Source: a virus
DNA: 42,831 nucleotides
IMG/VR virus record: IMGVR_UViG_3300023184_000236
Span: 1-42,831 of that record
Strand: one strand, 5' to 3'
How positions within the stretch are numbered: the stretch's first letter is position 1; each line of letters begins with the position of its first letter. A program made the translations under genes and the position numbers. Below the pieces are notes generated by a model, which saw nothing but the letters and a program-made list of their open reading frames with translations, ran no database searches and was not told the DNA's origin. Below are positions 1 to 42,831 of the stretch, piece by piece.

Positions 1-47
1 ATACTGATTTCAAAGACCAGTGCCTTAGGCCTCTAGGCGACACCCCA
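1..47 (-). tRNA. tRNA-Gln (anticodon TTG), 3' half cut by window edge
   Basis: The minus strand reads U-GGGGUG acceptor, a D arm very like E. coli tRNA-Gln and an anticodon arm with loop CTTTGAA (anticodon TTG at 34-36). The T arm and 3' acceptor lie beyond base 1. It belongs to the tRNA string that continues upstream on the same strand. Confidence 0.8.
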
Positions 48-54
48 ACTGAAT

Positions 55-128
55 TGGTAGCCAGTACAAGAATTGAACTTGTGATAATCGCTTATCAAGC
101 GACCGTTATACCATTTAACTAACCGGCC
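55..128 (-). tRNA. tRNA-Ile (GAT)
   Basis: Full cloverleaf on the minus strand. The 7-bp acceptor is GGCCGGT/ACTGGCT, the anticodon arm is GTCGC-TTGATAA-GCGAT, the T arm is ACAAG-TTCAATT-CTTGT, and 3' CCA is encoded. Decodes AUC/AUU. Confidence 0.92.
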
Positions 129-134
129 AAAACT

Positions 135-210
135 TGGTGGTAATAGTTGGACTCGAACCAACGATAGGTTGCGTATGAAGCAACTGCATTAGCCACTATG
201 CTATATTACC
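135..210 (-). tRNA. tRNA-Met (CAT), probable elongator
   Basis: Acceptor GGTAATA/TATTACC fully paired, so not initiator-like. Anticodon arm GTTGC-TTCATAC-GCAAC, T arm GTTGG-TTCGAGT-CCAAC, encoded CCA. A lysidine-type Ile2 identity cannot be excluded from sequence alone, but a better Ile2 candidate is at 9496-9571. Confidence 0.9.
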
Positions 211-288
211 ATATAGAAACACACTGGCTGTTGCTTGTCATTGTCTTTAACTACCTCTCGGTGGCGGTAGACCAGTGTGTTTTTATAT
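211..288 (-). ncRNA. Stem-closed RNA element 1 between tRNA-Met and tRNA-Lys
   Basis: The 78-nt spacer is closed by inverted arms at 211-227 and 272-288 pairing at 16 of 17 positions. Inside is a second hairpin CTACC/GGTAG. There is no ORF and no tRNA signature. The outer part of the stem resembles the stems of the elements at 5809-5889 and 5894-6127. It could be a processing stem or a stable small RNA like the RNA C and D species of the T4 tRNA cluster; function unknown. Confidence 0.5.
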
Positions 289-364
289 GGTGGGACTGCT
301 CGGACTCGAACCGAGACTCTTACCGGTTAAAAGCCGGATGTTTTAGCCATTAAACTACAATCCC
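288..364 (-). tRNA. tRNA-Lys (TTT)
   Basis: Acceptor GGGATTG/CAGTCCC, anticodon loop CTTTTAA (TTT), T arm with TTCGAGT loop, CCA encoded. The T of its CCA complement is also the last base of the preceding stem-closed element. Confidence 0.92.
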
Positions 365-368
365 ATAT

Positions 369-446
369 TGGTCCCTCGCCCAGGATTCGAACCTGGACCT
401 TGCTGATTAAGAGTCAGATGCGCTAACCGTTAAACGCCAGCGAGGG
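369..446 (-). tRNA. tRNA-Lys (CTT)
   Basis: Acceptor CCCTCGC/GCGAGGG perfectly paired, anticodon loop CTCTTAA (CTT), T loop TTCGAAT, CCA encoded. A second lysine isoacceptor only 4 nt from tRNA-Lys(TTT). Confidence 0.9.
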
Positions 447-507
447 TTGTTCGTAATTGTTTGATTTTACGTGCCAACCCTAGACCAATACGGGATCTAG
501 AGCGACA

Positions 508-528
508 CTACGGTTTACCTCGTTTCAT
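508..528 (-). CDS. Possible six-codon minigene (MKRGKP)
   Basis: An excellent Shine-Dalgarno (AAGGAG) sits 6 nt before an ATG followed by only MKRGKP and TAG. After the TAG the same frame stays open for about 25 more basic codons before running into tRNA-Lys. It may be a translated minigene, a decayed gene or a ribosome-binding decoy. The rest of the 447-552 gap holds only a small hairpin (CTAGATC/GGTCTAG). Confidence 0.25.
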   Translation of the reverse strand: MKRGKP

Positions 529-552
529 GTCGTTCTCCTTGTTGTAAAATGT

Positions 553-1134
553 TCAGCGTTGAAAGCTGAACCATGCTTTAACTGACTTGCTGATAGGCAG
601 GTCTTTGTCAAATCCAATTGTAAAACTTATTCTATTTCCTGGAGCAGTCGGATTAGGATGCACCGCATGAGCAAAACTTGCGTCAAACACAATTGGTTGA
701 ATTAACTCAATCTCATCAAGAATTGGCCAATCTCTTTCTTCTGTTATATCATAATAAGTGTTTGTTGATGCTTCGGGTTGGCTATTTAATTTTAAGAATT
801 CTTTAGGAATATCATAAAATTTTGTTTTAGACCCTTCGCAATGCATCACTGGCCATAATATTCTTACAAATGGATCAATATAGTCTACATGGATGTACGG
901 TGTTTCGTCTGGTGTCACCACTACTATAGAAATTAAAGTAGGAGTTAAAAATCTTTGTTCTAAGAAGTTTTTTAACAAAGGCACATGCTGTAAAATATGC
1001 GGAATACTTACATCAGTATAAAATACCGGATATCTAGTTTTTAATATGTCAGTGTTATTACATACGTATTCGTACACTTGATCACTTATGGCCTGATGGT
1101 TGTCTACATCTAAAACTTTATATATTGGTCTCAT
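553..1134 (-). CDS. 2OG-Fe(II) oxygenase-like (aspartyl/prolyl hydroxylase fold) protein
   Basis: A 193-aa protein with the metal-binding pattern of the cupin-type 2-oxoglutarate oxygenases: HVD near residue 82, then a distal HAVHPN segment followed by GNRISF, giving an HxD...H plus Arg arrangement. Substrate unknown. The reading frame extends to 1158 but that would overlap tRNA-Thr, so the inner ATG at 1134 was chosen. It has no Shine-Dalgarno; instead ATAAGTA lies 5 nt upstream. Related HxD...H proteins are at 8213-8827 and 31962-32615. Placed among tRNAs, so it could act on RNA or translation factors, but that is only context. Confidence 0.6.
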   Translation of the reverse strand: MRPIYKVLDVDNHQAISDQVYEYVCNNTDILKTRYPVFYTDVSIPHILQHVPLLKNFLEQRFLTPTLISIVVVTPDETPYIHVDYIDPFVRILWPVMHCEGSKTKFYDIPKEFLKLNSQPEASTNTYYDITEERDWPILDEIELIQPIVFDASFAHAVHPNPTAPGNRISFTIGFDKDLPISKSVKAWFSFQR

Positions 1135-1139
1135 ACTGT

Positions 1140-1146
1140 TACTTAT
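1140..1146 (-). promoter_or_regulatory. Late-type -10 element ATAAGTA before the 553-1134 gene
   Basis: ATAAGTA followed by exactly 5 nt and then ATG. T4 late promoters (TATAAATA) start transcription about 6 nt after the element, which would put +1 at the ATG. The same ATAAGTA-N5-ATG layout recurs at 7469 and 12143. Confidence 0.4.
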
Positions 1147-1147
1147 T

Positions 1148-1221
1148 TGGTGCCCCACGACAGAATCGAACTGCCATCACAGGATTACAAAACCAGTGTA
1201 ATGCCATTATACTAGTAGGGC
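1148..1221 (-). tRNA. tRNA-Thr (TGT)
   Basis: Acceptor GCCCTAC/GTGGGGC, anticodon loop TTTGTAA (TGT), T arm GGCAG-TTCGATT-CTGTC, encoded CCA. The anticodon stem has T-T mismatches (28/42 and 31/39), so folding is weaker than in the neighbours. Confidence 0.85.
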
Positions 1222-1228
1222 GTGTTTG

Positions 1229-1414
1229 TTAAGACTTTGACAAAGTCCGTTGAATGTGCAATTTATAATCCAAGGCACGTTGAATCTTTGCCCGGTGCTT
1301 TTTACGTGCTGACTCCAATAACTTGGTCAATTGTTCTACGTTGAGTGGACCAAGTCTGGGTTTACCAGTCTTGTGTTTCATTGGATCATTGCTGGTCTTA
1401 AATGTGTTTGACAT
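1229..1414 (-). CDS. Small basic protein, 61 aa, unknown function
   Basis: Lysine/arginine-rich 61-aa protein, predicted mainly helical, with a central stretch of leucines and basic residues (residues about 24-50). A good Shine-Dalgarno (AAGGAAACGGT-ATG) supports the start at 1414. It lies between tRNA-Asn and tRNA-Thr. The charge suggests nucleic-acid or ribosome binding, but no family is recognised. Confidence 0.7.
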   Translation of the reverse strand: MSNTFKTSNDPMKHKTGKPRLGPLNVEQLTKLLESARKKHRAKIQRALDYKLHIQRTLSKS

Positions 1415-1433
1415 ACCGTTTCCTTTTTTTATT

Positions 1434-1509
1434 TGGCTCCCTAGGTACGGATCGAACGTACGACATCTTCATTAACAGTGAAGCGCAACTACCGCTGTGC
1501 TACTAGGGA
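1434..1509 (-). tRNA. tRNA-Asn (GTT)
   Basis: Acceptor TCCCTAG/CTAGGGA, anticodon arm CTTCA-CTGTTAA-TGAAG, T arm GTACG-TTCGATC-CGTAC, discriminator G and encoded CCA. With FolE/QueE in the phage, note that GTT, GTG, GTC and GTA anticodon tRNAs are the normal queuosine substrates. Confidence 0.93.
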
Positions 1510-1516
1510 ATGTTCT

Positions 1517-1606
1517 TGGCGGTGCGACTGAGACTCGAACTCAGAACCCGGCTTTCACCGAGCGACGGATTAGCAATCCGCTCTAATACCATTATAGGAC
1601 CGCACC
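1517..1606 (-). tRNA. tRNA-Ser (GCT)
   Basis: 90-nt class II tRNA: anticodon arm GCGGA-TTGCTAA-TCCGT, long variable arm, T arm CTGAG-TTCGAGT-CTCAG, discriminator G, encoded CCA. Confidence 0.93.
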
Positions 1607-1645
1607 TTCGAAATACTTAGCAGGCACTACCTGCTGAAAAAAATT

Positions 1646-1720
1646 TGGTGGACCGTACCGGGGTCGAACCGGTGACTATGCCTTGCAAGGGCATTGTGTT
1701 CCCAACTATACCAACAGCCC
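1646..1720 (-). tRNA. tRNA-Ala (TGC)
   Basis: Acceptor GGGCTGT/ACGGTCC, anticodon arm ATGCC-CTTGCAA-GGCAT, T arm ACCGG-TTCGACC-CCGGT, encoded CCA. The spacer to tRNA-Ser contains a 7-bp hairpin AGCAGG-tagtg-CCTGCT at about 1620-1637. Confidence 0.93.
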
Positions 1721-1728
1721 AAATTATT

Positions 1729-1802
1729 TGGTATCCCGTCACGGAGTCGAACCGCGGCCCTCAGTTTTGGAGACTGATGTGCTACCGTAACACTTACGAG
1801 AT
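1729..1802 (-). tRNA. tRNA-Trp (CCA)
   Basis: Acceptor ATCTCGT/ACGGGAT, anticodon arm TCAGT-CTCCAAA-ACTGA (CCA), T loop TTCGACT, encoded CCA. Confidence 0.92.
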
Positions 1803-1807
1803 ATTTT

Positions 1808-1880
1808 AACACACTGAGACCAGTGTGTGTATTAAAGCACTCTTCATGGATGAACCCATATAAGCGAGAATGCTTTAATA
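1808..1880 (-). ncRNA. Two stem-loops at the head of the tRNA transcript
   Basis: 1809-1828 is a perfect 8-bp hairpin, ACACACTG-GTCT-CAGTGTGT, whose stem resembles the outer stem of element 1. 1830-1880 is a 51-nt element closed by a perfect 10-bp stem (TATTAAAGCA/TGCTTTAATA) with an inner ATGG/CCAT hairpin. Neither is followed by a U-run, so they are not simple terminators. They lie between the promoter near 1940 and tRNA-Trp. Bases 1881-1939 are leader with no gene visible. Confidence 0.45.
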
Positions 1881-1939
1881 CGCTCGACTTTTACCAACTG
1901 CGTTGTCGCCACAGTCTTCTCATCCTCGAGGCCGCCCAC

Positions 1940-1948
1940 ATTATAGCA
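1940..1948 (-). promoter_or_regulatory. Extended -10 promoter for the tRNA string 1-1880
   Basis: TGC-TATAAT on the minus strand: a consensus -10 with the extended TGn motif. The -35 region is poor (CCTGCA at N17). It sits just after the terminator at 1994-2026 and before tRNA-Trp, where a new tRNA transcript would be expected to start. Confidence 0.5.
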
Positions 1949-1993
1949 GTGTTTAGTGTGTCTGCAGGGTCGCGTTCCCTATGCCACATAATG

Positions 1994-2026
1994 AAAAACC
2001 CTGGAGTGTTTAGTTCCAGGGTTCTT
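1994..2026 (-). terminator. Rho-independent terminator
   Basis: Perfect 8-bp stem AACCCTGG/CCAGGGTT with an 11-nt loop, followed on the minus strand by TTT. It ends the short transcript that starts at the 2169-2197 promoter. Confidence 0.75.
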
Positions 2027-2050
2027 GTTAGGTATACGAATATAGTCTAA

Positions 2051-2161
2051 TCAGAACCCCGGTTCTCCTGGAATGCTGTTCGCAAAGCCATTGGCCAGCA
2101 ACCAGTTTGTTGACTGGAGGGACATGGGTTTCGTTGCTGAACAGAATTGTTGTTTCATCAT
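2051..2161 (-). CDS. 36-aa small ORF (or small RNA) in a promoter-terminator cassette
   Basis: ATG ATG AAA CAA... encodes 36 aa beginning MMKQQ with no recognised motif. The consensus promoter at 2169-2197 would start transcription at about 2162, so the mRNA would be leaderless; an AGGAACT Shine-Dalgarno-like sequence overlaps the region between -10 and ATG. The 165-nt transcript ends at the 1994-2026 terminator and contains an internal hairpin CCAGT/ACTGG. Either a leaderless microprotein or a small RNA. A second cassette of the same design lies at 6340-6524, with a peptide beginning MIKQ. Confidence 0.5.
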   Translation of the reverse strand: MMKQQFCSATKPMSLQSTNWLLANGFANSIPGEPGF

Positions 2162-2168
2162 AGTTCCT

Positions 2169-2197
2169 ATTATAGTTTATTTATCATTTGTTGTCAA
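2169..2197 (-). promoter_or_regulatory. Perfect sigma70 consensus promoter TTGACA-N17-TATAAT
   Basis: -35 TTGACA at 2192-2197, 17-bp spacer, -10 TATAAT at 2169-2174. It drives the short transcript ending at 1994-2026. Confidence 0.85.
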
Positions 2198-2212
2198 CCT
2201 ACTTTGAAAAAT

Positions 2213-2656
2213 TTATGGTAAAGTTTTTCCATAGTCGTAGGGATCTGTCAATGGAAATTTTGTATTCCAGATTTCTCCAGTGTTACTGTCTACTAAATCT
2301 AGTAGATTAGATTTGATCTTATCAGTAATTTTTAAAATGTTTATGTCTATATTAAATTCAAAATGATTCCAAAATTGCTTCATAGAAAGATCACCTATTG
2401 AAAAATTTAATTTTTGATTTTGGAATTTGTCTGCAAATAAACAAGCGTTGGCATAATCATTTGCATAGTAAAAAGTTGTGTCAAACGTGCCATCTACATC
2501 AATCTGAATTTTATTAATTAAGATGTTTTGGCCAATCAAAGTAGAAAACCAATTGTATATTTCTTTATGCGATGAATTTATGCAATTAATCCAATTTTTG
2601 ATCGATTCAAAATTGTTTTCCGGCGCCACTGACAGGCGTATTGCAATCGAATACAT
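2213..2656 (-). CDS. Unknown 147-aa protein, paralogue of the next gene upstream
   Basis: Its start is fused to the stop of the upstream gene (TAA-ATG), so the pair is translationally coupled. It shares with that gene a YYA.DYANA / YYSADWESA segment followed by F.xKFQ, a motif of aromatic and acidic residues, and a conserved C-terminal (I/L)LxLxD region with a terminal W. Strongly AT-rich compared with the tRNAs around it, suggesting separate acquisition. No family recognised. Confidence 0.7.
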   Translation of the reverse strand: MYSIAIRLSVAPENNFESIKNWINCINSSHKEIYNWFSTLIGQNILINKIQIDVDGTFDTTFYYANDYANACLFADKFQNQKLNFSIGDLSMKQFWNHFEFNIDINILKITDKIKSNLLDLVDSNTGEIWNTKFPLTDPYDYGKTLP

Positions 2657-3058
2657 TTAAAAATAAATTGCCCATAATATTCTTGCATCTTCGTCTAATA
2701 AGTCAGTAATGCCTTCTGTGGTATCTACAGTAGAGAAATCAATTTCTTTCATAGAAATTTTAGTGTCATATCCCAATTCATTCCACAATTTTCTCAAAGA
2801 AAATTCAGCCGAAGTATCTTGGAATTTTTGTTCAAATATCCTAGCACTTTCCCAGTCAGCAGAATAATAAGTTGTAGTTTCTCTTTTGTAATCAGGAGCG
2901 GCGTCATGGAAAAAATTTAAAATTAAATTTTGATCAATACATTCTCTAAGAAAAACCGCTATGTTATCGTAATTTGTTCTTACGTGCTCCATTTGCAATG
3001 TGCGAGTTTCCTCGCTGTCAACTGGCGGCTCTGCCCATGAAACGTCAATTTGTATCAT
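2657..3058 (-). CDS. Unknown 133-aa acidic protein, tandem paralogue
   Basis: The ATG at 3058 is preceded by GGAG at a 7-nt distance, so it is preferred over an upstream TTG at 3070. Acidic and AT-rich. It resembles the 2213-2656 product (YYSADW, FEQKFQ, LRKLWNELGYD), so the two arose by tandem duplication. No recognised domain. It lies immediately upstream of the initiator tRNA 3' end in map order. Confidence 0.7.
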   Translation of the reverse strand: MIQIDVSWAEPPVDSEETRTLQMEHVRTNYDNIAVFLRECIDQNLILNFFHDAAPDYKRETTTYYSADWESARIFEQKFQDTSAEFSLRKLWNELGYDTKISMKEIDFSTVDTTEGITDLLDEDARILWAIYF

Positions 3059-3074
3059 AATACACTCCAAAATT

Positions 3075-3149
3075 TGGTTGCAGAGGACGGATTCGCACCG
3101 CCGGTCCCCGGGTTATGAGCCCGATGAGATACTACTTCTCCACTCTGCG
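3075..3149 (-). tRNA. Initiator tRNA-fMet (CAT)
   Basis: Shows the bacterial initiator hallmarks: unpaired C1-A72 above the GCAGAG/CTCTGC acceptor, GGG/CCC in the anticodon stem (TCGGG-CTCATAA-CCCGG) and an fMet-like D arm. The T loop is TGCGAAT, a departure from the usual TTCGAAT. CCA is encoded. Confidence 0.9.
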
Positions 3150-3164
3150 TCATGAGTATTTAGT

Positions 3165-3336
3165 AAACTGTGTGGCCTACTGCTGTATGTTTAAAGGTAT
3201 CCACCTTCCTGAAGCATGAATTAAACTGTGACTAGCAGTTGTCGCGGCTCTCGCCCGTTCAGCGGCACAGGATCAATGTAAGTCCCCAGCAGTTGGGCCC
3301 ACCGTCAATGAGTTTTTGACAAAGGCCACACTGTTT
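3165..3336 (-). ncRNA. Stem-closed RNA element 3 (about 172 nt)
   Basis: Arms 3165-3178 and 3323-3336 pair at 13 of 14 positions (one A-A mismatch). Inner hairpins include GTCAA-AAACTCA-TTGAC and AAGGT-GGAT-ACCTT plus a GC-rich middle. No ORF, T arm or CCA. It fills the whole space between the initiator tRNA and the anomalous tRNA. No Rfam family is recognised by eye. Confidence 0.5.
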
Positions 3337-3340
3337 AACT

Positions 3341-3441
3341 TGGTAGGAGAGGTGGGAATCGAACCCACATTCGCCGCCTTATCTAGACGGTGCTTACTGG
3401 TGTATAAATCCAGCCCTTAGGCCAATATTAGCAACTCTCCC
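3341..3441 (-). tRNA. Anomalous 101-nt tRNA or tRNA-like gene
   Basis: Acceptor GGGAGAG/CTCTCCT, T arm GTGGG-TTCGATT-CCCAC and encoded CCA are perfect, but the core is odd. Fold A is class II with anticodon arm CTGGA-TTTATAC-ACCAG (anticodon TAT, A31-A39 mismatch) and a 27-nt variable region. Fold B uses CCGTC-TAGATAA-GGCGG as the anticodon arm with a normal 5-nt variable loop, but then the D arm is 41 nt and U33 is an A. Identity cannot be assigned. Its 5' base is the last base of the radical-SAM stop codon. Confidence 0.7.
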
Positions 3442-4553
3442 TAGTATTCTAAAAAATCTCTATGCGAATTACCGCGCACAGCATCTCTGCGTGAGACAGT
3501 ATCCACAAATTGTTGCCAACGCAGTTGATCAAATACAGCAGTTTCCAGTGCTGTTTTATATGCTGTGATCTCTGACTGTATATGTGGTGCAAGATCTTGT
3601 GACAACACACTGTTCAAATGCTCAATGGCCTGCTGTCTCAACGCAGGTGGCAAATTGGTTATTTCAAGATAATCTGGTTGCACTAATAAATCCAACATCA
3701 AATATGTGTTTATGCGTTGGGCCCATTTGATGATTTGACCAATGTGCATGATGTTTAAATTTTGCACAGTGCAGTGAATAACTGAGTTAACATTGGCACA
3801 TGTTATGATCTTTTTTATGTTGTGTTCGACTTGTGCAAACTTGCTGGGATAACGAATGTATTCGGACAACTCATTTATTGCATCCACACTCAACATCATC
3901 CGCACAGATTTGAATTTGCTCAATACTTGTTGCCATTGATCAGACCATGTTGTAGCGTTGGTAGTCAAGTGCAACAAGGTATTTCTAGCATGTTCTATTG
4001 GAAAAGCATCAAGCAATTCTAAAATTCGTTTGTTGTACAGTGGCTCGCCACCGCGAAGATGAATTACTCTGGGCCTGTAATCCAATATTTGTTGTAGGTT
4101 TTCAAACGCAGATTCGGACCAGGTAAATTCACGTTGATCCAGCACAGCAATGCCAAGTTGTCGATTTTCAGCCAAGATTGCACTGCTGTTGTACTCACTA
4201 CACATCACGCAAGACAAATTGCAAAGATTGCCTACTGCTATTTCAATATGCAGTATCCGCGATTGCATGGGCTTGGCACCAATGATTTTGTATTCCTTGG
4301 CTTGAACCTGTCTGATACTTTGTGTGCCTGACTGTTCTTGTTGCCAGCATCGTTGACAACCAGGATGTTTCCCATCCTGTTCAAAAGCCGACCTAACTTG
4401 TGCTAGGTAAGGATTTTGCATCCACTCATCCACACCAGTTTGATTAATATTTTGTCTGTGTTCTTTAGGAACTGGGTGTATGCAACAAATTTGATAGTCG
4501 CCGTTATTGCCAACACTGACATGGTTGAATGGCATGGCACAATAATTTTTCAT
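3441..4553 (-). CDS. Radical SAM protein with twitch-type N-terminus
   Basis: 370 aa. The N-terminus has a Cys-rich pattern (YCAMPF, ICC near residues 23-24, CQRC near 66-69), as in phage twitch-domain radical SAM proteins. The [4Fe-4S]/SAM motif C-NLS-C-VM-C follows at about residues 112-119, then HLRGGEPL. Substrate unknown: these enzymes modify peptides, sugars or nucleotides. No Shine-Dalgarno; CATACATA lies 4 nt before the ATG. It sits between tRNA-His and the anomalous tRNA, overlapping the latter by one base. Confidence 0.85.
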   Translation of the reverse strand: MKNYCAMPFNHVSVGNNGDYQICCIHPVPKEHRQNINQTGVDEWMQNPYLAQVRSAFEQDGKHPGCQRCWQQEQSGTQSIRQVQAKEYKIIGAKPMQSRILHIEIAVGNLCNLSCVMCSEYNSSAILAENRQLGIAVLDQREFTWSESAFENLQQILDYRPRVIHLRGGEPLYNKRILELLDAFPIEHARNTLLHLTTNATTWSDQWQQVLSKFKSVRMMLSVDAINELSEYIRYPSKFAQVEHNIKKIITCANVNSVIHCTVQNLNIMHIGQIIKWAQRINTYLMLDLLVQPDYLEITNLPPALRQQAIEHLNSVLSQDLAPHIQSEITAYKTALETAVFDQLRWQQFVDTVSRRDAVRGNSHRDFLEY

Positions 4554-4572
4554 GTTGTATGTATGATGTTGT

Positions 4573-4647
4573 TGGGGTGCGGTACCAGGATCGAACTGGT
4601 GATAGCGGAATCACAACCCGCGGTTTTACCACTAAACTAACTGCACC
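4573..4647 (-). tRNA. tRNA-His (GTG)
   Basis: Has the histidine-specific extra 5' G opposite discriminator C, anticodon arm GCGGG-TTGTGAT-TCCGC, T loop TTCGATC and CCA. One A-C mismatch in the acceptor (5/68). Confidence 0.9.
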
Positions 4648-4652
4648 ATAAG

Positions 4653-4729
4653 TGGCGCGACCAGAAGGATTCGAACCTCCCACCCCTGCGTTCGTAGCAC
4701 AGTATTCTATCCAAATGAACTATGGTCGC
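4653..4729 (-). tRNA. tRNA-Arg (ACG)
   Basis: Acceptor GCGACCA/TGGTCGC, anticodon arm CTGTG-CTACGAA-CGCAG (ACG, inosine-type), T loop TTCGAAT, discriminator G, CCA. Confidence 0.92.
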
Positions 4730-4737
4730 CGATTGAA

Positions 4738-4955
4738 TTTGAGAGCCTACGCCGCTTTTATCGTAGATTTATTCAGGACTTACCGGCCGCCTAGCCTGAC
4801 CTCGCTCGCGATGGATATCACTTGGGCACCTGTCCAGTTAGCAACCAATCTGCAGGAATCTTCCGATTCCCCGGGAGTTGAACCCGTCCCCTTTTACTAT
4901 TTCGGTAGTTCGAACTTACCTAGATAGCGTGACTGTACTTGCTGACACTCTCAAA
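4738..4955 (-). ncRNA. Stem-closed RNA element 4 (218 nt)
   Basis: Closed by a perfect 8-bp stem TTTGAGAG/CTCTCAAA that abuts tRNA-Asp on one side and tRNA-Arg on the other. It contains a T-arm mimic (ACGGG-TTCAACT-CCCGG at about 4871-4886) and a perfect GGAATC-GGAA-GATTCC hairpin with a GNRA loop. The mimic is not followed by an acceptor strand or CCA, so it is not a tRNA. Function unknown. Confidence 0.5.
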
Positions 4956-4958
4956 ACT

Positions 4959-5033
4959 TGGCGGTCTCAAGGGGTAACGATCCCCTTCTTTATGCGTGAC
5001 AGGCATACGTGCGTCCATGAACACTTTGAGACC
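4959..5033 (-). tRNA. tRNA-Asp (GTC) with unusual T loop
   Basis: Acceptor GGTCTCA/TGAGACC, anticodon arm TATGC-CTGTCAC-GCATA, discriminator G and CCA. The T stem AGGGG/CCCCT is intact but the loop is ATCGTTA instead of TTCGAAT, so it is easily overlooked. Confidence 0.88.
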
Positions 5034-5035
5034 AA

Positions 5036-5188
5036 TTTTTATAGTTAAGCACCGAGGACGCAAATTTAGGAGTCTGGGGCTTCCAGTCCATAGCCGATGC
5101 AGTTATGTCAGGATCCGTCGCCGGCCGCTTGGACCCGAATAGTGTGTGCGTCCACACACGATACCTTATCGGTGCTTAACTATAAAAA
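5036..5188 (-). ncRNA. Stem-closed RNA element 5 with a perfect 20-bp stem
   Basis: Arms 5036-5055 and 5169-5188 are perfect reverse complements (20 bp). Inside are GTGTGTG-GACG-CACACAC, a GGGTCC/GGATCC helix and GGA-CTGG-AAGCC-CCAG-ACTCC. GGACGC in the first hairpin is complementary to GCGTCC near the 3' stem, allowing a pseudoknot. No ORF. It completely fills the gap between tRNA-Asp and tRNA-Tyr. Confidence 0.6.
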
Positions 5189-5194
5189 CAAAAT

Positions 5195-5280
5195 TGGTGG
5201 AGACGGATGGATTCGAACCACCGCGCTTTTTAGGGGCCAGATTTACAGTCTGGTGCAATCAACCACTCTGCCACGTCTCC
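5195..5280 (-). tRNA. tRNA-Tyr (GTA)
   Basis: 86-nt class II tRNA: acceptor GGAGACG/CGTCTCC, anticodon arm CCAGA-CTGTAAA-TCTGG, T loop TTCGAAT, CCA. Confidence 0.93.
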
Positions 5281-5355
5281 AAAAAAGAGTAAGGGCAAGG
5301 TTGCAGAGCCTAGTGTCCCATTGCTGGGAGAAGTGCTCAGGCGATATGCCCTTAC
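5281..5355 (-). terminator. Long-loop terminator or stem-closed RNA element 6
   Basis: A perfect 9-bp stem GTAAGGGCA/TGCCCTTAC (5289-5297 with 5347-5355) encloses a GCCT/AGGC helix and CCCA-GCAA-TGGG, a GNRA hairpin. On the minus strand it is followed by TCTTTTTT, as in an intrinsic terminator, just after the gene ending at 5363. The U-run directly abuts tRNA-Tyr, so it may also belong to the RNA-element family. Confidence 0.5.
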
Positions 5356-5362
5356 AAAAACT

Positions 5363-5707
5363 TTACCGAGAACAAACAAACATACGGTCATGTCTGTTGT
5401 TTTTTTCTGCCCAGTAATCCCACTCTTTGTCGCGATAGAAATCAAAAAATTTGTCTGCCGCTGTTTCTGACGGAAAGTCCATCCAGCGGGCATGCACTAG
5501 ACCGTTGAAGTTGGGATTCAAACCTGGCTGTTTCAAGGCACCCCATGTTTCGTACTGCCAACGCTCAAACTCTTCCAATTCATCATCGTCGGGCAAGCAT
5601 TTGCTTTGAGGTCGTATTTCATTCACCCAATGATGATAGCAATGTTGGGAAATTTCATCCAATCGCTCATCCTCATACAGATCTATGCGCCAAACTGAAT
5701 ATTGCAT
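5363..5707 (-). CDS. Unknown acidic 114-aa protein
   Basis: The ATG at 5707 has AGGAG at 6 nt, so it is preferred over a GTG at 5713. Rich in Trp, Tyr, Asp and Glu, starting MQYSVWRIDLYED, which suggests a small soluble protein; no family recognised. It stands between tRNA-Glu and the element-6 terminator. Confidence 0.7.
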   Translation of the reverse strand: MQYSVWRIDLYEDERLDEISQHCYHHWVNEIRPQSKCLPDDDELEEFERWQYETWGALKQPGLNPNFNGLVHARWMDFPSETAADKFFDFYRDKEWDYWAEKNNRHDRMFVCSR

Positions 5708-5728
5708 ACTCACTCCTGTTGAACAAAA

Positions 5729-5804
5729 TGGTACACGGTACGGGATTCGAACCCGTGTGAATAGCGTGAAAGGCTACTATCCTAGGCCTCTAGATGAACC
5801 GTGC
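5729..5804 (-). tRNA. tRNA-Glu (TTC)
   Basis: Acceptor GCACGGT/ACCGTGT, anticodon arm GTAGC-CTTTCAC-GCTAT, T arm ACGGG-TTCGAAT-CCCGT, CCA. Confidence 0.92.
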
Positions 5805-5808
5805 ATAC

Positions 5809-5889
5809 TATATGAAAACACACTTCGGATACTGTACCAAACAGAAACTATCCACCACGGCCTATGCCGCTGAAGCGTGTTTACATATA
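5809..5889 (-). ncRNA. Stem-closed RNA element 7, three-way junction
   Basis: The 18-nt arms 5809-5826 and 5872-5889 pair with one mismatch and one wobble. The interior folds into CGGC-ATAG-GCCG and into GGATA/TATCC enclosing CTGT-TTGGT-ACAG, giving a compact three-way junction. The outer stem (TATATG-T-AAACAC / GTGTTT-T-CATATA) is shared with the next element. Confidence 0.55.
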
Positions 5890-5893
5890 ATTT

Positions 5894-6127
5894 ACTATAT
5901 GAAAATACATTAGGGAAGTTCTTGACACGCATCACCAACTTGCGTCAAGACCTCATTACATGCCTAGTTGTTCCGTCGCCTTCCTGGAGTTTGATAGTTC
6001 TTGCCCTTTGACTCGATGGTGTCTCGTCATACTCTAGAACCCTCCTGCTTCATGGGTATCCGGCGTGCGCTGTGTAGCCTTCGTTCACCCCTAACGGCTA
6101 GGTAACCCTAATGTGTTTACATATAGT
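5894..6127 (-). ncRNA. Stem-closed RNA element 8 (234 nt)
   Basis: The 22-nt arms 5894-5915 and 6106-6127 pair with two mismatches. Inner hairpins include TAGCC-GTT/AAC-GGCTA and CTTGACGC/GTGTCAAG. The outer stem is the same module as in element 7, with unrelated interior sequence. No ORF, tRNA, RNase P or group I intron signature was seen. Confidence 0.55.
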
Positions 6128-6154
6128 ACCCTGTAACTAGACAGGGACTATATG
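6120..6154 (-). repeat. Hairpin overlapping the arm of element 8
   Basis: CATATAGT-CCCTGT, loop CTAGTT, then ACAGGG-T-ACTATATG: a 14-bp stem with one bulge. Its ACTATATG strand (6120-6127) is the same strand that closes element 8, so the two pairings exclude each other. Confidence 0.55.
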
Positions 6155-6178
6155 ACAATCAAAATTTTAACGAACCTT

Positions 6179-6256
6179 TCAACCAGTCTCGATCGACTGT
6201 GCTGTTTGATTGGCTGGGCTTTGCCCATTTAATACTTCCTGCTCAACTTTTTGCAT
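6179..6256 (-). CDS. Possible 25-aa ORF
   Basis: MQKVEQEV... ending ...SIETG, protein-like in composition; the frame is open for 12 codons before the ATG and reads as a helical peptide. No Shine-Dalgarno near this ATG; AAGG lies about 30 nt upstream beside a non-standard start. May be a gene fragment or a misjudged start. The rest of 6257-6339 shows nothing else but a weak promoter. Confidence 0.3.
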   Translation of the reverse strand: MQKVEQEVLNGQSPANQTAQSIETG

Positions 6257-6305
6257 TTCTGCGTGTCTTGCGTTTTGAAGTAACCTTAATTTCTAACTAG
6301 TCTCT

Positions 6306-6314
6306 AGTATAACA
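6306..6314 (-). promoter_or_regulatory. Weak extended -10 promoter
   Basis: TGT-TATACT with a poor -35. It lies just downstream of the terminator at 6340-6372 and could start the transcript carrying elements 7-8 and tRNA-Glu. Confidence 0.35.
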
Positions 6315-6339
6315 TCTCTGCCATTATTGGTCTAGCACA

Positions 6340-6372
6340 AAAAGAAAAACCCGCCTAAGTAGCGGGTTTTTG
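6340..6372 (-). terminator. Strong intrinsic terminator
   Basis: AAAACCCGC stem with GCGGGTTTTT and a T-rich tail (TTTTTCTTTTTG) on the minus strand. The opposite strand also ends in TTTTT, so it may work both ways. It ends the cassette starting at 6496-6524. Confidence 0.85.
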
Positions 6373-6391
6373 CTTGAGTAGTACTTTCTTA

Positions 6392-6490
6392 TTAGGTACC
6401 ACTGCTCCCGCTGTTGATATAGGCCAGCGCCTCACGACGATAATCATGTGAGGGTATCTCAAAGGACAGTTGGGCGTTTTGCTTAATCAT
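6392..6490 (-). CDS. 32-aa leaderless small ORF (or small RNA)
   Basis: MIKQNAQLSF... 32 aa ending at TAA, 20 nt before a strong terminator. The ATG is 5 nt after the -10 of a TTGACT-N17-TATAAT promoter, so the transcript would begin at or next to the ATG, and there is no Shine-Dalgarno. The peptide contains SHDYRREALAYI, plausible as protein. Same design as 1994-2197. Confidence 0.55.
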   Translation of the reverse strand: MIKQNAQLSFEIPSHDYRREALAYINSGSSGT

Positions 6491-6495
6491 AGTGT

Positions 6496-6524
6496 ATTAT
6501 ATATGACATTGACTGAAAAGTCAA
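6496..6524 (-). promoter_or_regulatory. Sigma70-type promoter TTGACT-N17-TATAAT
   Basis: -35 at 6519-6524, 17-bp spacer, -10 at 6496-6501. The -35 lies in a palindromic TTGACT...AGTCAA segment. Confidence 0.85.
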
Positions 6525-6550
6525 TGATTTTTTAAATGTTATTTGCCAAT

Positions 6551-6742
6551 TTATGTTCTTCCAGGCGGCAGTTTGGTGGTTCCTAACTGCCGTTCAAACG
6601 AACTGGGTCCTGCTAACTCTGGAGGCAAGGGCGGCGGAACATAACGTTCCTTGGCGGGCTTCTTGCCAAAAATTGATTCGTGTCTTGCGGCCAGTTCTTC
6701 TTGACTGATCACTGAGGGGCGAGGTCTTGATCCTTTACTCAT
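6551..6742 (-). CDS. Unknown proline-rich 63-aa protein
   Basis: Basic N-terminus (MSKGSRPRPS) and a PPPLPPEL proline run at about residues 36-43. It has no own Shine-Dalgarno; its ATG overlaps the stop of the 31-aa membrane peptide (ATGAGTAA), so it is translationally coupled. No family recognised. Confidence 0.65.
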   Translation of the reverse strand: MSKGSRPRPSVISQEELAARHESIFGKKPAKERYVPPPLPPELAGPSSFERQLGTTKLPPGRT

Positions 6743-6830
6743 TGTTCAATACCAACATAATGTAACCTGCGGTACCTGCTAACACAGCACCGCACAATAC
6801 CACTGATAATAAAATTACGGCTATTTCCAT
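6735..6830 (-). CDS. 31-aa single-pass membrane peptide
   Basis: MEIAVILLSVVLCGAV... is almost one continuous hydrophobic helix (residues 3-27) ending LNNE. Shine-Dalgarno AAGGAACTACA-ATG and a promoter at 6848-6876 immediately upstream make it a convincing tiny gene, overlapping the next ORF by 8 nt. Small phage membrane peptides often act at the inner membrane; role unknown. Confidence 0.65.
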   Translation of the reverse strand: MEIAVILLSVVLCGAVLAGTAGYIMLVLNNE

Positions 6831-6847
6831 TGTAGTTCCTTGTGTGT

Positions 6848-6876
6848 AGTATATATTATTGTTGGCCCAGAGTCAA
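6848..6876 (-). promoter_or_regulatory. Promoter TTGACT-N17-TATACT
   Basis: -35 at 6871-6876 overlaps the stop codon of the hydrolase gene; -10 at 6848-6853. Followed by a 12-nt leader with a Shine-Dalgarno for the 31-aa peptide. Confidence 0.8.
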
Positions 6877-7469
6877 GACTTTTTTCCAAGCACTTGACCA
6901 ATTCGATCCAGCACAAGTTTGACTACCTGATTGCTGATCACAACTTCATAGTGATTTAGTGGCAGTTCTACCAGTTCAAAATCTGTACGATACTGCATGC
7001 TCTCTATAGTGACCACGCCATCATTGGGTTCATGTATCCAGGGACTGGCGCCACGTGTTGTAACAACCTGTGTCCAATTGGGAGGTGCTGGCAATTTTTT
7101 AGCATCAGACATGGGTCGACTCATGGGACCAATGTCTTTCATCAACCGGTTAAACGGTAAGAAATAACGTGCAAAATCTGCTTGCTTGCTGCCACCATAG
7201 GGTGTGCTAAGACTCACACCACCCACTGTGGTTTCACGGTAGTAGTTGGCTAGATGCAGGGCATAGATACCGCCCAGGCTGTGGCTCACAAAGAACAATC
7301 GATCCTCATTGTCCAACTGGCCTTTCATGGCTGTGAGATTGTGCTCAAATCCATCTTCACTGTTGTACTCCAATGCAGTGTCAGGTTCTTCTGTGTGGTC
7401 TCTAACAAACTGTCGGATATGCGTGAAACTTTCTGCGGTAGCACTGGCACCATGTATGTAAACTATCAT
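6873..7469 (-). CDS. Alpha/beta-hydrolase (lipase/esterase-like)
   Basis: 198 aa. VYIHGASA near the N-terminus is the oxyanion HG motif, FVSHSLGG (about residues 75-82) is the G/S-x-S-x-G nucleophile elbow, NDGV supplies an Asp and LNHYEV the catalytic His. Compact for the fold. The substrate could be a host lipid or an ester on the envelope. ATG 7469 is preferred over TTG 7484; it lacks a Shine-Dalgarno but has ATAAGTA 5 nt upstream. It lies directly downstream of the tmRNA terminator. Confidence 0.75.
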   Translation of the reverse strand: MIVYIHGASATAESFTHIRQFVRDHTEEPDTALEYNSEDGFEHNLTAMKGQLDNEDRLFFVSHSLGGIYALHLANYYRETTVGGVSLSTPYGGSKQADFARYFLPFNRLMKDIGPMSRPMSDAKKLPAPPNWTQVVTTRGASPWIHEPNDGVVTIESMQYRTDFELVELPLNHYEVVISNQVVKLVLDRIGQVLGKKS

Positions 7470-7474
7470 AGAAA

Positions 7475-7481
7475 TACTTAT
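7475..7481 (-). promoter_or_regulatory. Late-type -10 element ATAAGTA before the hydrolase gene
   Basis: ATAAGTA-N5-ATG, identical in layout to those at 1140 and 12149. Predicts transcription starting on the ATG. Confidence 0.4.
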
Positions 7482-7487
7482 CAAGAG

Positions 7488-7506
7488 AAACCCGCCGAAG
7501 CGGGTT
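7488..7506 (-). terminator. UUCG-loop terminator after the tmRNA
   Basis: AACCCGC-TTCG-GCGGGTT, a stem with the very stable UUCG tetraloop, followed by TCTCTTG. Marks the 3' end of the tmRNA precursor. Confidence 0.65.
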
Positions 7507-7507
7507 C

Positions 7508-7757
7508 TGAGTTTCTGTTACGAGGTATGTCTTACCCTAGGCGGCGTTTAGGCGGCCAATGCGAACTGTGAGTCGTTTGCTTTTACTTTTTTTGCTTGAT
7601 TAACGGTCATCGCCTACCGTGCTGTCCACTTCAATACTCCTGACCCAATCGATAGCCTGGTCACCCCCACCTAAATATACCTTATACACTTAGGTGGAGG
7701 TGGCGGGAGTCGAACCCGCGTCTTGAATCCATTTTTATCGGCTTCATACAGCAATAA
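7508..7757 (-). ncRNA. ssrA: Circularly permuted (two-piece) tmRNA
   Basis: Transcribed from a perfect promoter. The acceptor piece comes first: GAC-GCGGG-TTCGACT-CCCGC T arm, acceptor CACCTCC (7696-7702), then A-C-C. A 24-nt AT-rich linker (7669-7692) follows, then the coding piece starting GGGGGTGA (7668), which pairs with CACCTCC to rebuild the tRNA-like domain. A PK1-like ACGGT/ACCGT stem and an A-rich stretch precede the tag frame at 7548-7580: GCA resume codon, peptide A-N-D-S-Q-F-A-L-A-A, TAA. The ALAA end is the ClpXP degron of known tags. Ribosome rescue would need the host SmpB. Exact ends are estimated. Confidence 0.88.
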
Positions 7758-7762
7758 CTCGC

Positions 7763-7791
7763 ATTATATATTTATTTGGCTTTGTTGTCAA
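7763..7791 (-). promoter_or_regulatory. Perfect consensus promoter for the tmRNA
   Basis: TTGACA (7786-7791), 17-bp spacer, TATAAT (7763-7768). It overlaps the 3' end of the 7772-8029 gene, so the tmRNA can be made independently of it. Confidence 0.88.
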
Positions 7792-8029
7792 CCGGTATGT
7801 ATCCGCGAACAGCCCATTGTTTTTGTTTGTTGGCGTTCCAGTATCGAACAAACCCATCAGGTGTAAAGTGTTTTTTGAACTCTTCGGTTATGGAAATACA
7901 ACTGTTGAGATCTTGACCAGACATGGTTTGTAGCATGTACTTGGTATCACAGTCCCAGTAGTATTTTTCTAAATCTTCATAGTTGATGGCAGTTGCACTC
8001 AACACCACAGATAACAGTACAGCAAACAT
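7772..8029 (-). CDS. Secreted or periplasmic 85-aa protein, unknown
   Basis: A hydrophobic N-terminus MFAVLLSVVLSATA looks like a signal peptide with an A-x-A type cleavage site. The mature part is about 70 aa with two cysteines (DCD and SCI), possibly a disulphide. Start overlaps the stop of the upstream gene (TAATG). Its last codons carry the tmRNA promoter. Confidence 0.65.
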   Translation of the reverse strand: MFAVLLSVVLSATAINYEDLEKYYWDCDTKYMLQTMSGQDLNSCISITEEFKKHFTPDGFVRYWNANKQKQWAVRGYIPVDNKAK

Positions 8030-8178
8030 TATTCAGCCTCAGTATCAAAAATTTTATCTAACCATGCTTGTGCTTCTTGCTCACTATCAAAATAGGGACT
8101 AATACAATGATTCTTTTCGTTGACATAAAACCAAGTGTATGACATCATACCTGCATCTCTGTATCTGACCAGTTGCAT
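8029..8178 (-). CDS. Unknown 49-aa protein
   Basis: MQLVRYRD... with GGAGG Shine-Dalgarno 8 nt upstream; contains YTWFYV and an EQEAQAWLDKIF helix, the pattern of small phage proteins of one beta-hairpin plus helix. TAATG overlap with the secreted-protein gene. Confidence 0.65.
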   Translation of the reverse strand: MQLVRYRDAGMMSYTWFYVNEKNHCISPYFDSEQEAQAWLDKIFDTEAE

Positions 8179-8199
8179 AGAAGTCCTCCAGTTAACTTT

Positions 8200-8207
8200 T
8201 ATTTACA
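8200..8207 (-). promoter_or_regulatory. Late-type element TGTAAATA
   Basis: Resembles the T4 late consensus TATAAATA. It lies 21 nt before the ATG of the 49-aa gene, leaving room for its GGAGG. Confidence 0.35.
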
Positions 8208-8212
8208 TAGTA

Positions 8213-8827
8213 TTATTGTATCAAATGTGGCCACAGTTCGCCGTACTCATCCACAGGTTCAGGATCAAATCTGACACTGGCAGCCACTCTAAATTGATCG
8301 TGTGTGGTTTCTGGTCTATGAATCATGTTGACGTTGATCCAATGCGGGACACTGGCATCGCAACGACCAATTTCGGTTACTGTACGAGGGTTGGCCACTC
8401 TAGATATTTCAGCAATAGGCGAACCTATAGCGTAAGTTGGCAGCCCTTGATCTTTTAACTGGCCATCATACCATACAGTGTACGTGCCTTTGCAGTTGAT
8501 CAAGGGTATGTTCAGCGCAATGTCTACCCCCACATCCACATGTGGCGGAAACTCGCGATCACTTTCTACTGAAATAAATGATATCACAAAGAAATTGTCG
8601 TATATGCCCAGTTGCTTGAATTCTTGCATCAACACAGGACAAGTGTCGCGCATGAGATCCTTGGCATTGATCTCCACAAACGTGCTGGTATATGGAACAA
8701 GATTTTCTTTTTTGGTTATCAAGAACAATTTCAGCAGTTCTTTTTGCACAGTTGAAAACGTTGCTGGATTTAGATTGGCTGGATGATACATCCAGCTGGG
8801 AGTGGTTGGCCGATGCTTGTATGTCAT
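8213..8827 (-). CDS. 2OG-Fe(II) oxygenase-like protein
   Basis: 204 aa. PPHVDVG near residue 107 provides HxD; VNMIHRPE and FRVAASVRF near 170-185 provide the distal His and the Arg. Same family type as 553-1134 but low similarity. ATG two bases after the upstream stop (TAAT-ATG), no Shine-Dalgarno, so coupled to the 8829-9308 gene. Substrate unknown. Confidence 0.6.
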   Translation of the reverse strand: MTYKHRPTTPSWMYHPANLNPATFSTVQKELLKLFLITKKENLVPYTSTFVEINAKDLMRDTCPVLMQEFKQLGIYDNFFVISFISVESDREFPPHVDVGVDIALNIPLINCKGTYTVWYDGQLKDQGLPTYAIGSPIAEISRVANPRTVTEIGRCDASVPHWINVNMIHRPETTHDQFRVAASVRFDPEPVDEYGELWPHLIQ

Positions 8828-8828
8828 A

Positions 8829-9308
8829 TTATTCGATGTTGGGGTAATCAGACACCGCCCATCCCAAGAGTGCTAAATCTGTACGGATTTCGTCAGTGAC
8901 AATGCCTTCATTGGCATAGCCGCTGTCCAGATCATCCTTGGCACCAATACCTGAGCAGTACCAGTCCATGTAGTCGCCGCCTCGATCTTGCAGGTCAGCC
9001 ACTAGTCCGCCAGCATAACGCCAACTGCAACTCCAGTAGGCATCTTTCAGCACCAGCCAAACATCTTGCTTTTGAAACTGATTGTTGCACAGCGCGGCAT
9101 ACAAGTTCTGCGCATAGGCATCACTGCCTCGCACCTTGCTCACAAACCAATCACTCTGGCTCATGTCGTATTCCATGTTGTTGATTTTGAACTCAGGCTG
9201 TTGCCTACGTTCAGCCTCTGCCCGGGCCCATTGACCACGGAGGTCATCAAAGAAGTCATCGTCGGTGCCTTCGCTCTCGTGCTGTGGTTCAATCTTGGGG
9301 TCAGTCAT
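8829..9308 (-). CDS. Unknown acidic 159-aa protein
   Basis: The frame is open to 9446 through tRNA-Leu, but AAGGAACTGAC-ATG sets the start at 9308. Acidic N-terminus (ESEGTDDDFFDDL), then a Trp/Tyr-rich domain (YWSCSWRYAGG, GDYMDWYCSG). No family recognised. Confidence 0.7.
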   Translation of the reverse strand: MTDPKIEPQHESEGTDDDFFDDLRGQWARAEAERRQQPEFKINNMEYDMSQSDWFVSKVRGSDAYAQNLYAALCNNQFQKQDVWLVLKDAYWSCSWRYAGGLVADLQDRGGDYMDWYCSGIGAKDDLDSGYANEGIVTDEIRTDLALLGWAVSDYPNIE

Positions 9309-9319
9309 GTCAGTTCCTT

Positions 9320-9403
9320 TGGTACGAGTAACCGGAGTCGAACCGGTACGCATCAAGCGGCGGATTTTAAGTCCGCTGGGTCTACCAATTCCCCCATACT
9401 CGC
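9320..9403 (-). tRNA. tRNA-Leu (TAA)
   Basis: Class II: acceptor GCGAGTA/TACTCGT, anticodon arm GCGGA-CTTAAAA-TCCGC, variable arm, T loop TTCGACT, CCA. Confidence 0.93.
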
Positions 9404-9416
9404 ATGCTGTATTTAC

Positions 9417-9491
9417 TGGTCCGGCGTGCAGGAATCGAACCCACATTCAAGAGGTAGAAGCTCTTTGTATTATCCATTATACTAACGCCAG
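9417..9491 (-). tRNA. tRNA-Arg (TCT)
   Basis: Acceptor CTGGCGT/ACGCCGG, anticodon arm AAGAG-CTTCTAC-CTCTT, T loop TTCGATT, CCA. Decodes AGA/AGG. Confidence 0.92.
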
Positions 9492-9495
9492 AATT

Positions 9496-9571
9496 TGGTA
9501 GGCCCAACAGGACTCGAACCTGTAACCAATGGATTATGAGTCCACTGCGCTAACCATTGCGCCATAGGCCT
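9496..9571 (-). tRNA. tRNA-Ile2 (CAT, probable lysidine type)
   Basis: Acceptor AGGCCTA/TGGGCCT, anticodon arm GTGGA-CTCATAA-TCCAT. The anticodon arm and variable loop (TTGGT) resemble E. coli tRNA-Ile2 more than tRNA-Met, so it probably reads AUA after host TilS modification. First gene after the 9580-9608 promoter. Confidence 0.82.
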
Positions 9572-9579
9572 ATGTTTGT

Positions 9580-9608
9580 ATTATAACAGAGAATTTATTT
9601 ATAGTCAA
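9580..9608 (-). promoter_or_regulatory. Promoter TTGACT-N17-TATAAT for the tRNAs at 9320-9571
   Basis: -35 at 9603-9608, -10 at 9580-9585. The 17-bp spacer itself contains TATAAATA-like sequence overlapping the end of the 9595-9975 gene. Confidence 0.85.
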
Positions 9609-9975
9609 CAGTACCGTCTGCTAAGTGGTCCTGCTTGATTTCTTTAACCGCATGGCCCAAAATTGATGCCACAGAATTTTTGTAGGCAATGCGCTTGTTG
9701 TTGAAATCTCTGATGGCAATGGCACGTCTTCCGATTTCCTGTAAACTCAGCATTTGTTCTACACCAGATTTCAGTTGCCATTCCAAGTCCCAGATAGCAT
9801 GATGGATATCTGTCATGGCTTGAATGACCTGATCTAATTCTGCGCTCTGTGCCAACTGTGCCACTCGTTCTTCATACCAATCCAGTTCAACTTGATTGGC
9901 TCCATTGGTTCTGGCATGTTTGACTCGTGCAATACACAAACGGTCAATCAGTTCTAACACTGGTAAAAATTCCAT
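9595..9975 (-). CDS. Unknown helical 126-aa protein
   Basis: Predicted all-helical (ELIDRLCIARVKHART, LDWYEERVAQLAQ, HHAIWDLEWQL). No recognised family. No clear Shine-Dalgarno before ATG 9975. A promoter lies at 10001-10029, about 25 nt upstream. Confidence 0.7.
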   Translation of the reverse strand: MEFLPVLELIDRLCIARVKHARTNGANQVELDWYEERVAQLAQSAELDQVIQAMTDIHHAIWDLEWQLKSGVEQMLSLQEIGRRAIAIRDFNNKRIAYKNSVASILGHAVKEIKQDHLADGTVDYK

Positions 9976-10000
9976 AGGGTTTTTTCGTAATAGTTGCTGT

Positions 10001-10029
10001 ATTTTAGCAGATGTGTTGTATTAAGTCAA
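10001..10029 (-). promoter_or_regulatory. Promoter TTGACT-N17-TAAAAT
   Basis: -35 10024-10029, -10 10001-10006, preceded by TGC (extended -10). Embedded in the last codons of the 45-aa gene. Confidence 0.75.
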
Positions 10030-10158
10030 CAGTTGATTGATGATGTCTATGGCCATTTTGGCTAGATCTAAATCAATGCCCATTCTGTGGGCTATTTCTG
10101 CGGTGCTGAGATTGCGTTCCAACAGCTCGCGAACTTGGTTGAGGATTTCACGTTTCAT
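10021..10158 (-). CDS. 45-aa helix-turn-helix-like protein
   Basis: MKREILNQVRELLERN followed by LSTAEIAHRMGIDLDLAKMAI fits a helix-turn-helix (STAEIA...G...L), probably a minimal DNA-binding or regulatory protein. No Shine-Dalgarno; TATATATA lies 4 nt before the ATG. Located 17 nt downstream of the radical-SAM gene. Confidence 0.65.
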   Translation of the reverse strand: MKREILNQVRELLERNLSTAEIAHRMGIDLDLAKMAIDIINQLLT

Positions 10159-10162
10159 GTAC

Positions 10163-10170
10163 TATATATA
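10163..10170 (-). promoter_or_regulatory. TATATATA element 4 nt before an ATG
   Basis: A late-like -10 directly before the helix-turn-helix gene start; no -35. Fits the leaderless pattern but is weaker than the ATAAGTA cases. Confidence 0.3.
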
Positions 10171-10175
10171 ACGCC

Positions 10176-12143
10176 TTAGCCACCATTCATAGCGAAAGTA
10201 TTTTGCTCTAAAGGGCGATCCCAGGACCCAGTGGCGTTGTACACATGATGAAAATTCATGGGTTGATCTTGGTAAGGATCGGCCTGCAAACGGGTATCAA
10301 AATGCGCAGTCCATTGTCCATTAACATCTATTTCAAAATCGTATGTGCCCCAAAAACGGTGTTCGCCACCGCGTGGATAACGAGAATATCCAAATTCTCG
10401 TAGATCACGTTCGGGTTCAAATTCCACATGGAACCGGTATGCACCCATGGCCAGCCAAAATACTCGTAACAGTGGCCAAGGCTCGTTTACCAAAGTGTTG
10501 GCCACTGGGTTTATGTCCTCTTTGATGATCTCGTAATCAAAATCCTTTTCCCAAGGAATCATATCTACCCAGTTAGCAGGATCATATTCGATTGAGTATT
10601 GATTTTTCAAATCAGGATATTGATGATGTTGAGTATAACTGTATACGGTGCGGTGCAATCTAAACTGCTCTAGGAATATGTTCACAAACTTGAATCGCAT
10701 GAATCTATGAAATACAGTATTGCGCATGTCTTGGGTTGCCCATCCCCAACTCCAATCTTGTTTGGCTACTCCAAATCGTTCACGTTCAAGATCCAATGGA
10801 GTTCCTACTCCAAGGCCGCAAGTGCCAGAACTTTGTGATCCCATACCAGAATTTCGCAGTCGCCACATCAAGGTCATGGTCTGAGCCACGTCAGTTAACT
10901 CTTCTCCAGGAAAGCCTGTGAACCATGTGGCAAAATTGTTTCGCAATCCAATCTTGCCCAGGTCATGAAAATTCTGTTCAATCCAAGGAACCTTGCAGTT
11001 CTTCTTCATCAGGTCTAAAACTTTTTGTGATCCTGATTCTACACCAAATGCAAATCCACTGGCACCACTCTTTTTTAATAATGCCCAAAAATCCCGATCC
11101 ATTTTACCATCTATGCGTGAGTACCCGCCCCAACTTACACGTATGCCTCTTTTAATTAGGCCTTCAGCAAACTCACGTAATTCTTTTAAATTTCCATTGA
11201 GCAAACTGTCAATGAACTGTACACTGCGTATGCCTTGCTGACGATATACAATTTCTATTTCGTCTAGCACTCGGTGATTTTGTCTGGCTCGGAATTTCCA
11301 AAATATAGTTTCGTTGCAGTACACACAGTTGGCAATGCATCCGCGACTGAATTCGCTGGTGATGCCTTGATTATCGTACAATTTAACATCAAGGTCTGAA
11401 TAATCTGCTGGTGGCATGCTGTCCAAGTCCACACGTTGATCTTTGCTTTGTGTCAGGATGTGCGGCAGTTGTTCTGTGGGATTTTCTAAATTTTCTAATA
11501 TCTTTACAAACAACAATTCACCTTCGCCACTGACAATGTGATCGGCCACTGACGTATCGGTTATCTTCATCTGTGTGGCGTTTGCACCACCAAATACAAT
11601 TTTAACTCCAGGTATACGCCGACGAAATTCTCGTGCCATCCATACAGTACAAGAATCATTGGTATACCAAGTACCAAATCCGATCACTGTGGGTGCCCAT
11701 TCGCATACCTGTTGCATGTATTTTAGCAGTATCGGTTCAATTCGCGGATGGATATGTTCGCTGTAGTGAGGGTTAAGCCATTTCCAATCCTCATATGAAC
11801 TCCAATATTCTCGGCAATCAGCCTCGTGCATGGTCAAGATATTGATGTCCCAGGTACGTGTTGCAAATCCACTGGCACGACTCAATGCTGTCATCCTGGC
11901 AATGCCATATGGTGGTGACAACGAGGTCCACTCAGGAGCAACAATCAATGCCACACGATTTTTTCTAGTGACATCGTAGGTGGTATGGACTTCAGTGAGA
12001 TTTTTTTGTTTGCGAACACCAAGCGGTGGAGTAGCCGCCACAAACATTTCGGCTATCTTAACATGCGGATCGTTGTCAAGAACTGGAGTTACATCAGGTG
12101 CTTGAGTGGTTTGTATGGGAATTACTTTGCGTGGTTGATCCAT
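10176..12143 (-). CDS. B12-binding-type radical SAM protein
   Basis: 655 aa. N-terminal Rossmann-like domain with IGFGTW and IVFGGANAT at about 150-190 (cobalamin-binding-type; the DxHxxG motif is not obvious), then the radical SAM motif C-IAN-C-VY-C at about 268-275, with GFAFGVESGS and GFPGE as in the family. The 250-residue C-terminus (Trp/Tyr-rich) is unrecognised. Such enzymes methylate or rearrange unactivated carbons; the substrate here is unknown. ATG 12143 has no Shine-Dalgarno but has ATAAGTA-N5. Confidence 0.82.
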   Translation of the reverse strand: MDQPRKVIPIQTTQAPDVTPVLDNDPHVKIAEMFVAATPPLGVRKQKNLTEVHTTYDVTRKNRVALIVAPEWTSLSPPYGIARMTALSRASGFATRTWDINILTMHEADCREYWSSYEDWKWLNPHYSEHIHPRIEPILLKYMQQVCEWAPTVIGFGTWYTNDSCTVWMAREFRRRIPGVKIVFGGANATQMKITDTSVADHIVSGEGELLFVKILENLENPTEQLPHILTQSKDQRVDLDSMPPADYSDLDVKLYDNQGITSEFSRGCIANCVYCNETIFWKFRARQNHRVLDEIEIVYRQQGIRSVQFIDSLLNGNLKELREFAEGLIKRGIRVSWGGYSRIDGKMDRDFWALLKKSGASGFAFGVESGSQKVLDLMKKNCKVPWIEQNFHDLGKIGLRNNFATWFTGFPGEELTDVAQTMTLMWRLRNSGMGSQSSGTCGLGVGTPLDLERERFGVAKQDWSWGWATQDMRNTVFHRFMRFKFVNIFLEQFRLHRTVYSYTQHHQYPDLKNQYSIEYDPANWVDMIPWEKDFDYEIIKEDINPVANTLVNEPWPLLRVFWLAMGAYRFHVEFEPERDLREFGYSRYPRGGEHRFWGTYDFEIDVNGQWTAHFDTRLQADPYQDQPMNFHHVYNATGSWDRPLEQNTFAMNGG

Positions 12144-12148
12144 GCATG

Positions 12149-12155
12149 TACTTAT
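12149..12155 (-). promoter_or_regulatory. Late-type -10 element ATAAGTA before the radical SAM gene
   Basis: ATAAGTA-N5-ATG; third copy of the same arrangement. Confidence 0.4.
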
Positions 12156-12158
12156 GGG

Positions 12159-12416
12159 CTATGAAAACACCGCCCAAGAACATGCTCGAATAAACAACAC
12201 AATAGATCCTGCAAACATACCAACAATTAGGAAATCCAAGGCTAGCATGCCTGGTCCAGGAGGTTGTGGCCCATGCTGTTCTGCCCAAGACTTTGACAAT
12301 GGTTTAACCACCGCTGGACCCAATTTTAAATCCTCGGCCTGCACAACCACTTGCGGAATAGGCTCCACTGGCCGGTCAGGGAATTCAAAATCGTCGTCTG
12401 TTATTTTGGTAGCCAT
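12159..12416 (-). CDS. Small C-tail membrane protein, 85 aa
   Basis: Acidic, proline-rich N-terminal 55 residues, then one transmembrane helix (about 59-78: LDFLIVGMFAGSIVLFI). Start overlaps the preceding stop (TAATG). Probably an inner-membrane protein; function unknown. Confidence 0.65.
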   Translation of the reverse strand: MATKITDDDFEFPDRPVEPIPQVVVQAEDLKLGPAVVKPLSKSWAEQHGPQPPGPGMLALDFLIVGMFAGSIVLFIRACSWAVFS

Positions 12417-12637
12417 TATTCTAGTCCCAGTGTGGCAGGTGAGTGATCCAAAGCATCACGGCCAGGCTCGCGATAAAAATACGCATCCGGGTCTGTGATT
12501 GTAATGCTCAAATCACTGTGCATCAAATCGTAGTCTACAAAATTGTGGTCAGCATCATACACACGAAAATAATATTCGCCGTCGATACCGCGTATCAGGC
12601 ATCCTTCGACACCCATTGCTGATTTTGTTGTGGTCAT
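12416..12637 (-). CDS. Unknown 73-aa protein
   Basis: Beta-rich: YYFRVYDADHNFVDYDL and ITITDPDAYFYR. GGAA lies 10 nt before ATG 12637. Couples to the membrane-protein gene. No family recognised. Confidence 0.65.
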   Translation of the reverse strand: MTTTKSAMGVEGCLIRGIDGEYYFRVYDADHNFVDYDLMHSDLSITITDPDAYFYREPGRDALDHSPATLGLE

Positions 12638-12662
12638 AATCTAATTCCAAAATGTTGTTTAA

Positions 12663-13097
12663 TCACTCAAATAATTTTCTAGCAGTAATAATTTTTTCTA
12701 TTGTTACTTGATGCGTTTTGACTCGTTTGTTTTGTTTCAAATAGTTATAATGAACTCTTCCATTTTTTGTAAAATAACAAAAATCACTAACAAATTTTGT
12801 ACCTTTAAATTCTTTTACAGCATGATCCTCAACAATAATCATGTTTTCATTAACGAGTAATCTTTCTGCTTGGTCCCAACTAATTTCTCCCCAGTCGCTT
12901 CCTTCTTTATGACATTTTATTTCAAAAGAATCAATTTTTTTGCCAGCAAGAACAATTAGATCGCTGTTTTTATATTTTTGATCTTTTCCAAATTTGTCAG
13001 CAAACTCTTTGTATGGACCGGCCCAATCAACTATTTTAGTCTCTATTAGAAATTGAATGGCTCTCTGATGCCGCTCATATTTGGTTCCACTAGGCAT
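12663..13097 (-). CDS. PD-(D/E)XK nuclease-like protein, 144 aa
   Basis: SDLIVL followed by FEIKCHK (about residues 46 and 60) reproduces the D...ExK core of restriction-type nucleases, with SWDQAERLL after it. Small for an enzyme, so possibly a single-domain nuclease or remnant. Start at 13097 has GGAG at 7 nt and a TAATG overlap. Much more AT-rich than the genes on both sides, suggesting recent acquisition. Confidence 0.55.
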   Translation of the reverse strand: MPSGTKYERHQRAIQFLIETKIVDWAGPYKEFADKFGKDQKYKNSDLIVLAGKKIDSFEIKCHKEGSDWGEISWDQAERLLVNENMIIVEDHAVKEFKGTKFVSDFCYFTKNGRVHYNYLKQNKRVKTHQVTIEKIITARKLFE

Positions 13098-13288
13098 TAT
13101 TCCGCTCCATGTGTGGGTTTGTAATCTTTTATACAAAGAAAAAAACTATTGGGATCTTTTGATGACGCTGTGGGTTGTGTGATGTGTTGTGCATACACAC
13201 ACTGATTGAATGCAGTGTAGATGCCAACCTCGCCCACAGTTTCCAATGGTTGAAAAGGAACCACAGTAAAAAGTACCAAGGACCACAT
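13097..13288 (-). CDS. Unknown 63-aa protein with hydrophobic N-terminus
   Basis: MWSLVLFTVVPF is a possible short signal or anchor; later residues are polar with two cysteines. Coupled at both ends by TAATG junctions. Confidence 0.55.
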   Translation of the reverse strand: MWSLVLFTVVPFQPLETVGEVGIYTAFNQCVYAQHITQPTASSKDPNSFFLCIKDYKPTHGAE

Positions 13289-13686
13289 TATTCATACTCC
13301 TCATCGTAAGCAGGATCAGTATCAATTACAACATGTCCAAACTCAAGTTGTCCGCCTTGTGAGCCAGTCGCAAACGGCTCAGCAAACTCTTGCACAGCAC
13401 CCAAGTCTAAGATGTTGTCATACTTGTGGGTGCGAATGTCTGACATCAATATGCAACCAATACTTCCTGCGTCCACTGAATATGTATGACCGTACTGATC
13501 GTAGTACTCACCGTCACCGTGGGCAGTGCCGTAGATGGCAAATTTACGTCCGTCGGGCAGATAAAATTCGCCGTCGAGAATCCGGGGCTCTTTTATGATG
13601 ATGTCGCAAAGTTTGCGCCATTCATCCTGGTCCATGACATAACACAAATCACCAATGTAGTATTTTCCTGCGGGCATTGTCATCAT
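13288..13686 (-). CDS. Unknown 132-aa protein
   Basis: Beta-rich, acidic C-terminus (DPAYDEEYE); contains YYIGDLCYVM and TYSVDAGSIGCI, a pattern common in phage proteins of unknown role. AAGG before the ATG; overlaps the upstream gene by 4 nt. Confidence 0.68.
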   Translation of the reverse strand: MMTMPAGKYYIGDLCYVMDQDEWRKLCDIIIKEPRILDGEFYLPDGRKFAIYGTAHGDGEYYDQYGHTYSVDAGSIGCILMSDIRTHKYDNILDLGAVQEFAEPFATGSQGGQLEFGHVVIDTDPAYDEEYE

Positions 13687-14057
13687 GCTGCCTTTCTAAA
13701 ATAACCATAGGGCAAGCCCTGGGTGAAACACAGGTACTCGTCATCACCGTTGCTACCTTCTGCCTCGTGGATCCAACGCAGGGCCATGTTGCGATCCCGG
13801 GCACCCGACATCAACAGACCCTGCACTCGCATCTCAAAGTCATGCTGGGCATCAGCCTCTGCGGCTTTGCGCTGAATTTCAGCCTGCTCAATAGCAGTGG
13901 CCAGGCTGGCAAACTCTGCTTCAAACACCTCAAGGGTCCAAGCAGTAGTGTCAATCCAGCGTGGACGAACGCCATATGCGTCCTTGTACATATCCCAGTA
14001 AGTCTCACGGGCCTGCTCAAGTGCAGTCATCTCATCCCAACTTTTGAACTGTTCCAT
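13683..14057 (-). CDS. Unknown 124-aa helical protein
   Basis: First gene after the 14088-14116 promoter, with AAGGAG-TCAGCA-ATG. Alpha-helical (FEAEFASLATAIEQAEIQRKAAEADAQ, possibly coiled coil at 50-76). Heads the coupled string 14057 to 12159. Confidence 0.7.
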   Translation of the reverse strand: MEQFKSWDEMTALEQARETYWDMYKDAYGVRPRWIDTTAWTLEVFEAEFASLATAIEQAEIQRKAAEADAQHDFEMRVQGLLMSGARDRNMALRWIHEAEGSNGDDEYLCFTQGLPYGYFRKAA

Positions 14058-14087
14058 TGCTGACTCCTTGTTGCTTTGTATGTCTAT

Positions 14088-14116
14088 ATTATAGCAAAAC
14101 GGCGATTATTGGTCAA
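14088..14116 (-). promoter_or_regulatory. Promoter TTGACC-N17-TATAAT
   Basis: -35 14111-14116, -10 14088-14093. The spacer lies in an inverted repeat (GCAAAACGG ... CCGTTTTGC). Drives the 14057-12159 string. Confidence 0.85.
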
Positions 14117-14442
14117 CCGTTTTGCTTCACTCGCACATCAGTGTTCAGCGCAGGTGTGTACTTTTGTATTAACTCGCGCTCGAGCTTGTGTGCAACATCT
14201 TTGCCACGCACAATGTCCACGATTGCGTAGTTTACAGCGGCTTCACCTGCGGCACGAATTGCTTCGTACAGGTTCCAGCTCTTGTCTTCAGTGCGGGCGC
14301 GGTAGATGTGCTTGTTAACACGGCTACGAAGCGACATGTTTATGGTGCGCTGAGTTTTAGCGGTAATACCAATGTAGTACTCCAATCCAATTTGGATTGT
14401 GTACACAATGTGGGTTCGATCAGTGCGTTTCTTTCTCATCAT
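14113..14442 (-). CDS. GIY-YIG nuclease-domain protein, 109 aa
   Basis: [19 protein letters not shown] gives the two GIY-YIG strands; Arg in [11 protein letters not shown], and [13 protein letters not shown] carries the conserved Glu and terminal P..N motif. Almost only the nuclease domain, as in small free-standing homing or repair enzymes. Start ATG-ATG at 14442 lies 6 nt after a consensus -10, with no Shine-Dalgarno: predicted leaderless. Confidence 0.8.
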
Positions 14443-14448
14443 GTGTGT

Positions 14449-14477
14449 ATTATAGCATTTTGAGCATTTCGAGTCAA
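14449..14477 (-). promoter_or_regulatory. Promoter TTGACT-N17-TATAAT for the GIY-YIG gene
   Basis: -35 14472-14477, -10 14449-14454; the ATG follows after 6 nt. Confidence 0.85.
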
Positions 14478-14516
14478 CCACTAAGTACTAGTACAAAAGT
14501 ACTACCTTTTGACTGT

Positions 14517-14524
14517 TGTAAATA
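14517..14524 (+). promoter_or_regulatory. Late-type element TGTAAATA on the plus strand
   Basis: TGTAAATA-CGCT-ATG: the only plus-strand gene also lacks a Shine-Dalgarno and has this element directly before its start. Upstream is the palindrome GTACTAGTAC and repeated AGTACT at 14484-14505. Confidence 0.4.
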
Positions 14525-14528
14525 CGCT

Positions 14529-15467
14529 ATGGATTACAGTGCTTTATTTGCCCAATCGTTGACCAATAAAGGAGTGACATTTACCCCTGTTTATCACTGC
14601 TTTGAAAGTGTCCGCTCGACGCACACAGGTTGGAATCTGCGCCTACCCGACTTTGACACAGACATCTTGTTGTTGCATTTTCAGGATCTCGTCAACATAC
14701 ATGATGGCCGTGTGCTGGAACTTGAACAGATAGAACAGCGGTATGGATCACATGCTGACCGTGTGGTTGTAACATATTGGAATCACGGACTAGATCGAAT
14801 CTACACTGGACCCATTCGATTGGTTGAGTTCAGCAATCACAACTATGATCTTGTGAATCAGTTGTATCTGCGTTGGATGGAATGGCATCACATTGTGGAT
14901 GAGCCCAAGACGCAGGCCTGGCAGTGTCTGAATGGGCGCATGTGTGATCACAGAAACAGAGTCATGCAAATACTAAAAGACTGGCCTGGTGGTACATTGA
15001 GTTATCATGATCGCATTCGATTGCCCAACTACGACTACACTCAATACACCTACAACAATGTTGACAATTTTATAAACTTGGATTATGTGTACAGTGCCGC
15101 GGCAGTGAACATTGTGACAGAAACTGAGTATGCAACCGCACCAGGAATTGTGTCGGAGAAAACCCTGTTGGCCATGGCTGCTGAACAGATACCCATAGTA
15201 ATAGGACATCAGGGCATTGTCAAACACTGTGAAGAATTGGGATTCGACATGTTTACTGACTTAGTGGATGTCAGTTATGATACCATGTCCAATGATGTTC
15301 GTGCTGAACAGGCTATACTGTTGAATCAAGATCTCATACAAGGGCGCATAGACCTAGCACCATACCGTGAGAGACTGTATGCACAGCGTGAATTTTTGCT
15401 GGACGATTATGCTACTATGATGGAATTGCGTTTTGACAGTGCAATCAATAACTTAAACTTGAGATAA
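14529..15467 (+). CDS. Glycosyltransferase-like protein (fucosyltransferase/exostosin-type C-terminus)
   Basis: 312 aa and the only plus-strand gene. VSEKTLLAMAAEQIPIVIG at about residues 205-223 matches the nucleotide-sugar-binding half of GT-B fucosyl/exostosin-like enzymes, followed by ELGFDMFTDLVDVSYD. The same block is in the minus-strand gene 27962-28975 (LTEKTWKAIMQRQIPIWVG ... ALGFDTFDDIVDHSYD). ATG 14529 chosen over an upstream start inside the nuclease gene. Tail-to-tail overlap of 23 nt with the next gene. Likely decorates a phage or host glycan. Confidence 0.7.
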   Translation: MDYSALFAQSLTNKGVTFTPVYHCFESVRSTHTGWNLRLPDFDTDILLLHFQDLVNIHDGRVLELEQIEQRYGSHADRVVVTYWNHGLDRIYTGPIRLVEFSNHNYDLVNQLYLRWMEWHHIVDEPKTQAWQCLNGRMCDHRNRVMQILKDWPGGTLSYHDRIRLPNYDYTQYTYNNVDNFINLDYVYSAAAVNIVTETEYATAPGIVSEKTLLAMAAEQIPIVIGHQGIVKHCEELGFDMFTDLVDVSYDTMSNDVRAEQAILLNQDLIQGRIDLAPYRERLYAQREFLLDDYATMMELRFDSAINNLNLR

Positions 15468-15804
15468 ATCTCTGCATGTCGCCATGCAACACAGCCATCA
15501 TGGCTTCCCGGCTACCAAACATTATCAGTTTGTTTAGTTTGCGGTTATTGACCATGTAGTAAGGGCAAGTCATGCGTCGATCTAGTGCAATCAAGTTCTT
15601 TGGAGTTAGCAATTTTTCCGGCAGCTCAAATGAATAACTGTCCAGCTCCAACAAATTCTCAAACACATAAAAACCTTCGTATGTGAGTCTCAAGCCACCG
15701 TCATCTCTAATGTTCTGCCACCAAGTGGCCATGGCTTTGTCTAAAGAAGGAGCATCAGGATAACGAGTTATGAGTTCTCGAGTGAGTGAGAGTTTATTGA
15801 GCAT
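15445..15804 (-). CDS. Unknown 119-aa protein
   Basis: Contains TCPYYMVNNRKLNKLIMFGSREAMMAVLHGDMQRF; conserved-looking and possibly nucleic-acid binding, but no family recognised. Start overlaps the end of the gene upstream by 11 nt. Overlaps the plus-strand gene at its 3' end. Confidence 0.68.
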   Translation of the reverse strand: MLNKLSLTRELITRYPDAPSLDKAMATWWQNIRDDGGLRLTYEGFYVFENLLELDSYSFELPEKLLTPKNLIALDRRMTCPYYMVNNRKLNKLIMFGSREAMMAVLHGDMQRFISSLSY

Positions 15805-16090
15805 TGGGATAGATTTTATCCCCTTGCGTTAACAGCACAACTGAAAACTTGTCTGTTTTGAATTGTGTGTTGAGTTTGCGAGCCAGGTTGATAGCGTGTC
15901 CGGGGTTGGAGAACGATACCTTTTTATATTTGGGTCCAGGAAACTGCGTGAGCAAGTTGCTGGTCTTTAGATTGATGGGCTTGGTATCAAAGAACACTGC
16001 CCATACACCTTCGCTAGCCAGCACTTGTTCTGTCTTGTAGGACTGTTTGTTGGTGTGCTCAATCAGCACTGTTGGCTTTGGTCTTGACAT
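15794..16090 (-). CDS. Unknown basic 98-aa protein
   Basis: GGAG-TTTAAT-ATG fixes the start at 16090, not the GTG at 16102. Beta/alpha alternating (VLIEHTNKQ, VWAVFFDTKPIN, FSVVLLTQGD). A CATAAATA late-type element lies 16 nt upstream of the start. Unknown role. Confidence 0.68.
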   Translation of the reverse strand: MSRPKPTVLIEHTNKQSYKTEQVLASEGVWAVFFDTKPINLKTSNLLTQFPGPKYKKVSFSNPGHAINLARKLNTQFKTDKFSVVLLTQGDKIYPNAQ

Positions 16091-16105
16091 ATTAAACTCC
16101 ACGTT

Positions 16106-16113
16106 TATTTATG
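16106..16113 (-). promoter_or_regulatory. Late-type element CATAAATA
   Basis: One base from T4 late TATAAATA, in the short gap before the 15794-16090 gene, which keeps a normal Shine-Dalgarno. Confidence 0.35.
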
Positions 16114-16120
16114 CCAATAA

Positions 16121-16333
16121 CTATGCAGATTTAAAACTACCCCCAGTGATCTGCACTTCTACAACTTCTGCGCCACGTGCCTGTTGTGATCGCATTTGTT
16201 CCAATGTAATCAACAGTTTAGTGATGTCTGCATGCAAGTCTTTGGCATCACGCATGGGCATGGTGAAGTCTTTTTGACCACGTGCTTCATGTGCTTTGAC
16301 TGAGTCAACAAATCTGTGTATATGTAAACTCAT
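16121..16333 (-). CDS. Unknown 70-aa helical protein
   Basis: Two predicted helices (FVDSVKAHEARG, DLHADITKLLITLEQMRSQQ) and a short VEVQITGG strand. ATG overlaps the upstream MazG-like stop by 4 nt. Confidence 0.65.
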   Translation of the reverse strand: MSLHIHRFVDSVKAHEARGQKDFTMPMRDAKDLHADITKLLITLEQMRSQQARGAEVVEVQITGGSFKSA

Positions 16334-16692
16334 TTTCTAGTCAAGTACGGTGACAACACAGGTGGATGCCAGCCTGTGGGTTTCAACACTTTGCCATCTT
16401 CACGCTTGCGCACCTTGCCAGTTTCTCTATCAATCTTAGCAAAGTTAGTGGACATGACTTCTTTCCAAGCACCTTCGCCATCAAAGCCTGCTGAATGAAT
16501 AGCACCAATTGTGACCACGAGGATGTCAATCAGCGCATCCAGTTCTGCTTCCATGTCATGGGCTTCTTGCAGTTCGCGGAATTCTTCCGCAATTAAATTC
16601 TTGTACATGGTGTACTGAGATTCGTTCATTGCATCCACACTTTGGTCGCAGGCCCGCATGAATTTTTCTTGATCACGAAAGGGATTTGTCAC
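16330..16692 (-). CDS. MazG-like NTP pyrophosphohydrolase
   Basis: 120 aa. EEFRELQEA followed by ELDALIDILVV gives the EExxE...ExxD metal-binding motif of all-alpha NTP-PPases. GTG start at 16692 is chosen because AGGAGG lies 7 nt upstream; the longer frame lacks one. Likely trims unwanted nucleotides such as (d)NTPs or alarmones. Overlaps the upstream gene. Confidence 0.8.
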   Translation of the reverse strand: MTNPFRDQEKFMRACDQSVDAMNESQYTMYKNLIAEEFRELQEAHDMEAELDALIDILVVTIGAIHSAGFDGEGAWKEVMSTNFAKIDRETGKVRKREDGKVLKPTGWHPPVLSPYLTRK

Positions 16693-17122
16693 GTGCTGCC
16701 TCCTGGGTATGAAATGGTCCTTGATATTGATAACGTTCCAACACAATCAATTTTGGGTTGCGAATCAGTTTCCATGATCGATGTTGTTTCACAGCATACC
16801 AACCTGCGGCATACCATGACTTGCTTTTGTTTTCTTTTGTGAATAGTGGTAATCGGTGTTTCACGTCCCACATGGGGTTGAATGCTCTACAACCTGTTTC
16901 GTATCCATGCACTTGATCTGGTGCAGGCTTGGTGGTTTTCTCAGGAGGAGAGAATTCAATATTAGTTTTCTTCCGCACCATGGGAATGGTTTTGAATTTA
17001 CCAACTTGATCATTGATGCGCACAGTGTAACCATCCTTTTCGGCTTCTACCACACCTACTTTGCGATCATCTTGTTTTAAGATCCAATACTTTTTATCCA
17101 CTATGGGTTTTGCTTCGATCAT
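16673..17122 (-). CDS. Unknown 149-aa protein conserved in T4-like phages
   Basis: Starts MIEAKPIVDKKYWILKQDD; a beta-rich N-terminus then WDVKHRLPLFTKENKSKSWYAAGWY and KLIVLERYQYQG. Basic, could bind nucleic acid. I recall similar proteins in marine T4-like phages but no function. Overlaps the FEN gene by 29 nt. Confidence 0.7.
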   Translation of the reverse strand: MIEAKPIVDKKYWILKQDDRKVGVVEAEKDGYTVRINDQVGKFKTIPMVRKKTNIEFSPPEKTTKPAPDQVHGYETGCRAFNPMWDVKHRLPLFTKENKSKSWYAAGWYAVKQHRSWKLIRNPKLIVLERYQYQGPFHTQEAARDKSLS

Positions 17123-18152
17123 CCAATACTCCTTTGTATGTTTCGTTCAACCAACGACCTATGGCATCTGCATAGTCGCTGAGTTTGGTGAGTTCATATT
17201 TGCCACAGAATCGTAAGAAGTGCGCACCTACCATGCCCACATCTCTATGGCTAATCTGCTCACGTATGGCTTCATCTACTACAGCTTTGATGTCATCGGG
17301 CTGTGCAGTGAGATCGATCAAGGTGCGATTGCGTTCATAATCTTCCAACACCTTGTGTTCCGCTTGCTCGTGATCTACCCAGCGTTGCAACATGAGATTG
17401 TTCCAAGCATAGCCGCGACGGTCACGATCTTCAAATGCTTCTGTGAGTCCCACTTGATTCTTTGTGCCTTTCACACGCACACCAGGGTAGGCTGAGAACA
17501 CATTGTCGCCGGGATCACCGCGCATACACTTCATGAACAACACCCACTTCTGGTAGTCCACAGGTGGCACAAAATTAGCGTCTGGCTTGCCAACTTTGAT
17601 CTTTGAGTTGCTCTCAATAGTAAATGCCAAATTTTTGCCTTTTGCGTCTGTAACACCCGTGGTACTGAACAAGTGATCGTTTATGCCGTTGTAGAGTTTG
17701 ACATTGGGCGCAATCAACTGCACAAAGTCAGAATCTGAACTGACAATAACATGTTCGTCTTGGGGGTGTAGTGCAATCCAACGTGCAATGATGTCATCTG
17801 CTTCTGCTGTGGCACAACGAACAACACTACAGTTGGTTTTTGTAGACAAGTATTTAGTCAGCTCATCATAGGTTTCCCAGAACAGTTTGTCCTCTTCTGC
17901 TTCTGACTCGCTCATCTGTCCACGTGCCACTGCACGATTTGCTTTGTAGGGCCGGTAGTGATCTTTGCGCCAAGATCTACCCTCTAGTGCGAATACCACA
18001 TGATCAGCACCCAAATCACGTGCCACTTTGTTTGCACTCATCAAGGTGAGGTGCAGGGCAAAGCCCAGTTTGGTCCATGTGTCTGCGGCACGATGCGCTT
18101 GGTGCCGCGCACGGAAAAACATGTTGCTGGTGTCAATTAGTAGATAGCGCAT
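17094..18152 (-). CDS. rnh: T4 RNase H / FEN-type 5'-3' exonuclease
   Basis: 352 aa. LLIDTSN (metal-binding Asp), then EADDIIARW and SSDSDFVQL, the acidic clusters of the 5' nuclease family, and a downstream helix-hairpin region (GDPGDNVFSAYPGV). T4 RNase H removes RNA primers and trims the lagging strand. A little longer than T4 Rnh (305 aa). Coupled to neighbours by short overlaps, in a replication-associated context. Confidence 0.85.
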   Translation of the reverse strand: MRYLLIDTSNMFFRARHQAHRAADTWTKLGFALHLTLMSANKVARDLGADHVVFALEGRSWRKDHYRPYKANRAVARGQMSESEAEEDKLFWETYDELTKYLSTKTNCSVVRCATAEADDIIARWIALHPQDEHVIVSSDSDFVQLIAPNVKLYNGINDHLFSTTGVTDAKGKNLAFTIESNSKIKVGKPDANFVPPVDYQKWVLFMKCMRGDPGDNVFSAYPGVRVKGTKNQVGLTEAFEDRDRRGYAWNNLMLQRWVDHEQAEHKVLEDYERNRTLIDLTAQPDDIKAVVDEAIREQISHRDVGMVGAHFLRFCGKYELTKLSDYADAIGRWLNETYKGVLDDRSKTHSG

Positions 18153-18855
18153 GTGTGGTTACCAAGTTGTGTTGTTTGATGTATTGTAACACATAGTTGG
18201 CCCAAAAGCAATGGCCTTTGGCATCAAAATGGTAAGAATTTGGGGAGACCCATTCAAAACCGTTGTTTACCAGTACAGAATTGTAACTGAGATCTCGATC
18301 GTACGGGCCAAGATAATTTTTACCAAAATCTTTTTTATCTGGAATATCGCTGAATGTGCTCCAACCATTGTAAAACAAATGTGTTACTTTTCTGTCCGCA
18401 AGTTCAACATGCAAGTCCCAGATTTTTTTGTACCATTCTTGAGTCTTTGCCCAATAGTTGTGATTGTCTATGTATTGCTTGTAGCGTAATTGTAAATCTT
18501 TTGGAACCCAATCAACTCCGCTGGCATTGACTTGATAATAGGTTCCGTTGTGCAACCACTCTTCTCGTTCCCATGTGGTCCATTGTATTACTACTAATGT
18601 ATCAGCAAGATCGATAGCAGTATCTAGCCATTGCTGTGTAGTCCTAAGTATCCGATCATTGCTGGAACCAGATTCTGCGTCACACACCAAGTTGGCATTT
18701 AATTGTTCTGCAAGTTTGGTACACCAACTGGCTGCTAGATTTAAGGGATGCGGACGTCGATCTATTCCTGAACAACCGTCGTCGTTAGCAAAGGCATCTG
18801 GCACAACCGCTTCCGCGGCTGCTGTGTGGCTGCAACCATTGGCGTACAGTATCAT
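18133..18855 (-). CDS. SGNH-hydrolase-like protein
   Basis: 240 aa. NGCSHT (block I Ser), GSSNDRIL (Gly/Asn blocks) and a C-terminal FDAKGHCFWA with Asp...His. Esterase/acetyl-transfer fold seen near sugar-modifying genes. Start couples with the nucleotidyltransferase stop. A second member is at 20604-21296. Confidence 0.68.
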   Translation of the reverse strand: MILYANGCSHTAAAEAVVPDAFANDDGCSGIDRRPHPLNLAASWCTKLAEQLNANLVCDAESGSSNDRILRTTQQWLDTAIDLADTLVVIQWTTWEREEWLHNGTYYQVNASGVDWVPKDLQLRYKQYIDNHNYWAKTQEWYKKIWDLHVELADRKVTHLFYNGWSTFSDIPDKKDFGKNYLGPYDRDLSYNSVLVNNGFEWVSPNSYHFDAKGHCFWANYVLQYIKQHNLVTTHALSTN

Positions 18856-19343
18856 CGCGGACTGGGACCACCTGTGTCATCTGCACCCACTGGTTCCCAG
18901 GATTCCAATTTCTTTTTCAACTCTTCGGCTGTGGCCACACGTTGGCGTAGTTCACTGCTACTGAATGAATGATCACGACCATTAAAGTGCAATTCAATGT
19001 CTCGTTTGTGACAGATTTCACGTCCAGTGAACTCTCGACCTTCGTACTCTACACCCAAGATGCGAACGTCAATGGGCAGGATCAACAACAAGTCTTCCAG
19101 ATCTTTTTCTGTATTGTACACCCAGACTTCGTCCACATACTTGCAGCCAATCAGTTGCAGTTGTCGTTCCACAATGCTCTGCACCGGTCTGTTCTTGTTG
19201 GGTCGATCTAGAGTGGGATCATTTTGTAATGCGCAAATCAAATAATCACATTCTTCTCGGGCTTCGCGCAACATGGCAATGTGGCCAGCATGCAACAAAT
19301 CAAATGTTGAGGCAGTAAAGCCCACACGTCTTCCATCCATCAT
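18852..19343 (-). CDS. Cytidylyltransferase-like nucleotidyltransferase
   Basis: 163 aa. GFTASTFDLLHAGHIAML carries the HxGH motif, and FSSSELRQRV matches the (R/K)TxxxSTT/S-type end motif of TagD/RfaE-type enzymes. Would activate a phospho-sugar or alditol with CTP. AAGGAAATATT-ATG supports the start. Confidence 0.8.
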   Translation of the reverse strand: MMDGRRVGFTASTFDLLHAGHIAMLREAREECDYLICALQNDPTLDRPNKNRPVQSIVERQLQLIGCKYVDEVWVYNTEKDLEDLLLILPIDVRILGVEYEGREFTGREICHKRDIELHFNGRDHSFSSSELRQRVATAEELKKKLESWEPVGADDTGGPSPR

Positions 19344-19352
19344 AATATTTCC

Positions 19353-19751
19353 TTAACTGATCTCACTACGTCCGTCGCCAATGTCTCGGGTATGCACATA
19401 ACCACTCACAGATTTGCGCATGGCTTGTTCTTGTTCCCACGTTTCCATCACCACGTGTCTACACACGTTCTGGAACCAGCGGTCCACAATGTCTGAATCT
19501 GCATCTGTGGGCTTCATCATGTAGCCGGCCTTGACCAATCGTGCAATGAATATTTCATTCCAGTCTAGTTCGAATGCACCTTGATGCAAGTTGTTAGGAT
19601 CAATGTCCATGGTCACAATGGCCACATAAGGTTCGTTGTTCTCTGTGGCAATCTGTTTGGCAGTTTTTTCGGGTGCCTTGGGCACACGAACAACCTTTTC
19701 CTCTCGGACCACAGGTTCTGGCTTTTTCTTGAAGCGGTCAAACCATCCCAT
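19353..19751 (-). CDS. Unknown 132-aa protein
   Basis: MGWFDRFKKKPEPVV basic N-terminus, then IVTMDIDPNNLHQGAFELDWNE. Start is the TAATG junction with QueE. Similar proteins occur in marine T4-like phages without known function. Confidence 0.7.
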   Translation of the reverse strand: MGWFDRFKKKPEPVVREEKVVRVPKAPEKTAKQIATENNEPYVAIVTMDIDPNNLHQGAFELDWNEIFIARLVKAGYMMKPTDADSDIVDRWFQNVCRHVVMETWEQEQAMRKSVSGYVHTRDIGDGRSEIS

Positions 19752-20596
19752 TATTTGCCCCATCCGTTGCCCCAAAGGTCAACGTGTAATCGTGGACTGT
19801 ACCAGTAACCACGTCGTAGTGCTTCATCAGCAACATTGATCCTGTTGCCATCGTACACACTGACCACACCGCCCACAGGCATCACAAACACAGGCCCACC
19901 AAATTCACGCAAGCGATATTCATCCACTGCACGATCCAGTTCGTCAAAGTCTGCAATCTTTTCCACAACAAACTTGAGATATGTAACACCGTATGTTTCA
20001 TAGTCCCATACAACATCAGGCTTGATAGCATCTTCCCACTTCTCTCCTGACACACTTAGTTTGGGACTCACTGAGAAGGTGATCTCACCAAACCAGTTGC
20101 GCAAGTAGTCTCGGAATTCTCTAGTTAGATCTTGAGTACCATTGGTTTCGAATGTAATATGTCGCAGGCCACGTTCGTGCAATACGTCCAACAATTCTGG
20201 ATAAGCACGTTGCCAACCCAACAACGGTTCTCCACCTGTGATCACCAGGTGTACTGGATTACCATTGGGTTGCAGCCAGTTGCCATTGGGCAACAATGCA
20301 GTCATTTTGTCCACAAGTTCTTCCACTGTGTATGTGGGGCTCAGGTGTTTGAAGTCTGGGTGCCATGATGCATAACTGTCACAGCCTGTGTTCACCAGTG
20401 GCAGTTCTTCGAATGTTTTGTACAACTCCACAGTCTTGGCCACTTCATCTGCTTCTGTACTCCGCTCTCCAGGTTTACAACCAAATCCTGAACAGGTAAA
20501 GTTACAACCAAACATGCGCAAAAATATTGAGGGAACGCCAACATAGCGTCCTTCGCCTTGCGCCGAATAAAATAATTCTGATACTTTGAGTTTCAT
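19751..20596 (-). CDS. queE: 7-carboxy-7-deazaguanine synthase (QueE)
   Basis: 281 aa radical SAM enzyme making CDG from 6-carboxytetrahydropterin. Begins LKVSELFYSAQGEGRYVGVPSIF, the QueE signature, then MFG-C-NFT-C-SGFG-C, TGGEPLL and HITFETNGT. The third cluster cysteine is spaced CX3CX4C rather than the usual CX3CX2C. AGGAAACAC-ATG start. With FolE, the QueD-like proteins and DpdA it forms a DNA 7-deazaguanine pathway. Confidence 0.88.
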   Translation of the reverse strand: MKLKVSELFYSAQGEGRYVGVPSIFLRMFGCNFTCSGFGCKPGERSTEADEVAKTVELYKTFEELPLVNTGCDSYASWHPDFKHLSPTYTVEELVDKMTALLPNGNWLQPNGNPVHLVITGGEPLLGWQRAYPELLDVLHERGLRHITFETNGTQDLTREFRDYLRNWFGEITFSVSPKLSVSGEKWEDAIKPDVVWDYETYGVTYLKFVVEKIADFDELDRAVDEYRLREFGGPVFVMPVGGVVSVYDGNRINVADEALRRGYWYSPRLHVDLWGNGWGK

Positions 20597-20603
20597 GTGT
20601 TTC

Positions 20604-21296
20604 CTATAGTCTTGTTACTGTGCTCATGCCTGTGCGGGTCTTTTGTAAATTAGCAGTCTCTTGTGCTATTTTAACACGAGTTTCTGTTTTTGTCACCCAA
20701 CCTGGTAATACTGCATCCAAATAGGCCAAATGCTCTGCAGGGGTAGGATGCGGATCATCACTGTGTTTCCATCCTGTGGGATACAGCACTGTTTGATAAC
20801 TGGGCATGATGTTATTTAGAACAGTGCTGTACAAATCAAAAATATCTTGATCGCCAGACGAATAATCAAACTGTCTGGGATTCATCACATCACACATGGC
20901 CAAATGTTTTGTACAAACTCCTGTGCGATTGTTCAATAAATCGACGGTGGCTTTGATCAAGGCGATGTCACGTATCAAACATCCTCGTTCTGTGATAGCA
21001 TCACGAACGTAGCCTGGATCATATATTGGACAAGTGGTTATATTGCCCAAGGTCTGCCAGCGATCAGTGTAGCGATCTTCTCGCATGACATTGGTCCAAC
21101 AAACTATCACAGTATCATCAGCACCAAATCTATGCCGTTGATCTGCTTCCATCACTGAGTTAAAAATGTAGTGATTACCAGCACCTGATTGCCCCCAGTT
21201 TTCAAAATAGTCAAACTCTGGAGCAACACAATCCGCCCAGGTGCTCCAACGATAGTTGGTAAAACTGCACCCAAACGCAAACAGCCTAGACATCAC
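20604..21296 (-). CDS. Second SGNH-hydrolase-like protein
   Basis: 230 aa. FAFGCSFTNY block I, GQSGAGNHYIFN, and DPHPTPAEHLAY near the C-terminus as Asp-x-x-His. Distant relative of 18133-18855. ATG overlaps the radical SAM stop (TGATG). Confidence 0.65.
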   Translation of the reverse strand: MMSRLFAFGCSFTNYRWSTWADCVAPEFDYFENWGQSGAGNHYIFNSVMEADQRHRFGADDTVIVCWTNVMREDRYTDRWQTLGNITTCPIYDPGYVRDAITERGCLIRDIALIKATVDLLNNRTGVCTKHLAMCDVMNPRQFDYSSGDQDIFDLYSTVLNNIMPSYQTVLYPTGWKHSDDPHPTPAEHLAYLDAVLPGWVTKTETRVKIAQETANLQKTRTGMSTVTRL

Positions 21297-23299
21297 ACCA
21301 CCGGTTGTTTTTTCTTCACTGAGAAACTGCCTTGTGCTTTGGCAGCACCTGCGCCACGACGTGCTACTTTGGCGTTTTCTACACCAACAAGATCCACAGT
21401 GGCTTTGCCAAAGTTTCTGCGTCTTGCAAAGTAAAACAATTCCAAGAAACGATTCAAGCTCATGGTTTTGTCTTCGGGAAAATCCAAGCGATACTGTGTT
21501 ACAGTTTTTTCTAGTGGACGGTTAAAACTCAAGTAATCCCAAAGATTATAATCCAACTCCAACATCATGGGATAGTTGTTTCTATCATTGTACTTGATGT
21601 AGTAATTTCTTTGCAGTTTCATTAGGCTGATCAACAAGTCTTCAGGCAAGTTGTAACGTTGCAAAAACTTTTCCAGCACATCATACAATTCATCCACACG
21701 GTCTTCTTGGTGCATGTTCATTGAAGTTCTATGGATGATATTCCAGCCATGTATTTCCACACCAATCTTGGGATGATTGATTTTGCCAGTGGTCATCCAG
21801 TTTAAAAAGTATTGTCTGGCTTCTTGCTCTTCTTTCTTCAACCACTCATTGGTCATTGCGTAAGCAAACAAATCTTCGTAGTAATCATTATAACTGATGC
21901 CCAGATGCTTGTTGATAAATCTGGCTGCTATTGTGGCAAATCCATTGATGTGGAACGTGGTCTGAAACCATGAAAAGATCTGCGCATCCAACATCACAGG
22001 AGTGGGCATGTCCTTGGTGCCTGTGATAACGTCAATGCTTTCTTCAATGTGTTCCACACTGTAACTGCCAGCAAAGTAGTCTGTAACAGGTTGGCTAGTG
22101 ATCTTGAACAGTTTTTTCTGCAACAGATTCATTTCAGCGTTTTCCAACAACTGCGCCTGGAACACAGTGATGCCGGTGTGCTGATTCAAGTCATACAAGT
22201 GATAGAAGTTCTTTTTCCAAGATTCCAAGGTCTCGCCAGGCAAGCCCAAGATCAGTTCTGTGTATGCAGGAATGTTGCGTTGATCGCACAGTTCAAACAC
22301 TTCATTGAGTTTGTTCATTTCCATGTTCTTGCGGCGAATGTTTTCCAGTACGTCATGGTCCAAGCTCTGTACACTGAGTGTGAGTCCTTGATTGAAGCCA
22401 CGTGCATCCAACAGTTTCTTAACAATGTCGATGACTTCTTTCTTTTGATTCTTGGCCCAGGCCACTGAGAATGTTCGGGGTGAACCATAGCGTTCCTGCA
22501 TCTCAATGATCTTGTCAGCAATCATACCATCACGTTCAGGGTACATTCCAAAGTTGGCATCAGTGATTGAAATCCAGTCAAAGTTGCGTTTGGCCATCCA
22601 TTCCAATTCATCAAACACACGTTGCAGTTCAAACTTCTTGACCTTGTTGTATGTGAGACTGCCCCAGTCACAGAATGTACAAGCATAAGGACAACCACGA
22701 TTGGTTTCTAATGTACCTTGCCATGTGATCTCAGGGTGCTCTGCAATCATCCGGTCAAAGATGCCTGACAGGTATGGGCTGGGCACTTGTTCCAGACTTT
22801 CAATACGCTCTGCATCAGGAGTCTTTACAGCTTCACCATTTCTATTGATCAACAACCCAGGAATTGATTCCCAGTCTTTGAGTTCAAAATGTTCAAGTAT
22901 GCGTTTGAAAGTGATTTCACCTTCGTAACAAATCACAAGATCCATAAACGGTTCTTTGCGGAACAGCTCAGGATCAGTGATTGCAGGTTCTGGCCCACCA
23001 AATATGGTCAGTGCATTGGGGTTGATCTCTTTGACTCGTCTAGCAACTTCGTAGTTGTAGCGATGGTTCCACACATAGGTACTGAAAGTCACTATGTCAT
23101 TACGGGCCAGTCGCTGGGATACTTCTTCTAGTGCTTCTCGTTGCCAGATCCAATCAGTGGCTTCAAATCGTTCACAAATTTTTTCATCAGCATAACTGTA
23201 ACTCCATACCACACCTGCTGAATACGGCAAGTAATAGGCGTTGAATTCTTTAGGCCCTTGTTGAAAGTTGGGCTGGACAAAGGCAATTTTATAAGTCAT
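21293..23299 (-). CDS. B12-binding-type radical SAM protein
   Basis: 668 aa. N-terminal Rossmann domain with TIFGGPEPAI, then C-PYA-C-TF-C at about 205-212, TDANFGM and ELILGLPGETL. It is distinct from the 10176-12143 protein though of the same architecture. Substrate unknown; it sits between QueE-linked genes and a glycosyltransferase. Start ATG is 4 nt after TTAAATA with no Shine-Dalgarno. Confidence 0.82.
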   Translation of the reverse strand: MTYKIAFVQPNFQQGPKEFNAYYLPYSAGVVWSYSYADEKICERFEATDWIWQREALEEVSQRLARNDIVTFSTYVWNHRYNYEVARRVKEINPNALTIFGGPEPAITDPELFRKEPFMDLVICYEGEITFKRILEHFELKDWESIPGLLINRNGEAVKTPDAERIESLEQVPSPYLSGIFDRMIAEHPEITWQGTLETNRGCPYACTFCDWGSLTYNKVKKFELQRVFDELEWMAKRNFDWISITDANFGMYPERDGMIADKIIEMQERYGSPRTFSVAWAKNQKKEVIDIVKKLLDARGFNQGLTLSVQSLDHDVLENIRRKNMEMNKLNEVFELCDQRNIPAYTELILGLPGETLESWKKNFYHLYDLNQHTGITVFQAQLLENAEMNLLQKKLFKITSQPVTDYFAGSYSVEHIEESIDVITGTKDMPTPVMLDAQIFSWFQTTFHINGFATIAARFINKHLGISYNDYYEDLFAYAMTNEWLKKEEQEARQYFLNWMTTGKINHPKIGVEIHGWNIIHRTSMNMHQEDRVDELYDVLEKFLQRYNLPEDLLISLMKLQRNYYIKYNDRNNYPMMLELDYNLWDYLSFNRPLEKTVTQYRLDFPEDKTMSLNRFLELFYFARRRNFGKATVDLVGVENAKVARRGAGAAKAQGSFSVKKKQPVV

Positions 23300-23303
23300 C
23301 TAG

Positions 23304-23310
23304 TATTTAA
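23304..23310 (-). promoter_or_regulatory. Late-type element TTAAATA before the 21293-23299 gene
   Basis: TTAAATA-CTAG-ATG, another start without Shine-Dalgarno directly after a late-like element. Confidence 0.35.
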
Positions 23311-24144
23311 TCACTTGGTAAAGTGTGCATGAGGATTGTCAAACTGTACCATTTGTTTGTTTACATCATTTTTGGCCAACTTCTCCCACGGGTCTTGTGT
23401 GCCTTTAAAAATGTTTTCAAAAAACTCAATACTGATTCCATTGTTTCGCATGTATGTGGCTAGTTTAGCACAATCTCTATGACGCAATTCAATCTGTGTT
23501 CGACTGTGAAAATCTGCTTCGTCAAACGGGCGACCCTCCAGTGATGCACGTTCTTTAAAGGTAGTATCGTTGTTGTTGCCTGTAATGTCAGCACGGTCAT
23601 GCAACACCCACACAGGTATGCGTTCCCAGATGTCCAACATGTATGCTTGCTGGCTCAGCCATCCATCTTGTACACTATGTGGACTGATGTAGCCCAACAA
23701 TTCATACCACTTGCGAGGTAAAATAGGGAAGATACTGTAAGGGTGATCCAAATGTGTATGAAACGCCAGCAGTTTAAACTCGCCTTCGTGCCGCATGATT
23801 TCTGTGTCCCACCCTTGTGTTTGCATCACAGCGTCATCGTTCCAAATCATCAACCAGCGAGCATCAGTGTGTTCAGCCAGTTTGTTGTTGTAGATGTGTA
23901 ACCTATGATAACCTTGGCGCCCAAACTGCATGGCAGTGTAGTTGAGTTCCTGTTCATCTAGCCATGGTTGTAGTTCGTTCTTGAAATATTCAGTACCTGC
24001 TGAGTCGTCATTGTCAAATGCAAACATCAACTGTAGTCGTTCAGGATGATCAGCCAGTTCAATTAAACTGCGAACACTGCGGCCCAGGCTGTCAGTACGG
24101 CCTCGTGTGGCCAACAACATTGCAATATCGTACTCAGGTGTCAT
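23311..24144 (-). CDS. Family-2-like (GT-A) glycosyltransferase
   Basis: 277 aa. MLLATRGRTDSLGRSV opening, FAFDNDD, and MIWNDDAVMQTQGWD giving the DxD-type site. Probably transfers a sugar to phage DNA or a surface glycan. Start overlaps the QueD-like stop by 4 nt. Confidence 0.7.
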   Translation of the reverse strand: MTPEYDIAMLLATRGRTDSLGRSVRSLIELADHPERLQLMFAFDNDDSAGTEYFKNELQPWLDEQELNYTAMQFGRQGYHRLHIYNNKLAEHTDARWLMIWNDDAVMQTQGWDTEIMRHEGEFKLLAFHTHLDHPYSIFPILPRKWYELLGYISPHSVQDGWLSQQAYMLDIWERIPVWVLHDRADITGNNNDTTFKERASLEGRPFDEADFHSRTQIELRHRDCAKLATYMRNNGISIEFFENIFKGTQDPWEKLAKNDVNKQMVQFDNPHAHFTK

Positions 24145-24638
24145 GCAAATAAATCCTCATTCCATTCTCTATGGCCTTCACGGAAAGCCATGTTGCTTTG
24201 TGTTTCACGAACTTCTACTCGGTAACACCACAAGCGATCAGCTTCGCCTGGACCCCAGTAGTCGGGTATGTACACACCGTTGACATATTTGTACAGCATG
24301 TCTGCTAGTCCTTCACAACCCACTCTGGGCAGTATGGTCAATTTGGCCAGTTTCTTTTCCTGCAACAACAAGAATGTTTCAAATTCTGGATCATCTTGAG
24401 ACACCAACAATGTGTGATCAAATTGATCTTCCAACACTGACTTGAGTTCTTTGAGACCGCCATAGTCGGCAGCCCAGTTGCGTACATCCAAAGTGTCTGT
24501 GCCAAAGTAGAACTTCATTGAAAAACTGTAACCATGTATCAAGTTACAGTGGCTGTCAGCTCGCCACTGACGATATGCACATGGAAATGCATCGTGATAT
24601 TCTTTGGTACTGGTATATTTGTAAGTTACGGGTGTCAT
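24141..24638 (-). CDS. queD: QueD-like (PTPS-family) protein, degenerate zinc site
   Basis: 165 aa with the T-fold layout: CNLIHGY (catalytic Cys kept, second His of HGH changed to Tyr), CAYR where AHR is normal, FDHTLL (Asp/His), GCEGLAD (Glu) and VRET near the end. Expected reaction is dihydroneopterin triphosphate to 6-carboxytetrahydropterin, but the zinc ligands are lost, so function may have changed. AGGAG start. Confidence 0.7.
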   Translation of the reverse strand: MTPVTYKYTSTKEYHDAFPCAYRQWRADSHCNLIHGYSFSMKFYFGTDTLDVRNWAADYGGLKELKSVLEDQFDHTLLVSQDDPEFETFLLLQEKKLAKLTILPRVGCEGLADMLYKYVNGVYIPDYWGPGEADRLWCYRVEVRETQSNMAFREGHREWNEDLFA

Positions 24639-24656
24639 GCTTTTTCTCCTATGTTA

Positions 24657-24665
24657 ATTTTAGCA
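24657..24665 (-). promoter_or_regulatory. Extended -10 promoter TGC-TAAAAT
   Basis: In the 82-nt gap before the QueD-like gene; no good -35. A TAAGTA element lies at the other end of the gap, at the HIT stop codon. Confidence 0.45.
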
Positions 24666-24720
24666 TAGGCAGCAGAATTTGTATAGCGGGATGATGCTCA
24701 AAGGCCGCTGAAAGAAATAC

Positions 24721-25122
24721 TTATGCCGGATCTTGATAGCCGGCTGCTTTGTAGTTGGCTTGGCCAAATATAACTCCACGCACACCGCCCACAGGATCAG
24801 CACAGTCGCCATGTCGTCTGGGAATGAGATGCACATGTGGATACATCACAGTTTGCCCAGCGGCTGTGCCCATGTTGATGCCTATGTTGAATGCATCACA
24901 TTCACCAGCATCAACCATTCGACGACCTTCACGCATGGCAGTTTCAAAACAGTCATAGATTACAGCATCTGTGTTGTACTGTGGCACAAACAACAAATGA
25001 CCACGGGCAACAGGGAATCGATCTTCAAACACAGCAACATGGAAGTCTGTGAGTCGTTCAACCACCCGGTCCCATGGTGCTACACCTGCTACCTGCGCTT
25101 CTGTTAATGTTTCATACTTCAT
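24721..25122 (-). CDS. HIT-family nucleotide hydrolase/transferase
   Basis: 133 aa. INMGTAAGQTVMYPHVHLIPRRHGD contains the HxH core of the histidine-triad motif; the first His position is Tyr. ATG 25122 preferred over the GTG at 25146 inside the amidinotransferase frame. Could hydrolyse adenylated intermediates. Confidence 0.78.
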   Translation of the reverse strand: MKYETLTEAQVAGVAPWDRVVERLTDFHVAVFEDRFPVARGHLLFVPQYNTDAVIYDCFETAMREGRRMVDAGECDAFNIGINMGTAAGQTVMYPHVHLIPRRHGDCADPVGGVRGVIFGQANYKAAGYQDPA

Positions 25123-26155
25123 TAATAATCTTTCTTTTTTCGCCACGACGTCGAATATCTAATGTCACACAATGTGTGCCTGCGGCCCAAAAACTTCTGT
25201 GTCGCATTGGTGACATATGACATTTTACATTTATTGTGTTCATAAATTCAAATAGTTCGGGCATGTGTTTATCAAAAATAATATTTTCGGAATCAACTAC
25301 CAACACATTAGAATTGAATGCTACCACTTGAGAATATCCTTTGCTGGGATCAAGCAGGCAATCTAATGGTGTAACAGAATCAACAGTTTCGTTAGGTAGA
25401 TACTGATGTATCTCATGTATAGTTTTGTTACGTAAACATTCTGGAACAAACTCACGATTAACGCAGATTACCGTGTCGTCATTGATCATAAAAAACCCAT
25501 GATCAATATGACCCCAGTTATGCATGGCGGTGTTGGTGTTTTCTATCACAGTGTTTGCGGGCAAATTTCTACGCATCCACTCTAATCCTGCCTGACTACC
25601 TGGACCTGTAGTATTGGTAATCAATCTATCGCCACACTTGAACATTGTGGCAGTGTGCCACAGTAGTTGGTTGTGATACAGATGATTATAAATCAGCGAC
25701 CCTTGATTGCCCCAGTTTTTTTCTGGTGGCAAGTTTCTGAGATTGGGCGGTGGCTGACTAATCCAATTATGCCCTTGATCAAACAATTTTCGAAAAATAT
25801 TATAATAACTAAGACTGTCAAAATATCTATCTGTCATACTAGTATACGTTTGGTATACTGTATCACCGTATACTAGATATTGATCTCTTGGCACTATTGG
25901 GCTTGTGGGGCATTGTGCTGAAAATGTTGATACATCTATACTGTGTTGATAAGAGTGTACTTGTGGACGGTGTACCTGCACATTCAATTGTTGCAGTAAG
26001 ACTGCCAGCGCATCGAGATCTTGTTTAGTCTCGGCCAGTATGATGTTGAATGAATCTTGCAGTTCGGATTCAACAAACCAATTAAGAGTCCCAGGAGCAT
26101 AGCAGTCGCCTACTATGATTTCTTCTAGTGGATCCCAATCAGTCCATACACTCAT
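25112..26155 (-). CDS. AGAT-like amidinotransferase
   Basis: 347 aa. GTHCVTLDIRRRG at the C-terminus matches the catalytic Cys motif of arginine:glycine amidinotransferases, and MHNWGHIDHGFF supplies the catalytic His/Asp. Would move an amidino group from arginine to an amine, making a guanidine. Starts in an ATGA overlap at 26155. In a pathway with deazaguanine genes the acceptor could be a modified base or an aminosugar; this is inference. Confidence 0.78.
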   Translation of the reverse strand: MSVWTDWDPLEEIIVGDCYAPGTLNWFVESELQDSFNIILAETKQDLDALAVLLQQLNVQVHRPQVHSYQHSIDVSTFSAQCPTSPIVPRDQYLVYGDTVYQTYTSMTDRYFDSLSYYNIFRKLFDQGHNWISQPPPNLRNLPPEKNWGNQGSLIYNHLYHNQLLWHTATMFKCGDRLITNTTGPGSQAGLEWMRRNLPANTVIENTNTAMHNWGHIDHGFFMINDDTVICVNREFVPECLRNKTIHEIHQYLPNETVDSVTPLDCLLDPSKGYSQVVAFNSNVLVVDSENIIFDKHMPELFEFMNTINVKCHMSPMRHRSFWAAGTHCVTLDIRRRGEKRKIINEV

Positions 26156-26850
26156 TTGTTTGGGTCTTCGGCCAGTCCGCGCCACTGTTCAATACTAGCG
26201 TCACTCCATTTTTTACCATCCCATTCAGCATAGGTAGGAAACGGCCAGTGTGGATTTTTGCTGTCATTGACTTGATAACGTCCTTCACGCACAGGATTCA
26301 CGTCCGAAGGGAACCAGTTGGTCAATGTTGGTTCTTCTTCGGCCGCCATGAGTTCTTCAAACTCACGTTTTAGTTCTTCCAAGCCGGCTTCTAATTCTTC
26401 TTGTGATATGGCATCTTCTTCAGGCTTAATATTGCCATCAGCATCCAACACTGAGAATTCTTCGCCGGTGTCCTTGTTCACCAACTTCAGTGGACCTTGG
26501 AACCAGTATTCAGTGTCGTCGTTGCTCCAACCCAGGGCTTCCATGCCTTCGTACCACTCGTTGTCCCAGGCTTCTTCAATCTTGGTGCGTTCTTCTTCAC
26601 TCATGCTGTCAGGAAACTCCCAGTCGGCCCAGCAACCATCATCCAAGCTGTCCAGTTCCCAGTCGTAGTCGGCTAGTTCGTAGCCGTCGCCTTCGTTGCG
26701 CAGATCAATGTCTGGACGCTCGTCGCTTTCGCAGTAAAAGGTGCCCCAGCGATAACCTTCAATGCGTTTGATAGTGACGCCATCTTTGTACCACAGTTGT
26801 ACTTCGATTGCGTTCTTTTTGTATTCGGTTGATAGTTCCCAGACAGCCAT
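26152..26850 (-). CDS. Unknown highly acidic 232-aa protein
   Basis: Very rich in Glu/Asp/Trp (for example ELEAGLEELKREFEELM, a short coiled coil at about 150-167). AAGGAACTGTC-ATG start. Could mimic DNA or bind basic proteins; no family recognised. Confidence 0.7.
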   Translation of the reverse strand: MAVWELSTEYKKNAIEVQLWYKDGVTIKRIEGYRWGTFYCESDERPDIDLRNEGDGYELADYDWELDSLDDGCWADWEFPDSMSEEERTKIEEAWDNEWYEGMEALGWSNDDTEYWFQGPLKLVNKDTGEEFSVLDADGNIKPEEDAISQEELEAGLEELKREFEELMAAEEEPTLTNWFPSDVNPVREGRYQVNDSKNPHWPFPTYAEWDGKKWSDASIEQWRGLAEDPNK

Positions 26851-26859
26851 GACAGTTCC

Positions 26860-27054
26860 TTAAGAGTCAAGTTCCATTGAATTCCACTCTTTGACCACGT
26901 CCAGCATTTCTGCTTCTGTAGCACAAAGAACTTTGGCGGTTTTCCAATCGTTTTCTTTGTCTCGTCCACCCACTTCAACCATGAAGCCGTTGTCATAACG
27001 GTTGATGTTGATTGATTCGTTTACTTTGTCCAATTTAGTTAATTTCTTTGCCAT
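26860..27054 (-). CDS. Unknown 64-aa protein
   Basis: MAKKLTKLDK then GFMVEVGGRDK and TEAEMLDVVKEWN: a beta-hairpin plus helix pattern frequent in small phage proteins. AAGGAG start. Confidence 0.68.
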   Translation of the reverse strand: MAKKLTKLDKVNESININRYDNGFMVEVGGRDKENDWKTAKVLCATEAEMLDVVKEWNSMELDS

Positions 27055-27065
27055 GCTCTTTCTCC

Positions 27066-27182
27066 TTAAGTTAATTCTACCACTCTATATTGGCTAGCAG
27101 GATAGTGTTCCTGCAACCACTCCAAAAGCCCTGGTTCCCAAGGCAATCGAATCTCGCCTGTGATGTTTGTGATTATGGTCAT
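27066..27182 (-). CDS. Unknown 38-aa protein
   Basis: MTIITNITGEIRLPW... to ...RVVELT. Its ATG overlaps the FolE stop (ATGA) and its stop is just before the AAGGAG of the next gene, so it fits the operon. Likely real though small. Confidence 0.5.
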   Translation of the reverse strand: MTIITNITGEIRLPWEPGLLEWLQEHYPASQYRVVELT

Positions 27183-27919
27183 CTTGGTGCAAACTCCTGT
27201 TGTAGTTTGATATTGTCCATGAATTCTTTTTTCACACTGTCATCTTCTTTGAACGCACCCCGCAACACAGTGGTCTGAGTCAATGAACTGTGTGCCATGA
27301 TACCGCGATTCTCGCAACAACCATGTATGGCCTGTATATACACACCAACATCTTGTGATGCAGTTGCCGCCATGATCTCGTTGGCTATGTCAATACACAG
27401 TTCTTCTTGTAAGGTACCTCTGCGACTACACCATTGCGCGATACGGGTGTATTTGGACAGTCCAATGAGCTTGGAGGCTGCGATGATTCCAATATAGGCC
27501 ACACCGGATACAGGCTGATGATGATGACTGCACATACTACGAAGTTCACTACGAACAACGAGCATACCTTCATATCTGTCTGCTGAGTCGTTGGGAAAAG
27601 CGGTTGCGTCCGGCGCTGGTTCATATCTACCTGCCATTATTTCGTTGTAGTACATTTTGGCCAAGCGCCGTGCTGTGCCTTTTGAGTTAGGATCGTTTTC
27701 CCTGTCGATCAACAGCGCATCTAGTACTCGTTCAAATGCTTCTGTGGCTTCATCGATCAAGGCAGATTTGGTTGCAGGTGTGATGTATTCGCTGACATTA
27801 TCTCCAGCCCAGAAGCGTCTGTTGTCTCTACGCATTTTATTGCGAATGACCTGCGATAAGTTTTTACTTGTGTCAACGACTTCTTCATCGTTGCTTTCAT
27901 ATGCTTTGTTGTATACCAT
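27179..27919 (-). CDS. folE: GTP cyclohydrolase I (FolE)
   Basis: 246 aa. CSHHHQPVSG, GLSKYTRI and CCENRGIMAHSSLTQTTVLRG are the zinc-binding and catalytic motifs. Converts GTP to dihydroneopterin triphosphate, first step of the 7-deazaguanine route. AGGAG start and a dedicated promoter. N-terminal 45 residues are extra relative to the core domain. Confidence 0.9.
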   Translation of the reverse strand: MVYNKAYESNDEEVVDTSKNLSQVIRNKMRRDNRRFWAGDNVSEYITPATKSALIDEATEAFERVLDALLIDRENDPNSKGTARRLAKMYYNEIMAGRYEPAPDATAFPNDSADRYEGMLVVRSELRSMCSHHHQPVSGVAYIGIIAASKLIGLSKYTRIAQWCSRRGTLQEELCIDIANEIMAATASQDVGVYIQAIHGCCENRGIMAHSSLTQTTVLRGAFKEDDSVKKEFMDNIKLQQEFAPR

Positions 27920-27936
27920 GTTTACTCCTGTGCGTA

Positions 27937-27965
27937 ATTGTACACTATTTAGATTGCAGCGTCAA
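27937..27965 (-). promoter_or_regulatory. Promoter TTGACG-N17-TACAAT for folE
   Basis: -35 at 27960-27965, -10 at 27937-27942; overlaps the end of the glycosyltransferase-like gene. Confidence 0.75.
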
Positions 27966-28975
27966 GTGGTTGAATAATCAAACTCCAAGACAGCATTGAA
28001 AACTTCACGTCTGTTTGTTCGAAAGTATGTTAACAATTGCTCAAAATTGTCTTGCAATCTGGGTTTTAGTTGTTGCCGCAGTGATTGGCAATCTGCCAAA
28101 CTGAAGCGTTGGTTTATTTGTTGTATTAGATCGAACACCGTTTGGTGTCTTTGAGTTTCATTTAGTACGCTGTCGTAACTGTGATCCACAATATCATCAA
28201 ATGTATCAAATCCCAAGGCCTTGACCTGATTAACTAGACCAGGCACACCAACCCATATGGGTATTTGTCGTTGCATTATGGCCTTCCAAGTCTTTTCAGT
28301 GAGGAACACACTGCGCCAATTTGTTTCGGTTTGACTGCTGGTCTCTGCTGCTATGTTGAACAAACAGGAATTGAACAAAGAATTGGCTATGTCAAACTCC
28401 TGCACTCTATCTGTCAGCACACCATCTACCAACAGTGGCAAATCACAGCCTACTATGCTAGAATACTGTTCCAGTCCGCCCTGTGCGCCACTGCCAAAAC
28501 TTAATCGTACATTGTCTAACCCTATGTTGTACAACAAAAATCGTGCAAGTCGTGCTCGATTTAAAGTGGGTCTGCGTAACAAACACAAAAATTTACGATC
28601 AAGAGCAATATCAAAATTGTAATTGAATTGATCCAACTTATATTCATTTCGATTTATCAACCAAGCGGTAAAACACTGTGCCGGATATGGTAATCGGACA
28701 ACATCCGTGTGTGCATTGAACAGCACCATGAATCGGTCCGGATGTGTGCGTAGTAATATGTCAGTGAGTGGTGCAATCTCTTCAGGACCAAAGCCCTCGT
28801 CTAAGAATGACAATATTATTTTGCTGTCAGCAAACTCTTTGGTGCTGATGCCACTGCGTTCACAATCACGTTCTATCTGTTGTTCACAATAGCCTGGTGT
28901 GTACATTTGATCTGTGATGTAATGAGCTGCACCATATCGCAACATGCCCGGCCTATTACGAACTATGCAACTCAT
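27962..28975 (-). CDS. Glycosyltransferase-like protein, paralogue of 14529-15467
   Basis: 337 aa; FLTEKTWKAIMQRQIPIWVGVPG block as in GT-B fucosyl/exostosin-like enzymes. N-terminus differs from the plus-strand paralogue. ATGA coupling with the aminotransferase-like gene. Part of a sugar-modification run up to 31704. Confidence 0.7.
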   Translation of the reverse strand: MSCIVRNRPGMLRYGAAHYITDQMYTPGYCEQQIERDCERSGISTKEFADSKIILSFLDEGFGPEEIAPLTDILLRTHPDRFMVLFNAHTDVVRLPYPAQCFTAWLINRNEYKLDQFNYNFDIALDRKFLCLLRRPTLNRARLARFLLYNIGLDNVRLSFGSGAQGGLEQYSSIVGCDLPLLVDGVLTDRVQEFDIANSLFNSCLFNIAAETSSQTETNWRSVFLTEKTWKAIMQRQIPIWVGVPGLVNQVKALGFDTFDDIVDHSYDSVLNETQRHQTVFDLIQQINQRFSLADCQSLRQQLKPRLQDNFEQLLTYFRTNRREVFNAVLEFDYSTT

Positions 28976-29562
28976 TCAACTATGCGTATTTGTCTGCAGT
29001 CAGGATATTCAACCTCACGTGGCGGTTCGCTGACGTAACGTTTTAACAGTTTGAGCCCGCGTTGCGCTTCTTCGATGGTGGGCTTGTAGTGATAGCCTAC
29101 TCGAAATTGTTGTTGTGAGACCCAAGGTTTAACAGAGAGATCACGACCATCATATCGCATGCGTAGGATTGCTTGATATGCTTCCTCATCGTCTAACAGT
29201 ATGGCACCGCCGCGTCCTATGGGCAAGGGTTTATCATGTCCAAAACTCAAACATTGGATCTGTCCATGACGATACATGTTTTGTTCTAAGCGCCTGGCGC
29301 TGTCCCAGATTCTTGTTTTTCTGAATCGATATTCACCGACCCATTGTGGGGGATTACCAACTTCATAATGATACTTGATGCCCAGCTTGTGCATGAGCAT
29401 GGGTATGCTCAAATAAGTGTATGGGGTGAATGCGCAATATTCTACACGATCGTGTCGCATGCACATTTCAATGGCATGGGTACAACAATCAGTCATGATT
29501 GCATATGGTGCGCCGGTGAACTTGGCTAATCTAGTTTCAAACTCAAGAATCTTTTCGAACAT
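28972..29562 (-). CDS. Short DegT/DnrJ-type aminotransferase-like protein
   Basis: 196 aa, about half the usual length. TDCCTHAIEM, IWDSARRLEQ and SFGHDKPLPIGRGGAI, with the PLP lysine position kept. Either a minimal active form or a truncated one. Could aminate a nucleotide-linked keto sugar. Confidence 0.68.
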   Translation of the reverse strand: MFEKILEFETRLAKFTGAPYAIMTDCCTHAIEMCMRHDRVEYCAFTPYTYLSIPMLMHKLGIKYHYEVGNPPQWVGEYRFRKTRIWDSARRLEQNMYRHGQIQCLSFGHDKPLPIGRGGAILLDDEEAYQAILRMRYDGRDLSVKPWVSQQQFRVGYHYKPTIEEAQRGLKLLKRYVSEPPREVEYPDCRQIRIVE

Positions 29563-30505
29563 ACCAATTCCAGGCGTGCTGTATCATGTCATCCAGTTCA
29601 AACTGTCGCCAACCATCGCCAACCATGCCAAATTTAGCAGCACTGGCCGTGAGCACAGCCGGATCTCCCGGTCTGGCATCACCTATGACCACTTTTAATT
29701 TCCGACCAGTCACCCGTTCAGCCGCGGCAATGATTTCTCTGTTGCTAACACCGTTGTTGTTGCCTAAATTATACACGCCTGGTGGAATCTCAGCATCCAA
29801 TGCCATGACATGTGCTCGAGCAATGTCTTCCACATGCACGTAGTCACGCACACATGTGCCATCTGGTGTGGCAAAGTCTACGCCATTCAGCGTAAATTCT
29901 GCATCATCTCTCAAGGCTTCCAACACTCGGGCAATGATATGTGTGGCGCCTGATTCTTGTCCGTGTTGTGTTCGACTGTCGGCACCGCAGGCATTGAAGT
30001 AACGAAATACCACGTAGTCCAATTTGTAGGCTGTGTGATATGCTGCCATGATTTTTTCCACCATGAGCTTGCTGTCACCATATGGTGATATGGGCTCACA
30101 AGGATCCACTTCATGACAAGGGGTCATGACAGGCTCGCCGTACACTGCGGCACTGCTACTGAAAATAACTCTGGTTTTAGGCATGCTTCTGCGCACTTGG
30201 TCTAACAATGTCAGCGTGTTCACCACATTGTTTTCAAAGTAACGACCCGGGTGTTTGACACTGGGACCAACCAGGCTATTGCCAGCACAGTGAATAATTG
30301 CCCTAGGCTCGTGTATCAGCAGTTTGACTAAAGAATCTTTGTGAGCAAAATCTTTTTCAATGTAATCGTAGAATACTGATTTCAGTCTTTTAGGGCATTT
30401 GTTTTTGTCAATACCTACAACACGATGTCCTAAGTCAGCCAACATCAGCGCAGTTTGTCCACCGATATATCCACCGGCGCCAGTAACAACAACAGTTTTT
30501 GTCAT
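29543..30505 (-). CDS. galE: NAD-dependent sugar epimerase (GalE-like)
   Basis: 320 aa short-chain dehydrogenase: GAGGYIGG at the N-terminus, SSSAAVYGEP, YGDSKLMVEK (YxxxK) and NLGNNNGVSN. Fits UDP-glucose 4-epimerase. Overlaps both neighbours by a few bases. Confidence 0.85.
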   Translation of the reverse strand: MTKTVVVTGAGGYIGGQTALMLADLGHRVVGIDKNKCPKRLKSVFYDYIEKDFAHKDSLVKLLIHEPRAIIHCAGNSLVGPSVKHPGRYFENNVVNTLTLLDQVRRSMPKTRVIFSSSAAVYGEPVMTPCHEVDPCEPISPYGDSKLMVEKIMAAYHTAYKLDYVVFRYFNACGADSRTQHGQESGATHIIARVLEALRDDAEFTLNGVDFATPDGTCVRDYVHVEDIARAHVMALDAEIPPGVYNLGNNNGVSNREIIAAAERVTGRKLKVVIGDARPGDPAVLTASAAKFGMVGDGWRQFELDDMIQHAWNWYVRKDS

Positions 30506-31704
30506 GATTCAACCTTTACCACTTGATATTTTTCGTGTGCTACGTGATCACGATATCTATTACCTGCACGATTCCACTGTTCACCTGCTCCTGTGATAAT
30601 GTCCACAACACGATCAACTGTGCCGTTGTTCCAGTCCGAGATCAAGCCCATGTTGTGATGTGGTGCTCGCAACAGGTTCTGCATTTTGTGATAGGCATCA
30701 TCTATTGACCAAGGTACATAGAGCCTGTTAGGGTCATTGGCAAAAGTTTCAGGAAAACTGCGATAAGCAGGAAACAGAACATTACAGCCTAGTGTATCTG
30801 CTTCGCTTAAAGTGTTAGACACCCAATCTTGTAGCGCACAATTAAACAACACACGAGTGTTGTTGAGATGAGAGTAGTATTCGTTCTTGCTGATGTTATC
30901 ATAGATTTTGAGTCTACCAGCAGATTCCATTTCACGTGCTCTGCGCACATACTCTGGATTGTTGCTACGCAATGCACCACCAGAATAGATGCAAAACTCC
31001 ACACCCACTGGACCTTGTTCGTGGAACATGTCGATCAAGTCCATGAAGAAGCCTGGTTGCTTCTCTTGGTCAAAACGTGCTGCAAATCCCACACGCCGTG
31101 GACGATCCTCAAATGGCTTTATGTTGCTGACACCACCAATGCGTTCCAGCACTTCTTCCTTGCCAAATGCCAAGCCAGAGATGTTGTAGATTGGAGCAGT
31201 CCAACCTGCAATACGCATGTGAGCAACCATTTCTTCATTGGTGGCCAATACACCTGTGACAAAGTGGTTGACCATCTTTTCATAAGTGCTCATCCAGCCT
31301 GCCATACCCCACACATGAACAAAATCATCAGGGTCAATGGCCTGTGCCAAACAGCGCACCCAAACTTGAGGGCGTTGCTCTGCAGGAATCTGGTCCATGA
31401 TATATGGCAGACTTTCAATGCCTGGTTGGAACATGTCTTCAAAGTAGATGACATCTTCCGCAGTTACTTCGCCATTCTTCATGAGTTGAACCAAGTTCAT
31501 CATTTGGCTCATTGAAAAGTAACTGCGACCATGTGCATCCAGTACTTGTCCAACACTGATGCTCTGTGTGTTGTCAATAGTAGTACCAGGCACATATACT
31601 ACATCCAGGCCTCGACGGTCAAACACACGTCGATTCCACTCTGTTAGTTGTAGTGTGTAACGGGCCTCGTAACTTTCTAATCCCATGTAATATAGTTTTC
31701 TCAT
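30502..31704 (-). CDS. Glycosyltransferase (GT-B, group 4-like)
   Basis: 400 aa. RRVGFAARFDQEKQPGF, then KIYDNISKNEYYSHLNNTRVLFNCALQDWVSNTLSEA, the acceptor- and donor-binding half of GT-4-like enzymes. Likely uses the sugar made by the flanking epimerase and aminotransferase. Confidence 0.75.
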   Translation of the reverse strand: MRKLYYMGLESYEARYTLQLTEWNRRVFDRRGLDVVYVPGTTIDNTQSISVGQVLDAHGRSYFSMSQMMNLVQLMKNGEVTAEDVIYFEDMFQPGIESLPYIMDQIPAEQRPQVWVRCLAQAIDPDDFVHVWGMAGWMSTYEKMVNHFVTGVLATNEEMVAHMRIAGWTAPIYNISGLAFGKEEVLERIGGVSNIKPFEDRPRRVGFAARFDQEKQPGFFMDLIDMFHEQGPVGVEFCIYSGGALRSNNPEYVRRAREMESAGRLKIYDNISKNEYYSHLNNTRVLFNCALQDWVSNTLSEADTLGCNVLFPAYRSFPETFANDPNRLYVPWSIDDAYHKMQNLLRAPHHNMGLISDWNNGTVDRVVDIITGAGEQWNRAGNRYRDHVAHEKYQVVKVES

Positions 31705-31925
31705 GTGCGGTATCCTGCAAAGCGTCGAGTATCCTCATCCCACATGTTCTTGGCATACTTGCCAGCATGCCACTTGCTGAACTGCTGCCAGGCATAAGTT
31801 TTGAAGTTGTATAGATCCGCTTCGTTGTAGCGGTATCCATAGTCCTGACAGAACTCTTGGAATACTTCCAAGTCGTCAAAGATTTCTGTGACTTTGGGGT
31901 TGGGTTTGAATGTGGGTCTTGCCAT
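31701..31925 (-). CDS. Unknown 74-aa protein
   Basis: Aromatic-rich small protein (FQEFCQDYGYRYNEADLYNFKTYAWQQFSK). TTAGGAGAACAAC-ATG start; seen in T4-like phages of unknown role. Confidence 0.68.
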   Translation of the reverse strand: MARPTFKPNPKVTEIFDDLEVFQEFCQDYGYRYNEADLYNFKTYAWQQFSKWHAGKYAKNMWDEDTRRFAGYRT

Positions 31926-31961
31926 GTTGTTCTCCTAAGATTTTGTAATAAAAGTTGTAAA

Positions 31962-32615
31962 TCAAATATCAAAAGTGCGGTAATTTTTATTTTTTACCAA
32001 ACTCAATAATTCATCATTAGCCACTCCTGATACTTGAAGAAGTGGTCTGCTGTGCCAGCTGCAATTGGCTGTAAAATGCCAAGTATTTGGAAAGTCACAA
32101 TATATTATATCACCTTGTTTCCAGTTTGTCAAGATCTCGTTGTTGAAACCTATCAATTGACCATATTCCCATGGGGCCAATGCAACTAGTACTCTAATAC
32201 ATTTTTCAATTTCGCCAAACCATGATTGAAAGATTTCAATAGGATCATAATGCTTGGACATGATACAACCAGGACGTTGTAATTGTATTTGAGAATAGAA
32301 CTTGCCTTTTTCAAAACCCATAATCTCAGGCATTTTGTTTAAAATTGGAAAATTATCAAAATTTTTAACTTCATAGAGATAATCTTTGAACTCAAGTCTA
32401 TCACAGTACAGCACTTTGGTTGCAGTTTTTACAGCATCATCTAACTCGCCTTCCCACATACCATTTAATCTACCTAAAATTTGATAAGAATTAACTTCGC
32501 GATTGACAATAGTTTCAACATCTTCAAGGTATTGTTCAGTTCCAAAATACTCCATACCAGATATTTCGATTGGAATGAGCGTATCAACAGGATGGTAGTG
32601 GTTATGAGATCTCAT
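31962..32615 (-). CDS. 2OG-Fe(II) oxygenase-like protein
   Basis: 217 aa. KHYDPIE gives HxD near residue 122, TWHFTANCSWHSRP the distal His and Arg. Third member of this type in the window. AT-rich. Starts at a TAATG junction with the PTPS-like gene. Confidence 0.6.
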   Translation of the reverse strand: MRSHNHYHPVDTLIPIEISGMEYFGTEQYLEDVETIVNREVNSYQILGRLNGMWEGELDDAVKTATKVLYCDRLEFKDYLYEVKNFDNFPILNKMPEIMGFEKGKFYSQIQLQRPGCIMSKHYDPIEIFQSWFGEIEKCIRVLVALAPWEYGQLIGFNNEILTNWKQGDIIYCDFPNTWHFTANCSWHSRPLLQVSGVANDELLSLVKNKNYRTFDI

Positions 32616-33049
32616 TAGATGACAATGTTGTTGAGAGGTTGAGTAAGTTCGTATCGGATCAGTGCGCCATTTTCTCCGTCTTCAGAGACTTCAATATGCA
32701 CCCGACGTCCTGGATAGCGTGAAGCTATCTGAGTATATAGATCGTCTGCCATCATCTCGCAACTTTTGTGGTCAAGACTTAGAACGGCACCTTGACCACT
32801 ATACAGCGACTCACACCATCGTTTGAATTGGATGAACTCCAGGTCCCGGTCATTGTGGAACACATCGATCCACACCCGGAAATGAAACATGTGACGATGA
32901 GGATAACCAAGAAATTGTACATCAGCAAGTGCAGGATCTGTCAAGGCAGCTGGGTATTTATGTATGCCTTCTTTTTGCCAGGTAATCCAAATTTGTCGCT
33001 GTGCTTTTTCCATCACCCGATCCACTGTGGCTCTTTGTTCTTGATTCAT
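32615..33049 (-). CDS. Second PTPS/QueD-family protein, lacking the catalytic Cys
   Basis: 144 aa. GYPHRHMFHF retains an HxH zinc pair and IHKYPA another His; LDHKSCEMMAD supplies Asp-His and Glu; VEVSEDGENG matches the C-terminal strand. The usual Cys four residues before HGH is absent. Complements the defects of the 24141-24638 protein. Coupled to the DpdA-proximal genes. Confidence 0.65.
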   Translation of the reverse strand: MNQEQRATVDRVMEKAQRQIWITWQKEGIHKYPAALTDPALADVQFLGYPHRHMFHFRVWIDVFHNDRDLEFIQFKRWCESLYSGQGAVLSLDHKSCEMMADDLYTQIASRYPGRRVHIEVSEDGENGALIRYELTQPLNNIVI

Positions 33050-33357
33050 AATGATTTCAATCCTTCAAATGTCACAATCTTGCCCAAGGCGTTGCCAAGG
33101 TCTTCATCTGGTGTGACGATGTGCAACTCGCAGTAGTGTTGGTCCTTGCGTTCATCATATCTGTTGACTTCTACCAACACACCACCATTGGCACGATACA
33201 CAGTAAAGTTCATTCTGTGCCGGCTACTGCCAATACTGGGTCGATCGTCGTTGCTATTAGAGAGACCAGTTGATAATTTATCTATTGATAATATTGTTTC
33301 ATTGCGTTGTCTAATGCGCTTGGCACGTCGTAATATCCAGTTGTCTAACCATTTCAT
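33046..33357 (-). CDS. Unknown 103-aa protein
   Basis: Basic N-terminus (WILRRAKRIRQRN), then a beta-rich part (FTVYRANGGVLVEVNRYD). Overlaps neighbours by 4 nt on each side. Confidence 0.68.
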   Translation of the reverse strand: MKWLDNWILRRAKRIRQRNETILSIDKLSTGLSNSNDDRPSIGSSRHRMNFTVYRANGGVLVEVNRYDERKDQHYCELHIVTPDEDLGNALGKIVTFEGLKSL

Positions 33358-33854
33358 AGTGGTTGATCTTCCTTGTAGTCATCCCAACTAGTAAAAGTCT
33401 CACGGCTCATTAGGCTGTGTAGACTGTGGCACCAGACGCCGGGATTGGTAGCGTCAAAGTCCTTGTCATCTATTTTTAACATTGTATTATAATTCCACAG
33501 TTTTGTATACGGTACACTTACTCGAATCTGTGGAATAAAGTTGCGGAAGTCACACAAGCCGCCATCATTAAATTCTTCCACTGCACTAATGGGAATGTCC
33601 AAGGTACACAAGCGACCACGTTCCAAAAAGTACGTGATCATCTTTTCCCACTCACGCCACTCTTCTGGAGACTGAGGATTGAAACTGTGATTGGCACCAA
33701 AGAAGATGTGTTGGTCTACATCTTCTAACTTGGCGGCAATAGCGTCCACTGGCTGCACACCCACAACGAACAAGGTTCGTCGACCAAATGCTGGTGTGCG
33801 TTCTACTTCTGTTCCGGTAAAGAAGTTGACATCATCGTGTCCTACTCTGTTCAT
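33354..33854 (-). CDS. Unknown 166-aa protein upstream of the DpdA gene
   Basis: Contains FVVGVQPVDAIAAKLEDVDQ and HIFFGANHSFNPQSPEEW. A coupling overlap with DpdA suggests a role in base insertion or recognition, but no domain is recognised. Confidence 0.68.
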   Translation of the reverse strand: MNRVGHDDVNFFTGTEVERTPAFGRRTLFVVGVQPVDAIAAKLEDVDQHIFFGANHSFNPQSPEEWREWEKMITYFLERGRLCTLDIPISAVEEFNDGGLCDFRNFIPQIRVSVPYTKLWNYNTMLKIDDKDFDATNPGVWCHSLHSLMSRETFTSWDDYKEDQPL

Positions 33855-35377
33855 ACTGTGGCTTCCAATTTATCAAGTTTACTAGAATCAAAATCTTCTT
33901 GTTCAGTTTGTTCGTATTCAAACAGTGCATTGAATTGTGTACGTGCATTCATGGCTTTCTTGCCTTTGAAACCACGTGTGCCCACAATCTCCATCCAATA
34001 ATTGCTGTATTTCTCAATAATGGCTTCTGAATCCTCACGTGTGGGTGCGGCAAAAATGGCTTCCACAATATCTTCAAACTTGGCATAGTCTCCGCCTTGT
34101 CGACGCATCATAGCAGGATGTTCTCCGGCATCAAATCGTCTATTGGCTTCTTGCACAGCAGTCAAGTGCATCCAAACATTATGGCCCATTAACAATGCAT
34201 ATGAGAATGAGTCCCACGATGTCTTGCCTTCTTTGCCATTCTTATTTAGATCGCCTGGTGCATAGATGCAGATGTCTTTCATCTTTAACATATCGCTGAT
34301 CGGGCTATCTTCCCAGCGTGGATAAATGCCATCGGCAATTACTCCGTCTCGCCACTTGCGTGTGTCTGTGGCATACTTCTTGTCATCTGCACTAGGAGCC
34401 ATTCTATAACTCCACTTTGAATCATGCTCGTACACATTTTCAAAGTAAACTTGTCCATTGGCTGTGGCGAGGAATGGGCTGGCACAATCAAAGGAGATAG
34501 TAAATTCGGGGTTAGCGTATTTTCTAACTGCTCTTTGAATCACGGTGAGTAGCACAGCCCATTCCAACTTTGAAGTACCCAAGAAGTGCATCCAGTCATG
34601 CACACCAGGTTGCAACAATCCATCATACTTGAGTGCGATCAATCTTTTCAGCACAAGATGAACGTCGCACATGTTCTGTCCACCCATGGCCCAGCCATCA
34701 AAGTGTGTGTCTGGATACTTTGCAGGGTCGCAGTACTCTTTCATGGTTTGATACCATGTTTCTGCTGATGTGTGGTTGTCGCCCTGCAACACGTTTAGAA
34801 ACTTGGCACCACCGTTTTTCTTTCCTCGACGATGAGCCATAAAGTATTCGTTGTTGAACTTGGTGGCATCCACTGCTTCTTCAAGTGTTCGAATACCACA
34901 AGCATCACTGGCTTTCTTGTCGTGAATAACCCATGTGGGAATATCAAGAATCATGCCGTAGTCCGAAATAGTATCCAGCCACTTCAAGATAGAACTGCGT
35001 TTCTTTTCAGCCTTGGCACAACCTGAGTTGGCCTTCCAGTCGCCTTCCCACAGGCCTTTGGCAATCTGGAATCCGCCAGAGTCGCCTAACACAAATGTGC
35101 CAGGCTCTCTATTACGAACCATGTCCTCTGACCAGTCCTGCTTGGTCAAGTCCAAGTTGGCATGTCCACCGGAATACAAACTCCATCGATATGGAAACAA
35201 TGCTTTCTGGCTGTTGAGCCAGTTCATTTGTTCCATGTCAGTGAGACCTGCAGGAAAACGTGCAGGATCCACATACGACTCGTTGCGTTGTTTGCCTATG
35301 AACGTGGCATAGAAACCTGATATGGCTGGTAAGAACACAGCATAATCATTTTGCTTGGCTGTTAGATTATCTTGCAA
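33851..35377 (-). CDS. dpdA: DpdA-like DNA 7-deazaguanine transglycosylase
   Basis: 508 aa, TGT fold. VLGDSGGFQIAKG is the TGT substrate-binding motif, TISFDCASPFLA the nucleophile region, and ALLMGHNVWMHLTAVQEAN the C-terminal helix of tRNA-guanine transglycosylases. Likely swaps guanine in DNA for a 7-deazaguanine. The start is a TTG at 35377, since the next ATG is 47 codons in and a GGGGT-like Shine-Dalgarno precedes the TTG; it overlaps the DUF2061 gene by 11 nt. Confidence 0.8.
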   Translation of the reverse strand: MQDNLTAKQNDYAVFLPAISGFYATFIGKQRNESYVDPARFPAGLTDMEQMNWLNSQKALFPYRWSLYSGGHANLDLTKQDWSEDMVRNREPGTFVLGDSGGFQIAKGLWEGDWKANSGCAKAEKKRSSILKWLDTISDYGMILDIPTWVIHDKKASDACGIRTLEEAVDATKFNNEYFMAHRRGKKNGGAKFLNVLQGDNHTSAETWYQTMKEYCDPAKYPDTHFDGWAMGGQNMCDVHLVLKRLIALKYDGLLQPGVHDWMHFLGTSKLEWAVLLTVIQRAVRKYANPEFTISFDCASPFLATANGQVYFENVYEHDSKWSYRMAPSADDKKYATDTRKWRDGVIADGIYPRWEDSPISDMLKMKDICIYAPGDLNKNGKEGKTSWDSFSYALLMGHNVWMHLTAVQEANRRFDAGEHPAMMRRQGGDYAKFEDIVEAIFAAPTREDSEAIIEKYSNYWMEIVGTRGFKGKKAMNARTQFNALFEYEQTEQEDFDSSKLDKLEATV

Positions 35378-35546
35378 TTCGACCCCACTTGATTTTTAAC
35401 CAAATTCTTTCATGTGCGTAATGAAGCACAGTTAAAATTATGTTGATAATGATGGCGGCATTCCATCCAGACCATATGGCTGTAATAACTGTGGCAATTA
35501 TGCGCCAGATAACTGCTCTAGCCAAGGTTCGTAATTTTGTTTCCAT
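35367..35546 (-). CDS. DUF2061-type small membrane protein, 59 aa
   Basis: METKLRTLARAVIWRIIATV... with HERIWLKIKWGR at the end reproduces the DUF2061 pattern (two hydrophobic segments and HER.W...WGR). Start overlaps the clamp stop (TAATG). Not previously listed as an ORF because of its size. Function unknown. Confidence 0.75.
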   Translation of the reverse strand: METKLRTLARAVIWRIIATVITAIWSGWNAAIIINIILTVLHYAHERIWLKIKWGRIAR

Positions 35547-36268
35547 TATTTGCTTTGTGCAGGCAAAATGTAGTTGTAAACAGCCACACCAGAATCCACT
35601 GTGATCTTGGCAGCACCATCATCGCTGATACGAATGGTCTTGTCTCCAGTCAGCGCCATGATGGCCATAAACTGTTGAGCCGGCCATGACCAAGCACGTT
35701 TCAATTGTCCATTCACACCTGCATGAAACACAAAGTTGCCTGCGTGTGTTGAGTGGTCGCCAAAGAAAAACTTCAAATCACCGTTTTCGGTCTTGGCTTG
35801 GAAGTTGGGCTCTTCAGCATTGGCCTGTGCTTGCATCCGCAGTCTTTGAATAGCAGCCACAGTAGGTTCAAATTCAATATGCCATGTTACACCTTTGAAC
35901 TTGGGTGTTTTGAGTTTGTCGTTTACAATCTCTGCTGCCATAAAGCGATATGTGTTGCGGAAGTCTCCGCCAGCATTTTCAAATTCAATGCCATCAGGCG
36001 CACCCGTGGCCTTCTTTGTTAATTTGAGTTTGGCATTTTCCTTGTATTCCTGCAAATTCAACAAAATTTTCAATTTGTTCAAGTTGGGCATGCCAAATGT
36101 GCCAATAAAATCTGGATGTGGATTTTTGAATTCGCCTTCCAGCACCACACTCAAATCTTCAGCCACGCCCACAATGCCTGTGGCTTTGTCATCGCCAGTG
36201 ATTTTGATCAAGTCAATACAGCCAAGATCGTGTGTGTGTTCTACCAAGTCTTTAAGATAATCTCTCAT
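35546..36268 (-). CDS. 45: Sliding clamp (T4 gp45-like)
   Basis: 240 aa (T4 gp45 is 228). DLSVVLEGEF, EYKENAKLKL and RISDDGAAKITVDSGVAVYNYILP fit the T4-type trimeric clamp. Processivity factor for gp43. TAGGAG start and its own promoter at 36289-36317. Confidence 0.88.
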   Translation of the reverse strand: MRDYLKDLVEHTHDLGCIDLIKITGDDKATGIVGVAEDLSVVLEGEFKNPHPDFIGTFGMPNLNKLKILLNLQEYKENAKLKLTKKATGAPDGIEFENAGGDFRNTYRFMAAEIVNDKLKTPKFKGVTWHIEFEPTVAAIQRLRMQAQANAEEPNFQAKTENGDLKFFFGDHSTHAGNFVFHAGVNGQLKRAWSWPAQQFMAIMALTGDKTIRISDDGAAKITVDSGVAVYNYILPAQSK

Positions 36269-36288
36269 GTATACTCCTATGTTGTATG

Positions 36289-36317
36289 ATTATATAGATT
36301 TTTTTACTAAGTTGCAA
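36289..36317 (-). promoter_or_regulatory. Promoter TTGCAA-N17-TATAAT for the clamp
   Basis: -35 36312-36317 (weaker), -10 36289-36294, in the end of the methyltransferase-like gene. Confidence 0.7.
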
Positions 36318-37245
36318 TTATTTTGGCCAGGCTCTGCCCGCCTCTAATTGATTCAATTTCGCCAGGTCGACGTATTTCCATCCATGCAAGATCGCCTAGT
36401 CCGCGATTTATTGAAAGAATTTCAAAGCCAATTTGATCGCAATAGGCTCGTATTTCTCTTCCGGGGGTGTAACACATAAAACTCTTTTCAGCCAATGCTA
36501 CACCGTGTGCCCAATCACAATCGTTGAATGTGAATATAGCAATACCGCCAGGACGTAGTCTGGTCAACATGCTGTCAAGATATTGACGTACAACTTTCAT
36601 AGGCTTGTAATTGAAGTAGTTGTAGACAAATATTAACCCATATTGATTGATAGGCAATTGCCATAGTGCATCAACATGTTCATAGTCGTTGATCACATAC
36701 GGTCTTAATCGGCGTTGATATTCTGGGGTAAATGCTTGAATAGCAGGATTCAGTAATTCTTCATGCTGATCTATTACATACAATGGATCCAGCGGCACCA
36801 GGTCTTCAATGAACTTTTCACGCCCGGGACGAATAATCAATCCAGGCAGTCGCCAGTCTGTGTACTGTAGCAGTCGTCCTGTGAGCAACAGTCGGCTGTC
36901 AGGATCAATGCTGAGCCGACGATTCAAAATATACTCATTGGTTTCATAGCACATTTCTTCTTCGTACAGTCGCTGACTGGCTTGATACTGTGCAGGTTCT
37001 AGTTCAGCAATTTGTTCACGCACATTGGCTTTGAGATTGTCTAGTGCGGTTTGTGCATGTTGAAACTCACGAGCAATAGCATTGATTTTTTCAGTAAATG
37101 CACTACCGTACTCGTCAATCTGCACAGCATGATTGGCAACTACATGTCCTATCTCATGAAACTTTCTCACAGCCGCATGATAGTCAGGAGCAAGAGCATT
37201 GCTTTCCAACAAGTTCAAGTAGCCAACAAGTTCACTGAGTTTCAT
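36307..37245 (-). CDS. Class I methyltransferase-like protein
   Basis: 312 aa. Helical N-terminus (possible coiled coil about 55-95), then LYVIDQHEELL, LIFVYNYFNY and LRPGGIAIFTFND as in SAM methyltransferases; the GxGxG motif is not clear. Target unknown. Overlaps the polymerase gene start region by 4 nt. Confidence 0.62.
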   Translation of the reverse strand: MKLSELVGYLNLLESNALAPDYHAAVRKFHEIGHVVANHAVQIDEYGSAFTEKINAIAREFQHAQTALDNLKANVREQIAELEPAQYQASQRLYEEEMCYETNEYILNRRLSIDPDSRLLLTGRLLQYTDWRLPGLIIRPGREKFIEDLVPLDPLYVIDQHEELLNPAIQAFTPEYQRRLRPYVINDYEHVDALWQLPINQYGLIFVYNYFNYKPMKVVRQYLDSMLTRLRPGGIAIFTFNDCDWAHGVALAEKSFMCYTPGREIRAYCDQIGFEILSINRGLGDLAWMEIRRPGEIESIRGGQSLAKIIAT

Positions 37246-39902
37246 TCGAATGAGAATAGCGATGTAAATGTGTTTTCTGTGTTGGTGGCTGCGGCCAAGT
37301 CCCAGTCCAACACACCCAACAAGTTGTCAATCTTTTGATCCACCACAGTGGCTTCCATCTCTGAGTCATCAAATGGCAAATCTTTAAACCACTGTGGCAA
37401 GTGCATTTCGTCTGTGGGATAGCCAATACTTGTCCATCCAAGAGCATTGCTTCGCAACTTGCACACAATGGTTTTCATGCCATCAACAATTTGCATACTG
37501 TAGTTGTCTGAGTTCATTCGTCGCAGGTTGTTCCAATTCAATGCCGCACGCACATGCCCTGGCATGTTGGCTTTGCCTAAGCGTTCTTCTTCCTTGCCGT
37601 ACTTGGTCAAGTTGTTCACACGCTTGGGGCTGCCTTTTTCCCAGCCTGGTCGCTCTTTGAATTCATACTTGAACTCACGCACACGCTCAATGATCTCTTC
37701 ACGTTCGGCGCCAGCCAGCACTTTGTTTAGAATTTCCAACAGGAAGTCTTGAATAACTTTGGGTGTATCACTTCGTTTCAAGTCCAAGCCAGTGGCCTTG
37801 GTCTTGCCAATGGCACCATTGACGTCTAGTCGTTTGTTTTCAATGTCAATGGCGTTGACAGCATAGCGTTTCTTGGTGATAAACAAACCACGGTCAGCCA
37901 CTGTTTCACGACCGGCCCGGATCAACTCGCCCATGTCTCTGGGGCAGTGGAATGCACGTTCCATGAATGCTGGGAATGAGTCATTCACCTGGTCAGCAAT
38001 GCTATCGTATAACTGAATACAGATTTCCTTTGACCAAGCCATGCGGCCTTCAGCAACTTCTTGTTTCAGCACTGGCCATGCTGAAAAGTAACACGAGTCT
38101 GTGTCACCATAGATCACTGCCCGACCCACGTGGTCATACTCACCTGTGATACACTCATTCAAATACGCATCCATGTGCTTGGCAATGCTTCGACCAGTCA
38201 AGGTAGTTGATTGGCCAATTCGCTTGTCAAAAAACCTACAACCAGGATTAAGAATAGCACCGTACAAACTGTTGAGGTTAATCTTCTTGACCAGTTGTCG
38301 TTTGTCCCAAAAAGCAATCTCTTTGGCATCTTTGGCCTCCTTTTTCTTGGCCTGCATTTCTTTACGTTCTGCGTACCAGCGTTCCAACAAGCCAGGAATA
38401 ACACCTTTCTTTTCGTAGGTGAATATGGTGCCATTTGCACTTAAAATCCAAGGCTGATTTGAATCAAACAACATGTACCAAATTTCAGCGCCTGAGTGTA
38501 CAGTCTCTTCACCACTCTGCCAGTCTATGGTGATCTCGGTGCCACGTTGCTGTTCCATCACTGCTGTGTATTCTAACGAAGCAAACACACCTTCCCATGC
38601 AGCCGCAAATGAATCACCTTTGGCCATTTTGTCCCGGATGTATCGGTCAGTCATCACAGGACGCAGTTGACCTATGATGGTTTCTGGTCCCATGTTTAGC
38701 GCACGAATTGCTGACGGATATAGACTGTTGATGTCCACGGACCCAATCCACTCATGTAATCCTTTCTTGGGATATGCCACATAAGCGCCTGCAGCCTGTG
38801 TGTCCTCGTCTGTCAGTCGTTGTTGACGATTGGGCACAACCATGCCACGTTCATGTGCTTCATTTATGATGGCCTGTTCAGTCACTGCCACAGCACCCAT
38901 TGTGGTGGCCAACAACACAGTATTAGCATGGGCCAGTTCGCTGGCCAGTTCCAAGAAGCGCAGTTTTTTGTCCAGCTTGTCCAACAACAATGTATCTTGC
39001 CTGTTGTATTCAATAAAGGTTCGAAAGTGTTGGTTGTACAACTGATCCAGTGTGCCTTCAAACTGTGTTTTACGTTCACCCAGCTCGTACTCAGCAATGG
39101 CATCCAGACTATAACTATGTCGCTCTTCATAAGTGTACTTGCGATACAGTTGCATATAGTCCATATGCACACGACCCACCAAGTCGTAAGTTTCGTTTTC
39201 AGCACCAAAGCGTTCAAACATGCGCTTCTTGGGAAACTGTCCCCACAAACAAAAACGTCTAGTGTCGTCTTTGCTGAGCACTCGAGTGATACGGTTTATG
39301 GTGTAGGGTATGTCATAGCCTTCTGAGTTCCAACCACTCAAGATGTCTGCATCATCAATCAGGTCCAGGAACATCTTCAACATTTCTGTTTCAGACTCAC
39401 ACAGCACAGTGTTTTCAAATTCCCCACAGATCTCACGAGCAGTCTCGGGACTCATGTAGCGCGGTGCCACCACCAGTGTGACCAGTTGCTCCAACCAATT
39501 CAAATATACCGATATGGCAGTGATGGGATTGAAAGGATCTTCCACAGGCGAAAATCCACGCACTGGATCAAACGCAACCTCAATGTCAAAGAACGCTGTG
39601 TTCAGTGTGGGTGCGTCTTGGTCTTTGTAGTTTTCTTCAAAGCAACGAAATATGGGGTTGATATCCGATTCGTAGATCTGTCGCCCGCTTTGTGCTCGAA
39701 CTTCTTTGCGAAACTCTTTGTTGTTGCGTGTGCTGAATCTTGACACAGGTGTGCCGTAAATGCTCTGAAACTTGCCTCTGGGGTCGTCGTAGTAGAACAC
39801 ATAATTGGCAGGATATTCCTTGTACTGCCTCTTGCCGTCTCTGCGTTCTACCACGTGAATGCGATCGTGCTCACGATCAAATAGTGCGTCAATATAACTC
39901 AT
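37242..39902 (-). CDS. 43: DNA polymerase, family B (T4 gp43-like)
   Basis: 886 aa. FDIEVAFD is Exo I, the DSLYPS-type motif appears as VDINSLYPSAIR, NSLYGA and YGDTDS are polymerase motifs B and C. The frame continues 48 codons upstream, but GGAGACC-A-ATG at 39902 gives the true start, MSYIDALF, aligned with T4 gp43. TATAAATA lies upstream at 39976. Confidence 0.95.
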   Translation of the reverse strand: MSYIDALFDREHDRIHVVERRDGKRQYKEYPANYVFYYDDPRGKFQSIYGTPVSRFSTRNNKEFRKEVRAQSGRQIYESDINPIFRCFEENYKDQDAPTLNTAFFDIEVAFDPVRGFSPVEDPFNPITAISVYLNWLEQLVTLVVAPRYMSPETAREICGEFENTVLCESETEMLKMFLDLIDDADILSGWNSEGYDIPYTINRITRVLSKDDTRRFCLWGQFPKKRMFERFGAENETYDLVGRVHMDYMQLYRKYTYEERHSYSLDAIAEYELGERKTQFEGTLDQLYNQHFRTFIEYNRQDTLLLDKLDKKLRFLELASELAHANTVLLATTMGAVAVTEQAIINEAHERGMVVPNRQQRLTDEDTQAAGAYVAYPKKGLHEWIGSVDINSLYPSAIRALNMGPETIIGQLRPVMTDRYIRDKMAKGDSFAAAWEGVFASLEYTAVMEQQRGTEITIDWQSGEETVHSGAEIWYMLFDSNQPWILSANGTIFTYEKKGVIPGLLERWYAERKEMQAKKKEAKDAKEIAFWDKRQLVKKINLNSLYGAILNPGCRFFDKRIGQSTTLTGRSIAKHMDAYLNECITGEYDHVGRAVIYGDTDSCYFSAWPVLKQEVAEGRMAWSKEICIQLYDSIADQVNDSFPAFMERAFHCPRDMGELIRAGRETVADRGLFITKKRYAVNAIDIENKRLDVNGAIGKTKATGLDLKRSDTPKVIQDFLLEILNKVLAGAEREEIIERVREFKYEFKERPGWEKGSPKRVNNLTKYGKEEERLGKANMPGHVRAALNWNNLRRMNSDNYSMQIVDGMKTIVCKLRSNALGWTSIGYPTDEMHLPQWFKDLPFDDSEMEATVVDQKIDNLLGVLDWDLAAATNTENTFTSLFSFE

Positions 39903-39975
39903 TGGTCTCCGTTTGTGGCCGGTTGGGCCTTGATACATGTTCGTAGCGTGAACGACTCGTTGCTGTTGAAAGCAA

Positions 39976-39983
39976 TATTTATA
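39976..39983 (-). promoter_or_regulatory. Exact T4 late consensus TATAAATA upstream of gene 43
   Basis: TATAAATA overlapping the stop codon of the upstream gene, 73 nt before the polymerase start. Whether it is used is unknown. Confidence 0.35.
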
Positions 39984-40239
39984 GCGTCTTGCCCACTGTT
40001 TCAAGAATTGTTTCCAACAGCTCTTGATCTTGTTTGGTCTTGCCAAATTCCGCCTTGTGTGCCACGCGGATGGCTTTTTTCAACACAGCTGGTTTGATTT
40101 CCAATTCTTCTGCAATGGCCCGGATGGTATCGGTCAAGCCGCCTTGCAATGTGTCAATTTCGTGCATCACGGCCATACCTTCGTTGATAATTTGGGTGAG
40201 TTTGATCTTTTGTTCGCCGTTGAATGTTTTGGTATCCAT
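39979..40239 (-). CDS. Small DsbA-like (dsDNA-binding) protein
   Basis: 86 aa. TDTIRAIAEELEIKPAVLKKAIRVAHKAEFG resembles the helical core of T4 DsbA. TAGGAGTACAC-ATG start. T4 DsbA binds DNA near late promoters. Its own promoter is at 40258-40285. Confidence 0.55.
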   Translation of the reverse strand: MDTKTFNGEQKIKLTQIINEGMAVMHEIDTLQGGLTDTIRAIAEELEIKPAVLKKAIRVAHKAEFGKTKQDQELLETILETVGKTL

Positions 40240-40257
40240 GTGTACTCCTAAAACACT

Positions 40258-40285
40258 AGTATAACACAAATTTTGGCATTGTCAA
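40258..40285 (-). promoter_or_regulatory. Promoter TTGACA-N16-TATACT
   Basis: -35 40280-40285, -10 40258-40263 with TGT extended motif, 16-bp spacer. Confidence 0.78.
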
Positions 40286-40375
40286 TGGGAATGTGCTCAC
40301 TTTGAACATCACGGTAGCGAATCGCTCAGTTCACCCAGCAGCCGGGTCACACGGTCCTAAGGTAGGTGTGATCGG
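40286..40375. other. Noncoding gap with short inverted repeats
   Basis: No ORF or terminator U-run. Contains TCACAC...GTGTGA and AGCGA/TCGCT inverted repeats and a 15-nt match to the 23S rRNA helix-70 sequence at 40351-40365. Confidence 0.5.
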
Positions 40376-41695
40376 TTATCCGGCAGGTTTGATGCCGGCT
40401 AGATGTTTCATACGGTCTATGGTTTCATTGGCACCCATAAAACTGTCGGCAGCATGTTTGGCCAATTCATCGTTGGTAGCACCCACATAATTTTTGCCTA
40501 CATTGGGTCCGGTAGCGCCGCCGAAGCCAACTCCTCTGACTTGCTGTTTGGCCTGTCCAGTTTGATTGTTGGTTGCAGTAGCAGTGGTGGTTCCGGCCAA
40601 TTGACCTGCGCCAATATTGGGCCCAGTAGTTTTAACTCCCATGGTTGCTGTACCTAAATTGAATTGTTGGTCAGTTTGTTTTGTGTAGCCACCTGGTGTT
40701 TTGGTTTGTGACACAGATACTGGACCTTGATTAAAACTTGTGGTCACATCGCCGGTGGCTGAATCTGTGGTTTGACCTACACCGCCAAAATCCATCTCGT
40801 CCAACTCTGCGCCACGTATCATGCGTTGAATTTGCTTGAGTTTGTGATATTTGTGTTCAGCATCGCGACCATTGTAGTAGGCCTGTCCATCTGCATACTC
40901 ATAGTTAGGATCTCTGCGCAGTTCGGCTTGACGAACCAACTCATCAATGTTGGGATACTTGTCGGCTAGATCGCGTCGTTGTTTGTCCTGATCTACTGGA
41001 GGTGCTGTGTATGGTTTGATTCTGGCATCTGCACGTGCCATGCCCCGTTCTCTTTTGGCAATGGTTCGATCGGCAGCAGCAACTTTTTCAGGATCATCAC
41101 GACCAAAGAATCGGTCTATCTTGGATGTGGCTTTGCTCAATTGTGCTTTTTTACGATAGTCGCCTAAACTAACTTCGTCTAATTGATCTTCATCTACTCC
41201 GTTTAAAAAAGAACCATGATCATTTGATGTCATGGTTTGTGTTTTTCCAGTTGCAGGATCTTTTGCCACTGTAGTACTTGAATAAGATGTTGTTGGGGTA
41301 CCATTTACATCTTTGGTGTTCATCGTTTGTTTGTTGCTTATATTTGTGTAAGGATCATTTGGTGTGACTGGAGCCTGTTGTTGCCAACTCTTGCTGGTTG
41401 GATTCCAGTTCATTTGTTGGCCTTGTGCGGTTGTGAAATTTTGCCCAGGCACTGGATTGCCTTCTGCCATGCTTTTCTTTAACCCTGGTACTTCGTTCTT
41501 GAGCACACTGATTGCTCTTTGTAGACTACCATAAGAATCAATGTGCTTACCATTGGCGTGGATCATAAAGTCATCTCCAGATTGGATGATTTCATATTTG
41601 ACACCATTGGCACCTGTGCCTGAGAACACTACCTGATCTTCCACACCTTCTGAGAGATTGGGCTTTTTGTTATTGTATAAATCGTTGATCAGCAT
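40376..41695 (-). CDS. Unknown 439-aa low-complexity protein
   Basis: Starts MLINDLYNNKKPNLSEGV; Thr/Gln/Gly/Asn-rich with a helical, basic middle (about 205-270) and an N-terminal small domain (YEIIQSGDDFMIHANGKHID). May be a virion-associated or internal protein; no direct evidence. Starts 2 nt after the upstream stop. Confidence 0.7.
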   Translation of the reverse strand: MLINDLYNNKKPNLSEGVEDQVVFSGTGANGVKYEIIQSGDDFMIHANGKHIDSYGSLQRAISVLKNEVPGLKKSMAEGNPVPGQNFTTAQGQQMNWNPTSKSWQQQAPVTPNDPYTNISNKQTMNTKDVNGTPTTSYSSTTVAKDPATGKTQTMTSNDHGSFLNGVDEDQLDEVSLGDYRKKAQLSKATSKIDRFFGRDDPEKVAAADRTIAKRERGMARADARIKPYTAPPVDQDKQRRDLADKYPNIDELVRQAELRRDPNYEYADGQAYYNGRDAEHKYHKLKQIQRMIRGAELDEMDFGGVGQTTDSATGDVTTSFNQGPVSVSQTKTPGGYTKQTDQQFNLGTATMGVKTTGPNIGAGQLAGTTTATATNNQTGQAKQQVRGVGFGGATGPNVGKNYVGATNDELAKHAADSFMGANETIDRMKHLAGIKPAG

Positions 41696-41696
41696 A

Positions 41697-42831
41697 TTAT
41701 CGTTCTTCTATGTAATCCGCATCCGAGTTGCGTTGTTGTGCTCGGCGTCGAGCCTGGTACAGTTTTACTGCCATGCCGGCATCATCTAGGTTCCGGAAAC
41801 GACTGGGCAAAGTCTTTTCTCCATGACGAATTTCATAACCTTGGTGATCATCTCCCCAGCATTCCAGGGCTAGGCCGTCAGCCATCTCAAACGTGGCAGC
41901 AGGTGTATCGGGCGTTGTTGCAGAGGTAGCCGGTGGTGTAGTAGCCGGTGGTGTAGTAGCCGGTGGTGTAGTAGCCGGTGGTGTAGTAGCCGGTGGTGTA
42001 GTAGCCGGTGTTGCGGCTGGGTTGCCTCCAACAGTAGCCGGAGGATAATCGGCCGCTGTTTTACGGGCACTCGGCGCTACTCCATCAGCATACTGTATTG
42101 GTTTCAAAGTGACATCAGGCATGTTGGCTGGATTGACCACAGATTTGGCCATTCCTTGAATATTTGATGCCGCTTGATTAGCATCAAACTTTTCTAATTC
42201 ATCTGCATCAGCGGCATCAATGGTTTTTTGTGCTTGAAGATACTGTTGTTGCTGTGCCGGGGACAATTTAGCGTATGCAGGATCTTTGGTTGGGTCTTGG
42301 CCTTTGAATTTTCTCACATCAGCAGCAACACCTTTGACCAATTGAGGGGTAAATTGCTTGATGGCATTGCCAGCGGCTTGTGCCTGCTGATTAGCAGTTG
42401 GTTGTGCCGCAGTACCAGACGAAGCAGAGTAATCAAGTTCATCTAGCAAATCTAAATCACTGTGATTAAACGCCATATAACTATTGCCATTGACGTCGCC
42501 GGCTTGTACCAAGAACACACCTGCATCATCATCGCCGGATTCGTCTTGTCCAATTTCCCAGCCCATTGCGGCCAGAGTATTTTGAGCCTTGGCCATTTGT
42601 TGTTCTGTGCCGTTCCACCACATCGCAGCCAGTCTACGTAAGATTTCTTCTTCGTCAGGCCCTTGATCATCGTCATCACTTGGTGCAAACTCTTCAATTT
42701 CTTCAGGTTGACGTTTTTCCACAGCATCCAAGGCCTTGTCTTTTAATGCGCGATCAACACGCACTTTCTTTTCTAGTCGGTCCAGATAGTGTGTCAAGTC
42801 TTTCTTGACCTTGCTGAGCATGTCTTCTTCA
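41697..42831 (-). CDS. Unknown low-complexity protein, start may lie beyond window
   Basis: At least 374 aa from ATG 42821, but the frame stays open to the window edge, so the real start may be further upstream. Acidic helical N-terminus, a TTPPA repeat tract and a C-terminal ECWGDDHQGYEIRHG domain. Adjacent to and stylistically like the 40376-41695 protein. Confidence 0.7.
   Translation of the reverse strand, partial: EEDMLSKVKKDLTHYLDRLEKKVRVDRALKDKALDAVEKRQPEEIEEFAPSDDDDQGPDEEEILRRLAAMWWNGTEQQMAKAQNTLAAMGWEIGQDESGDDDAGVFLVQAGDVNGNSYMAFNHSDLDLLDELDYSASSGTAAQPTANQQAQAAGNAIKQFTPQLVKGVAADVRKFKGQDPTKDPAYAKLSPAQQQQYLQAQKTIDAADADELEKFDANQAASNIQGMAKSVVNPANMPDVTLKPIQYADGVAPSARKTAADYPPATVGGNPAATPATTPPATTPPATTPPATTPPATTPPATSATTPDTPAATFEMADGLALECWGDDHQGYEIRHGEKTLPSRFRNLDDAGMAVKLYQARRRAQQRNSDADYIEER
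41926..42010 (-). repeat. Tandem 15-bp repeat (five perfect copies)
   Basis: Five exact copies plus a 10-nt partial, in frame, coding for repeated T-T-P-P-A. A probable linker that can change length by slippage. Confidence 0.9.

Follow-up and report, generated by a model that had tools for sequence, protein, structure and literature searches.

Putative leader-peptide attenuators with multi-amino-acid sensors upstream of phage tRNA operons

Overview of the leader units

The phage sequence analyzed here (IMG/VR record IMGVR_UViG_3300023184_000236, 42,831 nt in full, hereafter the window) contains two short transcription units on the minus strand, each with a sigma-70 promoter, which serve as leaders of its two main tRNA operons. 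These units very probably represent ribosome-mediated transcription attenuators that would turn on a phage tRNA operon when the tRNAs it encodes are scarce. This reading is drawn from the sequences of 51 distinct leaders. In each of them the end of a short open reading frame (ORF) can pair with the 5' arm of the following terminator, and the amino acids of the leader peptides match the tRNAs encoded downstream.

tRNA operons and leader units of the window

On its minus strand, the window contained 18 tRNA genes identified by ARAGORN, one more tRNA-like hit, and a permuted tmRNA within the first 9.6 kb. The DNA polymerase of the window was nearest to those of the jumbo phages Phosso and Atu_ph07 (~50% identity). 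tRNA operon 1 (55–1802), located downstream of leader 1, comprised the genes for Trp (1802–1729), Ala (1720–1646), Ser(gct) (1606–1517), Asn (1509–1434), Thr(tgt) (1221–1148), Lys(ctt) (446–369), Lys(ttt) (364–288), Met (210–135), and Ile(gat) (128–55); in relatives, this operon extends beyond the point corresponding to the window edge. tRNA operon 2 (3075–5804), downstream of leader 2, comprised Glu (5804–5729), Tyr (5280–5195), Asp (5033–4959), Arg(acg) (4729–4653), His (4646–4573), the tRNA-like hit (3441–3344), and Met (3149–3075). A third tRNA operon (9320–9608) is leader-free: its promoter (9608–9580) is placed directly on the first tRNA, and the genes for Met, Arg-tct, and Leu-taa occupy 9571–9320. 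The tmRNA also has a strong promoter directly in front and no leader.

Unit 1 extends from its promoter at 2197 to the end of the terminator near 1994 and has the composition reported in the preliminary description. Its perfect TTGACA-N17-TATAAT promoter (2169–2197; TTGACA at 2197–2192, TATAAT at 2174–2169) is followed after 7 nt by ATGATG. The ORF of 36 codons (2051–2161; MMKQQFCSATKPMSLQSTNWLLANGFANSIPGEPGF, with STNW..LAN..ANS) ends with a UGA stop, and the terminator consists of the stem 2023–2015/2005–1997 and a U tract. Within the first 15 kb of the window only two promoters matched the consensus at 12 of 12 positions, those of leader 1 and the tmRNA. Unit 2 (6524 to 6345) had been described as having the same design. 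This was correct for the ORF of 32 codons (6392–6490; MIKQNAQLSFEIPSHDYRREALAYINSGSSGT, containing HDYRRE, UAA stop), the terminator, and the leaderless layout, with the ATG 5 nt past the -10 box, but its promoter, TTGACT-N17-TATAAT (6496–6524; TTGACT at 6524–6519, TATAAT at 6501–6496), is an 11/12 match rather than a perfect one. Both peptides indeed begin with MxKQ, and ACTATGAT forms the 5' end of both units. Transcription of leader 1 is predicted from the spacing to start at the AUG or within ~2 nt of it. Since the AUG lies 5–7 nt past the -10 box in most leaders, their transcripts are probably leaderless or nearly so.

The RNA folds of units 1 and 2 were more stable than 200 of 200 shuffled sequences (z = −4.1 and −3.8, respectively). 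Comparison of homologues, including synonymous and nonsynonymous changes, had been suggested as a check, and it supported the reality of the units: both were kept in relatives with 84%–92% identity, every indel in the ORFs preserved the frame, and pN/pS was 0.55–0.64, as expected if they evolve as ORFs. On the other hand, the units are not stand-alone elements, as had been proposed, since each precedes a tRNA gene cluster.

Occurrence of the leaders among phages

The first relatives were collected at 71 related loci, using the neighboring alpha/beta-hydrolase-like gene (6873–7484) as bait, and further leaders came from the regions around tRNA arrays in other records. A search of IMG/VR by the promoter-ATGATG pattern alone returned short ORFs with a terminator ~50–63 nt past the stop, nearly all of them upstream of tRNA genes in contigs unselected by homology to the window. 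Altogether, IMG/VR phage contigs yielded 51 distinct leader peptides with 71 occurrences, grouped by shared 4-mers into 20 families. The ORFs ranged from 21 to 50 codons, and all leaders were located upstream of tRNA arrays. Many of the contigs are fragments, and therefore the arrays may be cut. When the strict design was defined by fixed criteria, 42 instances had a tRNA gene within 2 kb downstream, and none was found elsewhere in the 3.47 Mb of strand comprising related and control loci. The 20 families have little primary sequence in common; they share only the logic of alternative pairing.

Outside this collection, no match to unit 1 was found among cultured phages by BLASTN, and the neighboring hydrolase was likewise absent from them. 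A tblastn search with one leader as the query gave no meaningful match, and the radical-SAM neighbor used as bait revealed no related loci. Among cultured jumbo phages, the five with the closest DNA polymerases (Phosso, Atu_ph07, Vibrio 2.275.O, CBB, and XbC2) contained tRNA arrays and no such leader in the same scan. In bacterial genomes, the promoter-ATGATG pattern gave 0 leaders out of 120 among the matches listed; one bacterial short ORF considered as a candidate was rejected because it ran into a tRNA.

Mutually exclusive antiterminator and terminator helices

In unit 1, the final ORF codons through the first base of the UGA (strand A, 2053–2062, CCGGGGTTCT) are complementary to the terminator 5' arm (strand B, 2016–2025, AGAACCCTGG). 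Strand B can therefore pair either with A, forming an antiterminator, or, through 2023–2015, with strand C, which together with the U tract occupies 1994–2005 (TCCAGGGTTTTT), forming the terminator. In unit 2, strand A (6396–6412) consists of AGCGGG (6412–6407) and AGTGGTAC (6403–6396) in the last codons of the ORF, and is complementary to strand B (6361–6384), composed of GTACTACT (6384–6377) and CCCGCT (6366–6361). The terminator of unit 2 (6345–6371; AAAAACCCGC TACTTAG GCGGGTTTTT) excludes the 6412–6407/6366–6361 helix. Thus, A:B and B:C are mutually exclusive, and a short ORF predicted to be translated lies directly upstream of the terminator.

This alternative is a property of the whole collection. 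When the RNA spanning the ORF end through the terminator 5' arm was folded, B paired with A in 51 of 51 leaders. The A:B duplex was better than those of dinucleotide-shuffled A regions at p < 0.05 in 37 of the 51 (median p 0.015), and its energy of −17.8 kcal/mol compared with −11.6 kcal/mol (sd 0.67) when partners were swapped between families (P = 0.0005). Among relatives of unit 1, two A:B pairs have undergone two-sided changes. The terminator showed one two-sided change, at a column that also turned a G-U pair of A:B into G-C. Sequences of the unit 2 family are too similar for covariation to inform either helix.

In all 51 leaders, a ribosome positioned at the stop codon would have at least part of strand A within its footprint, and the sensor codons are located upstream of A. 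A 1:2 protector or pause hairpin, as in the trp and his leaders, was not general among these leaders: RNA upstream of A paired with its own A (−10.05) much as it did with A of other families (−10.14; P = 0.55). Such a hairpin is outside the minimal attenuation mechanism, but without a protector for A the ribosome-free state would allow read-through into the array.

Correspondence between leader residues and operon tRNAs

The HDYRRE stretch of leader 2 precedes an operon with tRNAs for Glu, Tyr, Asp, Arg, and His (plus Met). To quantify such matches within one phage, we considered only amino acids whose tRNA occurs in one of the two operons. In all 13 two-operon records the leader was enriched for the set of its own operon, with permutation P values of 0.0002 (L081), 0.0004 (L082), 0.003 (L216), 0.006–0.009 (L063, L008, L009/L010, L012, L175, and L222), 0.011 (L220), 0.028 (the window), and 0.083 (L014). 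Combination by Fisher's method of one record per clade (the window, L014, L222, and L081) gave ~5e-6, an approximate value because the clades share ancestry. The pair of leaders in L081/L082 illustrates the partition. One of them, MLNAKLLPGNTGPATEDTPRP, precedes tRNA genes for Gly, Glu, Leu, Asp, Met, Ala, Val, Thr, Met, Pro, Gly, and Asn, and its GNTGPATEDTP stretch matches the Gly, Asn, Thr, Pro, Ala, Glu, and Asp tRNAs. The other, MMNKTISISKQSWCSQQSLSFSVSKFMSYRHILGACPG, precedes Ser, Trp, Met, Arg, Cys, Met, Lys, His, Phe, Gln, Ile, Trp, Arg, Leu, and Ser, of which Gln, Ser, Trp, Cys, Phe, Arg, His, and Ile are matched by QSWCSQQSLSF..RHI.

Swapping arrays among 20 family representatives gave P = 0.0002, the floor for 5,000 permutations, with a mean z of 4.9, and 18 of 19 amino acids occurred more often in the leaders of operons with the corresponding tRNA, Ile being the exception. 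Every stretch upstream of A matched its own array (0.63–0.71) better than other arrays (0.51–0.53). Inside strand A the two values were equal (0.50 and 0.50), which is expected since these codons must serve pairing. The correspondence concerns amino acids and does not extend to codons: those that isoacceptors of the operon can read were not enriched in the leaders (248 of 418 versus 239.7 expected, z = 0.9), with Thr and Pro up and Ser and Val down, and some leader residues have no matching tRNA in the operon.

Gain and loss of tRNA genes were accompanied by changes in the leaders. In L014 and L023, leader 2 lacks H and R and keeps D, Y, and E; operon 2 of these phages encodes exactly Glu, Tyr, and Asp (plus Met in L014), in agreement with a prediction made beforehand. 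Arg-acg is absent from the available sequence of both, and tRNA-His of L014 is located in operon 1, whose leader reads MKHTM. Among homologues of leader 1 (the SIPG family), leader 1 is free of H in six close relatives whose His tRNA belongs to operon 2, and H is present in this leader in L014, L107, and L287, all with tRNA-His in operon 1. In L287, the homologue of unit 1 gained H, Y, and R (MMKTQYCSLLPKFAQTPVWSHAYGRMNSIPGGRGS) together with tRNA-His, tRNA-Tyr, and Arg-acg in the operon. In the leader 2 family, HDY was extended by in-frame insertions to HDLHDYARE (L175), HELHDYRRE (L317), and HESDYRRE (L338). Mismatches also occur: the leaders of L014 and L107 include R and Y, respectively, in front of operons without the corresponding tRNA.

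The Glu/Asp tRNA operons of L107 and L460 had no leader of the attenuator design. In L460, where a D/E leader was expected, the place was instead taken up by the end of a porin-like gene with its terminator and by a promoter region of another kind. These operons, with Asp/Glu tRNAs, are located at 1–914 of L107 and at about 14,300–14,860 of L460 (reverse complement). Their upstream regions contain promoters followed by ACTAGTTAG and a boxA-like TGTTCTTTAA or GTTCGTTAA, resembling the control region of rRNA operons. The outer-membrane-porin-like ORF of L460 (end at about 14,120–14,376, reverse complement; ..TYAQVLYRTVEGTSAATDVKQVAGGLVVQF) is just upstream of the tRNA genes, and its presence in a jumbo phage contig may hint at a betaproteobacterial host.

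Proposed mechanism and alternative explanations

According to the proposed mechanism, transcription by host RNA polymerase would begin on or close to the AUG, with immediate loading of a ribosome. With ample charged tRNAs, the ribosome would reach the stop codon and cover A, allowing the B:C terminator to form and leaving the array off. If an amino acid listed in the leader became limiting, presumably through depletion of its tRNA in the infected cell, the ribosome would stall upstream of A; A:B would then form, the terminator would be blocked, and polymerase would continue into the tRNA genes. The array would be read as well without any translation. The geometry is the same as in the trp and his operons, and hence scarcity of a listed charged tRNA should switch the array on. 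In this reading, the residues of the leader have co-evolved with the tRNA content of the operon.

Because the polarity is deduced from geometry, the reverse response might be considered, in which stalling at sensor codons favors termination and scarcity of tRNAs silences the array. We regard it as quite unlikely: A coincides with or adjoins the stop codon in 51 of 51 leaders, where it would be covered by a ribosome at the stop and left free by one stalled several codons upstream, and this is the order of events in trp and his attenuation (PMC1183508). Another explanation, improbable but the one to be taken most seriously, is that the leader senses overall translation and that its match to the array follows incidentally from a shared preference for amino acids or codons. 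It would be in line with A:B forming on ribosome-free RNA in the absence of a protector hairpin, with the mixture of many amino acids in large single-array leaders, and with the non-significant match at the codon level. A genome-wide preference, however, cannot explain why two leaders of one phage split amino acids as their operons do, or why homologous leaders gain and lose H, R, and Y along with the tRNA genes.

The preliminary description had offered two further possibilities, leaderless microproteins and abundant small RNAs, and both now appear very improbable. The in-frame evolution of the ORFs under mild constraint (pN/pS 0.55–0.64) would suit stand-alone microproteins, but the peptides are poorly conserved, often start with MM, and vary with the operon and its tRNA content. 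Their terminal codons are fixed by RNA pairing, and they always occur upstream of tRNA genes together with the A:B alternative; no strict match was found away from tRNA genes. Trans-acting small RNAs ending at the terminator would account for the strong promoter, strong terminator, and stable fold, and terminated leaders may well accumulate as short RNAs. Nevertheless, little primary sequence is conserved across families, only the A:B/B:C logic being common to them, and there was no Rfam match. Moreover, the indels are in frame, the leaders are associated in cis with tRNA genes, upstream of which all of them lie, and the terminators constitute half of a terminator/antiterminator alternative. 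Attenuation of the tRNA operons thus remains the preferred reading.

Whether the arrays act as an on-demand emergency supply is more evenly balanced. According to this view, a multi-amino-acid leader would detect depletion of the very tRNAs that the operon replaces, for example, upon cleavage by host tRNA-targeting defenses, and selection would rewrite the sensor whenever tRNA genes are gained or lost.

Comparison with known regulatory systems

In trp and his attenuation, rapid passage of the ribosome to the stop codon masks region 2 and the terminator forms, while stalling at regulatory codons frees region 2 and results in the antiterminator (PMC1183508). The phage leaders resemble this ribosome-mediated attenuation as it occurs in E. 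coli trp, S. typhimurium his, leu, thr, ilvGMEDA, and pheA. Unlike these systems, which control biosynthetic enzymes, the phage leaders precede tRNA genes and would sense many amino acids at once, with one to few codons for each. They also differ in that the AUG is placed at the predicted transcription start, no general 1:2 protector hairpin was found, and the composition of the leader turns over with the tRNA array. Several amino acids per leader are also found in the ilvGMEDA and thr leaders and the pheST leader peptide, the last being a case of attenuation of the aminoacylation machinery. In having several amino acids in one leader the phage units are similar, but the targets of those leaders are enzymes or a synthetase, and the amino acids sensed number one to three, whereas the phage leaders precede tRNA genes and list five to fifteen. 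T-box riboswitches likewise sense tRNA charging and control termination, but they bind tRNA directly, without a leader ORF, and no T-box match was found in the window. The best explanation of the leaders is a trp/his-type attenuator applied to phage tRNA genes and provided with a multi-amino-acid sensor. We found no precedent for it in the open-access literature on attenuation, leader peptides, and phage tRNA.

The reason for the presence of tRNA genes in phages has been a matter of debate for more than 50 years (PMC10264068), and tRNA arrays have been considered as a counter-defense against tRNA-cleaving systems (PMC10264068, PMC11555353). The same genes and the same need, replacement of tRNAs lost in infection, are involved here; the counter-defense literature that we found addresses tRNA function, and a sensor-controlled promoter for the array was not found there. 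A leader listing the amino acids of its tRNAs would name the signal to which the phage responds, namely, too small a supply of these very tRNAs. Such a system would place tRNA genes under the control of leader-peptide attenuation with a many-amino-acid sensor, and the parallel changes of sensor and array in dozens of phages would amount to an evolution experiment run by nature. What phage tRNAs do would become testable with reporters in laboratory strains, and the timing of array expression predictable.

Other features of the tRNA region

The permuted beta-type tmRNA (7484–7804, minus strand; tag ANDSQFALAA) is located between tRNA operons 2 and 3 and has a perfect TTGACA-N17-TATAAT promoter at 7791–7763. 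Related phages also have a permuted tmRNA. Being next to the operons, it could rescue ribosomes stalled under the same conditions. The tRNA-like gene at 3344–3441 (minus strand), missed by ARAGORN, has a long variable arm and apparently a 9-nt anticodon loop (RF00005, 40 bits); in this part of the operon relatives have Leu(tag), Ile(aat), His(atg), or a CTA anticodon.

Long inverted repeats, with up to 20/20 bp and enclosing spacers of 23–190 nt, were found between tRNA genes at 5036–5188, 208–291, 5878–6143, 1829–1881, and 3164–3337. These spacers look like structured processed RNAs, had no Rfam match, and one of them, ACATTAGGGTTACCTAG...CCCTAATGT, recurs in L460. An Rfam search of the whole window at gathering thresholds returned tRNA and tmRNA only.

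Elsewhere in the window, ORFs at 19751–20596 and 33851–35377 appeared by eye to be QueE-like and TGT/DpdA-like, with no Pfam match. Pfam identified GTP cyclohydrolase I (27179–27919, minus strand) and a 6-pyruvoyl-tetrahydropterin-synthase/QueD-type protein (24141–24638, minus strand), suggesting a 7-deazaguanine pathway.
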